NCBI RefSeq assembly: GCF_020921035.1
Contig: NC_063150.1
Coordinates: 2,294,001 to 2,358,000 of the forward strand
Direction of reading: 5' to 3'
Length of the DNA: 64,000 nucleotides
Origin: Rhodamnia argentea
Lineage: Eukaryota; Streptophyta; Magnoliopsida; Myrtales; Myrtaceae
In this document: one piece after another, positions 1 through 64,000 of the stretch
How the letters are laid out: the number at the start of each line of letters is the position of its first letter
Numbering within the stretch: position 1 is the first letter of the stretch
Position numbers and translations under genes: made by a program
Notes under the pieces: model-generated
What the model saw: the letters and a program-made list of their open reading frames with translations, nothing else
Databases searched by the model: none
What the model was told of the DNA's origin: nothing

Positions 1-1151
1 GAATGGTCAAGAAGACTGTTGGGGATCGGTCTCGTCGTCACTAATTGAGCGGAAGGATTCGAACTTGTTCTTGCCAAGTTCGAGTAACTCGGGCTATAAT
101 CGTTGATATCTAGAGCTTGAGCGAACGTTGGAGAGTCCTTATGACAACTCGGGCTGTTGTCTGAGGACGTCGTGCCCTGATGCATTACTTGGCTGGACGG
201 AGTCTGTACTTTCGCGCTCTTTTGCGGGCTCCGATCCAATATCCCGTTAACAGCGACGACGTACTGATAATCGACATCTTGCTGCTCGGCCGCTAATCTA
301 GCTTCGAAGGAATTCGGGCTCTCTATCTCAGTCAAGGGGACAAGAAATAACCGGAGTCTCTGACAAGTACCGACTTTTTCGAGCTCCTGATATTCCTCTA
401 TCATGTGATGTAGGTCCTCATCGGAACAAACCGATATCAGCGCATCGAGATCCTCGCCGGGTAGCTGATATTTGATGGTGTGAGGCTGGTTGCAGATCGC
501 CAAGGTCTTCTTCACGAGTTCTTCCCAAGAGAGGTTCCTCCTTATGGATATGATGCGGGTTTCGCCGCCGACGTACCGAAGCTTCCCATCACTAGGCCTC
601 GGAAAAATCCGTCCACCGTAGCTACAAAGGAACTTCATCTTGCAATGGGAAGAGCCTGGCGCGATGATTCCTAGCCCATGATGATAGTACGATTGAGGAG
701 ACCCCGAGGAATAAAGCGGATCCATGGCGCCTCGAGTATGAGCGGCTTCGTCATAATATATGTTCGACCGTTGCCCGAAAAAATCGTATTCTCCTGGAGG
801 CCTTGCTCCATAATCCAAATGAGTGGGGCTCTCCATGTATGGACTCGGCATAGGTTTAGCCACAACATTGGAGAAATCTGCATTGCCGTACGAATTCCCT
901 CTCACGTGCCGGAGCGGGCCGCTCGCATCCTCGTAAACCACATGTTGATCCTTTATGAAGTTGAAGCTCGGACTCTGTGGCAGGAAATGATCCGCATTAG
1001 GCATCGCCTGGATTCTCCGGACGCCCATCCGATCCCTTAAGAACTCAACCGAAAACTCCTCACCGGTCTGAGAACATACATCGCCAAAGTTCCGGTCGGC
1101 TCTGTCAATCCTGAATTTCTGGCTTGGATCTTCCCTAGCCTCACTCATCAT
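1..1151 (-). CDS. PB1-domain protein, probable Raf-like protein kinase, N-terminal exon (partial)
   Basis: A single reading frame stays open on the minus strand from an ATG at 1151-1149 to the left window edge, about 383 codons. Residues about 171-262 form a PB1 (octicosapeptide/Phox/Bem1p) domain. It opens with KMKFLCSYGGRIFPRP, where the lysine and the SYGG turn are typical of plant PB1 domains, and ends with the acidic OPCA-like stretch SDEDLHHMIEEY. The upstream part (QTGEEFSVEFLRDR) resembles the N-termini of plant group-B Raf-like MAPKKKs as I remember them. The kinase domain would lie outside the window, so kinase identity is inferred and not seen. An in-frame stop lies 26 codons upstream of the chosen ATG, which is followed by a second ATG. 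The product would be a cytosolic signalling protein. The alternative is a PB1 protein without a kinase domain. Confidence 0.82.
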   Translation of the reverse strand, partial: MMSEAREDPSQKFRIDRADRNFGDVCSQTGEEFSVEFLRDRMGVRRIQAMPNADHFLPQSPSFNFIKDQHVVYEDASGPLRHVRGNSYGNADFSNVVAKPMPSPYMESPTHLDYGARPPGEYDFFGQRSNIYYDEAAHTRGAMDPLYSSGSPQSYYHHGLGIIAPGSSHCKMKFLCSYGGRIFPRPSDGKLRYVGGETRIISIRRNLSWEELVKKTLAICNQPHTIKYQLPGEDLDALISVCSDEDLHHMIEEYQELEKVGTCQRLRLFLVPLTEIESPNSFEARLAAEQQDVDYQYVVAVNGILDRSPQKSAKVQTPSSQVMHQGTTSSDNSPSCHKDSPTFAQALDINDYSPSYSNLARTSSNPSAQLVTTRPIPNSLLDH

Positions 1152-2255
1152 GGTCTCAACTGGACCCTCATCTGCTTTTCGACCCACATGAACATTCTCC
1201 GACCCTTAACATTCGACACTCATCAAGAATCAGAATCCCGTCAATGAATGCTTCCTCAAGCACGCCCCAGGAAGAGCCATATACTTATGCAAGTAACCTT
1301 TGAGACGATACCGGCATCAATGTGTCATCCCTCGGTCATTGGGAAAACCGATGCTCATGATCATCTCCAATGTCAATCCTCGGGACAAGAAGATCTGAAG
1401 AATGGTGAAAGTATTTGCTGATGAGATCATCAATTTAGGACAAAGGAGCACATAAAGGGCAAAAACAAAACTGTCACAAATGATCAGCAAAAACAATACA
1501 AAAGCAGAAAGAATGGTGCCTACTTGCTTATTCAAGTTCTTGCCTTTTGGAATCCCAGGATAGTCTGTCGAAAGCTGAGAGACAAGAAAAGGTTAGAGAT
1601 GGTCGAATTCAGAATGAGTAATGCAGAGAGAGAGAGAGAGAGGTAAAATGGAGTGGCTGTGAGAAGACAAGTCTCAGAATAGTTCGGCAATAAAGTAGGA
1701 AAAAGAGGAAGGATATAGCCTCAGGACCCAAACTGCAAGATGAAGTTTCTCTCCAAAGAACCAATACAATTGGTGTAAGGTAAGAGTACCTCGTCGGACC
1801 ATTGAGTGTCTGTTTCTTTATATTGTCCATAAGGATAGTTGGGTACTTTCATGAAGGAGGAATTCATTAAGGTGCCCTTTCAAGTTGTCGAGTTTAATTC
1901 CTAATCTTTCTTTGATTTGGTGTCCTTTTATTTGAAGGTAAACTGCTTTCGAGAAATTATTTTTCAACTTTTCGGTATTTGAATGATAAAAAATTAATCG
2001 ATCTAAGAAAAACATTTTCCATGGACTAAAAATAATAAGTTTAGATAGGTGGAAAATGACTTCTCCTTCTGCCAAAAAGAAAATTACTATTTCTAAATCA
2101 CCAAACAAATGAAAACTAATAATTTTTCATAAAAATGATTTTTATGGAAAGTAATTTGCTTTATCATGAAATTTTCAACAAAACAAGCGTAGCTTTAGTT
2201 CAAGAATTAATGAACATAAAATGGGTGCATAACCAAGTCGATGAAGTAGAAACAG
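1152..2255. other. Upstream region of the PB1 gene
   Basis: No coding exon was recognised. On the minus strand this would hold the 5' leader and promoter of the PB1 gene. A short GA/CT run lies at about 1622-1642. Part of 1930-2210 (runs of the GAAAATNATTTTC kind and a GGAAAATGACTT motif) resembles decayed MITE arms like those of the family at 44226, 49487 and 51269, but no clear ends were found. Confidence 0.35.
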
Positions 2256-2264
2256 GATCATATA

Positions 2265-2973
2265 AGGGAACATTGTAAAAAAAAAGTCTTAAACCTATTG
2301 TACTATTATTAATTCAGTTATAAACCTTTTAATTTTGTCAATCCAGTCATAAGACTTTTATATTTATGCCAATTCAATCCTAAACCTTTTACTTTGTGTC
2401 AATTCGGTTCTTCCAGCCAACTTTGACAGATCGAAACCGGCATAGATGCCGACTAGCACCGACGTAGATAATTTTTAATAATATTTTAATAATTCTTCAA
2501 AATATTTTTTTGGTTTTACTTTTATTATTATTATTATTATTTCTTTCTCTTTCCTTTTTCTTTTCCTTTCCTCCAACTGGTGGCCGCCAGCAAGGGCAAG
2601 CTTCCCATGAGGTCGGTGAGGTCCTAGCCTCTAGAAAAGAAAGAGGAAAGAGACAGACCACTCCCGTCGATAGTGACCAATTGGAGGAAAAAGGAAGGAA
2701 AAAAATAGAAAAAAAAAAAGGAAAAAAAGAAAAATTTGAAAAAATAATAATATTATTTAAAATTGTTCACGTCAGCACTGGCTAGCCATAATTGAATGAA
2801 TGGACTAAATTGATACGAATATAAAAGATTTAACACTAAATTGACATAAAAAAAAGATTTAAAATTGAATAGGCAAAAATACAAATGGTTTAGGTCAAAA
2901 TTGACAAAATTAAAAAATTTAAGACTGAATTGACAAACTTGCAATAAATTTAGAAACTTTTTAACAATTTCCC
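2265..2973. mobile_element. Mutator-like MITE, family A, with 9-bp target duplication
   Basis: The element runs from GGGAACATTGT to ACAATTTCCC. The 9-bp sequence GATCATATA lies on both sides (2256-2264 and 2974-2982), with one extra base before the left GGG. Subterminal regions contain several 25-35 bp direct repeats of the form AATTCARTCCTAAACCTTTT, mirrored on the opposite strand near the other end. The middle holds a T-rich/A-rich stretch around a GC-rich core. A 9-bp duplication and long degenerate inverted ends fit a non-autonomous Mutator-superfamily element. No transposase frame is present. Confidence 0.8.
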
Positions 2974-2982
2974 GATCATATA

Positions 2983-3673
2983 GGGCCCGCATGAAAACAC
3001 TTCAGAAATTTCATTTCTTTGCTAGAAGCCCATCCGGCAAAAAAATGCATTTGATAAAAACCCGATCAAAGTAGAAATCCGTTTGGTAAAAAAATTGACT
3101 TATGGTAGGATTTTTATCACTTCTGGTAATATTTTTCACTTCTGATAGGATTTTTAGCCAATTTTGAGAAGTATAACTTCTCGGCTCCAAAATCACTTCT
3201 TGGACCACACCTGCCTCCGCCGACTACCGTTCTTGCGACCGCCGGCTGTGGACCACGGCCGCTGCGGCCGCCAACCACCAACCACCCACCGCTGTCGGTC
3301 GCCGACCACCTCCGCCGCCTACCGTGGCCGCCAACCACCGCGATCGCTTGCCTCCGCCGATGCCCCCCACCCCCCCTTGTCGCCGCCCGACCACCGCCGC
3401 CGCCCACCGCCACTGCTGCCGACCACCGCTAACCGCCATTGCCGACCACCGCCGACCACCACCGCCGCCGCCACCGTCGCCGCCGCCACCGAAGATTTTG
3501 TTAATAATGTTTCAAAAGTAGAAATTTTTAACCGTTACCAAACGAATTTTTCTAATCAAAAGTCAATCTAGAATAAAAGTAGAAAAATCAACTTCTACTT
3601 TTGAGGAGAAGTAGAGAAATCAACTTCTAATTAGAAGTTGATTTCTCGTAGAGAAGTGTTACCATACGCGCCC
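2983..3673. mobile_element. MITE family B with GCC-rich core
   Basis: The left end GGGCCCGCATGAAAACACTT (2983) and the reverse complement of the right end (GGGCGCGTATGGTAACACTT, ending 3673) match at 16 of 20 positions. Subterminal DNA repeats AGAAGTTGATTTCT-like words on both sides. The 3200-3490 core is an extremely GC-rich GCC/CCG repeat that creates spurious proline- or glycine-rich frames on both strands. It lies immediately next to the target duplication of the preceding family A MITE. The target duplication of this element is unclear (ATA on both sides at best), so the superfamily is not assigned. Confidence 0.6.
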
Positions 3674-4290
3674 ATAAATTATCCATCAAGGCGTTTGGGC
3701 TAGAAGATCATACCAATACCATTGCTTCGCTTGTCGTATCTCATTTCTAAGAACAGTCTAATGGTGTGCTCGATGTCCTTCAAAACTGACGTGCATGCGT
3801 GTCGAAATCGATGATGGTGCAATCTTACAGAGAACATATTTATGCATCAGCTTTAGCATGTCTAGTGTCACCATTGTTCATTATAAAAGAGGTGGCTTCT
3901 ACACAAGACAGCATATTCTCCTCATTTACGTCTTATACCCTTTCACACTAAAATGTACAGGAGCATGAACTTCGTAAGTTCGAGAAGGAAGCAAACTCAG
4001 GCCACAAAAATGCAAACGAACCACATGGTTTCTAATAGCCAAAGTCAAAATAAAAGTGTTCTACAACAACCCAACATCGTCATGTTCCTGAAGATGTAAA
4101 CATGTCCACCATCAACCAATCCTCATGCTCCCAGAAATGAAAAGAACACCACACCCGGGTCCAAATACACCATAACCACGGTCCAGAGTACAACACACAC
4201 AAAGCCCCGTATGGGAATGAATTGGCTCTAAGCGTGTCCAAACAATTGAGTTGGCTGCACATAGGCAGCTATCGGATGGATATCCGTTGT
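3674..4290 (-). other. 3' untranslated/downstream region of the K+ channel beta subunit gene
   Basis: This stretch follows the stop codon of the aldo/keto reductase gene on the minus strand. No exon, RNA gene or repeat with clear ends was found. A long 3' UTR is likely in the part nearest the stop. Confidence 0.4.
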
Positions 4291-7200
4291 CTACCTAAAT
4301 GAATCAGGACGCTTTGGCTTACTTTGCACAACGGCTTCGATCTTTTCCATCACAGCAGGAGTCAGTAAGGGGATGACATCAATAGCCTTCATGTTCTCTT
4401 GAATCTGAAAGAAAACAGGCAGCATGATTAACCATGTAAAGGATATATGATGACTTCTGAGTTTTCTAAGGGCAGTAATCAGGGAGACTACATGATTGTA
4501 TTATACTGTTCAAAGTTCAGTCTGTTTCACAATACGTACTAAATGTACAGATCCAAAGCAGACTAGTGTACTATCTTAGAAAAATATATTTTATCACGAT
4601 ATCCAATCTACTCAGCTAGAGAAAAATTTTGCAGATCATATTGTAGTTTAACTTTATAGGGGCTCCTTTTGGAGGAACTTCAACGAAAATGGATAACTGT
4701 GCAGATAATAACTCTTCTTGACTGACCTATTCAAGTAACATTTTGACGAGCAGCAAGAACTGCCTTCTTATTGGTCTTTCCTCCACTTAATTGAATATAT
4801 TTCTAACCTGAGCAACATCCATGAGAACTCAAGTACCCCTACCACAAGATGGGGGCTTTAGATTCCACAGGTTTCGGCAGAAAAGTTCAGCTGTTCTCCA
4901 GTTTATAGCATCTACTTTCAAAAAGAAGTACCCTAGAGTTCTTACTCCTAGTTAATGCCTCAAAGGAAGACCTCAGTCCTAACTGCTAATGAACGACACA
5001 TATGGACAGCTTTTGAATTCCTGATACAAACCCCAACCTACACATAACCCGAAGTTATGCACATCCGCCACTCCTAACGATTGATGGGAGTCTAATGATT
5101 GCAATGTGCCAAAGGTTTATGGTTTTCTCAGTAATAAAAATGTGTGCCCAAAAAAAAATGTAATACCCTAACTTTATTCCCTGATATGTCCTGTAAAAGC
5201 CTGAATCCAGAGAACACCAATACATAACAAATGTTTTTAATACCTTAGATCCACAAAACCATTAACCTCAGGGAGAGATGACCGTAATAAGCTTGAAACT
5301 AGCAACTGGCAAATTGGAATATTACCCACAAAAAAGAATCATTTTCTAAATATTTGACCATTATGAGATTGGTAAGCTACAAACAAGTTTTAAGTTCTTT
5401 AATTTTTTGATGTCTCACCCTTCCTTTTTGACTATGGTCTCTCAAGTCTGGGATCTTGAAATTTATAGGAATCCTATGTTCCATCCCTGCCAAAAGCTCA
5501 AGTTACTCAAGGACCGGCTTAAGCAGCTTAACAAGGATTTTTTTTTTTTTTCTGATATATCGGCCCGTACGTCCGAAGCCAAGGCTACATTAATTTCTAT
5601 CCAGGACTCTCTTGTTATGGATCCTTTTAATCAGGTGTTGGCTAATCAGAAAAGGAATTAGCTCAGGATTTTCTCTGTCCTCCGTCTCCAAGAGGAAGCT
5701 TTCTATAAGCAGAAGTCTTGGGTTCAGTGGCTTAAGGAAGGGGACCTAAATACCAAGTATTTCCATCATTTTGTTAATAAGAGGCAGCTTGGTAATAGAA
5801 TTCTCTCTGTTGTTGATAGTTCTGCAGCTCTCTTGACCAATCCGGCTTCTATCCAGCAGCATATTGTCTCTCATTTTGAGGGCCTGATTGCTCCCTCTAG
5901 TTTACCTGCTTAGCCATCTGTTCAAGAGATTCGGTCAATTATTGAGCATTCTCTTGATTCCAATCAGTACCGGTTTTTATCTCTACCTATTTCTGATACT
6001 GAGGTTCGTAACACTATGTTTGCTTTAGCCGCTGGCAAGGCTCTAGGGCATGATGGTATTAATGTTGAATTTTTCAAAGGCACTTGGGATATTGTTGGCC
6101 CAACAGTGATTTTGGCAGTTAATGATTTCTTTGGGTCTGGATACCTGCTTCGGGAAACTAATGCTACCATTCTTTCTTTGGTACCTAAAGTCCCTAACGC
6201 TATTGCTACAAATGATTTTAGGCCTATTGCTTCCTGCAATACCATTTACAAGTGTATTACGAAGATTATGGCTAATAGGCTTGCTTGTGTTCTTCCTGCT
6301 CTTATTAGCCCTCATCAAAATGCCTTTGTTAAAAGCCGTTGTGTTAGTAACAACATACTTCTTGCTCAAGAACTTTTCTGTGGGTTCCACCATGAGCCCT
6401 ATTTGCCCAAACGTGCCATCAAAGTAGACTTCCAAAAGACTTATAATACCGCGGATTGGGATTTTCTGGCAATAGTTTTGCAAGCTTTTGGGTTTCCCGA
6501 TATGTTTACTAAGCTTATTGTGACTTGTGTTCATACTCCGAAATTTTCTATTTCTATTAATGGAGAACTTCATGGGTTTTTTTTCTAGTGGAAGAGGCAT
6601 CCGACAAGGAGATCTTATGTCATCTTATCTCTTTACCCTTGAACAACCTCGGCAGCCAGGCTTTAAGTTTTTTTGGAGATGTAAAGCTACTCAGCTCTCT
6701 CACCTGTTCTTTGCAAATGATGTTATTTTTTTCGCTGAGGCAAACCCAGTTTCTATCTCTTTGCTAAAGGTAGGGCTTGATAAATTTTCCAATTGGTCTG
6801 AGCATAGGCCTAATGTGACCAAGAGCGAGATTTTCTTTTTGGGGGGGCTCGGAAGAGCTTCTGGGGCAGCTTCTCTCTTCTCTCGGGTTCCAAGAAGACT
6901 ACTTGCCAGATTGGTATCTTAGAGTTCCCATTATTGCCTTAAGGCTTAGCAAGGTGGATCGCAATTCTTTGGTTAACTCAATCACTGCTAGAGCCCAATC
7001 TTGGTCTCAACGGTTTCTCTCTTTTGCCGGCCGCTTGCAACTTATTAAATTGATTCTTCATGCTCTTCATGTTTTTTGGGCAAGTGTTTTTATCCTTCCC
7101 AAATCAGTTTTATCTCGTATTAAGCAGGTCCTCAAGCAATTTCTTTGGAAAGGCCCGGACTTGGGCGTTGGTGGCGTTGAAGTTTCTTGGGACGATGTTT

Positions 7201-10200
7201 GTCTCCCAAAGGAGGAAGGTGGTCTTGGCATTCGCAGGCTTTCTGATTGCAACTGAGCGGCTAGGCCCAAGAATAGTTGGATCCTCTTTACCGATAAGAA
7301 ATCCTTGTGGTGTAAATGCATTCATACAACTTTTCTGAAAAAATAGGAATTTCTGGGTCGCCAGTAAACCGACCTTTTGTTCTTGGGCTTGGAAGAGAAT
7401 CCTTCATCTCCGCCCGGATTTCCAGCATCTCTTTCATTGGTGGGTTGGCAATGGTTGTACCGTTTCTTTCTGGTTTGACTTCTGGCACCAGAGAGGGCCT
7501 CTTTACAAGCTTTTCTCTAATATGGATATTTATCACTCTGGTATTTCTCGGAAGGCTACGGTGTTTTTCTCTCCAACTCCTCACCCTTCTCAGGTGACGG
7601 CCACCATTTGCTCTTGGTCAGAGCCTCTTCCATCTCTTGTTCCCGAGAGTGGTGATGGTTTTTTATGGCTTGGTCATCCTGCAGGAGTCTTTTCCATTAC
7701 TGCGGCTTGGGACCTTATTCGCTGCAAAGGGCAGGCTATGCCATGGGCTCTTTTATTTGGGATTGCTATATCGCTCCTCAGCACTCCTTTCATCTTTGGC
7801 TTATCACTCTTAAGATGCTGCCAACTCAAGTTCTCTTGCTCAACTACCATAGAATTCCGGATGGTGTGTGCCTTCTGTTATTACTGCCCGGATTCTATTG
7901 ACCAACTTTTCTTTGGCTGCTACATTACTGCATTTGCTCTTTTTTGGGCTGCCAAAATGCAATCTGGCTTGGCAAAATCTTCCTTAGCGTGACAATCTTC
8001 AGTGGGCTATGCAGCGTATGCGTGGCCAACATTTTTATCAGATTATTGCTCGGCTTTCTTTCAGCGCATTGTGTCATATGATTTGGACCGAAAGGAATCA
8101 CATTCTCTTTCGCAATAAGAGGCTTTTCCTGCCAGCTCTTAAGAAGCACCTCGAGAAGGTTGTCAGGGACAAGACTTTGACATTTAAACATGTGGACAAC
8201 TCCCCTAGAAACCGGTGGATGCAAGGCAGCTGGGCATCACTCCATCAGTTTCTGACTGATTCTCGGCTGCTATTTTTCAGCCTAGCTTGTCTTTGTTTAT
8301 AGGCCGATTGTTTTGGCCTTTTGATTTCCTTGTGTATTTCTCTATTAGGGCTCTACCCCTTTTCTTTGTATTCTCACCCAGTTCACCCTTGCACTCGGAG
8401 TGACACTTTATGGTGTGTGGTCGGGTTTCGTTTTGTTTTTCGCGCTTTGCTTGGTTAATAAATTTCTTACCTTACCAAAAAAAAAAAAAGTTCCAAAGAT
8501 CTTAAAAGAATTAATAACACAAAGATCACTCAGATGATAAAAATAAGATTATTCAAAGATATTTTGCATTTGAAAACCAACCTGGGACTCCTTGGTTGCA
8601 CCGGTAATAACTGATGACACATTAGGATTTGCAGCACACCACGCAATAGCAAGTTGAGCTAATGGCACCCCAAGTTCATCCGCAATTGGTTTCAGTCCAT
8701 TGACCTTCCTCAACACATCATCAACCAAGGAACGACTAGCAAGATTCTAATACAAGAAAAAGGCATTAATTCTCATATTGACTTAAAGTGAAGTATTCAT
8801 CAAAAAACTAACTGGTGATAGAGTTAACATTTAGATTAACAATGATGAGATTACATTCATAACATGCATCTTCCTTAAAAAAAAGGAAGAGGCACGTCCC
8901 CAATGATTGTTCAGAATAATATATTACCAAAATTTTTTGGGCCAATTGGGTCATCTAAGGTCAGTATCTATTGGTGAAAGGTATCTTAAAGACTAGTTAA
9001 CTACAGGTGTGTCGCATTGTCTTAAAAAAATAACTAGAGCGGATGTATTACTGCAATTATTCAGAATAAGAAGGAATAATAGAAAGCATAATCAAAATTA
9101 TTTTACAAACCATGGGATGGTTTAAAGTAGCACAACAAGCTTGTAAATTGCTGACAATCATACCACAAGCCTATAGTCTCTCATAAGCAAAACCAGAACA
9201 ATGACAATTTACAAGACCAAAAATAGATCTTTTTCCCCAAGTTGAATGGTTCCTAAGTCGATTAGGACCAGGTATATGGTGTCTAGTAATCTAATACTTA
9301 AAAAGCACATAATGAGAAGGCTCGTCAAAATTATCAGATTATCCAAGCAGAGAAAAGGCCAAAATCACTCTCTTTTATGCTATTAAGGCTACACTAACAC
9401 AATCATGGATGAAGGTTTATTTAATCAAACAACATCAGAATAGAAGGCACCGAGTTGTAAATTGCTCCTGGGCAGGGGAACATCAATTCAGAAGTTAAGT
9501 CAACAAGAACAGACCTAATCGATCAATCCGCTCTAAAGAACAATGAGGCCTATACAGATCTTAAACAGCCAACCCAGGAAATTATGAAAAGTAGGTTTTA
9601 GGAAATATCACTAATCGGAATTGAATTTCAGAAAAACTTACTTTATAGTTTTCCAAAGCAAAGCGACTATCAGGAGGTATAGTTCCCTTGTTGTATTTCC
9701 CAGTGAGCACTCCAGAAGAAAGTGGACTCCACGTAGTCAGACCCAAGCCATAGTTGGTATAGAGGGGAACATATTCCGACTCGACCTGCATCCAGTATCC
9801 AGATTATAAAATCAGAACCAAGACAACCGACATAAATATGTCCTTTCAATAATTCCTTATTTGACATTTCCAAAGCACGATATCGAACTCATTGGGGCCG
9901 TTTCCTTTCACAGAACTGCACAAAAGTCCCCTTTTGACATTGCAACACAATTCTTCTTAAGCAAGTTGGACAACCATATTGTTTTTTACATAGACAAAGT
10001 ATACACTTTTGCTAGACCATCCTAAAATTATCATATCAAACATTTCCACTTGATTCAACAAAAAAAATCATCTTAGGCTGTAAATGGATAACAAGTGCAT
10101 GACATGGTAGGATTAAATGAACTCATGATGTACTTCTAAACTTACATGAGGATAATAGATAAAACCGGCATGAAGTTACAGAGGACTATGTGTTGAACAA

Positions 10201-12105
10201 ATGACCCATAGCAGCTGGTTAAACCCAACGATCTTTACCCGGTATTTATTCCTCTCACTTAACTTGAATAAATTGACTAAGCCAATCATGAACATGCCTA
10301 ACTTCCATGCCATTGATGAATGAAATGGTTTGCATCAACAGCATCATAGCAACTTAGACCAAAATTAAAATAAGGCGACAAACAGTTCATGGATGTCACA
10401 ACTGGGAATGCAAGAAGGCATCTACAGAGCTTCAGCTACTGCAAATACAGAGAAAGCTAGTCAAAGTTGGAGTAAAGATGTCTCATTCCCATTATCTGTA
10501 CCATGATTGTCTCGGAGGCAATTACTGTGGTCGTTAAAATGAAGGAGCAAGATTGCTTGCTCAGCTCTGAAGCCGAGATGGTTCAAATCTACAATTTTTG
10601 TGGAGGACCATCCCTAATTGGATTGCACACCCGATGAAGTGAGAACCCAGAAGCATTATTGTTTTTCCTTTTCCATGTTACACGGCATATCATGGACTCG
10701 AGACAAATAAAACTACTGAAATGTCAACCTACAAATTTGTCAGTTCTTTCATCAGCTTTGGCCCCCTCAAAGGAACAGCTTTTCATCAGCAGATGCAAAT
10801 GGTTCAATTTCTCACATTTTCCCAACCACCCAAAACGTTGACCAACAAATTAGAACCACAAAAAAGACTACTGCAAACTTAGCACTATCTTCATTTGAGG
10901 ATGCAAGTCCGATTTCTCACATTGTGCTAAGCATTCAGAGCAAAGGGAAGTGAGGTATCAAAGCACAACAATATCATACTAACAATCAAAATCAGAATCT
11001 CACTAGCAGAATTCATGTCCAAAAGAGCAAACAGCATCCCCCAGTTCCAGCAGTAACAATGCAAGGAGAACACTCACCTTATGCCTAGAGAATAAATTGT
11101 ACTCTGGCTGCTCCCCAATCGGCCCCACCATATCCAACCTCTGTGCAATCCCCCAAGCCTCAGTAATCTGCTGTGCCGACCATTCACTAGTTCCCCAGTA
11201 AAAGGCCCACCCTTTGTCAATGACATAGTTCATTGCTCTAACTGTCTCTTCAATAGGCGTAGAAGTATCAGGCCTGCATAAAAACCCATTCACGTGAAAA
11301 AAAACTCGCCACCGCCGAGATATGAGCTCTACAAACTGAACAATCAATTCTATCAGGAGAACAATAAAGTCAAGCAATCAAGCAACCAAAAAGCAAGATC
11401 AAAGCCCAATCAAACCATCGAAAGATCAACACATTCAGATGAGAGGAATTGAATAATACAATTCAGAACCGACCACATCTATAAAGATAAGCTTCAACCT
11501 ACACAAAACCACATTTCCTCACCTTTCGGAGCTAAAGACAGCAGATATAAGCAAAAATTTATCCCACACGCAGCTCTAACGGAGCAAAGAACGAACTTTA
11601 ACACCACCAGCACCAGGAGACGAACTACAAAGACCAACTGATCAATTCTATCGACAATGCCAAACCACGAAACGCAGGGAATTCGAAAGCCTAAACGGAA
11701 TCGACCAAGCAAAATCCAAAACACCAAACGAACACACCTGTGGCAATAAATCAAGTCGACGTAGTCCATGTCGAGCCTCTTGAGCGAGGCTTTAGTGCCC
11801 TCGACTATGTGCTTGCGGGACAAGCCCTTGTCGTTGGGGCCGGAACCACCCCAGAAGATCTTGGTGGAGACGACGATGTCGGATCGCTTCCAGCCGAGCT
11901 CGCGGATGGCCTGGCCCATGATCTCCTCGGCGCGGCCGTTGGCGTAGACCTCGGCGTTGTCGAAGAAGTTGACGCCGTGGTCGCGACAGCACTGGAGGAG
12001 GGACTTGGCCTCCTTCACGTCGAGCTGGTTCCCGAAGCTTACCCACGCCCCGTACGAGAGCTGGCTCACCCTCAGCCCCGACGGTCCCAAGTTCTTGTAC
12101 TGCAT
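4291..12105 (-). CDS. KAB1: Probable voltage-gated potassium channel subunit beta (aldo/keto reductase), five exons
   Basis: Exons on the minus strand are 12105-11738, 11273-11078, 9785-9642, 8746-8582 and 4404-4291. All introns are GT-AG and phases join exactly to give 328 codons, the length I recall for Arabidopsis KAB1. The N-terminus ([19 protein letters not shown]) and the segment [18 protein letters not shown] carry the AKR Asp and Tyr of the catalytic tetrad. Later landmarks are [46 protein letters not shown] (NADPH-binding end) and the C-terminus [11 protein letters not shown]. The family binds NADPH and associates with Shaker-type K+ channels. The protein has no signal peptide and is cytosolic. 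Intron 4 is 4.2 kb and hosts a LINE. The start is the only ATG giving the conserved N-terminus. Confidence 0.96.
5400..8489 (+). mobile_element. Degenerate, 5'-truncated LINE (L1-type non-LTR retrotransposon) inside KAB1 intron 4
   Basis: The element lies antisense to the host gene. Fragments of one ORF2 are spread over three frames. 5407-5661 matches the region after the endonuclease. 6016-6588 holds reverse transcriptase blocks ([44 protein letters not shown]). 6527-6922 holds [15 protein letters not shown] and [10 protein letters not shown]. 6903-7256 and 7522-7992 hold the downstream zinc-finger-like region. Stops at 5659-5661 and after a T-run near 6580 break the frame. The active-site box reads FAND instead of FADD, and the RT is shortened between GIRQGD and FAND. 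AATAAA at 8457-8462 precedes an A13 tail at 8477-8489. No convincing target duplication was found. It is an old, dead insertion. Confidence 0.9.
8747..9641. other. KAB1 intron 3, no further feature
   Basis: This is AT-rich intron sequence between two well-defined exons. I see no gene or bounded repeat in it. Confidence 0.7.
9786..11077. other. KAB1 intron 2, no further feature
   Basis: A 1.3 kb intron bounded by a GTGAG donor at 11077 and a TGCAG acceptor at 9786. The open frames inside it have no recognisable similarity. Confidence 0.7.
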
Positions 12106-12170
12106 CTTGACTCAGCGAGCGAGCGAGCGAGCGAGCAATGCCTGCCGCTGAGGTCCGATCGAACAGAGAG

Positions 12171-12171
<1 letters not shown>

Positions 12172-12212
<41 letters not shown>
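12172..12212. repeat. (GA)n microsatellite in the KAB1 5' leader
   Basis: About 20 GA units lie 65-105 bp upstream of the KAB1 start codon, transcribed as a CU-rich tract. A second short (GAGC)n run lies at 12113-12135. GA/CT tracts in 5' leaders are common in plants. Confidence 0.85.
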
Positions 12213-12214
<2 letters not shown>

Positions 12215-12248
12215 CGTGAATCGGACGGAGATGGAGAGGGGGAGAAGC

Positions 12249-12256
12249 AATTTATA
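12249..12256 (-). promoter_or_regulatory. Candidate TATA box of KAB1
   Basis: On the minus strand the sequence reads TATAAATT about 145 bp upstream of the ATG. The GA tract would then fall inside the 5' leader. Position and composition fit a plant core promoter. No transcript evidence is available. Confidence 0.5.
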
Positions 12257-12379
12257 CTCAAGAGAGCGACCGGGGGAAGCGGAAGAAATGATGAGGGAAT
12301 TGGCGTTGGCGCGTGGGGTCTACGTGCTCCTACGTTGTCTAAAGTACATGGTCTTTGGATTCGGAGCTCACGTACGTTG

Positions 12380-12645
12380 ATACATAAATTTTTAATTTAT
12401 TCAGTAAAATCTATAAAATTTAACTTAATATATAATATAATTTCTAGATTTTTAATTTTTTTATGCGATCTTCAGACTTTTGTTTTATTAGATTTTTAAT
12501 TTAAGATTATTCAATGCAGTCTGAGGGCTGAATTAAATATGTATAAAAATTTAAAAATTATATCGAATAAATTAAAAATTCATAAACAGTATTACATATT
12601 AAGTTAAAATTCAAAAACTTAGTGAATAAATTTAAAACATAAGAA
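12380..12645. repeat. AT-rich foldback (inverted-repeat) element upstream of KAB1
   Basis: The left arm (AAATTTTTAATTTATTCAGT, then AATTTAACTTAATATATAAT) reappears inverted in the right arm (AATTTTAACTTAATATGTAA, then AATTTTTAATTTATTCGATA). The centre is near 12510. It looks like a small decayed MITE about 130 bp upstream of the candidate TATA box. Ends and target duplication could not be fixed. Confidence 0.55.
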
Positions 12646-14321
12646 CTACTTTATATTATATGTTAAAATTAGAAGATCATTTGTGTCATTATCCTTTATT
12701 CGAAATTCTTTTCTGTCCCAAAAACACATGCTCATGCATGTCGGAAGAAATAAAAAAACGTGAATATGTCAAGAACAAAATCATTTATGTGTTTAAATAA
12801 CTCTAGAAAATGAATTTAAATGGCTGTCAAGGTGAGAAAAAAAAAAGAATGAAAAGTGGGAATTGCTATTTTTGCACGCGTGGAAGTAATCTGCGCGCGT
12901 CCCCGTATATTTCGGTTTTTGTGTGCTTCGCGTTTGTCGCTGGTCGTGAGGAGAATCCTAGGATGGCACGGCACGCGCCAGATGGACCGCCGCGGGGGCG
13001 AGTACGCGAGTGAAAGCGCGGAGAGGGGCGCGTGAGGCGAATTCTGGCTCTCGTGCCACGATAGATCTCTGCTTCTCAGGAGAGGACGACTCGGTTGAGC
13101 CTAGAGCCTAAGCCTAAGCCTAGAGCTTTCTCCTTGTCCTGTTCAGGACAAAGCACTATTGCGGTCACGGTCGCGGTCGGTCTTCGGAAATGATTTCTCT
13201 CTCTCTTTATTAAAGAAGAAATTACGATGATAGCATGCATTGCGTCAATGGGAAAGGGGGACATAAATTTGACTTGCTTAGGTGGGAAAACGAAGGATAG
13301 GGTAGCTTCTTTGACATACTAAATCCTTGATTCTTAACAGTAAACGTGCGAAAACATACTTTAACCTAACTTACATCGCTAATCGATAAATGAATAAATC
13401 ACGAGGACGTGCCGCAACAACCAAAAATTAGATGCCGCCTTTGCAATTCCGAGAGTTCATTCGCTTCGATCGCTCGTTTTGGAGAGCAGAGAGGATAAAC
13501 ATTGTTTTTCACTGTGTCTCTTTGTTCCGTGTAATAAACGATAGATTGAAGGAGAGAGGAAGCCGCGTCTTTTCCAAAAGAAGTGACTTTCTTCGCGTTT
13601 CAAAATTGACTACCTGCAGTTATCGTAACGTGTAGAACGTGGTTGCTCACATGGTTGAACCGCCATAAGACCTATGTACTCCAACAAGATATACCGAGAA
13701 TAATTACGGGACCAGTACTAAACTTATGACGTAGATATCAATTCGGATCTACGCTTTTCGATTTTGTCAATATATTCTTAAACTGTTACTCAAAATTTCG
13801 ACATAGCCTTTCAACCGTATACTGCCGGAAATTGCTAACATGAGATCCATAAGGGACGTCTTTGTGAGGTAGAAGTTGTCTACGCCGGCATAATGCGCAG
13901 GACCGGTGGCGACGATCGGACGTCGGGTCGGCGGTTTTCCGCAGCTCCCACGTCGGGATCTACCAAAGTAATTGACCGGAAGGAATACATTTAGAATTAT
14001 GAAACCCAAACTATGCTATCTAGGGATTGATCACGAATGCGTAACGGCCATCAAATGCATTTTAAGTAATTCTTAGAATTATGAAACTCGGTACGTGATT
14101 TTATTTTTTATTTTTATTTTTCAGCAGTTGTCAGCGTTGTTTGGAAGGACAAAGAGTGCACGTGTGAAAGCCGAAGGCGTGGACGTGGGACGCGCATAGG
14201 AGATTTGAATGGCGAGGAATGGCCGAGGAGAGGATGACGAAATCGATGGGAAAGTTGACTATAAATTTTTATTTTTTTGAGTTTTCATCTAGTACAACGT
14301 TAATCAGTTTACGTGGGTACG

Positions 14322-14327
<6 letters not shown>
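12646..14327. other. Intergenic, no gene recognised
   Basis: Several short frames exist without recognisable similarity. 12950-13150 is more GC-rich than its surroundings. No exon set with matching splice sites was found. Confidence 0.5.

Positions 14328-14367
<40 letters not shown>
14328..14367. repeat. (TA)n microsatellite
   Basis: About 20 uninterrupted TA units. Confidence 0.95.
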
Positions 14368-14370
<3 letters not shown>

Positions 14371-14563
14371 GTTTCCGATAACGTTTTGTAATATAACACA
14401 TGCGATTAAAGTAATTAAATTTCTATATTATCAGTCCGGTCCGATCCCAAATTTAACCAATTGCTAATAGGAAAAATTGCTTCATTGGATTTGTAATATA
14501 ACTGTTTGTGAATTTGAAGGAAAAAAAAAACAATTAAACTACCTACCACATTGATAACATGAT

Positions 14564-17240
14564 TAAGGGAAAAAAATTTCCAAAAAAGTACTATGATTTA
14601 TTGTCCGGCGGTTCATTCAGTCTTAAACCTTTTAACGTTGTCAATTTAGTTCTAAACATTTTGACGATTTGCCAACGTGGGCACGCGTGATAACACTTCA
14701 ACTTTAAAAATTAACTTTTGGCAAGAAGTTAATTTCTCTACTTTTGCTCTAAAAGTTGATTTACGATCAGATGAAGTCGTTTGATAGTAGGACAAAATTT
14801 CCTCTTTTGGAATAGAAACTCATTCGATAATAATTGAAAGTTTCTACTTCTGGAACATTATTAACACAAAGTTTTCTACGAAAAATTATAGATCATAACC
14901 TAAAACGCGTGTTATTTGAGAAAAATGAAATATAAATACCGACAAATTTACGTGTAATTTGTCATTTAATTATTTTATGTAAATGGGGATCGATTATATG
15001 GGAAAAATTCTATTAATGAATATGATGAGCGAGCTGATATATCCACGCTAAAAGCATGGGTAGTTCCGGTGTTTCCTCGCCTGTGCCTCTAACGTGGCTT
15101 CTGTCGCAATGTACATAGTATATAAACCTTCTTCGTACCTAAACCGTCTTTAGTTCGGAGGTGCATCATGATACATTCAGTAAATCATATCATTTGATGA
15201 ATTGGTTTATGACAGGCAACAATTCTTTTCAATAATTTGGTCCGGTACATGTTGAGAACTTAAAGAAAAATTCCAAGTGAGTGTATTTGAAAATAACATT
15301 CACAAAACCTGCATAGTGCTTTGAAGGGTGTGAAGAGTATCGACAAACAGAAACATACATGTATTTTACCCTCTTAACATCAATTTTTCTTGCTTTTAAG
15401 AATTTGAGAAACAAAATAAATGACTTGAGAAATTCAAAGACGACTACAACAATAGTATACTTGTGTCCTTGTGAGATTACTTGATCCACTTTAAAATAGT
15501 TGTGGGATGCCATTTAACTAATTTGGGTCAATTACTCAATCTACTTTGTCATGATTGTGTCTTTGTGGGATGCCATTTAACCAAATCATGAAACATTTTT
15601 TCTTATAATTTGTTAAAAAAATGAAATTGCTAAAATATTTTCATTATTTTTTTATTTAATGGCCTGAGGAGATCAACGGAAGCAGACGGCAAAGCGCTAG
15701 CAGAAAGTGATGTCCTACTTGACTTTCATAAGATAAGAAAAACATTTTTTTTAAAGCGCATCAGATTTACTCAAACGCTTCTACTTCCTTCTCGTTGCAA
15801 AAGAATATAAAGCCATCGAAAGGCGCAACAAGAGGCATGACACGCGCCTAATATGTAGTCTTTCCCCTATTTAGCTTTTCCTCGGACTGTAGAGCTAGTT
15901 GATAGGCCACTTTCCACATTTAATGCGTCAGTCATACTTTCATTGCGGTGGACCGGCTTTCATAAAGCACCTTGTGGACAAACTACCACCAAACTGGACT
16001 TCCACCGGCTAGTCTGGCGAATGACTAGTAAAAACTTAGGTAGGTCGATAATGAACGAACAGGCTCTTTTCGCAACCTAGTTACGAACTGGCTTATAGAA
16101 GAATTCCTTAGACTGTGGGTTCTAATGGTTAAAATTTAAATAACCTGCCTTATTTTAATTTAAAAAAAAAGGTTTTGAGAGTTCCATTTTAAGTAGTAGT
16201 GACAATTCAATGATGTGGTTTAGGCAATGTATGTTTTTTTCCTTGTTGACCAAAAGGCATTCTCATCTGGTTAAGTGTCCGACTTTCCGGATCAATCTAC
16301 TACTGTCTTCCTAGATAAGAGGCTAACTAAGCTTAAGATGAGTTCCATTGAGAAGAGTCTATCTTTCTTACTCACCAGTAGCAGATTGTCTCTTTTCGAT
16401 TTTAATTTCTTGAGAGAAGAAACTTTTTTTTTTACTTTTGAAAGTTGTTAAAAAATAACTTATGAAGCAAAAATTGCTTAAGAAGTAGACAAATGAAGTT
16501 ACATAATCAAATAGATTTATGCTTCAAAAGTTACATTACTAAGTGGATTTCTATTCCAAAAGCATTTCTAGAGCAAAAATTTTGTTTCAAAAGTGTTACC
16601 ATGAGCACCCATAATCTTTTATGCCAATTTTAGTGGGAAACCGTTAATATGGACTCTAGGCATCTTGCGTGACATGTTCAATGCTAACGTTAACAGTTTT
16701 TGTGATTTTTTAAACTTGTTTGAATTTTTATTGATTTTCTCTTTTTTTTTTAATCTTTTCTTTCTTTCCTTTTTTTTTTCCCCCTTCTTTTAACACAAAA
16801 CTGATAGAGGGTCGTCGGCTCTTGGGCGAGAGCCAGCAATCCTCACCGGCCCTTGGAGAGTGCCCAAAGCCCTTGTCAACCACGAGCAAGGTTGGTAGTC
16901 CTCGCTGTATCTCGGCAAGGGCTTGCGAGCCATTGCCTAGGCCCTCACAAGCCACAACTACTGCTTTGTCACCCTTGCCCAAGGTTTGGCAACCCCCACA
17001 AAAATAAGAAGAAAAATAATAAAATAAAACATAAAGCAATTAAAAATGAAAAATTTATCCACGTTATCGCCATCGGTGCCATGTAGGATGGCAGATGTCC
17101 ACATCAGCCAAAATGGGCCAAAATGATTATATTGATAAATCGTTAAAAGATTTAGAATTAAATTAACATAATTGAAAGGTTTAAGACTAAAATTAGGCGC
17201 CATACAACAAATTTAGGACTTTTTAGACGATTATGCTATT
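14564..17240. mobile_element. Family A MITE interrupted by a family B element
   Basis: A family A left arm (GGGAAAAAAATTTCC, then TCTTAAACCTTTTAACGTTG) runs from about 14567 to 14678. It stops where a family B terminus begins (14679). Family A resumes after 16610 with GCCAATTTTAG, the degenerate ATATGGACTCTAGGCATCTT core, a T-rich stretch, the GC-rich middle and the mirrored right arm ending near 17225. The terminal CCC of family A is not preserved, probably because this end took part in a tandem duplication. Confidence 0.55.
14679..16610. mobile_element. Family B element nested in family A
   Basis: The left end (GGGCACGCGTGATAACACTT) and the inverted right end (GGGTGCTCATGGTAACACTT) match the family B termini at 2983 and 3673. 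Subterminal AAGTTGATTT/AAGTAGAAA words lie at 14705-14860 and 16400-16590. The 1.5 kb interior has no recognisable transposase. It could be one long non-autonomous element or two element ends that surround unrelated DNA. Confidence 0.45.
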
Positions 17241-17571
17241 TATAATAGCTGTACTAAAAACAAGCTTTTAAAGTGGTTTGAATTTGATTGTAGGGCAGGC
17301 TTATCTAGTTTAACACAATCTAAATATGTCATCTAAATCATTGTTATTGACTAGGGGCGAGCAAATTGCGTTAGCATTGCCAAAAAGGAAAAATTTTCAC
17401 TGGCTCGTTATTTAGGTCACCATGTCTTAGACAACAACACCGATCCTATCGCTCAACAACAACTAAACCTCGCTCCTTTCATAGTTAAGTTGAATGGATG
17501 GCCCATTTCATATGCATTCTCCCCATATGTACGAAGATTGTTGTGGAAGTAGTAATATGGCATCTTTGTTT
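16717..17571. repeat. Tandem duplication, copy 1
   Basis: The segment contains the 3' two thirds of a family A MITE plus about 330 bp of flanking DNA. It is repeated directly downstream in the same order. The shared marker GCTTTTAAAGTGGTT occurs at 17264 and again at 18182. Confidence 0.85.
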
Positions 17572-17579
17572 ATAAATTT

Positions 17580-18492
17580 CTTTGAATTTTTATTGATTTT
17601 CTCTTCTTCTTCTTCTTCTTCTTCTTCTTCTTCTTTTTTTATCTTTTGTTTCCTTTTTTTTTCCCTTCTTTTAACACAAAACCAACAGAGGGTTGTCGGC
17701 CAGTAGGCGAGGGCCAGCAACCCTCCCCGACCCTTGGAGAGTGCTGCAAAGCCCTTGCCGACCATGAGCAAGGGCGGTAGTCCTCGCTGTATCTAGGCAA
17801 GGGCTTACGAGCCATTGCCTAGGCCCTCACAAGCCACGGCTACTACTTCATAATCCTTGTTCAGGATTTGGCAACCCCCTGTAAAAAAAAGAAGAAAAAT
17901 AATAAAAATAAGACATAAAAAAAAAACTAGTAAAAAAAATTAAAAATGCGAAATTTATCCACGTCACCGCCATCTGTGCCATGTAGGATGACATGACGTC
18001 TACATCAATGAATTTCCAGCCAAGATTGGCCAAACCGATTATATGGACAAATTGTTGAAAGATTTAGAACTAAATTTGCATAATTTTAAAGGTTTAAGGC
18101 TAAAATTAGAAGCCACACAACAAATTTAGGACTTTTTGGACAATGATCTCGAATGACTTAGAATAGCTATACTAAAAACAAGCTTTTAAAGTGGTTCGAA
18201 TCTAATTGGAGGGCAGGCTTATCTAGTTTAACGCAATCTAAATATGTCATTTAAATCATTGTTATTGACTAGGGGTGAACAAATTGTGTTAGCATTGCCA
18301 AAAAGGACAAATTTTCACTGACTCGTTATTTAGTTCACCATGTCTCAGAAAACAACGCGGATGCTATCGCTCGACAACAGCTAAACCTCGCTCCTTTCAT
18401 AGTTAAGCCGAATGGATGGCCCATTTCATATGCATTCTCCCCATATGTACAAAGATTGTTGTGGAAGTAGTAATATGACATCTTTGTTTACA
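17580..18492. repeat. Tandem duplication, copy 2
   Basis: Direct repeat of 16717-17571 with scattered substitutions. A (TTC)n run at about 17603-17633 has replaced the plain T-run of copy 1. The frames seen here (poly-serine or poly-glutamate) are by-products of that microsatellite. Confidence 0.85.
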
Positions 18493-18809
18493 AAATACAC
18501 AATTAGGAACAACATAATAAATTTGACATGAGATGCATACTTTGGAAAGTAAAGTGGATACATGTCTAAAGAAAGGCTGCAAATTTCTTCTTTTCTTTTC
18601 TGTTCTTTTTTTGTTTTTTAAAGGTTGGGCCTTTGCCCAGTGGAATGGCCTAATCTAACGAAGCTAGGAACCTTATAATAAGCCCAAGAACATTGTTACT
18701 TGAGTTACTTTTGTTTTGGGCCCTCTTTAATTATATCCCTATTGAATGTTCAACTGCACTAAGGTAGGACATCAAGGTGTACACAATTGTCCAAGGTTTC
18801 ATCTAATAT
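18493..18809. other. Spacer between tandem duplication and solo LTR
   Basis: No gene or bounded repeat was recognised. The last five bases (AATAT) are the left target duplication of the LTR. Confidence 0.5.
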
Positions 18810-21800
18810 TGTCGCGACCTAAAATTCTTGATCGAACTTCGGGTTAATGGATTACCAAATTAATTAAATGAATTAATTAACCTAGCCCGAGCTCTCCCAA
18901 GCTCTACCAATTCGCAACTTAGGTTCACATGATTTCAATCAAAGGATTTTCGAGTTTTGGAGCCGCCACTAATCTTTTTCGGAAGGTAGATTAGATACCT
19001 AAATAAAGTATGGGAGAATACTTTATTTTCTGCTAACCAGAGTTTTAGGTTCGGAGACTTGATTATGTTAATTTTTCAATTAACACCCTTTCGATACCAT
19101 TCTTGTGAAAATTTTCTTGATTGGCAAATCCAATTGATTTCAATGAATGAATTTAGGTGCAATTTATTTTTGGGTTTTCTTGATTAGATGAATGCTATGC
19201 AACTATATGAAATGAGTGATGATGATATTGAGAAAATGTATTTTGATGCATATAAAGGAAAGTGAATTCTAACTACATGATGTGCAACATAAAAACTAAC
19301 CTATATGACATGCAAGATGATTTATTTACATGTAGTATAGTAAAAAAAATTGCATGAATGACTTATAATAATGCATGACAAATTAGACTATATGAAATGC
19401 ACATGGAATGTCATAACCTTTTAATGAATTTTCGGTTTTATGATTTTTGTTCCGACAATTAACACAAATTAATTAGTCAAAATCCAATTTATATTAAGAG
19501 TCTTCTTAAGATGTAATTTCCGAAAAAAAAATTCATTTAAGGTCAAGATATGATGATTTTTTATGATTTTTATGATTTTTTTAATGAAAAAAAAAAGAAT
19601 CAAATAAGAATATAATAAACCTTGAGCATAATACACCTTATAATTCGAATTTTTCCGATGAGTTCACTTCGTACCCGGGAGGTGGGGTCAGAAGGTGATT
19701 TATTCACGTCGTACCCCGGGGGTGGGGTCGGATAGTGAATTTATATATTATGAAATTTGTCGGTCCGGTCCCAAAGTTGTGGGATAGGTTAGACAATTTC
19801 ATTGTGCGGATGACGTCGTACTTCGGGGGTGAAGTCGGATAGTCATCCACAATGCATATATTCCGAGGGACAAGGCACAGGGGAGCATGTATTATACTCA
19901 AGGTGGATTATAAAAATATTTGAATTAGAATAAAGTATTAAAAAAAATGATGTTCGGCCAACTAAGGGTAGGTGCCGAAATTTTAAAGGGGATAGGCCCC
20001 TATCCACAAAGGATATTCATATATTTCAATTTTAGGAAAATTTATCTCTTAAAATTTTGAAGTGTATCCAGATAATTCTCCAAATCTTAAAAGATATATT
20101 TAATTCAAATATATAGACTTATCCGATATGGTCGAAAATATCCAAAGATATGCTACAAGTCCAAAGATATGCTCAAGATATATACAATTATCCACAAAGT
20201 CAATAAGGCAAGGTCTATCGGAGAGTTATCTCAAAAATTTCGAAAATCATGAGATTGTACTCGAGGATTTCAAAAGAGATTATCTTGCCTAATGTGTCAA
20301 AATTCAATTTCTTTTTTGGATGAGGAGCTTTATCTCATGGAGATTTCAAAAGGCTAGTATAAATCCCAATTCAATCTATGAACTTATCAAATCCCCAATT
20401 CAATCTATGAACATATCAAATCTGGCAATCTACTCGCGAATTTCAAAACAATAATATCTTGCCGGTTGAGTATCATCTTGTTCAAGCACAGAATTATCCA
20501 ATGAACTTTTGAAGCGTGTGAACTAGTTCAGAAATTAAACAAGACAAACATCTAGCCAAGGTATATTAGAGATTTCGAAAACTGAGGAAAGGGAATTTAA
20601 CATGATGGTCCTTTGCAGGTAATTGATCAATGGTTAAATCTCTTAGCGACAAGATAATTTCTTTTAGCACTAGAACAAATCACCAAGTTGAGCAAATCAC
20701 ATTGATAACAATAACGTGAGAATATCCAAAGTTAGAGCAATGTTACCCGACTCGTCAAGTTTATCCCTCCTTGGAGTAAAAATCAATCCACAGATATAGA
20801 ACTCGATGATGGACAACAGCTAAGCTCGCAACTAATCAGCCCCGGCAGTGAAGTTTTGCATGAAACGGTGTGGTAGATGAGTCCAAACGGCAAGCTAAAA
20901 AACCTGCACTAATCAGTGAACAAAAAGAAGGTCCAAAACAGGCTGTTTTGGACCTCGAATAACAATAAGACACCACTGGACAGCAACCAAAACCCCGCCC
21001 AGGTAACCGCTTCGATCTACGGCGTCCGCAGCTTGCTTTGGCACCAAATAGCAAGGTAAACACTTCTGGAAAGCAGCTTCAGACTTGAACTAACACAGCA
21101 TGAGGGAGGTACTACAACGGCACAAACGGGTCGGCACACGCGTGCGGCGGCTCCTTCATCGATGGTGAGCGTCGGAACGAAGAACAAAGACCGTTAGAGC
21201 TATAGGTATTGGGCGGAGGAAACAAGGATGCCACGGGTGGTTGGACTCGGCCAAGAAGCTTTCCCTTCCTCCTCTCCTTACCTCTTGTTGCTTTACCTCT
21301 CACGTGAACTTTTGTGTGCAGAATTTTTTTTTTTTTTTTGAACGTGAATGAGCTCTTGTTTATATAGAGTCCTGAGCCAGAGTCCTAGTAGGAGCAGGAG
21401 TTGTTGGAAACCGTCGGATTATCAACCCTAGCTAGAATAGGATTTATTATGAACCGTTAGATTTAGGTTTCTGAATCCGATAAAACTCTAGCTAGATAGG
21501 ATCCCCAAATCATTAGAACTCTTGAATTATTTGAACTTCGAGGAGTCCTAATCCACTAGGACTCTATGAATCTCGGCCAAAGGGGGTAATGGTGAAAGAA
21601 ATGGCTGAAAATGGCCTCTTTTGTGGGTTTAGAATGCAATTTTAGGCCTAATTGGGTTCTAGATGATTAATGACTAATTAACTAGGGGCTTCACTTCACG
21701 ATGGGCTAATTTGGAGTCAAATTAAGGACCGAACCCATCATGGAATTTCAACCAGCCTTTGTAATGCCTCATTCGAATTTTCTAATCAATCCATGGGCTT

Positions 21801-22148
21801 GTCTCACATTCTTGAACTCAACTAAGGCTTTTCTAAATAACGGACATTTAACCGAAAGCCTTATTTGAATAATTTAAGCTTGAACGAAATAAAATTGGCT
21901 TGAAGTTAAGTTCAATTAGCTTAATAAATTTGGCACACCCTCTGCCCGAACAAAATTTTTTCAAACTGAATATGATCTTGGTGAACGCTAAAACTAAGCT
22001 CAATTGACTTACCTCTGATTCTAAATGTAATGACTGACAAAAATTGAATATGCAATGCATGAGAAATCATTTTTGTGAGAACAATGTCTAATTCTCATTT
22101 TATACTTATGTAAATGATTTTCTAAAAATCAAAATTTAGGTGTTAACA
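18810..22148. mobile_element. Solo LTR of a large LTR retrotransposon, 5-bp target duplication AATAT
   Basis: The 3339-bp unit starts TGTCGCGACCTAAAATT and ends AAATTTAGGTGTTAACA. The ends mirror each other as TGTnnnnACCTAAA. AATAT flanks it on both sides (18805-18809 and 22149-22153). No second copy of either terminus, no primer-binding site and no gag/pol frame occur inside, so a solo LTR left by recombination is the best reading. LTRs of this size are known in the Tat/Ogre branch of Ty3-gypsy, but lineage assignment is a guess. A TATATA-containing stretch at 21359-21366 could be the LTR promoter. A two-unit direct repeat (AATTCAATCTATGAAC) lies at about 20369-20425. Confidence 0.78.
19620..19903. 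repeat. Branched array of four hairpins enclosed by a 16-bp stem, within the solo LTR
   Basis: The outer inverted repeat is CCTTGAGCATAATACA (19620-19635) against TGTATTATACTCAAGG (19888-19903), with one mismatch that becomes G-U in minus-strand RNA. Inside are H1 19662-19700, H2 19702-19740, H3 19751-19801 and H4 19800-19854. H2 and H4 share identical unpaired parts (GTCGT, loop GGGGGT, CGGATA). Five base pairs of their two stems differ in a compensating way: ATTCAC/GTGAAT versus GATGAC/GTCATC, and ACCCC/GGGGT versus ACTTC/GAAGT. H4 is extended by CATTGT/ACAATG. The pattern is what a selected secondary structure would give. Its function is unknown. Confidence 0.75.
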
Positions 22149-22153
22149 AATAT

Positions 22154-22555
22154 GTATTTTTTGGATACTTCAATTTGTTCCTGTGCTTATGAGCAATATT
22201 GTCTCTATGTCTTTGTCTAATAATAATCTCTTGTACGCAGGAACACTTCGGGGAGGTAATTTGCTATATGAACCAAAATTCATCCGGATTGTCGGATCTA
22301 TCGGGCTTACTTCATATAAATGTCCTAAGCAAGAATAAGGCAAGAATTGTCTAAGGTTCATAAGCGAGAACGTACCAACATTAAGGTCAATATATGGCGC
22401 GTAAAAATGAGGACAAAAAAATCGTGTATATCTGTTGAAATTTGTAAGTGGTAACTATAAAATAAATGGACCAAATACAGAATTGATTTATCATAGGTGA
22501 TAGTTATTGAAATTTTGAAACTAAATATCTGAAGGGTTGTGGCGGTCTTTAACGT
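22154..22555. other. Intergenic, nothing recognised
   Basis: AT-rich sequence with only short frames and no recognisable similarity. Confidence 0.5.
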
Positions 22556-22955
22556 GGGAAAATTACTAAACAATACTAAATTAGACATATATCTTTTTTT
22601 GCCCTATAGTTCTTCATCTACTTATGATTTCCATCGCGAGCTTTTATCAAAAGTAGAAGTTCCTTTCCTCTCATCTGCACCACCGGTCATAAGGAATCAA
22701 TTTCAAGGGTTAGGGAATTTTCGAAATTTGTTGTTTGAAATTGCCCAAAAAGAGAACAATTCAAAAAATATAAACAAAAATAACACACAAAGAAATTCAC
22801 GTCGGCGTTGATCGTCTCATGTAGAACGGTTGGTATCCACGTCGGTAATTTCCGATCAAAATTGATCGGAATGACTAAAATGGCAAATAGTCAAAAGGTT
22901 CAATACTTAATTGACACAACAAAAAGGTTTATAATTAAATTAATTAAAATGTAAT
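22556..22955. mobile_element. Family A MITE, degraded copy
   Basis: A left terminus GGGAAAATTACTAAACAATA begins near 22556. The characteristic core (CACGTCGGCGTTGATCG, then CCACGTCGGTAATTTCC) and mirrored right arm (AAAAGGTTCAATACTTAATT) lie at 22797-22945. The right terminus and target duplication are not recognisable. Confidence 0.5.
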
Positions 22956-24071
22956 GAGTTAGCTTTTTCGATTTTCAATTTCCTTTTAATTAGTTGTACG
23001 TGGCATTGAACTGTCTTTTGTTTATGGGAAACAGCAGTTGCTTCGCTGCCGCCAACCACCACCCCCACCACCACCGTCACCACATGGAGAACACCCACAA
23101 TCAATACCCAGAGTACTACGTACCTTTTGTTTTCGCCCAAACATCCATGTGATGATACTTGCTCCATGCCTCACAAATAGAAGCACACGTTTTTCCTTTG
23201 TGGCACATGTCTTTCGAACCGTGTCACCACGAAGCGGGACACCCATTTACCACATCAAAAGTATCGGATCGCGAATATGCTACCTCTACCGTAAAATAAG
23301 GTCTCGGGGCACATTAGGAAAACCTTACCTAATGAGTAATTAAAATTGAAAAAGCTCGAGCTTTTCCATGTCCTTTGTCGAGAGAATTCTACTGTGCCCC
23401 GGGTACCATTAACCGTGGTTAAGTTAATTTATTTAATTTAATTGAACTATTACGGCATTCCACACTACGACCGAAGTACGTTCATAGTACCTCAAGGCTC
23501 AAGGGAACGAAGCACGATAGGGAATTGAAAGTGCATAAATAGGACAGAGAAGAGGAACGAACTTTCAAATGTGATGTACAAAAGAGAAGGAGTGATGTGA
23601 TTGATTGCAGCCAGACAAGTCTACAACAAGCACATGGATTCTCACATGGCTCGGTTGATGGATAGTCATTGTCCAAACAAATTGGCAAAAACCCCAGCTT
23701 GGCATTTGGAGAAGATGAGGCCTAATCCACAAACCATGTGAGAAGAGTACTCACAAAAAGAAAAAAAGCAAAGATGAAATACAAAAAATATAAATATAAA
23801 TTCAAATGGAATATTCCCAAAAATAATTTGGTATTTTTGAGTGTCGAGATGGCTTTGGTGATGAACCCATTTGCATGTACATTGCGTGGTTCTAGTCTAT
23901 TTGCATGTGCCCGATTTGGATGGTTGGGGAACATGGGGTCACCCACCATGACATTTGATGTATGCAAGTTTTTGAGCACAAGCCTAAGAAGTTAGCTAGA
24001 GTGTTCATGCTACATTGGACAATGATCCAATCCATGCCATCCTTGATAGCACCCCTTTTTATGTGGGGGGT

Positions 24072-24115
<44 letters not shown>

Positions 24116-25610
24116 AGTGATTACAATCAATTTCATCTTTCTATTTTCCGGCAAAAAGTAATTTCTTTTTTTATCTTTCTTTCACTTTCCTGTTTGGAAA
24201 TCAATTATGTAACGATCTCCGGGCGATTGTTTTGGTAATAGTAAGTTTTTTTTTTTTAAGTGAGCGGGATCGAGGGAGATTTTGGAAAGTCTTGGAGGGA
24301 TTCGTGTAAATCGAAAGCAAAAACTGGTGCCGGGTTTAATCTCCAAATAGTTAATTCGAACGAAAGGTTTTGGCTCGAATTTGGGCACAAGTTTTGCGCA
24401 ATCTCTCCCATGCAGCTCCTAGTTGGGCCGATTCGATCCCATACAGCGTCAAGCTCGAATTCCACTCGAATCGCATATTCAGTTTTTAATACTTGATTGG
24501 AGCTCGATCGATTTTTCAATCTCCTGCTCAAGCTTTACCCGGATAGAAAACCAAATCTTCACTACAGTCAACTCAACTCAAGTTCAATAAGCTCGAACGA
24601 TTTCTTACATAAATCAATCATATAATCCGAAAGATTTTTTGAGTCTTATTAAACACTACGAAGCTTCGGATCAGGCGAATCTATCTCGAGTAATTGTAGA
24701 GTCCGAGTTCGAGCTCCTCACCGAGCGGCTCGATTCGGTTTCGCTTCAAGCTCTTATTTAAGGTAATTGTTGAGAGTGCATTAAGGGGCCGCAACCATAA
24801 CAAATGGCAATAATGCCTAGAGAAACAAGTTAATGGTCATCAAATCTCCTTTCAGGATCCGAATGCAAGATTCGTTGCGATTCATATCGCGTGGAGTGGA
24901 CATCGCAATCGGCTCTCGTTACGCCAAAAGCGACCCTTAAAAATCCTCCTGCCCAGCGTGTCCGATGTTGACCTGAAACGGTGAAGTGGGAATTGAAAAT
25001 GGGAGAGGTTGACGGCGGTTGTGGAGGTTAATGGGGGTGGTTAAGGGCGTTAGGGTCACTGACTTTCACTTACCAATACCACCAAATAAAAAGAAATTAC
25101 ACAATTTTATTCTAATTATTAAAAATGCAAAAAAAAAAAAAATACAAAACAAAAATGCCCAATTCGTCCACTAAAAAAAGGGTACTTTGCAATTCCACAA
25201 AATTAAAAGGAATTTTTTGTTAACGAGTATTCCCGAGAGCATCCCACTAATGATTAATTATTCACTAAATATGACCATTATATCAAGATGTATATTTACG
25301 ATTTTTACACTTTTAAAGCCGGACATAATAAAATGCTCGGCTTCCGTCCAGGATCTTAATTTATGATTTTTTTATTTATTCACAACTCGTGATTTCCATG
25401 ACTAGATATAATGAGTCGAGTTAGCCACGTGGCGACGGGGGAATATTTAGCCTTGCTCGGACAGAAGGCGAAGCATCTTATGTAAATGTAATTCGAATCA
25501 AGATTACAACCAAAGACCCAAAATTTTCCAGAAAAAGTATGAAAAGAAAATAAAAGAAAAGGAAGAATTTTTAAAACTTTCTTTTTGGAACGGTGAGATT
25601 TTTTTTTGTG
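22956..25610. other. Intergenic region upstream of the pectate lyase gene
   Basis: No exon set was recognised. A CCACCACC-rich stretch at 23043-23085 gives a short proline frame without support. A (TA)n run lies at about 24073-24112. 24360-24750 repeats GAGCTCGA/TCAAGCTC words typical of a decayed MITE. 25120-25160 is A-rich. Confidence 0.4.
24073..24112. repeat. (TA)n microsatellite
   Basis: About 20 uninterrupted TA units. Confidence 0.95.
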
Positions 25611-25626
25611 TGTGTGGAAAAAGTAT

Positions 25627-25634
25627 TATAAAAA
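25627..25634 (+). promoter_or_regulatory. Candidate TATA box of the pectate lyase gene
   Basis: TATAAAAA lies 115 bp upstream of the start codon and is followed by a CT/CTC-rich leader (25655-25715), as is common in plant promoters. Confidence 0.6.
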
Positions 25635-25748
25635 GCGCTCTTTTAGTTGCGTCTGTCCTCCTCCCGCTCATTCCTCCTCCTCCTCCTCCTTCATCCACTT
25701 CTTTCTCCTCTGCATCTTCACTACACGCAGGGACAGAGCTGAGCGAAA

Positions 25749-28700
25749 ATGGTCACGCCATGTCGGATCTTGTGTCGCCTGAGTACGTTGGTTCTTGTCT
25801 TTCTGGTTGTCGGAGCAATGTCCAGATCGGTGAACCGCGACTCGTCTCGATCCAAGTACTTCTTCTTCTTCTTCTTCTTCTTCTGCATTCCCGCATATGC
25901 ATGTAGAAACAGGGTATTTCATCTGCACTCTGGCTGTTGATTTCCTCCTAGAGATATTGGAGGAGTTCATCTGCGTCAGATTCGTTTTCATGGACGAGAG
26001 AAGCTTCGGAAAACCCACGAAAAGCCCGGCCTTTTGCGATTCCTAGACCCTTCTTCCAGGAGAACAATGTCCGTTGTGCTCTATCTTAACACGCACAAGA
26101 GTTCTGTTCTTACGCAACACGATCATACGACCCGGGAATTGCTGGAAAGAGACATCCCCAACCCCAACACGTTTGATCAAGAACCCGAGATTGACACGAC
26201 CTGACCAAAAGAATTTATAATGCATTAAAGGATTTGTAACCGGTATTACTGTACTTTTTCAAGAAAAGTTTCCTTTTTTAAGCAAGCAGGTGTGCACATT
26301 CAGTGCTCGACCGACTCCATTAATGGCTCTCGGGCGAGCTTCAACAGGGCATTGTCTTCATTCGACTACTTTCTTTACTTACTTTGTTTCTCTGGACCAC
26401 CTGAGATTCTTCCCTTTTTTACTCCCCCCTTGTCAAACGGAAGCTAGCCGTGAAAATGACTTGCATTGCATTGCATAGTGCTTTAATGGCAGAGCCTAAC
26501 TCCCAACGATTCCTCAATCAGTGAAACTCGAATTCCGGAACACTTAATCTTTTTTTTTGTCAAATTTCTAAATTGCAGGAACGTCGAGACTGGAGCGCTT
26601 CGGAGCTCAAGCTCGAACTACTCATCCATGGCGTCTTCACGGTAACTGCATTGTACTCGCTCAACCAGGCTTTAGGAAACTTCCACAATCTAGACACCAA
26701 TTCGCAGTTTCGATGACTCGATAATACCATTCACACGAGAAATTAATCTTTTGATTTCCACCTCAATGGCTTGCATAAGTTTGTTCAGCTAAAATTCTTG
26801 TGCTGTTAGAACTTTCCTTCTTGCCTTCCAGTACAAAACAGTAGGTTCACCGACAAAATAGGAACTTGATTTTCAAGATCTGTTCTTTTTTCACAATAGA
26901 TTTGAAAATTTTCTTACTTTGACGGTTTGTCCTTGGAAGCAACCAAAACGGGAAGATGTCAGTACAAAACAGAGTACATTATTCAGTGCTTGCTTGATGA
27001 ACATGGACATCAACTAGCAATTCTCATGTTCTAGATTTGCCATTTCCGGACTTGCTTTCGCAGCTCTAAAGAGGCCGATCACCTGAACGAGCAAACGGTT
27101 GATGACCCGGAGAAGGTCGCTTCCATGGTCGACATGTGAGTTTCATTCCATTCTCTCACAATCGTTCGTCAATATCGTATGTTTCGGACACTTAAAAACC
27201 GCTCAAGTTTTTCGCGGGGGGCCATCAATGCGATACCAAACAGTCGAATGCCATGTGAGAGCTTTGGCACCGAAGTTTCTCTATCGTATTCTTTGTTCAT
27301 ATGTGATTATACGTGACAATTTAGGCGATGTGTTTCCAAAGGACCATTGAAAGCGCCCTGTTTGTTTCTGCTGAGATTGCAGAACGAAGCCAGAGTTTCT
27401 TCAATTCATTGGGCTGGTCAAGTCGAAAACCGATTTGTTTCCGTGAAGGGAAGAATTTCTCTTGCTTGTTTTCTGTCGGCGATTTGGGCTGAAATAGCGA
27501 AATTGTAAATGCAGAATCCGTGAAAGGGTGATTCCCCATTGATATATAAGAAGCTGTGAGTGAAAAATTGATTGATTGGAGTAATTGGAAAGAAGCTGAC
27601 TTGGTTTAGTTTTGATAGGATCATCAGGAACAGCACAGAAAGGAGGAACTTGGGCTTCTTCTCTTGCGGTACTGGCAATCCGATCGATGACTGCTGGCGC
27701 TGCGACCCGAAGTGGCACCTCAACCGCAAGCGTCTCGCCGACTGTGGCATCGGTTTCGGCAGGAATGCCATCGGCGGCCGCGATGGGCGATTCTATGTGG
27801 TGACTGACCCCGGCGACGACGACCCGGTTAACCCGAGGCCTGGCACGCTGAGGCACGCTGTTATCCAGGATGAGCCCCTGTGGATCATGTTCCAGCGCGA
27901 CATGGTGATACAGTTGAAGCAGGAGCTGATCATGAACAGCTTCAAGACCATCGACGGGCGCGGGTCTAACGTCCACATCGCGAACGGGGCGTGCATCACG
28001 ATCCAGTTCATCACCAATGTGATCATCCACGGCCTTCACATCCACGACTGCAAGCCCACCGGCAATGCCATGGTCAGGAGCTCGCCGAGCCACTACGGTT
28101 GGCGGACCATCGCTGATGGTGATGCTGTATCCATTTTCGGGTCGAGCCACATCTGGGTCGACCACAACTCTCTCTCCAGCTGCGCGGATGGCCTTGTTGA
28201 TGCCGTGATGGGCTCGACTGCAATCACTGTTTCCAACAACCATTTCACCCACCACAACGAGGTGCGTTGAGTTGTTTAGCATCTTGCATTCGCATAATGA
28301 TCGACACATTTTACATACGATCGCGGGGCTTGTTAACGAATTCTTGTTCTCATGGATGAAGGTGATGCTGCTCGGACATAGCGATTCCTACACGAGAGAC
28401 AAGTTGATGCAAGTGACTATCGCTTACAACCATTTCGGCGAAGGACTGATCCAGAGAATGCCAAGGTAAAAGATCGATACAACCCTTGAGGACCAGGGCC
28501 TTGCGTTTGGCTAGCTTTTCCTCCGGTTTTCTTCGATGGCCGCCATTACGGGCAGAGCAGTTTCGATTTTGACAGAAGATCTAAATGATCTCCGATATGC
28601 AGGTGTAGACATGGCTACTTTCATGTGGTGAACAATGACTACACTCACTGGGAAATGTACGCAATCGGCGGAAGCGCCGAACCCACCATCAACAGCCAGG

Positions 28701-29223
28701 GCAACCGATATGCCGCCCCGGGCAACCCCTTCGCGAAGGAGGTACAATATCTACCCGCTAGCTAGTCGAGAGGCCAATTTAACATGCATTTATGAACATA
28801 GATCAAGCCGGCCGTGTCGTAATTCCTTAGTCTTAGTGTAACAATGTTTAGGTTAGTCCACAGAGCTAGAGACTCTAGGATCTTGATCTTCGGAAATGCC
28901 TTTCGCTAGTTAATGCGATATATGCGGTCGCTTCGAAATGACGTCGCAAATTGTGGACGAAACATAGGCGATAAGCGAGTTGTAATGGCCGTATCATGCA
29001 GGTGACCAAGAGGGTGGACACTGCTGCGGGCCAGTGGAAGAGCTGGAACTGGAGGTCGGAGGGAGATCTCCTGCTGAACGGCGCCTATTTCACTCCGTCA
29101 GGGGCCGGGGCATCGGGCAGCTACGCCCGAGCCTCCAGCCTCGGGGCCAAGCCTTCTTCCATGGTCGGGTCCATAACCTCCGGCGCTGGCCCTCTCCCCT
29201 GCCGGCCCGGCCGCTCTTGCTAG
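25749..29223 (+). CDS. Pectate lyase (polysaccharide lyase family 1), seven exons
   Basis: Exons are 25749-25855, 26579-26641, 27064-27135, 27619-28261, 28362-28465, 28603-28741 and 29002-29223. All introns are GT-AG and the phases join to 449 codons plus stop. The N-terminus is a hydrophobic signal peptide ([15 protein letters not shown]). Residues about 75-100 ([22 protein letters not shown]) fit the Pec_lyase_N domain. The catalytic beta-helix shows [30 protein letters not shown] and [11 protein letters not shown] (calcium-binding aspartates), [11 protein letters not shown], then [21 protein letters not shown] with the catalytic arginine. The enzyme cleaves de-esterified pectin by beta-elimination in the cell wall, needing Ca2+. 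The C-terminus is a short Pro/Cys-containing tail. Exon 2 is small, and its serine-rich residues are the least certain part of the model. Confidence 0.95.
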
Positions 29224-30381
29224 CCTCAAAAGGGGCACTTTTTCCAATTCTTGGTATACATAGTCATACTCTTCACAGTGCAGTCACAGAACACACCCGT
29301 TGTCTATACCCACAAAAGATACCGAAAAGAGTTCACATTCGTTTCGAATGTTACCAGACTGAGTGTAACGATTCACACCTAGTCCGTCGCCATGGTGCCG
29401 GCGATCGCAACCTCAACCTCGGCCCGCTTCAACCGGAAGGGAAAGCGAGCCCCACATTTGGAGCAGGTGCGGAAGCGGGTCGACCCGTTCGTGCGCACGT
29501 GCCATGTTCGGCGCTATCCGCGTCCCTCGGCCGCGACCGTCAGATACTAAAGCTTTTCTTACAGTGAGTGTGCTCAAGAGTCCTGTAGTGTTTGTCGTTC
29601 ATAAGTACGATCAATTGTATGCAAAATGCAAGTGTGAGTTAGAGCCTTGTAAAACAATGTGATTTACAGGTAATGCCGCAATTAGCAAAAGCAAGCTATA
29701 CTATTTCAGCAATCTTTCTTCATGCCCATCAAATCTACAATCCCAAGAAATTTGTCGAATGCCGTACAATAAATCCTAAAACTTATATTCACGGTGCAAT
29801 AAAATCGCAAAATTTTCATAAGGTGCGCCAATTGTCCTCGAGATAATATGAAACGGCAGAGGATCAAAAAGAAAAATAACCCATCTACAAGTCTAATGGA
29901 AATACTCGCTCGCGACAATATTTTACAAATTGTATTTAATCGCAAGATTAGAAACTTCAAAGATTCAAGGGCACTTCAAGTATGAATCTCGGAAATTCGA
30001 GGCATCCCTAAATTCTACGAATCTTGAGCTCTAGATTATGTAACTTTAGGGTAGAAAGGATACGATGTCGTTTAAGCTTAATTGTAAAGGTTATGACAAC
30101 AATCTACGGCATCGATGTGTCTAAATCGGTAATGGGAAACCGCAAAATTGGCTAGACAACTTAAAAAACCCATGAAAGACTTATGAAGCGCAAAAAGAAA
30201 TAGAGGCTGTCTTTTATTTATTTTAATTCTTTGGGGTCCCACAAGCCACGTGTAGTTTCATTTGGCTATGCAAAGAAACACAAAAGAGTGGACGTTACTT
30301 CACTTGACCAACTAGCAACTGGGGACCAAAATAGGGCAAATTGAACTGTCCGAGCACTGAAGGCTGATATGGCTGATTGCA
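29224..30381. other. Pectate lyase 3' region and intergenic DNA
   Basis: The first few hundred bases are probably 3' UTR. Frames at 29224-29567 continue past the lyase stop in another frame and have no recognised similarity. Nothing else was identified. Confidence 0.4.
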
Positions 30382-31034
30382 GGAGAAATTGCCAAAAAAA
30401 ATAATAATTCATAAGTATACTGTATTTGTGCCAATTCAATCCTAAATCTTTTGATTTGGCCAATTTAATCCTAAACTTTTTGACAATTTACCAATTTAGT
30501 CATTCCGTCCAATTTTGACCGAAAATCACTGACGTGGACGCTAGCCGTCTTACGTGATATGGCAGAGCTGAAGTAGATGATTTTTATAATTAAAAAAAAA
30601 CTAAATTTTGTTACTTTTTTCTCTTTTCCTTTCTTTATTTTTTCTTTTTTTCTATGAAGCCTGGCCAACCCTTGCCGATCACAGGCAAGGGCCAAACGAC
30701 CCTCGCCCGGATCTAGCGAGGGTCGAGAAGCCCTCTTTGCGGTCCTCGCCTAGTGTCGGGCAAGGATTGGCCGAGCTTCATAGAAAAAAAAATATAAAAA
30801 AAAAAATTTTGGAAATATAAAAAAATTAACAAATTATAAGAATTTTTCACGTTAGTGATGGCCGTCCTATGTGGCATTGCTCGTCCACGTTAGCAATTTC
30901 TTTCCAAAATTAGATAAAGTAACTAAATTTGCAAATTGTAAAAAGATTTTAGATTAAATTGGTCAAATTAAAAAAGTTTAGGACTGAATTAACATCAAAC
31001 ATACTATGTTAGGACTTTAATAGTAATTCTCCTT
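30382..31034. mobile_element. Family A MITE with 9-bp target duplication CTGATTGCA
   Basis: The element starts GGAGAAATTGCC and ends near GTAATTCTCC. CTGATTGCA flanks it at 30373-30381 and 31035-31043. It shows the family features: repeated CCAATTNARTCCTAAA units, the CGTGGACGCTAGCCGTC core, a T-rich/A-rich middle, and a GC-rich self-complementary centre (GGCCAACCCTTGCC and GGCAAGGATTGGCC). Confidence 0.82.
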
Positions 31035-31136
31035 CTGATTGCACTATTCTGGTTCTCTCACACTTTGTGTTGTTGTGCTTCACAAGGATTATCGATTTGC
31101 CCAATAGAACTAGATGATGTACAGGTTCGTTAAAAA

Positions 31137-31300
31137 AATTACTAAATTTATTGTATGAATGTCATTTCAATCTTAAATCTTCCAACGATTTGCCAATATA
31201 GTCATTTCGACCAAATTTTGGCCGAAAAATCCTCGACGTGGACGTTAGCCATCCTACGTAGCACGAACGGTGCTAGCGTCGACAATTATCTACCATTTTC
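31137..31300. mobile_element. Family A MITE, left-half fragment
   Basis: AATTTATTGTATGAATGTC, ATTTCAATCTTAAATCTTCC, then GGCCGAAAAATCC and GACGTGGACGTTAGCC match the left arm and core of family A. The mirrored half is absent. Confidence 0.65.
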
Positions 31301-32264
31301 AAATTCTAAGAAAAGGTCTTTGCCATTCCGAGCCAAACGCTATGAGATGGACAATGCTCCTATCATGCCCATTGGGATTGAATCTGGCACATCAATATGA
31401 ACAAGGAGGATGAGATCCGTAAGGGGGGTAAAGCCCTAGTTGACGTGGAAGATGTTGATGCCACATGGCCATGCATGTGACCATGTGGCCCACATGGCAT
31501 GTGAGGGGTTTCTGTACCTGCATGACATGGTCCCCATCCCCACCCACCACACATATGCAAAGTCGGTGGTGTGGGGGATGGACGTGGACCTCAAAGCTTC
31601 ATAACTTTTTGAGAGCTTTTCTAGCCCCAGCATCATGCGTCATGCATTTATGATGGCATGTTGCATGGGCCAACATCCTACATGGAGTCATCTCGTGTGT
31701 TAATTTTCCCAACTACCCATGAACTAATTAAGTTATTCAGCAATTACCCAAATGGATGTACATGTCTTCTGTCCCTCAATACTAAGGAGATAATGTTTCT
31801 AGGGTAATGGTTCATGTCGTGTCGTGTCGAGTTATTTTACTCGCTAGGATATAGCGGCTAAATTGCTTTTGAGGTTTGTCCATTATGACGGGAATCTTAC
31901 TTGCTTACCAATGACTAGTATTCGAATCACGTCGGTTTCTAACTTATTCTTGACCGTATCTCGCCGACTTTAGATTTTGCCCTAGCGATTTTGTCGCGTA
32001 AGAAATTGCGGCCGCTATCTATTTTTTCCACTCTCGATGTTTGCTACGAAAAAATTGAAACACTACATGGAAACTAACAAGTCTATGCAGTCAGTTAAAA
32101 TCTTTTAAGTGATTTTATTTTTACAAAAGTTGTGCATAAAGAAATTGCGATAAAATGCATTTGGTTCCGACTCGTTGCGATAGAAATTGATCCCTCGAGG
32201 GACCATTGGAGGGCCCCCTCCATGCTTCTATTCAATAAATACCTACTTATCCGATTCAATGAAC
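31301..32264. other. Intergenic, nothing recognised
   Basis: Contains short palindromic CATGTGG/CCACATG words at 31455-31500 and only unrecognised short frames. Confidence 0.45.
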
Positions 32265-32830
32265 ACACATTGCACTTGTGTCAATTTAATTTCAAATCTT
32301 TCAAATGTGCTAATTTAATCCTAAATATTTTCACATTTTGCCAATTCGATCAATCCAGCTAATTTTGGCATGAAATCACTCACATGGACGCCAAACCTTC
32401 TATGTGGCACCGTCAACGGACATTTCTAATAATGTTTTAATAATTTTTTTGAACTTTTTAAATAGTTTTTTCTTTTTCGACCAAAAAAATAATTTTTTTA
32501 ATTTTATTTTCTCTATCTTTTCTTTGTCCCCTAAACTAAGGGTCGGCCAGTGTGGCCAGCAGGGGAAAAAACGAAAATAAAAAATGCAGACAAGAAAAGA
32601 AAAAAAAAGAATATAAAAAATCAAAAGATTATCGTAAATTGTGCACATTAGCGCCGGCCGAGTCATGTATGACGGCCGACGTCCACATCAATAATTCCTA
32701 GTCAAAATTAGCCGAATGGACTCAATTGGTAAAACTTAAAAAGGATTGAGATTGGATTAGTATAATTAAAATGTTTAGAACTATATTGACACAAATATAA
32801 GAGGTTTAGTACTTTTTGGGTAATTTTCCC
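32265..32830. mobile_element. Family A MITE, left end lost
   Basis: The left arm begins within the repeated CAATTTAATTTCAAATCTTT units. The core (ACATGGACGCCAAACCTTC), T-rich middle, GGCCAGTGTGGCC centre and mirrored right arm ending TTTTGGGTAATTTTCCC are all present. The terminal GGGAAA of the left side is not recognisable, so no target duplication can be assigned. Confidence 0.7.
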
Positions 32831-34421
32831 CCAATATATAAGCATAGTAAGTTCATGAAGCTTTGAGAAATAACCAATGTACATATCCAGAAGAGCCAAA
32901 GAAAAGGTATAAAAAATGGTGTGTAATAAGTGATTTTGCTTGACAAAAAAGTTGGCTTGCATCATTAGGTTTGGCACTGAAGATTTCCGAAGGATACGAA
33001 TCTCAATTGGACCAAAGACAGAAACAGCTTGTCAGCAACTTCTTGCCGACATCTTTCTCTTTTCCTTCTCTTAATCAATTCAATTGCGTCCTTGTTCCTT
33101 ACAAGAATTTGCTTAAGAACCAATAGTTGTCAAAACGGTACAAAAAGGAGGAATAAGTTGTTACTTGAGAGTAGGGGTGATCGGTTCCCAATTCTCTTGG
33201 TCCAGTCCCATCTTGAAATCAAGAATCATATCAAGGGGATTCTCAGGCAGTCCAATCATTGAACCGGTGGCATTTCTTTTGTTTGTTTGTGATTTGCTGT
33301 TAAATTTTTTTCGTTAACAAATTATTTACCGAACCACCTCTCGTTAATTACACCGCTTTGTCGCTAAATCTAAAAGTCATACTAAGTATCCTAAACATCT
33401 TAGGTTTACGTTTACAAGCATCTTAGGTTTACGTTTACATTTAAGAACTTTTTAAATATATATATTATAGGGTCCCTTCGAATTGAGAATAGGACTGATT
33501 GTAACTGGTTCCAATTTTATGAAACCCGGAACCGGACCAAACCGGTTGGTCCGGTCCGAGCAGTTCCTGGTTCGGTATGTCAATTATGCTCAGCCCCACT
33601 TGAGAGGACACAGTTCAGGATCTATTTTGCCATAAAAAAGATGACAGGAAAGGGGAAAAGAAGAAGAAGAAGACTACAGTCCTATTTGCAAGTCTTTCTA
33701 GGTTCCGAAGTTATATAATTAATATACAAATTGGGTTCGCAAGGAAATGTTCTCACCATCAAAACTGAACATGAAGACGTCGAGGGTCTATACGACCAAC
33801 CCCGTTTGGCGCAGGAATGTTTTGTGGCTCCTGTATTGGTAGAAATAAGATTGTTCTCAAACCACAAGCAGCCACACATGCTCTCAACGTTTTGCTCGAG
33901 TAAGGCAGTATTGAATATTGAATCTAGAGACAAATTCGAAACGAATCCGGAATAGCACAACACTTCATGTTGTTCATGTACTGCCAGGTGATGCAGTCCA
34001 CCACACCAGCATGAATATAGACTTTTTATGCTCATAATTCGTTACTTTATATGAACGATGCTTCAGGGTTTTGTCAAGCATTTCAAAAATGTTTGACAAC
34101 ATATGATGCTTGCTATGCAAGCAATTAAGCAACTTTTGCATAATTTGTTCAATCGCAGATATGATCAATCTCTTTTAGAACCTACTTAGAGATGTTGTCT
34201 ATGACAGCCTAGTTTGCTGATTTTCTTCACCTAACAAAGTTGCAGTAAAAGCAACACTAGCACTTGATCCCGACATTTTCTCTGGCCTTTTTGTTCTTTC
34301 TCCTCCTCCATCACCACTTGAGCATCCCCTGTAGAGAAATTATTGCACAGTACTGATATTGCTAGCACGGAGTAGACGATGTCCAAGAAACAGCCATTAC
34401 AGAAGTATAGAAAGCTTACTC
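32831..34421. other. Region downstream of the ITPase gene
   Basis: The part next to the ITPase stop is likely 3' UTR. 33172-33600 has mirrored GGTTCC/GGTCCGGTCC-rich ends (AGGGGTGATCGGTTCC, then CCGGTCCGAGCAGTTCC) and may be another small transposon. No gene was recognised. Confidence 0.4.
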
Positions 34422-37400
34422 TTATGGATCGGACTGGAAAATGTAACCAGCCTCAGCGAAATGGGATTTTACTTGTGCGAGAGCCTTGTAACGGTGAGAG
34501 ATCTTATTCTTCTCTTCCTTGGGCATCTCTGCATACCTATAACAAACAGAAACAACATACCAAAGTACGGTAACATAATATGACAGTTAACATAGGCAAA
34601 ACTGCAGGAACCGAAGAGGACTCAGACATAACACTTACGTTTGCTCGTAGCCGTCTGGTTGGAAGATCGGATCCCATCCAAAATCAGTGGGTCCCCTTGC
34701 GGGTACTATCTTCCCCTGAGATGGCCACAAAAGTCAGATATCAGTGCAATCAACCAATCCACAACTAAAATTTCTTCCTACCGAGTGGGGCAGACAAAAG
34801 CCAGCAATCAATGCATATGAAGAGATACATGGTAATTGATCAACGAAACCAATCGATTCGGAATTAACTATGCATATCATCAAAAATCCCGAGCTCATTC
34901 TTCTCATGCAAAAAGCACTTCTAAACATTATTCTGACAAAAGATTATAGAGAATGTTGAATTTTTATCAGCAACTTTGCAATCCCAGGTTTACCTTGCAA
35001 AAACTAAGGATATCACTCGAATAAACATAAAACTGGACTTAATCTCATCACAGAATCCTTTCAATTACCGAAAACAAGGGAAGTCACAAACTGTTGTAGT
35101 AGAATAACTAAGTTCTCCATATTCTGTCAAGTAGCTACGATAAGAGGACTAAAGTAAAGGCACGGGAAAAAATGGGAAAAAGGAAATCTAAAGTATGATG
35201 GTGTCTTCTACAAGAAAAACTTACTGGAGTTTTTCCAAGAAAAGTGATTGGTTCAGCATCGGGTCCTTTCATGAAAGAAAATGCGCACAAAGCATAAGCT
35301 GATTTATCCTCATATGCCAGCAACAAATTGTTGAGACCTATAGCAGTGAGGCAAAGGGTGCATAAAATAAACGTATGAGCACTTCCGAGAGAACAGGGGC
35401 AAAATAATTCAGAAAAAGAGCAAAGGAAAAAAGATACCTTCATGACCAAGCTTCTGCAGAAACCACTTGCTGCGTGATTTTTATAATAAATTACATATTA
35501 TCAAAAGAAAGAAAATAAGATAATTAGAAGCCCAATCAAAGAACAATTAATTATAACACATATATATGTTACATAGATTAAAGCATTAAAAATCTGGAAT
35601 TTACTGGCATTGGAAATCATATGAAAATAGTTAATTGTTCAAGTAGAACTTTAGAAAATTCTGCGTCTACATATGGAAGAGCTCAGAAAAAAAGAAAAAT
35701 AAAATAAGTGCCTGGATGGGGGAGCTTCACCAAGATAGACAAAATTGAGGGAGGCAGGCAAGGCCCTCTTAAATCTGATTGAAGCATCAATTTAATGACT
35801 TAAAAATTGGTTGAACCATTTTTGTTGGCTGGTGAAGATTTATCCATTTGTAGAGCATCTCATGCAAGAAGACGAGGCATATCAGCAGCAACTAGTTGAT
35901 TTACTCTCAACCATTCAAAATTCAATTGTTGAAAAAATTTGTATCTTCAATCCGGTTTACTGTTGAAACAAGAACAGGGTAACTCCTAAGTTTAATTAAT
36001 TTTCAGAGAACGAAGTCAGCAACCTATGAAAGGAATAAAAATTTTTCACTTAATCAGCCATTCACATAACCTGCCTGATTAGAAAGGAAGGAGAAAAAAG
36101 CTAAAAGAATAACAAACAACTTTTCTCAGCTAGATTTATCGGAGAAGTGGCCCTCAGTGGTAGGAGAAAGACTAGTAACATATAAAAATGTCAGCTAGAT
36201 CGAATGTGCGCAGACAGGGGGAAAGAAGGAAGTGAACATCTAAAATTGACACTCTTCATGGTAACCCTACTCAATGCATCCAGGGCCAATTCCAATTCTG
36301 ATTGAGGTTGAGAGTGAACAGCATCTTACGCCGCATCACTTCCAACTTGTCTAAGTACTTAGTAGAATAACTAACAGCTTCCCCAGTATGTTTACCAGAA
36401 GCAAACCCTAATATGTCAGAGTAAGACTACAGACAACCACTTTTCTTCTTCTGACAAGTTAGCTGGCCAGAAGAAGCTAGTATATATGTGTGAAGAAGAA
36501 GGGAAGAAAGAAGTGAAAATGTAGAAACCATGCTTTTGAAGGTTATTAATCACGCTAAACGTGCATGAGAGGCCAATCACAATTTCAATTAAGGACAGAA
36601 GTGCATGTAGCTTCTTAGACCCCCATACCAGAAGTGACAATTCCTCTAAGTGCATGGTGGTAGTTAGTACACCACATAGAATCTGAGTGGCTTAAGCAAC
36701 CTATACTTGAGAATGCAAGTGCACTGATTGAGGTTGGATCGAGGTTAGCAGAGTTGAGGGTTCAAAATTAGTCCATGATGTGTACGTGTGTGTGTGTTTG
36801 GGGAGGGGGGGTCATATAGGCCATCTCGTCAAATGTCAAGAATTTAAATTATCCTCCCAAATGGATCAGTGATTCTGGAAGGGGAAGGCAACATTGAGAG
36901 AGAAACACTCAAGCTCATCGGTCATGCTAGTCGTGAAGACTAAAGAAATTATGCAGCAGTCCTGTATCAGTACTTCATAGTCTATACACCAGCCAACAAG
37001 TAAACTGAAGCGTCTCTTTGACCCTTGCTTCAGGAATTTATTGATATATTTTCTATATTCATGCCTTAGCTTTGGGTAGAACTCAATCATAGCATTCCTG
37101 TCAAATCCAATTCAAAATTTTGGGCTCAAGGCCTTATAAATATTATCCAAAGGAGCTATGAAACAGGTGAACAAAGTTCAATCATCCTAACGAGCCCCGG
37201 CATTTTCACTTCCCTCTCTCTTCTTAGGAATGTTGCTGGAGACTGCCTGAGCAATAGACAAATAGACACCTGGAAAGTGAAGGACAGATTTTCTACATCC
37301 ATCATTATGAGTTAGGATAACTATGCGAGTGCAAACTGCAAAGCTCTTTACAAGCATAGTACGAGATTTTACCATCATCACACTTGTATAAACTATAAAG

Positions 37401-39390
37401 GCAAAGGATATTCATGAAACACCATTTACAACTCATAATAGGCATTAGGACATCAATGTCATTTTCTTCAACTCTCAACCAATGCGCTCGCGACCTTTCG
37501 ATGCACTCATCCTGATTTATCAGTGTATCTGGAGAATTTTGACTTGTTCTTCTTTGATTATAATCAGGTTTATAGTTTCCAGTGATCCTGAACATTTGAT
37601 AAAAAGTCATTTCAAACTCTGAGGTGAACATTACTTAGTGGAAAAACTTGGAACCTAAAGACAACTACAGTCAACAACTACAGCCAACCATTTCGCTCTT
37701 TCGCTCTAGTTTGTCACTTGGGAGCTTTTGGCATGAAGAAGTCAGAATACACCTTTGTGTTAGATATTGACATTTGCTAGAAGATAAAATATCCCTCAGT
37801 CCTCATACAACCGTTGCCCACACCAACTCAGTCCCAGACCCATAACAAAAAAAGATTTCTGAGAGAAGTTGCCTAAATTTAAGGGCAAGGATACAAATTT
37901 GATGGTAGTTTATACACCAATCGAGTATGAATATGTTATGTCCTCGGTCCTTAAATACTCTAGAAGGGGTTATTACTTTCTTTGTAGGATAGAAAGTTAT
38001 CGAGGTGAAAGAATTAATAGGTCAATGTTGGACAGAATTCTTTCAGATGATAGCAGAAACTGCTTTTGAAACTCGTTCTGACAGCATAAGACTGAGACTC
38101 AATTGATGCTTGGTGTATAATATGAAGTGCATGACCTCACAACTAATCATATAGACCACCACCTTTCCTGAGTAGCACTACAACACCTTTTTCACTACTC
38201 TCTAAATATGACCCTCTTCCAGGACCTGTTCTGTTTGGGTATTGTCCTCCATAGAACAACCATAGACAGAGTGACAACAGGAAATTCTGGTTCAGAGAGA
38301 AACTAGCTAAAGCTCCCAAATAGTTAATATTTGCCCAGATGTTGAGATAGTTCAGACTGGTCTCGGGAAGGGAATAGAATGTATCCAAATCTGCAGCCCT
38401 TCAGCCGGTTCTCAATGTCTGTCAGAAGGTCAAGGTAGCTTTGAACTTTCAATTTCTCTCTATCTCTTTCTGATCAGATTGATTGTTTCATCCTTACAAT
38501 AGTTTGCTTCTCCATCAATATGTAAACACTACTTTGCAGAAATGACTACTGCAGTAGCAATTATTAACAATGATGACCTAATTGGATATGAAATCAAGTA
38601 TAAACCTATCATACCGAGTATCTCATTTTAAAACAATGTGAAAATTTGATCCTACAATAAACTGATCAGTAGTATGACCCCTCAATTTGTTCCAATGCCC
38701 TACTCAAAATAACTAACTCCAAAGCAGTCCACAGGTACATAGTCATTGACTTAAAATCAAGGGGAAAAAAAAAAGCACCAAACAGGTGCTGATTTACAGA
38801 CCCAATGTACCATTACCACTATTCGCAGATTATTCAAGAAATTTTTAAAGCTAATTCATCATTGCTAATTAAAAAAGGAAGCAATAGAGCAAAAAAAAAA
38901 AAAAAGAACAAGAAAAAATCAAACAGGGCACCAAAACAACCGGATACTTAGAAAAGAAGAATAAGAAACAAGACCTCACGTAGCAGAGCCACAGCAAAAG
39001 AAAGCGACTTACATATAAGGCCCTGCGCATCAATTCGAAAGCAAATCAATCAGAACAATCTGTCATACGTGAATTACCCACCAAGGCATCAAGTACTCAA
39101 AAAATTGACACCTACCCGGAAGACCCTTTAGGGCATTGAAGCAGAGGCAAGTGTCTTCAACCAGTAAAGGTCCATTGACCTTCCAATTCAAAGAGACAAC
39201 TAAGTCCACTGGGCAAATACGCGAAAGCTGTCACAGAAACAAAAAATGAGAAAAGAGAGGGTACCTCAATCGCAGCCAATCGAGCCTTCTCTCTGGATAT
39301 GTCTTCAGGCTCTCCCTGCAATTCAGGCACTTAGAACGAGAAAACAAAAACACCCAGTTAGAGATTTTAAGAGGAAGGCGAGTAATACAA

Positions 39391-39457
<67 letters not shown>

Positions 39458-39592
39458 ACAGTCGAGCTTGAGGGACTGAAAGGGGATGGATTGACCCAAT
39501 ATGGAGCGGACTTCTTCGAGCTTCTTGGCGTTGCCGGTCACGAAGGTCACCGGCCGCGACAGCACCAGACCAGAGGCTTTCACGGCCGCCAT
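34422..39592 (-). CDS. Inosine triphosphate pyrophosphatase (HAM1/ITPA family), eight exons
   Basis: Minus-strand exons are 39592-39460, 39329-39265, 39179-39116, 39022-39013 (10 nt), 35469-35438, 35337-35225, 34715-34639 and 34536-34422. All introns are GT-AG and the phases close to 202 codons plus stop, close to the family length I recall (about 200). The N-terminal [14 protein letters not shown] carries the nucleotide-binding T/SGNxxK motif. [37 protein letters not shown], then [22 protein letters not shown] and [12 protein letters not shown] are the conserved blocks around the active-site and base-recognition residues. The enzyme hydrolyses (d)ITP and XTP to monophosphates, cleaning the nucleotide pool. 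It is cytosolic, without a targeting sequence. Intron 4 is 3.5 kb. Confidence 0.95.
35470..39012. other. ITPase intron 4, no embedded gene recognised
   Basis: A 3.5 kb intron lies between the 10-nt microexon and exon 5. Short frames at 36416-36655, 37305-37631, 37869-38069 and 38143-38388 have no recognisable similarity. No bounded transposon was found. Confidence 0.55.
39393..39454. repeat. (GA)n microsatellite abutting the ITPase exon 1 splice donor
   Basis: About 30 GA units. On the gene strand the intron begins GTATA and passes straight into a CT tract, so the tract starts about six bases inside intron 1. Confidence 0.95.
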
Positions 39593-39915
39593 GTTTTCCC
39601 GCCTAGTTTTCTCGCCGCGAGAAAGTCTCGAGGTCCTGGAGGGTTGGTTATAGGGACGATCGAATTGGCTTAAGATTGCGAAGTTCCCTTTCACTTCCGC
39701 ACTCTCTGTAATACTTGAAACAACATTAGTTGTATTTTATCTGCAATTGATCAATTTGTGTCGGAGAGAAATCTTGTGAGTTAGCCAAAATCGTGTTATT
39801 GTGCAAAAATTAAGCATGATAAAGATCTCACGTAGCATCGACATGAGGTACGACGCAACATGTCAACACGTGATTTTTCAAGAAATAGATAATTTCAATA
39901 CGCTAGTAACACATT

Positions 39916-41250
39916 GGGTTTTTTTCCAATTTAATTTTTTTTATAAACAATATTTACGAAATCATTTAAAAAAAAATATTTACGAGTTTGGGCTTCGCTC
40001 GGTAGCCCAACCGCCGAGCAGCCCACTTGCTCGGCAGCCCTGCTACCGAGCGAGGCCGAGCCTTTTTTTTTTTTAAATTCATTTTTTAAAGTGTTTTAAT
40101 TATTTATACTTATAATATTTAGTTTATTTCGTATTTTTTAACATATTTATATTTATTTTCTTTATAGTTTTTTTTTCTTGTGAAGCTTATCTTTATAACA
40201 TAATTAGTAATAATTAATATAAAAATTATTAAGATATATAATTAATAAATAATGTTGTAATTATGTGATTAATTAAAAATATTCATAAAATAAAGTTGAT
40301 AAGATATATGAAATGAAGGAACCCCCTTCTTAATTCAATATCTTTATAACATAATCAATCGAAAGCCTATCTAGACAATCCCGAATATCAAAAATTGCCA
40401 TTAATAAATTCCAAAAATACTAAAAAAAATAGAAAAACCCATCTAGACGATCTCGAATTGCAAAAATCCATTGTTCATCACCGCCAACGGCATTGAATAT
40501 TGATTAGGACGCCGTTTCACTTTAGCCGACCAAATTTGAGTCCGATCCGATGTCGTCGACCCGATCCGCCGGTTCTTAACACATCATTGTTTCGCCTTCC
40601 GATTGGATTTAAATCGGTCCAATCGATCTAGAAATGCACTACTAATACATTCCGCATCACTCTGGCAAAGCTAAAAAAGATGATAAAATTTGTCATTTAT
40701 GAAATGTAGGGAAAAGGGCAAAAAGAAGGGTTTTTTTTTTCCAATTTAATTTAAAAAAAAATATTTACGAAATGACATCTAGACATCTAGATCCTCGTCC
40801 TCCTTAATTTCATATATTTTACCAATTTTATTTTATGAATATTTTCAATCAATTACATAATTACAATATTATTTATGAATTATAGATCTTAATAATTTTT
40901 TAATATTAATTATTACTAAATTATGTTATAAAGATAAGCTTCGCAAGAAAAAAATTATAAATAAAACAAATATAAACATGTTAAAAAAATATGAAATAAA
41001 CTAAATATTATAAGTATAAATAATTAAAACACTTAAAAAAATGAAATTAAAAAAAAAAGGCCCAGCCCCGCTCGACAGTTGGGTTGCCGAGCGGCCTGGG
41101 TCTGGGCCCAGCGTAGTTGCTCGACGGTTGGGCTGCCAAGCAAGCCTCGCTCGGCAACCCAACCGCCGAGCGAGGCCCAAACTCGTAAATACTTTTTAAA
41201 AAAAAATAATTTCGTAAATATTTAAAAAAAAAATAAATTGGAAAAAACCC
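39916..41250. mobile_element. Mutator-like foldback element with 9-bp target duplication and long inverted arms
   Basis: The ends are GGGTTTTTTTCCAATTT and its inverse AAATTGGAAAAAACCC. TAACACATT flanks the element exactly on both sides (39907-39915 and 41251-41259). The left arm (39916 to about 40322) and right arm (about 40801-41250) are inverted copies over about 0.4 kb. Each carries a GC-rich CTCGG/CCGAG palindromic block (39995-40060; 41063-41180) and the marker AAGCTTATCTTTATAACATAA. A third terminus-like copy (GGGTTTTTTTTTTCCAATTT) lies at 40728. The 40323-40727 spacer is unrelated to the arms and may be captured DNA. There is no transposase. It lies about 0.3 kb upstream of the ITPase start. 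Confidence 0.88.
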
Positions 41251-41259
41251 TAACACATT

Positions 41260-41576
41260 ATATATCAAATGTATATTTGATAAAATAACGTTTTTATGAT
41301 ATTAAAAATAAATAAATAAATAAAAAGAGCATAAAATGAATTTACATTAAAAATAATGATCCATCATTTTTACTGCAATGACAATTTCTAATAAAAAGAT
41401 AATGAATATACAAAAAGAAGCCAAAGGCACCAATTATTACTCACATTTCATAGCTAAGCATCCAATTATCCCTAATTTCCCCCAATTAGCCCCCACCCCT
41501 TGCACAAATCAAAGCCCGATTAAAATAAAATAAATTAAAAAATATATCACTAAAAAAATCAAAGCCTAGTTCCGAG
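41260..41576. other. Spacer, AT-rich
   Basis: No feature was recognised between the foldback element and the importin-like fragment. Confidence 0.5.
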
Positions 41577-41756
41577 ATGGTCCTCGGCTCCGACCTCTCC
41601 GACTTCGAAACCCTAATCCCCCACCTCATGTCCTCTTCCATCGAGCCTCGGTCTCAGGCCAAGCGGACCGATACCAAGTCCCTCAAAGCCGAGGCGGAGC
41701 CGAGAGTGAGAGAGGACGCGAGCGAGAGAGACAGAGAGCGAGAGACGAGACGATGA
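41577..41756 (+). pseudogene. Importin-5-like N-terminal fragment
   Basis: A 59-codon frame starts MVLGSDLSDFETLIPHLMSS and continues SSIEPRSQAKRTDTKSL. This matches the start of plant importin-5/karyopherin beta-3 proteins, where I recall an FETLISHLMSSSNEQRSQAE-like segment. After about residue 33 the similarity is lost and the frame runs into a GAGA-rich stretch ending in TGA. No downstream HEAT-repeat exons follow. It is most likely a truncated gene copy moved by duplication or retroposition. No poly-A was seen. Chance similarity is possible but unlikely over 25 residues. Confidence 0.6.
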
Positions 41757-43189
41757 GAGCAAAGGGACAAAGAAATCTTCGATGAAATTAGGTTAGCAAT
41801 TTGGGCTTTCCAGATTTTGGTTTTACTTACCTTTTTGCCCCTAAAAATTAAAAATTTCCCAATTACCTTGGACATGCGAGTCCCAGTGTGTCCCTTTCAT
41901 TGATGACATGTCGGAAGCTCGGACACGCATTGATCAAGTGTTCGAGTGTGTCCCAACATGTCGGGTGCGTGTCGAACATGCGAAAAACTTCTTCAAGAGA
42001 GTGTTCGTGCTACATAAATAAAGACTTAAAAGATGTGGACGGGAAGTTGAGAAGTTTTGGGAAAATGAGTAGCTTCTTCCGGTAGAAGTGTTGGGAACAT
42101 GTCTCGAACTTAACCTGTTGAATCAAGCCTAGCCCATGTTGAAGCGGTAACATATAGTTTCATATTGAAGTCAGAATCTTGAAGTTGAAGCCGGTCAAGA
42201 AAATAAAAATAGAAGTCCAACTTGGACTTCGAGAATGCTCAAAAGAATAGGCATGTGAAGCTTTTTATGTCAACAAGGAAGTCGAGCAAATCAGGGAAAG
42301 AAATTGCCTTTTAGTAGTCAAAAACCGAACTCAAGAAACTTTCTAATCCACAAGATTCATAAAGTGGCAAGTGATGAGCATATTGGCAGAACCAACTCAT
42401 AGTGTTGAACTAACAGCCGAGTTCTAAGCTTCTAATAACATCAGACTTCGAGGAAGAGGGAGAATCTTCAATGTTGTTTGATCTTTAATCGTGAGAATTT
42501 TCAGTTCGCGAGAGTGACAACTTTACAAGGTTGTGCATAAGTTAGTGAATTACACCGGGACAAAAATAATAGTTAGCATTTGATAGGCGTTAAAATCTTG
42601 ATAACATTCATGTAATTCCTCTGTGATTGACTGGTTATTGCATGAAAGGGTTTCATGAGATTAAATATTATGAGTTAATGAGTGTAAACGAGGCCTAAGA
42701 AACACCAAAATTGTTTGAGTGACTCGAGTATGATTATATTCACCGTTATGGCGTCTGATTTAATGTGAAACGTCATGGTGCCTTTCTAGGGTCACCTCGA
42801 TTGAACCATGCACACCCGGCATTCGATTTATTTCGGATTCTATTTATTATTGTACTCAATCATTTATTTCCGAAACACCATATATTGACCGATCAGCTCC
42901 CTAAAATGTAAACCAACATTCAAATGATTCTCATACCTGGCCTCTTTGCAATATCTACACATCCCCATAAAATAAAATGTCCATTTGATGGTTCAATCGA
43001 ATTTGAAAATGAGGATTCAAAAACGTGCAGAAATTCATCTAATTTCACTAGGTGTAAGCCAGAGCCCCATTAAGACCATATCTTATGAATAATGCAACTC
43101 AAATGCAAAGAACTATTTCAATTTTTTTTTATATTTAAATACCATATTAGATCACTATTCACTAATCAAACGGAGGAGGGAATAAGAGT
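41757..43189. other. Intergenic, nothing recognised
   Basis: 41880-41980 contains repeated GTGTCCCA/ACATGTCGG words. 42100-42700 holds sequence of uncertain origin. No exon structure was found. Confidence 0.45.
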
Positions 43190-43987
43190 TTAGGTAAAGC
43201 AGCAACAGTATTGGTAAAGTGGCTCAACACATCTCCCTCCTTTGTATCCCCAAAGTCGGCAAGAGGCGTCACAATCGGGCAGATCTTCACATTTCCCTTG
43301 GCAGATGTACTTTGCATCCCCTACAAACCCAAAAAAAAAGAAAGAAAGAAAAGAAGAAAATAATATTATTGTGATTCTATCTAAGAAAACATTTGATAGG
43401 ATGCAATTATGAGCGCATATAAATTGGAACATAATAGATAAGAAATAGAAAGAGTCTTTGTATTTCATTTTCATTCTCATTTCCGAAGCTGTTTTCATCC
43501 GTTTAAAAACCCGTAGTTCAGGAAATTGTCCAAAAAATTATAGACTTATTGCATTGTTGCTAATTCAATCATAAACCTTTTAACTTTGCCAATAAAATCT
43601 TAAACCTTTTTAACGTTTGTCCAATTGTTCACGACATTACCGGCTGTGCCATGTAAGACGGCATGCATCCATGTCAACGATTTTCGGCTAAAATTGATCG
43701 GATGGACTCAATTGACAAAACTTGAAAAGATTTAAGACTCTATTGATAAAATTAAAAAATTTAAGACTGAATTGATATTAGTACCATAAATTTAGGATCT
43801 TTTGGGCAATTTTTCCCTTCACAATTACATAAGGAAAGAATGGATGAGCTCAGAAGATGCTGAATTATATCATTATAAAAAAGCACAAGAATAATCATGG
43901 AAAATTACCTAAAGAGAAGAGAATGGCCAGTAAGATGGCATGGAAAATTGTAAACATAATAGTTTTGATGACAAGTCCAGAAGCCAT
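43190..43987 (-). CDS. Defensin-like cysteine-rich secreted peptide, two exons
   Basis: Exon 1 (43987-43909) encodes a 26-residue hydrophobic signal peptide beginning MASGLVIKTIMF. Exon 2 (43320-43190) encodes the mature part. A GTAAT donor and a TTTGTAG acceptor join in phase within a glycine codon, giving 69 residues. The mature region has eight cysteines: C-x3-C-x5-C-x3-C, then WGYKGGRC, and a final CCC cluster after LYQY. This is the plant LCR/defensin-like pattern. The split between the signal-peptide exon and the cysteine exon is also typical of the family. The peptide would be secreted, with a role in defence or reproductive signalling that cannot be told from sequence. The intron carries a MITE (43521-43817). 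A read-through frame starting at 43498 uses intron sequence and is not the likely product. Confidence 0.9.
43521..43817. mobile_element. Short family A MITE in the defensin-like gene intron
   Basis: It starts GGAAATTGTCCAAAAAATTA and ends GGGCAATTTTTCCC. It has the repeated CAATTCAATCATAAACC units and the GCCATGTAAGACGGCATGC core, but lacks the long T-rich/GC-rich middle of larger copies. No clear target duplication was found. Confidence 0.8.
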
Positions 43988-44225
43988 CTTCTTCAGCGTG
44001 CACGCCTTCAGATGGAAGCTGCATCACGCATGTTTTTGTATGTGGAGGCAAAGGCTCGAAGGAGACTATTAATTACTGCTATTTACTATCAAATTGGATT
44101 GATGAACGAAGCATTCATGACATTGAAATATTATGCAGTGATTGCTCAAATCGGTTTGCCATATCTTGTCATAAATGAGGCGTTGAATAGTGTAGATGCA
44201 ATCGAGTTGGTATTTAAATACTAAG

Positions 44226-44965
44226 GATTCATTTGTTTCGTGAAAAATGTGATGTTTTTAGAAAATATTTTTTCGGAAAGTCATTTTCCAGTGTTTAGCT
44301 AAGACCTAAAAATAAACTAGAAAATATTTTCAGTCATTTTGTAAGGAAAATTTCAATGTATATATTTTTTTTGTCGTTTGGTTGGAAATTGTTGACGTGG
44401 CACGATCGACGTAACACGGACAATTTATGTTATTTTTAAAAAATTATTTTTTTATTTTTGAATATGTAAAGAATTTTAACACATTTTTATTTTTTCAAAT
44501 ATATTTTTCTCTTCTTCATTTTTTTTTATTTTCTTTCTTCCTCTCGTTGGTCACCGCTCACAACTACAGCTAATGACTGACCATCGGCCAGGGACGAGCT
44601 CACCCAAAGTCGATGAGGTCGAGGCTGGCGAGGCTCAAGCTCGCCGACCTTGAGCGAGGTTTCCATCACATGTGACCGGTCATTTGCCATCTTCGTGGTC
44701 GACGACCAGAAGAGGAAGAAAGAAAATAAAAATAAAAAATAAAAATAATGGTAATGATAATAAATAAAAAATGAATAAAAAGAAAAGAAATATGAAGGAA
44801 TGTTGGGGGGAAAGATGGGGAAAATGATTTTCCTACTTTTGAAGGTGTTTTTTTCAATGGTAGAAAATGTTTTTATTGACTAGTTTATTTTCTGTGAACT
44901 AAAAGGCCGGAAAATTCAGAATTTCTTTTTTTAAAGTTACTTTTCACGAAACAAATGGAGCCAAA
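44226..44965. mobile_element. MITE family C, copy 1
   Basis: The ends are inverted: GGATTCATTTGTTTCGTGAA on the left and, inverted, GGCTCCATTTGTTTCGTGAA on the right. GAAAATATTTTTTCGG/AAAATGATTTTCC words lie in both arms, and a GC-rich self-complementary centre (GGCGAGGCTCAAGCTCG) lies at 44590-44665. It lies about 240 bp upstream of the defensin-like gene start codon. Confidence 0.7.
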
Positions 44966-45405
44966 GTAAAAGTCGGTCACGTCACTTTATAAACCTTATA
45001 CATAAACCGAATACATTCTGGGTCTCTTGTCTCTCTAGCATCCTGCTGATGTTGATTGGGGAAAAGTTTTGGACCAAGCAATGATGATGCAAAGTGAGAT
45101 CATCAAGTCATCGGTCGTTCGCTCGCCTATCCACCTGTGTATGTGTGTGTATGAGCGCAAAGCCAAAGTGCATACTCTAATTGTTGAACGAATAGGTAGG
45201 GTGAAGGACTTCTGCTGGACAAGGTGCTTGGTGCCTTGATAAATCTCAACAATTGACACACACGAATATTTTTATATTGAAAAATATGCAATCATCGAAT
45301 GCTTAAGATTTTAGTATCGGTGATGGTGGTCTTATAAAATTTGTCATGATATCAAAGCAGAGTTCTTGAGCTCAAATATTTCCATGACTTTATCCTCTTT
45401 AGTGA
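44966..45405. other. Intergenic, nothing recognised
   Basis: No exon or repeat with defined ends was recognised. Confidence 0.5.
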
Positions 45406-45415
45406 CATATTTTAT

Positions 45416-45911
45416 GGGAAAATTATCATAAAGTTCCTAAACCTTTCGTACTTTTGTCAATTCAGTTATACCCTTTTAAGTTTATCGATTCAATCATATT
45501 AGTCAAAAATTGCTAACGTGCTCACCGGCAGCTCTACGTGGCACCGCCAGCATTGACGTGGATAATTTTTAAATTTTTTTTAATCTTTTTCTTCCCTTTT
45601 TTTGTTTCTAGGTTTAGAGGTCGGCAATGGTCGTCGACTCTCGCCCAAGGCCACCGGCCTCTGAAGCTAGATTGAAAAAAAAAATGAAAAAAATAACAAG
45701 ATAGATTTTCTTTTGTAAAATTATTAAGAATTGTCCACGTCAGAGCCGGGGGTGCCACGTAGGACGACCGACATCCACGTCAGCGATTTCCAATCAGCAA
45801 GACTGAATTGGCAAAATGTGAACAGATTTAGCATTGAATCAGCAAAATTAAAATCTTTATGATTGAATTGGCAAAAATATGAAAGGTTTAGGGCTTTTTT
45901 GATAATTTCCC
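45416..45911. mobile_element. Family A MITE with 9-bp target duplication CATATTTTA
   Basis: It starts GGGAAAATTATCATAAAG and ends TTTTGATAATTTCCC. CATATTTTA flanks it at 45406-45414 and 45912-45920, again with one extra base before the left GGG as in the copy at 2265. The core reads CTCTACGTGGCACCGCC, mirrored by GGGGTGCCACGTAGGAC. Confidence 0.85.
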
Positions 45912-45969
45912 CATATTTTACCTTTCTTTCTTCCCCAGCCACAGCGAACTACAAACTATGCAAAATGTC

Positions 45970-46200
45970 GGGCGTGCTTGGTTCAGCTTTGAGTGAATTC
46001 AATGTCATTTTTCTTAATATCCTTGACTCAAGGTCCCATTTGATCAAAGTAAATACTGTTTGGTCAAGTAATTTTTTGTATGCTTTTTGAATGATAGATG
46101 TAGGGAGCGTTTGGTTCCGTTTTGAGTAAACTCAATGTCATTTGTCCAAAGATCTTTGACTGAAGATACATTTGCTCAAAGTAAATACTTTTTGGTTAAT
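45970..46200. repeat. Two-copy direct repeat, period about 133 bp
   Basis: GGGCGTGCTTGGTTCAGCTT (45970) recurs as GGGAGCGTTTGGTTCCGTTT (46103). Each is followed by TGAGTRAAYTCAATGTCATTT and by CTCAAAGTAAATACT-like sequence. It may be part of a decayed transposon terminus. Confidence 0.7.
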
Positions 46201-47538
46201 TATTATTATTTTCAAAAAAAGAAGAAGAAGGAGGAGGAGGAGGAAAAACAGAGAACACCCGATCATGGAAGCAAAGAAACTTCAAGATCTCCAAGAAACT
46301 TGCTTCAAAGAAACAATGGTCCTGCGTTAAGTTGCCTTCTGATCGTATTTTCAAATTCACCCTTAATAAATACATGTGGAGATCTTGACGATACTCCATC
46401 GTGTTTGCTTCAGGTTTGTTCCATGCGTTTTTTCCAAGTCATTTAGCTAGAACTATCACCTATAGGAAGTGAATATGTAAATATAATCAAACTTGATAAA
46501 TAATGTGGAAATTAAAATTTCAAGTTCGATAGGAGCGGATGTAGTGAACAAAACTTGTGCAATGATTGTATCGGACAATTAATAGAGGCAAGTAGAGAAT
46601 AGAAGACAAAGCACAACAGTTTATAGTGGTTCGGCTTTTGGTAAAGCTTACATCCACTTTCCCACACTAACAACCTATTGGCTGGATTTTACTATGTAAT
46701 TGAATGAGAGATTACAAAAAAAAATGTGATAGCCACAAGCATTTCCATAGAAGTGAGTGTTGCCTTTACCAAGACTGCCTCACTCTACACACTTACACTC
46801 CGTATAACACCTCTCATAAGATCTCATTTAAGCTTGAGTAGATAATTGAAACAGATCAAACTATCTTGAAATATGGATGATGATCTCTTGATCTCTTACT
46901 TCTCTTCGAACTTTGTGCTCCTTATATACTCCTCGTCTCCAAGCTTCCCTCTAGATAGAACCATTTTGAGGATCAATCTCAAAAAATAGTTGTTGGTCGA
47001 TTGTCTAATAAAGATCACATAGCCGTTGAGGTAAGAGGAATACAAGATTTGAGAGGATTTACTTGCCCATACAATCAAATCCTTGAGACCATAAATCAAG
47101 ATTCTAACAAAGGAAATTATGTAGGGGTGATTGTCAATCAATCAAGAGTCCTCATATGGAAAGTTATGAGAATATCTTTGTGATTGTTGGACAATTAATA
47201 TAAATTGAGAACGAAGTCCTAACTAGATAATTGACAGTTAATGAGGGAAACTTAATCTGCTAAAGAATCAGTAATAAGATCCAATAAACATTAAGGATTA
47301 ATTGAAGATCAAAATCTATCTTGCCATTAGTATCTCGTATAAGTCTACAGCAACCCATGTATCCTACTTCTATCAAAATAAAAGAGTTAAACACATTGAG
47401 TATAAAAAGGTATAGAGATACATTTATAAAATATTCAAAGTATACAACAAAATCTTTTTAATAAAGTATGATAGTTTTGTTTCTTTCAAAATCAAATATA
47501 ATTTTCTCAACACTCCCTACTCGCAACAAACGAAGGCT
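46201..47538. other. Intergenic; possible LTR remnant
   Basis: A segment containing CACAACAGTTTATAGTGGTTCGGC (46611-46634) resembles a phrase common in plant retrotransposon LTRs. No ends or coding domains were found. A (GAA/GGA)n run is at 46219-46245. Confidence 0.35.
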
Positions 47539-47709
47539 ATGGCGGTTGAGTGGGAATCAGCTCTTCAAGAAGAAGAAGAGGATCCAGTTTTGAAGAAAAC
47601 CAGAGAATGGAGGTCTTCAAGATATCTATTGCCGAATCAAACCTCGGAGAATCCAGATCGGAAGCAAATCCATCACCGGCAACGACCGAATGTCAATGAT
47701 GCCAGGTGA
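47539..47709 (+). CDS. Short unsupported frame, 56 residues
   Basis: The frame starts MAVEWESALQEEEEDPVLKK. It is hydrophilic and ends at TGA (47707-47709). I do not recognise it. Its composition is more gene-like than neighbouring DNA, so it is recorded as a possible exon or gene fragment. It may be fortuitous. Confidence 0.2.
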   Translation: MAVEWESALQEEEEDPVLKKTREWRSSRYLLPNQTSENPDRKQIHHRQRPNVNDAR

Positions 47710-48246
47710 GGCGACACCGCACGACATCAAGCGAGCAGAGCCAGACCCAGACGCGCGAAACCCAGACAGTTGGTGACTCTCAGCGATCGTCGGTTGGCTC
47801 GCGAGAAGAAGATGAATGAGTTTGATGGCAAAGCTAGAATATGCAAATATTAGTGAGCAAAGTTGGAAGGACTTTTTCATTAAAATTTCAAACCAGCGTT
47901 TCCGAAAATGCCGAAAGCTCAACTCAGTCAGGATTAAAGAGTATTTAATGCGTTTTAACAATTTAATCCGATCTTTTCGACCGCCTGGAATTTGGACACC
48001 AGTGGGAGTGCGAGAGAGAGAGAGGTTGGCGGTCTCTCCTGTGCATGGCATGCACGTCCCTCTACATTGACATTGAACAGCGAGACGCAGCTCCCATAAA
48101 TGGCTCTCTTCTTTTCACAGGGTTCAACCAACTCTCTGCCATCTTCATTCAAACCCCCCAGCTCTGCAGTTTCGTCGTCATGTACTCAAACACCTTCAAT
48201 ACCCTCAACCGTACGCTCCCATCGTCTCACTCTCTCTCTCTTTCTC

Positions 48247-48254
48247 TATAAATA
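48247..48254 (+). promoter_or_regulatory. TATA box of glycine-rich protein gene 1
   Basis: TATAAATA lies 72 bp upstream of the ATG, after a CT tract (48228-48245). A short GA tract (48301-48318) fills the leader just before the start codon. Confidence 0.75.
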
Positions 48255-48318
48255 ACCCACACTCTCACGCACTGGAACAAACAGCAACACTCGATCTTTG
48301 AGAGAGAGAGAGAGAGAG

Positions 48319-49011
48319 ATGGCGAGGTGGGTGTGTGCGTTTCTGGTGCTTGCTCTCGTGGCAATGACGCAAGCGAGTGCGCGTAAGGTTCCAAGCGACG
48401 CTGGTCCGAACGACGACGCGTCGGTGCATGCAACTGCATGTAAAAAGCCGAGCGGTGAGGTTGCCAAGGAGCAGACGGCCACAGTGCACGCGAGTGCCCC
48501 GGAAACTGTGGCTGCAGCAGAGGCGCCGGGCGGCGGTGTGGGTGACAAGAAGAACTTCATCGCCTACGGCGGCATCGGCGGGTTTTCAGGAGTTGGCGGG
48601 TACGCCGGGTTGGGCGGCATCATGCCGACTCTCGGTGGTGTTGGCGGGATCGGCAAGTTTGGTGGGATCGGGGGAGCTGCAGGAATCGGTGGCATTGGCG
48701 GGCTTGTGCCCCTCGGCGGCGTGGGAGGCGTGGGCGGCGTCGGAGGTGGGGCCGGCGGGGTTGGCGGTTTAGGAGGCGTCGGAGGCGGGGCTGGCGGTTT
48801 AGGCGGCCTCGGAGGCGGGGCTGGCGGTTTAGGAGGCCTCGGAGGCGGGGCTGGTGGTTTAGGCGGCCTTGGAGGTGGGGTTGGAGGTTTAGGAGGCCTC
48901 GGAGGCGGGGCTGGCGGTTTAGGCGATCCCGCCGGCGGCGGGGCCGGTGGGCTAGGTGGTGGGACCGGCGGAGTTGGTGGATTGGGGGGTCTCCCAGGTG
49001 TTTGTCCTTGA
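48319..49011 (+). CDS. Secreted glycine-rich protein 1 (230 aa), single exon
   Basis: The start is the ATG at 48319 (MARWVCAFLVLALVAMTQAS), a clear signal peptide. The frame is open upstream but has no ATG there. Residues 21-75 are mixed and contain CKKPSGEVAKE and the motif GVGDKKNF. From about residue 80 to the end the chain is GG(I/V/L/A)GG-type repeats. They include a 10-residue unit of the GGGAGGLGGL kind encoded by a 30-bp minisatellite, and the protein ends GVCP. It is a class of cell-wall/apoplastic glycine-rich structural protein. Its exact role is unknown. It is paralogous to the gene at 53808, sharing the KE...HA.(A/P)...GVG..KNF layout. Confidence 0.88.
   Translation: MARWVCAFLVLALVAMTQASARKVPSDAGPNDDASVHATACKKPSGEVAKEQTATVHASAPETVAAAEAPGGGVGDKKNFIAYGGIGGFSGVGGYAGLGGIMPTLGGVGGIGKFGGIGGAAGIGGIGGLVPLGGVGGVGGVGGGAGGVGGLGGVGGGAGGLGGLGGGAGGLGGLGGGAGGLGGLGGGVGGLGGLGGGAGGLGDPAGGGAGGLGGGTGGVGGLGGLPGVCP
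48730..48935 (+). repeat. 30-bp coding minisatellite in glycine-rich protein gene 1
   Basis: Tandem units of the form GGCGGGGCTGGCGGTTTAGG plus AGGCCTCGGA occur about six times with few substitutions, encoding the GGGAGGLGGL repeat. Copy number is likely to vary between alleles. Confidence 0.85.
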
Positions 49012-49486
49012 TTAAATTCGAGCATTCCTAGGTGGATTGTCACATTTAATCTTCTTGAAAACTAAGTTTAGTGTTGTGGTCTTTGAATGTGGGTCATTTG
49101 TCAAATAAAGAAGTTTAGGACTAGTGTTAGGCTAAGGTCGTTGATTAGGAGCGTGGAGGACATTGTGTTCCTTATTCGAGGTTGTAAGTGAAGTCCCTTT
49201 TGTTTTCCATCATCATTTAGGGTCTGTTGCATTTTGCCATTGTACTTCGGTATATTCAACGCCCGCATGGAGATGGTAGCTTTTTTCAATGGATTTCACA
49301 AGTGAGCATCTTCAAAAAAAATTGGAGTTTTTATGGTATTTTCTTTTCGAGAAAATGAAGAATACAAAGTGAGTTCTTGCACATGGAACAAATGAGAAGG
49401 GCCATATCTACTTCGTTTGTTAATGATTCAATTGTACACCTTGGACAACCCTACGAATGGGAGATTCAGACTTATAGTAGATTGAG
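49012..49486. other. 3' region of glycine-rich protein gene 1
   Basis: Probable 3' UTR directly after the stop, then unrecognised DNA. Confidence 0.45.
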
Positions 49487-49766
49487 TAAGGGTTTATTTG
49501 TTTCGGGAAAAATTAATGATTTGAAAACTAATAAAAAAACAGTTGCTTGTATCGCTTAAAAAAAATGAATAAACAAAAAATATTTTCATGGATGATGAAA
49601 ATATTTTAGATATAAATTATTATCGATAATGAAAATATTTTAGATATAAATTATTATCGATGATAAAAATACTTTTTTGGATAATTATTTTAAACTATGC
49701 AAGCGGCTGTTTTCAGAATAATATTTTTCAAATTACACATTTTTCACGATACAAACGAAGCTTAAG
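49487..49766. mobile_element. MITE family C, copy 2
   Basis: The left end GGGTTTATTTGTTTCGGGAA and the inverted right end GCTTCGTTTGTATCGTGAA are related. TAA flanks both sides. The arms contain GATTTGAAAA/TTTTCAAAT words, and a short direct repeat (GATAATGAAAATATTTTAGA) occurs twice in the middle. Confidence 0.65.
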
Positions 49767-50065
49767 TTTCAGCCATTTGACTTTCTGTATAAACATCAGA
49801 TCGTGTTCAAGGGGGCTGAGATGAAAAGCTTCTTTTGTTGCACTGACCTTCAAGGGGACGATTTTGGAAGATTTTGTCAGCAAAATACTTTGTAAGCAAA
49901 TCCACTTGATCTAGAAACTTAAAACAAAGAGGTGGTTTCTAATATTTGAAAAATATTCTAAATACTGTCCTACACGTGTAAATTCGCATTTAGCCTAAAA
50001 TTCAAAGGCTGTAGGGTGAGAGCTAATTAGAATTTGACAGATAAAATAAGTAGACTGGAGAAATA
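49767..50065. other. Spacer
   Basis: Nothing recognised. Confidence 0.5.
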
Positions 50066-50845
50066 GGGAAAATTTTAAATAAGGGCATGAAGTGTCCTCA
50101 TTTTTTCAAATAAAAATCCGAAGTGGACATTATTTCAAATAAGAGCTTAAAATGCCCTTTTTATTTCAAAAAAGAGCCCATTTAAGGGCCTTTTCATGCT
50201 TTTCTTTTTTGTTTTCTTTTTTTCTTTTTCCTTTTTTCCTTTTTCCCCACCGGAAAAATGGATGGGAAAGAAATAAAAGAAAAGGAAAAAAGAAAAATAG
50301 AAATAAGGAAGAAAAGGAAAGATCGTTAAAAATGACGAAAATGCCTTTGGTTAGGCCATTTTGTTTGAATTCGGCGTACAATCACAACAAAGTAAAGTAT
50401 AAAAGTAAGAAAGGAAAATCAAGACATGAGGTTTTATCATGGTCAACCCTTAAACTAGGGTTATGTTCAATAGAGAATTTCATTATAATTAGTACCCAGC
50501 ATATCTCGTTACATCACTCAATTATAAGCGAAAAAGAGTATATGTAGCAGTAGCTATTCGTGGATCTAAGCTCAAACTGTCAATGAAAAATATTGGCTTA
50601 AACTATAAAAGCCCTTTGGAGATTCGATGGAGTTGCCCCGCAACCCCGCCGGGCGGCACTTCAGACTCCCACCAGCTTACCAGGGAGTGGAAATCCTGTA
50701 CTTTCCTATTGATGGGGAGTACGAACCACACCCCAACGCTTCTTTGAAACAAATAGGTACTTCATGTCTTTATTTGAAACAATGTTCAGTTCATGTTCTT
50801 ATTTTAGAAAATGAGAGCACTTTAGATTCTTATTTGAAATTTTCC
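50066..50845. mobile_element. MITE family D (long inverted ends) with a possible captured segment
   Basis: The left arm GGGAAAATTTTAAATAAGGG then CATGAAGTG is mirrored by the right arm, whose inverse begins GGAAAATTTCAAATAAGAAT then CTAAAGTG. Both arms repeat TTTCAAATAARRRCNTGAAGTG-like units. The middle has a T-rich/A-rich foldback (50200-50310) and a GC-richer segment at 50625-50740 not mirrored elsewhere. A related fragment appears at 62704-62760. No target duplication was found. Confidence 0.6.
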
Positions 50846-51268
50846 TAAAAAAGTATTTCATATGAACCACACCTCAACACTTCTTTGGTACTTTTCTAAA
50901 GATTGTTTCCTCAAATAATTGGAACATAGAGTGACTTTCTAATTACAAAACAGGGTTCGACCAAAAGAAAAAATTATAAAACAGGGCAAGTGTCAAACAC
51001 GGGAAGTGTCGTATTTACTAGGATTTATACGCACTCTTAGTTGTGAGTATCTGCAACCCGAATTGAAAGCTTTTAAAAGTATATAATGACATATGTATAT
51101 ATGGTTTGTCCTGTATCAGAACACAACTTAGGAGTATAAACTCTAGCACCCCTCTCAATTTTCGGTCCACCTCCTGTTTTACAAGTTGAGAGTGTTAATT
51201 AATATGCTATAAACATATTTATTTTGACCTATTTTCTTACTGGTCGTATTTTTAATGAAAAACGATTT
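50846..51268. other. Spacer
   Basis: Nothing recognised apart from TATATA-type low-complexity words. Confidence 0.5.
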
Positions 51269-51516
51269 ATCTAAGGCTTCATTTGTTTTGCGAAAAGTAA
51301 ATGATTTGAAATTTTTTTCCACAAAATGATCGCTTATATCGTTTATAATAATTTCATCATACACGAAAGTATTTAAACTTACCAAAAAAAAAGTATTTAA
51401 AAATAATTTTTTGTCGAAAATAAAAATAAATTTTATTAATTAGTTATTTCAAATCATATGAATGATCATTTCTTAAAAAATACTTTTCGAATTATTCACG
51501 AAACAAACGAAACCTA
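51269..51516. mobile_element. MITE family C, copy 3
   Basis: The left end GGCTTCATTTGTTTTGCGAA and the inverted right end GGTTTCGTTTGTTTCGTGAA match the other copies. TAA lies on both sides. GATTTGAAAT/ATTTCAAATC and AAATGATC/GATCATTT mirror each other in the arms. Confidence 0.75.
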
Positions 51517-53698
51517 AATCATGTTAAATATGATATATTTTAAATATATCACAGAAAATTAAAAGAGCTACTGATAAATGACCTGAAACTTCCTTTTTGC
51601 ATGCCCACCATCTGTACGAAGGTCTCAGGTGGTGTAGAATTTATGTCCCTTCAAGCAATTAAGGCATACAGCTGAAAATTTTGAATGGTGCATTAAAAAC
51701 GAATGGGTCCTAAAAATGCTGCAGAGCAATAAATTCAGATGCATAAATGGCACTTCAGTAGTGTTTGTTCGGCGTAGTTCCCGCTAGGGAAAGCTGAAAG
51801 GAAAAAAAAAAAACAGCATGAGGGAAATATTTTCAGAAGGATCTTATCAAATTCAAAACCAAGGATTAAATTCGTACTTAGCTAGATAGGGATGTAATTT
51901 GCAAGAGGGAAATATAAATTTTATTTTGATCACAATAACTTTTGTCGAATCTACCATGTTAAGTTTGTTTAAAAGAAAACTATACGATCGGATTAGATTG
52001 ATGTTGTCCAATCGTTGTAATGAAATCCTAAGTGATGGACAAAAATTTGCGGAGAAACATGAGTAGTAGCAAGGGAATGAGGAACATGAGTGGTTTTAAG
52101 CACTTGTCCACTCTGTCACACTGCGAACAACTCTTATGAATTAAGTTTTATTCGATACATGTAAATTGGGACTAATGAATTAACGGAATTAAAGATTTTG
52201 GTATCTTGTCTTATGGACAGAGTGCCTTTTGAGTGAGAGTTTTCTCACTCACGACTCAACCTTTTTCTTCTTACCTTTTGCCCCACTTAGTTTTTCATCT
52301 CCCAATAATTATTACTCAGATTAGTCCTAGATTTGTTAATGAATGTCACGGTGACTCTTTAAGCAATCAAGGAAATTTTATAGTTTTCGATGCATTTTTT
52401 CTATATGTATAGTTATTATCTTGAAAATTGTAATATTTTTAAGAGTCTTAATAACGAGTTCCTCAGAAATACTTGTTAAGTATACTTCGATCTATCTTTA
52501 TTAAGTATATCACAATGCCGGTGCTCTATATTGACCGGGTCGGAGACCAGGTCTAGATCCCTTGAGTATGCCCCTCGGGGCCGGACCCAAGACCCCCGAG
52601 ACCGAGCCCGAGACACCACCCGGTCCTGGGTCCTATGTCTTGTGGTCGAACCTTGGTCCCTGGTGCTTGTGCACGAGGACTCGGCAATCGTGTTGTGAGG
52701 TAACAATTTCTACACAAACTTACACCTATATTTATTTACATAATTAGCAGCACTGTGAATTTTCTAATTTTAATGTGAAATCGCTAACTCAAATAAAAAT
52801 GATTTATCAATTTTCTTTTCTTGAGATTACATTGTTAACTAGTTGTGGGTTGTCAACTGTATTTGATTTGCTAACCAGCATTTAATTATTTAATTCTGGC
52901 TTGCCATCTGTTATGTTGAATTACCTATTTTTATTCACCTTGTTTAGCAACCCTTATAGTTACAAATTCTTTTTTGAGATTACCAACCTAAATTAGCATG
53001 GCTTGCAACTTTTCTACCATTTAACTACTACATAATGTCGTCTGATCAAAAGAAAAAAAATTACTACATAATGTCGGGATATCAACTCTCGTCTGAACTA
53101 ATTACCAATATATATATATATATACAAACTTGCCAACTTTTTTGTCATTTCCAAAGTTTTATCTGTCTTAGTTATGAATTGATAAAAGATAAGTATAATT
53201 AAGTAAAAGAGAGAAAAAAAAGTTAATAATTTGTTAAAAATCGTAAAAAAAAAATTGTAAGATCGTCGGTGAATAACCAAAAAGTTATCGGAAAAAGTGA
53301 GTGAGGGTAACTTTTTTTTTAACCAACAAAATTTTGACAATCATCGACACTTTCAGACATATCGTAACTAAAAAACCTTTTTGTTGTCAGAAGCTTCTCT
53401 TTTTCATATCTCAATTGAACCCTACGAATTTTTTTTTTTTTTGGTCCAAGAATCCTACGAATCTAACAGCATCAGAAATTGGAAATGTAAAGCCTCGGAA
53501 AACTCCCCCAATGCTCTTTGGTTTTGGCATGAAGGGACATAGATTTCTTCTCTTGTTTCCAATTTCCCAAATCCGAGCAGAAATTAAAAGACATTTTCCT
53601 TCACGAGACAGCTCTGTTTGTTGAGACCTTCGATCGATCTTTCATTTACAAGAAACATTCCATTGATTGATGTCACCAACCATTCATCCTTCACCCTC
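51517..53698. other. Intergenic between glycine-rich protein genes 1 and 2
   Basis: 52520-52690 is a GC-rich island of repeated GGGACC/GGTCC-like words without an identifiable product. 53108-53122 is a short TA run. No gene was recognised. Confidence 0.45.
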
Positions 53699-53706
53699 TA
53701 TAAAAA
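53699..53706 (+). promoter_or_regulatory. TATA box of glycine-rich protein gene 2
   Basis: TATAAAAA lies 109 bp upstream of the ATG. Confidence 0.7.
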
Positions 53707-53807
53707 GCCTCGAGCTAGAGACTCCATAGCATGCATGCAAAGACCTAGATCAATCAGGAGAGACCATCTTCTACAGCCTCCAACCTCACCCCGATCGATC
53801 AAGCCTA

Positions 53808-54257
53808 ATGGAGAACCGAAGGACGGCGAGGACTTGGGTCGTGTTCACGGTGCTTCTCGTCGTCTTCGTTGCGCATGGTGGAGCCGCACGTCCTGTGAGG
53901 AGCGGCTGTGATGGGATGCCAAAAGAGCGAAATGAACTGCAAGCTCATGCGCCAGATGCTGCGGTGGCGGCGGTGGCGGCGGCAGGACTGATGGGGGCTG
54001 GAGGGAATGGGGTTGGCAATCAGAAGAACTTCCCGCCGCTCGGCGGGGTTGGGATGGGTGCCGGAATGGGTGGCTATGCCGGCATGGGTGGTTATCTCGG
54101 CGGGGTCGGCAGTGGCTTTGGTATGGGCGGCGGTTTTGGGGCAGGAGGTGGTGCCGGTGTTGGTGGCATGGGGGGTATGGGCACCGGTCCGCTGGGAGGG
54201 CTCGGCAGCCTTGGCGTCGGCCCTGGTGGAACCGGTGTTCCTCTTCCTCTTCCTTAG
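53808..54257 (+). CDS. Secreted glycine-rich protein 2 (149 aa), single exon
   Basis: The ATG at 53808 opens MENRRTARTWVVFTVLLVVF, a charged N-terminus followed by a hydrophobic signal-peptide core. The mixed region (SGCDGMPKERNELQAHAPD) leads to GVGNQKNF, the counterpart of GVGDKKNF in the gene at 48319. The remainder is Gly/Met-rich (GMGAGMGGYAGMGGYLGGVG) and ends PLPLP. Shorter and less regular than its paralogue, it lacks the 30-bp minisatellite. It is a probable wall or apoplastic protein. The arrangement in the same orientation about 5 kb apart suggests an old tandem duplication. Confidence 0.86.
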   Translation: MENRRTARTWVVFTVLLVVFVAHGGAARPVRSGCDGMPKERNELQAHAPDAAVAAVAAAGLMGAGGNGVGNQKNFPPLGGVGMGAGMGGYAGMGGYLGGVGSGFGMGGGFGAGGGAGVGGMGGMGTGPLGGLGSLGVGPGGTGVPLPLP

Positions 54258-56556
54258 GTGGGAAGTCTTGCCTAGAGCTCAATCAAGGCCATGGATTGAG
54301 CATACAAGGTGCTAGGGGTTTATGTGTTTCGAAGCTTTCTTTCCACGTTGGTGTGGCGGTGTTTTCAGTTTTGTTTGTGTTTTCGAACTTTTGGTGCTTG
54401 CTTCGAGGGTGCCTTTCTATGTGTTTGAGCCGCTGAATTTGTAGTTCATGCTTTTGATTTTGCAGTCTCTAGAATAAATTTTCTTTTCGTACGAACTTGG
54501 ATTGGCTCACGCTTATGATTGGGAAGCTCTCCAACAAATTAAGAGCTTTGTTTTCAAACTTCATCAATATAAGGGGAAATTTTTAAAAAAAAATAAATTT
54601 TAAGTGATAATATAAATTATGGATTAATAGGAGAAAGATAAATAATATTAACATTCAGCTTAGAAATTAAGTTATCAAATGGGTAAGTTATGATAGTTCC
54701 CTTCTTCATTCGAATTCGGCAGGAGAGCGGACAAGAGAGATTTATCCGGCAACCCTTGATGTAGGAAAACCAAATTTTCTAGTAAAGAGGAAGGTTTACT
54801 TGCGATTTTGAATATTACATGTCATCGTTAAAAATAATCCTTGCGAATAGTTCCTCGATTTTGGCAATGTGATTGTTGCATTTTTGTCTTGGAATAATTT
54901 TCGTCGAGACATAATCAAAGGCTAAAAAAGTATCTAAAAAGATCCAATTTAGATATTTGTACCCTGTCGTCGAGGTAAGACCTCCTTAAATACTTTTCAA
55001 GCAATTAAGGATTAGTTCTTCTGCTGTCATTTTACCTCGAGAAGTAGAAAGAACAATTTCGTCGGCCCCCTGCATAGCAATGCAATCGCCTTTAACTGAG
55101 GAAAGGGGTTACTTAATTCTTTCGGTGGGAAAAATAATTAATGGCAATTTAAATTTTACAAATTACACTACTAAAACATATTAATAGCACTCACAATTCC
55201 ATGTACGGCTAGAAATTAACAAAATAAATATTCAAACATCAATTTTCAGTTATTATCAAACGAATTTTAATTTGCATATTCACTATTTAAAATTGCCAAC
55301 AGTTAAAATTTAGTGCGTAAATTTTCGTCGCTTACTTATTAATTATGTCAAACGATGCCTAAGTAATGCGATAATTTTTTTTTTTTCAAGTTCGTTTCAG
55401 TAGAATGTTGACTCTGCCTATAGAATTTTACAACCTTGGGGAGAAAAGATAGTGGAATAGAAAATTGAACTTTACAACCTTGGTGCATTTCCTTGTTCCA
55501 TATAGGAAAAATGGGAGAGTGTGGCCCAATATATGTGTAGTTACAAAATGAAATAACGGATGTAGTGGGCTGGACCTTACTTTATCTTCGTGCGGGTGCA
55601 CGATTAGCACTTAACAATTATTGGCGGATCACAATTGGCACTAATCAACGATTATTCTTAGCGAAATAGTGCGATAGTTTACAAAAGATTTATAGTTAAT
55701 TTATATTTTTAATTTCAAGTTTTATTTTTCTACCTAACTATTATTAGGCGCTCTTACAACCTTTAAAATGTTGTTTCTATTCAGACATAGCTTTTTAACT
55801 TTTAGAAGGTTGTGTCTATTCGGACATAACTTCTTAATCTTTGACAAATTGTACCTATTTAAACATTTTCGCTATAAATTACTAAACGTTTCTGTTCATT
55901 CATAACTTCCATATATTTCATTTCTATCAAAAGAGGTACAATCTTCTTTCAATTGTTTCCCATTGAGAGTTCTTGAAGGAATATCATAATTGCTATATGA
56001 TATTTTAATTCCGATACTTTGTTGATTTCGAGAATATTTTTGTCAATAACCATTAGCAATATTGTAGGGCAAATAAATCCTTAAAGAGAATGTTATTATC
56101 TTCAAAGTCTGAATTCATTTATTTCCTACCGATCATTAAATTTCCCAACAACACGTCCATCATCCAACCCTTCAATTTCATATACATATCTTTTCCTGTT
56201 TTGCCGTGAGATGCTTACAAAACCACCGTCCTTTGCTTCATTTCAAGCTTCATTTTAAAATTCCAAAGTCCCTCGGAAATGAACTTTTTTCCCCCAAAGA
56301 AAGCAGCAGAAGCAGGGTAGCATAGGTCACTCTAAAGATGATCATCTTCCTCAGAAAGTTGTATACATTGGATGTCTCGTGAGGTCTGAAAACGCATCCT
56401 GAAATTCCTGAACCTCATGAGCTACCCTTTTGAAAATAAACAAATTTTAAGGCTTTTTTTCAGTTTTGTAAGGGGGCTTTTAGACAATACAAGAACGGGC
56501 TGAATGTACTTAATAGTTAATACGATATGGCGTGATGGGAAAACTATTTTTCCCTC
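54258..56556. other. Intergenic between glycine-rich protein genes 2 and 3
   Basis: The first few hundred bases are probable 3' UTR. The remainder is AT-rich, without recognised exons or bounded repeats. Confidence 0.45.
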
Positions 56557-56564
56557 TATATAAA
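56557..56564 (+). promoter_or_regulatory. TATA box of glycine-rich protein gene 3
   Basis: TATATAAA lies 54 bp upstream of the chosen ATG at 56611, which supports that start over any position in the preceding open frame (56569-56610 has no ATG). Confidence 0.75.
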
Positions 56565-56610
56565 CCGAGTGCCCTTCCACTCGATCCATACAGAGAGCCC
56601 TTCAAAAAAC

Positions 56611-57195
56611 ATGGCATCTCGCTCGCTCACGCTTTGCTCATTCCTGTTGTTTTGGGTTTGCTCAGCTTCCTATGATTTCGCAAACGACAGCCCTCCTCCG
56701 CCAACTTCTCCGCCTTTTCTCTCCCCTCAACCGCCCCCGTCACCACAACAGCCTGCCCCACAACCTTTTGATGACAACATAGGCGCAGGTGGTGGTCAAA
56801 GTGGAGGAGGCGGCGGCGGCGGAGGAGGAGGAGGAGGAGGTGGTGGCCAACGTGAAGGTGGAGGTGGCGGCGGCGGCGGCGGAGGTGGCGGCGGCGGCGA
56901 CACAGGTCGCGATGGCTTCGACTATGGATATGGGTGGGGAAGAGGCGCCGGTGGGGGTGGTAGGGGAGGATGGGGTGGTGGGGGAGGCGGAGGAGGAGGA
57001 GGAGGAGGAGGTGGAGGTGGAAGAGGAAGAGATGGTGGGCGTGGCTATGGATATGGATCTGGTCGAGGTTTCGGTGGCGGACGGTCTGGTGATGGTGACT
57101 GTGGTGGAGATGGTGGTGGTGGTGGTGGTGAATGTGGTGGAGATGGCGGGGGACGTTGGCAAGTTAGGAAGACTTCCCCGGCCGGTACTCGTTGA
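56611..57195 (+). CDS. Secreted proline/glycine-rich protein (194 aa), single exon
   Basis: The signal peptide is MASRSLTLCSFLLFWVCSAS. Then comes a short proline-rich segment (residues about 27-52: SPPPPTSPPF and PQPPPSPQQP). The rest is a long glycine-rich domain with poly-Gly runs broken by YGYGWGRG, GRGYGYGSGRGFGGG and CGGDGGG motifs, and it ends QVRKTSPAGTR. Such Pro-then-Gly proteins occur in plant cell walls. It shares no KNF motif with the two upstream glycine-rich genes, so common ancestry is not evident. GGN repeats make the frame prone to length change. Opposite-strand serine/threonine frames are shadows. Confidence 0.8.
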   Translation: MASRSLTLCSFLLFWVCSASYDFANDSPPPPTSPPFLSPQPPPSPQQPAPQPFDDNIGAGGGQSGGGGGGGGGGGGGGGQREGGGGGGGGGGGGGGDTGRDGFDYGYGWGRGAGGGGRGGWGGGGGGGGGGGGGGGGRGRDGGRGYGYGSGRGFGGGRSGDGDCGGDGGGGGGECGGDGGGRWQVRKTSPAGTR

Positions 57196-58192
57196 AAATA
57201 TGGGGAGAAGGAAAAAATAAAACATTGCATGCGGAGAGAAAGCGTGCAAGGATGATGTTACATGGTATGTAATGAATAAAGAAAGTTGTGCAATGACAAT
57301 GTTGATGGCAAACATTAAATCATCTAGCTAAACAATAGCAAATCCGTCTAATGCCTTTTACATTTTATTTTGATCTTAAAAAAGTGTACGTACGGCAATC
57401 GGTCGAAATCGATACTCGTAATCTTTCTTTATCTTGATAATCTTGATGTACCACATTAAAAATAAAATAGTCTTCCCATTTATGAAAAGAAATTTATTAA
57501 AAAAGCCGTCTTTCGTAGTTTAAGCTGTGTAAATTATCGTTCGCGAAGCTCTTCGTGTAGACAGTGCTAAAGTGCAAAATAACTTGACACCAATCAATCA
57601 TATTATTGCATTGTATCTATGACCTTACAAAGCTCAATTACAAATGTTTTTTTTTTTTGGTCGGACAATTATAAATGTTGAAGGAGTAATAGTACAATAT
57701 ATATACACACACACTATGATCACGAAGATCTATTGTACAGTTCATGAAGAAATATGATAAGTGCTTGTATTTAGATAAGGTGAAATCAAAATATCATAAC
57801 GTGGGTATATTCTGATTCTGACTTTCTTACTTAAAGAAAAAGTGAAAGCAGTAATTTGCAAAAATAACTCTAAGGTAAAAAAAAAATGAATTAGCTTTTA
57901 CCCATCATTTACCTATGAGTATGCGTTCCGTGATATTCTTTTGTCTTATGGTGATTTTCTAGCCAAACAATAAAGCCAGACTAATAAGCAAGGCAAACTG
58001 ATGATTTATGGGATAAGAACTTTAACTTTTATTAGAACTACGTCTCTTTTTCATGGTTAGGATTCAGTTACTATTACTATTAGACATACACACGCACTTT
58101 ATCATGTCATTTGTTTGTGTTTTATGTTCAATGTTCATTCTGTTAATAACTAGAGCTGCTTTGACAAAAAATAATAATAACTTACAGATCTA
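57196..58192. other. 3' region and intergenic DNA, partly duplicated at 59045-59330
   Basis: 57463-57880 recurs in direct orientation near 59045-59330 (shared marker TTTAAGCTGTGTAAATTA and ACACTATGATCAC). No gene was recognised. Confidence 0.6.
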
Positions 58193-58497
58193 GGTTCGTG
58201 TGACGAGCGAACTACCCAGCAAGACATGACGCGATGCACATACACTGCAGCTCGAAGGGCTCCATCGTGATCGATCAGTCGCTGAGCGCGGGCCAGAACT
58301 GCGGCTGGATCGCCTGCGGGGAGACGTTGTGCTACTGCTCGGCCGTGTTGACGAGGAAGATCGCGTCGTGGCACGCGTTCGAGCCGAGCCGGGACGCGGG
58401 GCAGGGTAAGTTGCTTTGGTTGGGGAAAGAGGATGGGTTCTACCCTAGCTGTGATGGCACTGGCTGGGTCAAGAAGGCTGTTTGGGATACGGGGTGA
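58193..58497 (+). pseudogene. S1-type (plant self-incompatibility protein homologue) pseudogene
   Basis: It matches the intact gene at 61545 from its VTSKLPG region to the C-terminus and into the 3' UTR (GTGAAGCGAACCTTTGA against GTGAAGTGAACCTTTGA). The signal-peptide part is missing. A one-base insertion near 58221-58233 puts a stop in frame just before MHIHCSSKG. The remaining open frame (58234-58497) keeps SAGQNCGWIA, AFEPSRDAGQGK and WVKKAVWDTG. No promoter was recognised. It is most likely a dead tandem copy, although the 87-codon remnant could be translated. Confidence 0.8.
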
Positions 58498-58594
58498 AGC
58501 GAACCTTTGAGAGTGCCTTTTTTGGGCTTTATGTAATCGACTAATCTAATTTGTCATCGAAAAGGAGTTTATAATTATATGATATTATAATTGA

Positions 58595-59020
58595 AAAAAC
58601 TTAAAACCTTTCAATTATATCAATTTAGTCCTAAACATTTCTGACGATTTGTCAATTTAGTCATTTCGACCGACTATGATTGAAAATTAACTACGAGGAC
58701 GTTGGTCGGCGTTGACGTGGATGATCTTTTTTATTTTTTATTGTGCCCCGGTCGGCCAATGGGCGAGAGCCACAACCCTTGCTTGTGGGCGACGAGGGCT
58801 AGATCGAGACGAGGCTGGCGAGGGTTGGATACGAGCAATGCCGGCGAGGGCGGTGCGCCTATGGTCGGCGGGGTTACCGGGCCTCGACCGGTGGCTGGCG
58901 GCACCATGTTCGCCCTTAACAATAAAAAAAGAAAAGCAAAATTAAATCAAATTAAAAAATTGAAAACTACCCTAATCGGTATTGGCCGTGCCACATAGTC
59001 CGGTCAACATCCGCGTAAGC
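58595..59020. mobile_element. Family A MITE, truncated on the right
   Basis: The left arm CCTTTCAATTATATCAATTT, TAGTCCTAAACATTTCTGAC and the core GGACGTTGGTCGGCG are present, followed by a GC-rich middle (58740-58910). The mirrored right arm stops after the ACATCCGCGTAAGCAAT core. The duplication also found at 57463 follows directly. Confidence 0.65.
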
Positions 59021-59044
59021 AATAATCTTGTTGTACTGAATTTC

Positions 59045-59330
59045 TCAGGAAGAAAAATCCTTGTCTCACCAATTATGAAAAGGAATTCACAGAAAAGCCT
59101 TCTTTCATCGTTTAAGCTGTGTAAATTACTGTCCACGAAACTCCTCGTATGGATATTGCTGAGGTGTATAATAACTTGTGATCAATCATCTTATTGCATT
59201 GTCTTTAAACACATATGAATCTCAATTTTTAAAATGATAATGGAGTTATAGCACGAAATATACACTATGATCACAAAAAAAGGTGACTTTCTTACCTTAC
59301 GAAAAGTGTAAAGAGCAATTTGTACAATTA
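59045..59330 (+). repeat. Segmental direct duplicate of 57463-57880
   Basis: TTTAAGCTGTGTAAATTACT, CTCCTCGTATGGATATTGCT and ACACTATGATCACAAA align with 57520-57725 in the same order and orientation, offset about 1.59 kb. The two copies flank the S1 pseudogene. Confidence 0.75.
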
Positions 59331-59448
59331 AAAAAAAAAACACAAAGATGTAGTTCTAATCAAAGTTAAGGTTCTTTTGTGACGGGCTTCCGTTTACATG
59401 AATCATTTTTTTTTTTACCTTATATTTAGCCTGGCTCTACTATTTGGC

Positions 59449-59797
59449 GGGAAAATTATCCAAAAAGTGCTACTATTTCACTTTTGCCAATTTAATCATA
59501 CACGTTTTAATTTTGTCAATTCAGTCATAAATATTCTCACGTTTTACCAATTGATTCCACTCGATCAATTGTGGCCAGAAAATCACTAACGTGAACGCCG
59601 ACCATTCATTGGCGGACATTCGAAATTTTCTTTGAGTATTATTAATAATTATCCATGTCAGCACCGACGACCGGCCGGCATTCACATTCGTGATTTTCGG
59701 CCACAAATGATCGGATGGACTCAATTGGTAAAACGAGAAAAATTTAGGATTGAATAGACAAAAATAAAATAGATTTAAGACTTTTTGGAAATTTTTT
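59449..59797. mobile_element. Family A MITE, short copy
   Basis: It starts GGGAAAATTATCCAAAAAGT and ends GACTTTTTGGAAATTTTTTC. Core GTGAACGCCGACC is mirrored by CGGCATTCACATTCG. The flanks CTATTTGGC and TTTTTTGGC match at 7 of 9 positions, a possible decayed target duplication. Confidence 0.7.
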
Positions 59798-61492
59798 CTT
59801 TTTTTGGCTAGAAAATCAACATAAGGATAAAGGAAAATCAAGGATCGCATCCTCATACATGTAAATGATGGGTAAAAACTGATTAATTGTAAGGATTTTG
59901 TTACTAGTAGACATGAACATGCTTATGAAAAAATGGGAGGATGGTATAGGGTACCGTGGAATCTACGACATCGATAGTTCTAGATTTCATGTTCTACGAG
60001 CCAGTTGAGAAGAATGCGTAAAAGTGAGTTAGAAAATTTTATATGTATTTCTATATATTAAAAAGAAAGTACATGGAGCATATTTATAAGATTTATTAGA
60101 AGAATAACTAAAGTAATAAAATAAAGATAATATCAAATATAATCAATCAAGAACATGCACTAACTTGTGTTTAAAAAATAATCTTGTCCAAAAAATCTTC
60201 GATTGCCTTGAAATGAGATAGCGAAAATGGTCAAAATTGGCATTGCACATCATTGGGCATGATGGATCTGTGGCGCGATTACGTGTAGGACACGCGTGGT
60301 GGCTTCAGGCTTCCATTGACGACGAGATTTCAATAAGTTAATTGTCTGATGGCGCCGTGTCTAGTTGTGGTGTTGGCTTCTTAAAATGACATGTGAAACG
60401 TCGAGAATCGGAGGGGAAAAGCAAGTGGCCAATGCGGCTAGCTTGTGAAATAGTAATTGAGTGACAAGTCCTATATGGCCGACGTGATAGTATCGAGTGG
60501 CCCACGTGACTGGCTTGGAAAAATTGTTGCTGAGAGATGCGGCTTGTGTCGCTGGCATCGAAAGAAGAGCGACCTTCGTGAAAAAGGCTTGACAAGGCGA
60601 CATGTCGACATCGTGACACGACTATTGTGGCGCTTAGTTAGACATGAATGAGGCACTGGGATGAACATTGTCTAGCGACAAGATGAACGTATTTTGCTAC
60701 GAAGTGCATGTGGTGCATTGTCGAGTGGCGAGATGGATTTATATTACAACGGAGTGCATATGGTGGATGGGGGTGCACCGTGGTGCACTTAAGTTTCCTC
60801 AAACAGAAAAGCGAATTAGAGAATTTTTTGTATATTTCAATGTATCTAGAAAAGAGTGCATGAAACTTATCTGTAACCTTAGAAGACTAACTAGGTAATA
60901 TAATACAGTAAATATAATATCAAATATAATATTAATAAAGGATATGCATCATTAAATGAGATATATGCAAAATCATGAGTTATATGCATAATCCTGAAAG
61001 ATGTACTGAATCGACTAAACATTGCTAAGGATTGCTTTCGTGGTCCGAAAATTGGGAACTTTGTACCTATAAAGAGGCCCCAGGATAGGGTAAATATGCT
61101 ACTTAACTTGAAACCGGCACAACCCTTCACAAAGTGCATTTGTCGACATTCGAAACATCATCCTAAGACATCAACACGGTCAACAAATTGATGCACACAA
61201 TATCGACAATGCTAGGCGTGTCAAGACTCGTTACTAAACCTTTTGCTTACAAAAAGATATCGCAAATTTTGGTTAGTATTGAACCTAAAACAAGCTGTGT
61301 TCATAGGGATATAACCCCGTCTTCGATCTAAAATAAATGCCCCAAGGGTAAGAATGGCGGGACATGGAAACTCAACCAAAAACAATGCAATTTCAAAGTC
61401 CGAAAGAGAAAGAAATCCTTTCGTCTCCCCAAAATCGCAGCCACCCTTAGAAAATCTCTTCGCTTTCTGCGTTTGATTCTTTCAGAGCGCCA
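59798..61492. other. Intergenic, with a pair of direct repeats
   Basis: 60050-60150 (TAGAAGAATAACTAAAGTAA, AATATCAAATATAAT) recurs at about 60823-60932 (TAGAAGACTAACTAGGTAAT, AATATCAAATATAAT). The repeats, about 0.79 kb apart, may be LTR-like ends of a lost element. 60360-60660 contains repeated GTGGC/GACGTG words. No gene was recognised. Confidence 0.45.
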
Positions 61493-61498
61493 TATAAA
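61493..61498 (+). promoter_or_regulatory. TATA box of the S1-homologue gene
   Basis: TATAAA within GCCATATAAACC, 47 bp upstream of the ATG, implies a very short leader. Confidence 0.55.
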
Positions 61499-61544
61499 CC
61501 AGCGAGACCGAACCGAATTAACTAGCGAGAGACTCACGACAAAC

Positions 61545-61940
61545 ATGGCGGCGACCGCGACAACCACTTTGTCCCTGGTCCTCTTCCTTTCCCTCTTATC
61601 GGCATCGACCATCTCCGAAACCCAAGCGCAGGCGGAGTCCATCGTTCATGTGACGAGCAAACTACCAGGCAACACGGACGCGATGCACATACACTGCACC
61701 TCGAAGGACTTGGTCGTGATCTATCGGGAGCTGAGGGCCGGCCAGAGCTGCAGCTGGACTGCCGAGGAGAAGACGCCCTCCTACTGCACGGCCGGGTGGA
61801 CGGGGAAGATGGCAACATGGCCAGCGTTTGAGCCGAGCCGCGACGCGGGCCACGGTAAGGTGCTTTGGTTGGTGAAAGAGGATGGGTTCTACCTTAGCCG
61901 GGATGGCAGTCGGTGGGTCAAGGAGGCTGTTTGGAATTAG
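61545..61940 (+). CDS. S1-type secreted protein (plant self-incompatibility protein homologue), 131 aa
   Basis: It is an intronless gene, as usual for the family. Residues 1-29 form a signal peptide (TTLSLVLFLSLLSASTISETQA). The mature protein has the S-protein-homologue layout: IVHVTSKLPGNTDAMHIHCTSKD, then a glycine/serine turn before a tryptophan (AGQSCSWTAEEK), then SYCTAG and VLWLVKEDGFYLSRDG near the C-terminus. The usual late cysteine(s) before the W-x-V motif are replaced (AGHGKVLW), leaving three cysteines in the mature chain where I expect about four. Family members are secreted, and the founding ones act as stigma-side or pollen recognition proteins in poppy. Most have unknown roles. 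Confidence 0.85.
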   Translation: MAATATTTLSLVLFLSLLSASTISETQAQAESIVHVTSKLPGNTDAMHIHCTSKDLVVIYRELRAGQSCSWTAEEKTPSYCTAGWTGKMATWPAFEPSRDAGHGKVLWLVKEDGFYLSRDGSRWVKEAVWN

Positions 61941-63488
61941 CTGTGAAGTGAACCTTTGACAGTGTCTTTTTTTGAGGTTTTATGTTGTTGAATAATATAA
62001 TTTCTCATGAAAAAGGAATCGCACCTTGTTGTCTTTTATGATGAATTTTTGAAATCATCTTCAATGTGTAATTTTTTTTAGACCTACTTAACACAAGAAA
62101 ATGCCTCCGATTATTTATCATTAATACAACTAAATTGCTGATACGATATTATCATCGATATGACATAAATTTTATATTTTTAGAGATTATGGGATGCCAC
62201 GTGAAAAAAAATTAATTAGCAACAAACCTTAAGAAAGGCGAGTTAGGAGCGGTGCTCGGCCTCCCAGCCATGCCCAAACAATAGCCCTCTCGTGATTGTG
62301 GTCCGCACGACGGTGAGGGTTATCGAACTTTTGCCACACATGGAGATTATTGATAAGGAAAATGATATAAAAAATTAGCGATGGCAGAAAATATAAAAAT
62401 GACAAAAAAATAAATTTAAATAGGTTATTAATAAACTACATAGATTTGTAGTATTGACATTTGAGTATTGCAGTCGGTTTTTAAGTGTTTTGTGTTAAGT
62501 TCCACAAAATCCAAGAGTAGTCAAAAGTAGAAAAGCAAGGGAATCAAAAAGAGCAAGAGCAGTGGTAGGTATCAGTAAAACTAATTTATCTTTTTACAAA
62601 AAGAAATTAGTAAGTTGGTATATTAAATAATGTCCAAATCAAAACTGAATATTCAAATTAGTCTTATTCACTGCAAATTAACTATATGTCTTTTTTTCTT
62701 GGGAAAGTTTCAAATAATAGCCTGAAGTGCTATCATTTTATTAAATAATGGCTTTTTTATTATTATTAAAAGTAACATTTCATTTCATTCATTTTTTCGG
62801 GATACAAGCGAGAAATATCGCAATTCAACTGCAAACTAAAATACATCTCAAGTAACTTCAGAACGAAACAAACTCCAAATAGCAAGAGAAATTATCGGAA
62901 CAAACAAGCTTAAGGGTTATACACTCAAAGAGCAGATCTTTGATTTCTTCACACCATAATTGGCGGTCGATCATCAAATATGTCTTTAGTAATGAGCATA
63001 CACCGAGAACTCCATCCATTGCTATGGCTTTGCCTTTCGGCGATATGTGCTTAGGTTTGGCGTCCCCAACACCATCATTAAGCAGAGTAAAAAGATTAAA
63101 TGGGCGTCGATTTGACACGAGCGAAATCTTCACGAAACCTTTTTTTATCTCTTTTGAAACTGAACTTGTTCACCAACGAAACCCGAAAAGACCGAAATCC
63201 TCAAAAATATACAAGCAGAAAATCCCAAATCTAAATTAGATTAGAATAGAAATCTCCCAAAGTGAGAGAGAAAAACTTTCAAATCTAGGCTAAATCGGAA
63301 TAGAAAAGCTCCCAAATGGGTGAAAAGCAAAGAAAAGGAAAAAGAAGAAGATCAAAGCAACATAAGAAAATGGTGAGGGGTAGGGAGTCCCTCTCTCTCC
63401 CTTATAAAATGTTACTGGCGGCTAGCGTTTGGGGAAGGTCATTTTGGTCATTTACTTTTTAATTTTGTCAATTTAGTCTTAAATATTC
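61941..63488. other. Intergenic, with MITE fragments
   Basis: The first 100 bp are 3' UTR shared with the pseudogene. 62220-62400 holds a GC-rich CTCGGCCTCCCAGCC stretch like the centre of a family A/C element. 62704-62760 resembles a family D end. Frames at 62858-63239 have no recognised similarity. Confidence 0.4.
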
Positions 63489-63565
63489 TCACGTTTTACC
63501 AATTGAGTTCATCCAACTAATTGTGGCCAGAAAATCACTCATGTGGACATCGATCATTTGCCGGC
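63445..63565. mobile_element. Family A MITE fragment at the 3' end of the terminal gene
   Basis: TTTTAATTTTGTCAATTTAG, TCTTAAATATTCTCACG and TTGTGGCCAGAAAATCACTC then ATGTGGACATCG match the left arm and core of family A (compare 59513-59600). The rest of the element is missing. Confidence 0.75.
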
Positions 63566-64000
63566 AAGCATAAATACCGGTGGGCTGAGAGTGGTGATGG
63601 GACAATAGCCCTCCGTGGTGGCCGACGGGTTTGACTCGGTGTTGCTGCTGCTGCTGAATCAGTTCTTGATGGGCGGTCGCGTTGTCTGCCGAAGAAGCGG
63701 AGGCGTTGCTCATCTGTTGGCAAGCGTACATCATGGAAGAGGCGGCGACGATGAGCTCTTGGATTGTAGTGACCATGCTCGCCATGGCCATCGAGGCCGT
63801 GGCAGCCGATTGGCCGGCAATCTGCGGGGGAGACACGAGGACGGAGATGAGGGACTGGACTTGGTGGACCTTCTCTTTGAGGAGCGAGAGGCTGTATAGG
63901 AGAGAGTTGGAGTGCGCATCCGCAGCCGAGGTCGACGCAGCAGCCGGGTTGTTGTCGTCGTCCATGGAGGAGTTGGCCACGACGCCAATGTCCTCGTGGT
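63489..64000 (-). CDS. Unrecognised plant protein, partial; helical Leu/Met-rich region and Gln/His tract
   Basis: The minus-strand frame is open from the right window edge (HEDIGVVANSSMDDDNN) to a TAA at 63491-63489. A possible ATG is at 63965, but the frame continues upstream, so the gene may be 5' partial. The first part is acidic and Ala/Ser-rich. The middle (LLYSLSLLKEKVHQVQSLIS) and (MAMASMVTTIQELIVAASSM) look like two amphipathic helices, followed by QQQQQHR and a His-rich stretch. I do not recognise the family. The last about 24 residues are encoded by the MITE fragment at 63445-63565. A splice donor candidate (CCACCG|GTATTT, near 63577) just upstream would remove them. Function unknown. 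Confidence 0.6.
   Translation of the reverse strand, partial: HEDIGVVANSSMDDDNNPAAASTSAADAHSNSLLYSLSLLKEKVHQVQSLISVLVSPPQIAGQSAATASMAMASMVTTIQELIVAASSMMYACQQMSNASASSADNATAHQELIQQQQQHRVKPVGHHGGLLSHHHSQPTGIYACRQMIDVHMSDFLATISWMNSIGKT

Follow-up and report, generated by a model that had tools for sequence, protein, structure and literature searches.

A solo LTR of Rhodamnia argentea, in the 64,000-nucleotide stretch of DNA analysed here (the window), contains an interval laid out as four successive hairpins within a long inverted repeat. The locus raises the question of whether this layout is maintained by selection, whether it acts as RNA or as DNA, and what its task may be. The original prediction had proposed a structure kept by selection, most simply in an RNA transcribed from the LTR.

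The features described in the window copy are present (Table 1). The 16-bp outer inverted repeat contains a single mismatch, C-A on the plus strand and G-U on the minus strand. The unpaired pieces of H2 and H4 (GTCGT, GGGGGT and CGGATA) are identical, and five stem pairs differ between the two hairpins, three in the lower stem and two in the upper stem, the partner being changed each time. H3 has the two-tier design with other letters, and H1, described as a weaker version of H2, is a degenerate tandem copy of it (TRF, period 40, 83% matches). The 284-nt interval folds better than 200 out of 200 dinucleotide shuffles on both strands, with z-scores of -5.64 (plus) and -7.65 (minus). The pattern GTCGTANNNNGGGGGTNNNNTCGGATA, with up to 3 mismatches, matches the window twice, at H2 and H4 only, against 0 expected. 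No Rfam family matches the window; in the LTR region two hits lie far below the gathering threshold, neither of them inside the array. A MITE-like insertion was considered and rejected, as no target duplication is seen beside the outer stem. A separate, perfect 11-bp hairpin, GGTCCAAAACA-GGC-TGTTTTGGACC, is found at 20930-20954 of the same LTR.

Table 1. Coordinates of the solo LTR, the hairpin array and the putative promoter in the window.
Feature	Position	Strand	Remarks
Solo LTR	18810-22148	minus-strand sense	3339 bp; ends TGTTAACACC...GGTCGCGACA
Target-site duplication AATAT, left	18805-18809	.	5-mer identical to right copy
Target-site duplication AATAT, right	22149-22153	.	
Four-hairpin array, family A	19620-19903	-	
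Outer stem, 5' arm in sense RNA	19888-19903	-	99.0% of cells paired in 18 family-A copies; partly compensated in B and C
Outer stem, 3' arm in sense RNA	19620-19635	-	99.0% of cells paired in 18 family-A copies; partly compensated in B and C
Junction segment GCTCC..GTGCCTTGTCCCTCGGAA, conserved, just inside outer stem	19861-19886	-	206 exact matches in own genome; reversed control 0
Hairpin H4, first in sense order	19808-19848	-	lower stem GGATGAC/GTCATCC, upper stem ACTTC/GAAGT, loop ACCCCC
Hairpin H3, second in sense order	19752-19800	-	
Hairpin H2, third in sense order	19702-19740	-	lower stem ATTCAC/GTGAAT, upper stem ACCCC/GGGGT, loop ACCCCC
Hairpin H1, fourth in sense order	19663-19701	-	weak tandem copy of H2; missed by two-tier descriptor
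Sense TATA box CTATATA	21361-21367	-	transcription start predicted near 21335

Close copies were analysed in the genome of the window (74 contigs, 346.7 Mb in total), where 40 copies of the array region with 93-100% identity were scored from 126 candidates. Identical loops, put forward as a conserved feature, hold for the window copy but not for these 40, in which loop positions are polymorphic: position 19730 is G in 12 copies, A in 27 and a gap in 1, and position 19837 is G in 24 and A in 16. The exact identity of the H2 and H4 loops is partly peculiar to the window copy. Stems are broken independently in single copies, as expected of dead copies, and the variation among close copies is mainly decay after insertion. 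Counted over the 40 copies, stem cells are paired in 2021 instances and unpaired in 55 when read in sense, against 1857 and 219 in antisense; as polarity by site is not significant (p = 0.07 and 0.32), a small number of frequent variants accounts for this difference. Paired sites, pooled over families, are somewhat less variable, with p = 0.16 for all variants and p = 0.02 for variants seen at least 2 times. RNAalifold forms the four hairpins from the 40 copies, with consensus energies of -83.6 in sense and -80.6 in antisense; with 54 A copies the energies are -50.1 and -53.1, the antisense being slightly better.

In 18 more varied family-A copies, the given structure pairs 92.5% of cells, and H2 is not formed by RNAalifold. 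Two pairs changed on both sides were counted against 1.4 in shuffles (213 of 500 shuffles as high), in a test where the register of the H1 lower stem fitted badly (46% of its cells paired). The array is very probably a selected structure, in an estimate that was lowered slightly because of this null covariation in family A.

More distant copies were collected with a query restricted to the flank (19930-20350), which gave 45 matches at 40 places. Twelve of these places are already-known A-array copies; the other 28 were fetched. Had the structure been fortuitous, the hairpins might have been absent from most copies of the LTR; the array is present in all 28, which were assigned to family A (15), B (10) or C (3) according to the family representative that they resemble. 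B and C retain the outer stem and the junction segment, and a C-like variant, D, also keeps both, together with hairpins of largely different letters. For the outer stem, 14 pairs counted from the inside were compared among the three families: 8 are the same throughout, 3 have both letters replaced, 2 have a wobble as the alternative, and 1 does not pair in B. Most letters of the B and C hairpins are unlike those of A, while some pieces recur, such as ACTTC/GAAGT. Folding of the collected copies with RNAalifold, as had been proposed, gave the outer stem and four two-tier hairpins for the B-like and the C-like group alike. The z-scores of single copies (100 shuffles each) are, in sense, -7.0 (A, L100), -3.1 (A, L096), -4.9 (B) and -4.4 (C), and in antisense -4.3, -2.7, -5.6 and -2.9, in the same order.

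Twenty junction matches, mostly picked for unusual sequence, were fetched from 100 listed of the 206 in the genome. The outer stem is found in 18 of them (scan score of at least 10), L144 and L154 being without it, and the third hairpin of L151 has no 3' arm. One copy, L092, is recombinant, with the 5' outer arm of family A, the 3' arm and hairpins of family B, and a partly mismatched outer stem. The two LTRs of a B element (L159/L160) share 99.4% identity over 2666 nt, without a difference in the 270 nt that follow the junction GCTCC, and those of a C element (L161/L162) share 98.9% over 2615 nt; families that moved recently thus carry the array.

Covariation was measured in the B-like group (alignment A1, 15 sequences, 85 pairs; L092 was excluded because its outer arms belong to two families) and in the C-like group (A2, 15 sequences, 80 pairs). 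Six pairs are changed on both sides in A1, against a shuffled mean of 1.3, and seven in A2, against 2.2; in each case 1 of 500 shuffles was as high. By alignment, five of the seven in A2 rest on two sequences each, the related L138 and L139, in which helix 7 is off register. Further pair types are not clearly in excess of shuffles in either group (35 against 32.7 in A1, 21/500; 35 against 35.1 in A2, 347/500). With the partners slid by 1-3 columns, at most 4 both-side pairs are counted in A1 and at most 2 in A2. The slid structures pair 34-51% of cells against 97%, a figure biased by the derivation of the structures from the same alignments, and related rows inflate such counts.

Compensatory stem change, proposed together with conserved loops as the signature of selection, is above shuffles in A1 and A2 but shows no excess in the window's own family A. 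Independent change of stem positions, which would have spoken for a fortuitous structure, is seen in single copies, whose stems break as those of dead copies would, but the B-like and C-like groups covary beyond their shuffles. Folding by accident of repeated sequence was already disfavoured. H1 is a plain tandem copy of H2 and there is no covariation within family A, as an accident would have it, but the shuffle tests, the other families and the covariation of the B-like and C-like groups make this account hardly credible.

The hairpins have recurrent unpaired elements. Four arrays (A_win, B_L140, C_L112 and D_L138) have 15 hairpins with a clear upper stem, the second hairpin of D being excluded. 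In 11 of these, AYG was read on the 3' side of the upper stem, its A being the first or second letter after the stem; AYG permits a 2-bp step with a bulged A. On stems of at least 4 bp, the loop ACCYCC is carried by two stems of the window array (A_win), and the loop RAUCUY by two stems in each of B_L140, C_L112 and C_L149, three in D_L138 and one in L147; L151 has neither loop. Shuffled means for repeated loop hexamers are 0.003-0.027. The loop motif of A differs from that of B, C and D, and such a loop code (ACCYCC in A; RAUCUY in B, C and D) may distinguish each family's RNA for its own protein. As a test, the two-tier descriptor is less powerful: 1-4 hairpins per representative are found, and the result is reached in at most 4 of 100 shuffles for 5 of the 13 representatives and in at least 15 of 100 for the other 8.

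These recurrences bear on an account in which one hairpin arm is rewritten from the other by template switching, in reverse transcription or in replication, and complementarity is maintained without function. Stems that are replaced between families and still pair are in keeping with it, as are the lack of compensatory excess among close family-A copies and the lack of G-U polarity described below. Copying of arms does not, however, account for loop hexamers and an AYG by the bulge that recur across hairpins and families, and the outer arms, about 250 nt apart, are compensated too. Maintenance by mutation is considered improbable.

Ogre elements can form large parts of plant genomes, and their primer is tRNA-Arg. 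The sequence TTGGCGACTCC lies after the LTR end in L060 and L159 and is a candidate tRNA primer site. The window LTR is flanked by a 5-bp duplication (AATAT), within the 4-6 bp, mostly 5 bp, of Ogre elements. Internal regions were read near three family-A copies (L060, L061 and L062). L062, which sits between two A-type array matches and is assumed to belong to a single element, contains an ORF without Pfam match, taken for gag, a G-patch ORF, an ORF with reverse transcriptase and RNase H (RVT_1 + RT_RNaseH), and an ORF with RVT_3 followed by an integrase core (rve); one ORF ends at 4126 and the next begins at 4466. The RVT_3 domain is presumably the extra RNase H (aRH), and it has the placement between RH and INT that is given as a rule for the Ogre lineage, common to Retand, in the accessible text of PMC6317226. 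L060 has an ORF (937-1935) with PF10536 (plant mobile domain) and DUF7745, between an A-type LTR end and a piece, from 3114, of an ORF that is taken for gag, its start being near-identical to that of the first ORF of L062. An extra ORF with the plant mobile domain is found in 57% of Ogre elements according to the same excerpt (PMC6317226). L061 contains a gag-like piece and an LTR start. By these gene contents the three regions fit the Ogre lineage as it is outlined there, and the window LTR fits an Ogre/Tat-type (Ty3/gypsy) element.

In all three internal regions (L060, L061 and L062) the genes are antisense to the window plus strand. The RNA of the element thus corresponds to the window minus strand, and the sense order of the hairpins is H4, H3, H2, H1. 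An RNA of the minus strand had been hinted at in the original prediction; with the minus strand as the sense strand, by gene direction and TATA box, such an RNA is to be expected. Within LTR positions 300-1000, to which the search was confined, a CTATAWA motif occurs in sense in 22 of 23 LTRs and in antisense in 0 of 23 (shuffles: mean 1.66, maximum 5). The 23 comprise the window LTR, 14 of 20 long A copies (the LTR start was not recognisable in the fetched piece of the other 6) and 8 B/C LTRs, which include two same-element pairs. The predicted start and the array could both be placed in 20 LTRs, in which the array begins 1030-1968 nt downstream of the start. Since the array is 1.0-2.0 kb downstream of the start predicted from the TATA box, it would sit in the transcribed leader. 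The promoter had at first been assigned to a TATA-like site at 19485 that 21 of 21 family-A LTRs have; this stretch is missing from the compared copies of B and C, and the evidence for the U3 TATA box is better.

Other signals lie along the same strand. A run of at least 5 G shortly after the U3 TATA box was seen by eye in 15 of the 22 TATA-bearing LTRs (L159, L160, L163, L164, L166, L065, L066, L068, L070, L072, L074, L075, L078, L079 and L081) and lies perhaps at the start of R. The minus-strand hairpin at 19001-19029 (sense sequence AAAATAAAGTATTCTCCCATACTTTATTT) contains an AATAAA that 21 of 21 family-A LTRs share, and it resembles a hairpin with a poly(A) signal close to the end of R. The sense 3' end of the LTR (18800-18919, minus strand) folds well, with a z-score of -4.6 for a 120-nt window (60 shuffles).

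Sequence variation gives no strand signal: G-U and A-C variant types over the alignments A1-A3 number 73 and 70, so that the polymorphism is silent on which strand is selected. Consensus energies favour the sense in A1 (-74.2, antisense -57.4) and A2 (-66.8, antisense -48.0) and are about equal in A3 (-61.6, antisense -59.5). Majority wobbles flanked by pairs are too few to count, with 3 G-U and 0 A-C in the outer stem and 6 G-U, 2 A-C and 10 others in the whole scan. This lack of polarity and the strong z-scores on both strands would suit an element acting as DNA, the inverted repeats being protein binding sites or forming cruciforms. Against such an element, which has a small chance of being correct, the array is downstream of the putative promoter in the 20 LTRs with both located (TATA search limited to 300-1000), and dyad symmetry is lacking in the asymmetric internal loops and the bulged A. 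The array probably acts as RNA, a preference over DNA that rests on position and promoter direction. The proposal of a structure kept by selection, most simply in an RNA, is supported within limits, namely the null result in family A, the variable loops, the stems broken in single copies and the lack of G-U/A-C polarity.

With a rough probability of 0.45, the array is a cis-acting RNA structure in the leader (R-U5) of an Ogre-type element that is bound by protein at several sites, recognition by Gag being its task. Transcription would start in U3 near 21335 on the minus strand, placing the array about 1.4 kb into the RNA. The outer stem would close a multi-branch junction displaying several copies of one hairpin module, made of an upper stem of 4-5 bp, a hexanucleotide loop, a bulged A by a 2-bp step (AYG, on the 3' side), an internal loop and a lower stem. 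Between families the stems would change and still pair, loop and bulge recurring among the hairpins of one RNA. Repeated loops and bulges, in a structure that is kept while its letters change and that lies in the putative leader, most readily suggest a platform on which one protein would bind in several copies. The most likely task would be recognition of the genomic RNA by the element's Gag, for packaging or dimerization, followed by export and translation; packaging taken by itself is a tentative assignment. More doubtful is the wider proposal that Ogre-type elements carry an undescribed class of cis-acting RNA, in which a junction and hairpin modules show the same loop and bulged A to one protein and whole stems are substituted from one family to the next.

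The CTE of simple retroviruses is located near the 3' end of the coding part, whereas the array is in the putative leader, away from that end. This argues against a nuclear export element, the hairpins of which would bind a host or element protein that takes unspliced Ogre RNA, with its intron, into the cytoplasm, in the way that the CTE uses NXF1. In favour of export, internal loops recur along the long stem of the array, and Ogre RNA of pea and Medicago has an intron that is spliced in only part of the transcripts (PMC6317226, in part). The CTE, a stem-loop of 150-175 nt with two internal loops, recruits NXF1-NXT1 and brings unspliced RNA to export (excerpts of PMC7551171); it is one long hairpin, unlike the four hairpins of the array. 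A role in export is regarded as unlikely. A structured leader could also bring ribosomes to ORF1/gag past upstream AUGs, by internal entry or shunting, and the 1030-1968 nt of leader before the array contain 7-26 upstream ATGs (20 LTRs). In pararetroviral shunting, a short ORF ends just before the stem. Of the 20 LTRs, 3 have a short ORF whose end is no more than 25 nt from the stem base, and two of these LTRs belong to the same element; shunting as in pararetroviral leaders was rejected, and a translation element is rated slightly below an export element.

Gag recognition remains the preferred reading, and known structured RNAs resemble the array in part. The barley element BARE belongs to Ty1/copia. 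Conserved signals for dimerization and packaging are mentioned for this plant element in the accessible part of PMC3735527, a paper on a plant element, which describes no covarying multi-hairpin array and says that beyond BARE little is known of the packaged RNA of LTR retrotransposons; BARE is a different element from the present one. The retroviral packaging and dimerization signal Psi (HIV-1, MMTV) has several leader hairpins of conserved structure (PMC3848034, PMC11449360, both in part). A leader location, as packaging signals have, is predicted for the array, which is downstream of the TATA box in the 20 LTRs with both located. The array differs in lineage, in an outer stem of at least 16 bp enclosing four two-tier hairpins, and in its place upstream of the primer site, deep in R-U5; Gag binding is putative. 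Ty3 is a Ty3/gypsy element with structured genomic RNA, but its 5' UTR is 193 nt long and no repeated hairpin array is described for it in the available text (PMC11381356). The LTRs of Sireviruses carry repeated palindromic motifs, according to excerpts of PMC2829016; these are short, mostly with CGG-CCG, and upstream of the TATA box, whereas the array consists of long imperfect hairpins downstream of the putative TATA box. Retrozymes are plant retroelements with a structured RNA, a hammerhead ribozyme (PMC4918200, in part), whereas the array matches no Rfam family.

Searches outside the genome gave no relative. The loop pattern and the junction pattern each had 0 loci in viral_contigs, and blastn of the LTR against plasmids and phages returned none. 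A variable-gap version of the loop pattern found 2 viral and 6 genome_contigs loci, which were judged to be chance, their folds being without paired arms. Patterns for the LTR start and a conserved box had 3 and 1 viral loci, with similarity to the LTR over at most 29 nt, and were rejected. No description of such an array was found in the open-access literature searched, at the level of titles and abstract starts. A structure recognisable by covariation offers a handle on how RNA is sorted between translation, export and packaging, a question testable with an RNA of roughly 290 nt. With the family-specific loops, it could be tested whether co-resident elements discriminate their own RNA.

In the 20 longer family-A copies, the LTR is conserved from 18810 to about 20010. 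Diversity rises to 0.3-0.5 at 20060-20300, where the aligned stretch ends, and matches farther on are patchy. The LTRs look like mosaics, the sense-upstream part (20060-22148) being swapped or hypervariable and the downstream part (18810-20010) common to the copies. Just left of the solo LTR, a segmental duplication (16865-17935 and 17240-18457) has a spacing of about 880-920 bp, and its copies are 77-92% alike.
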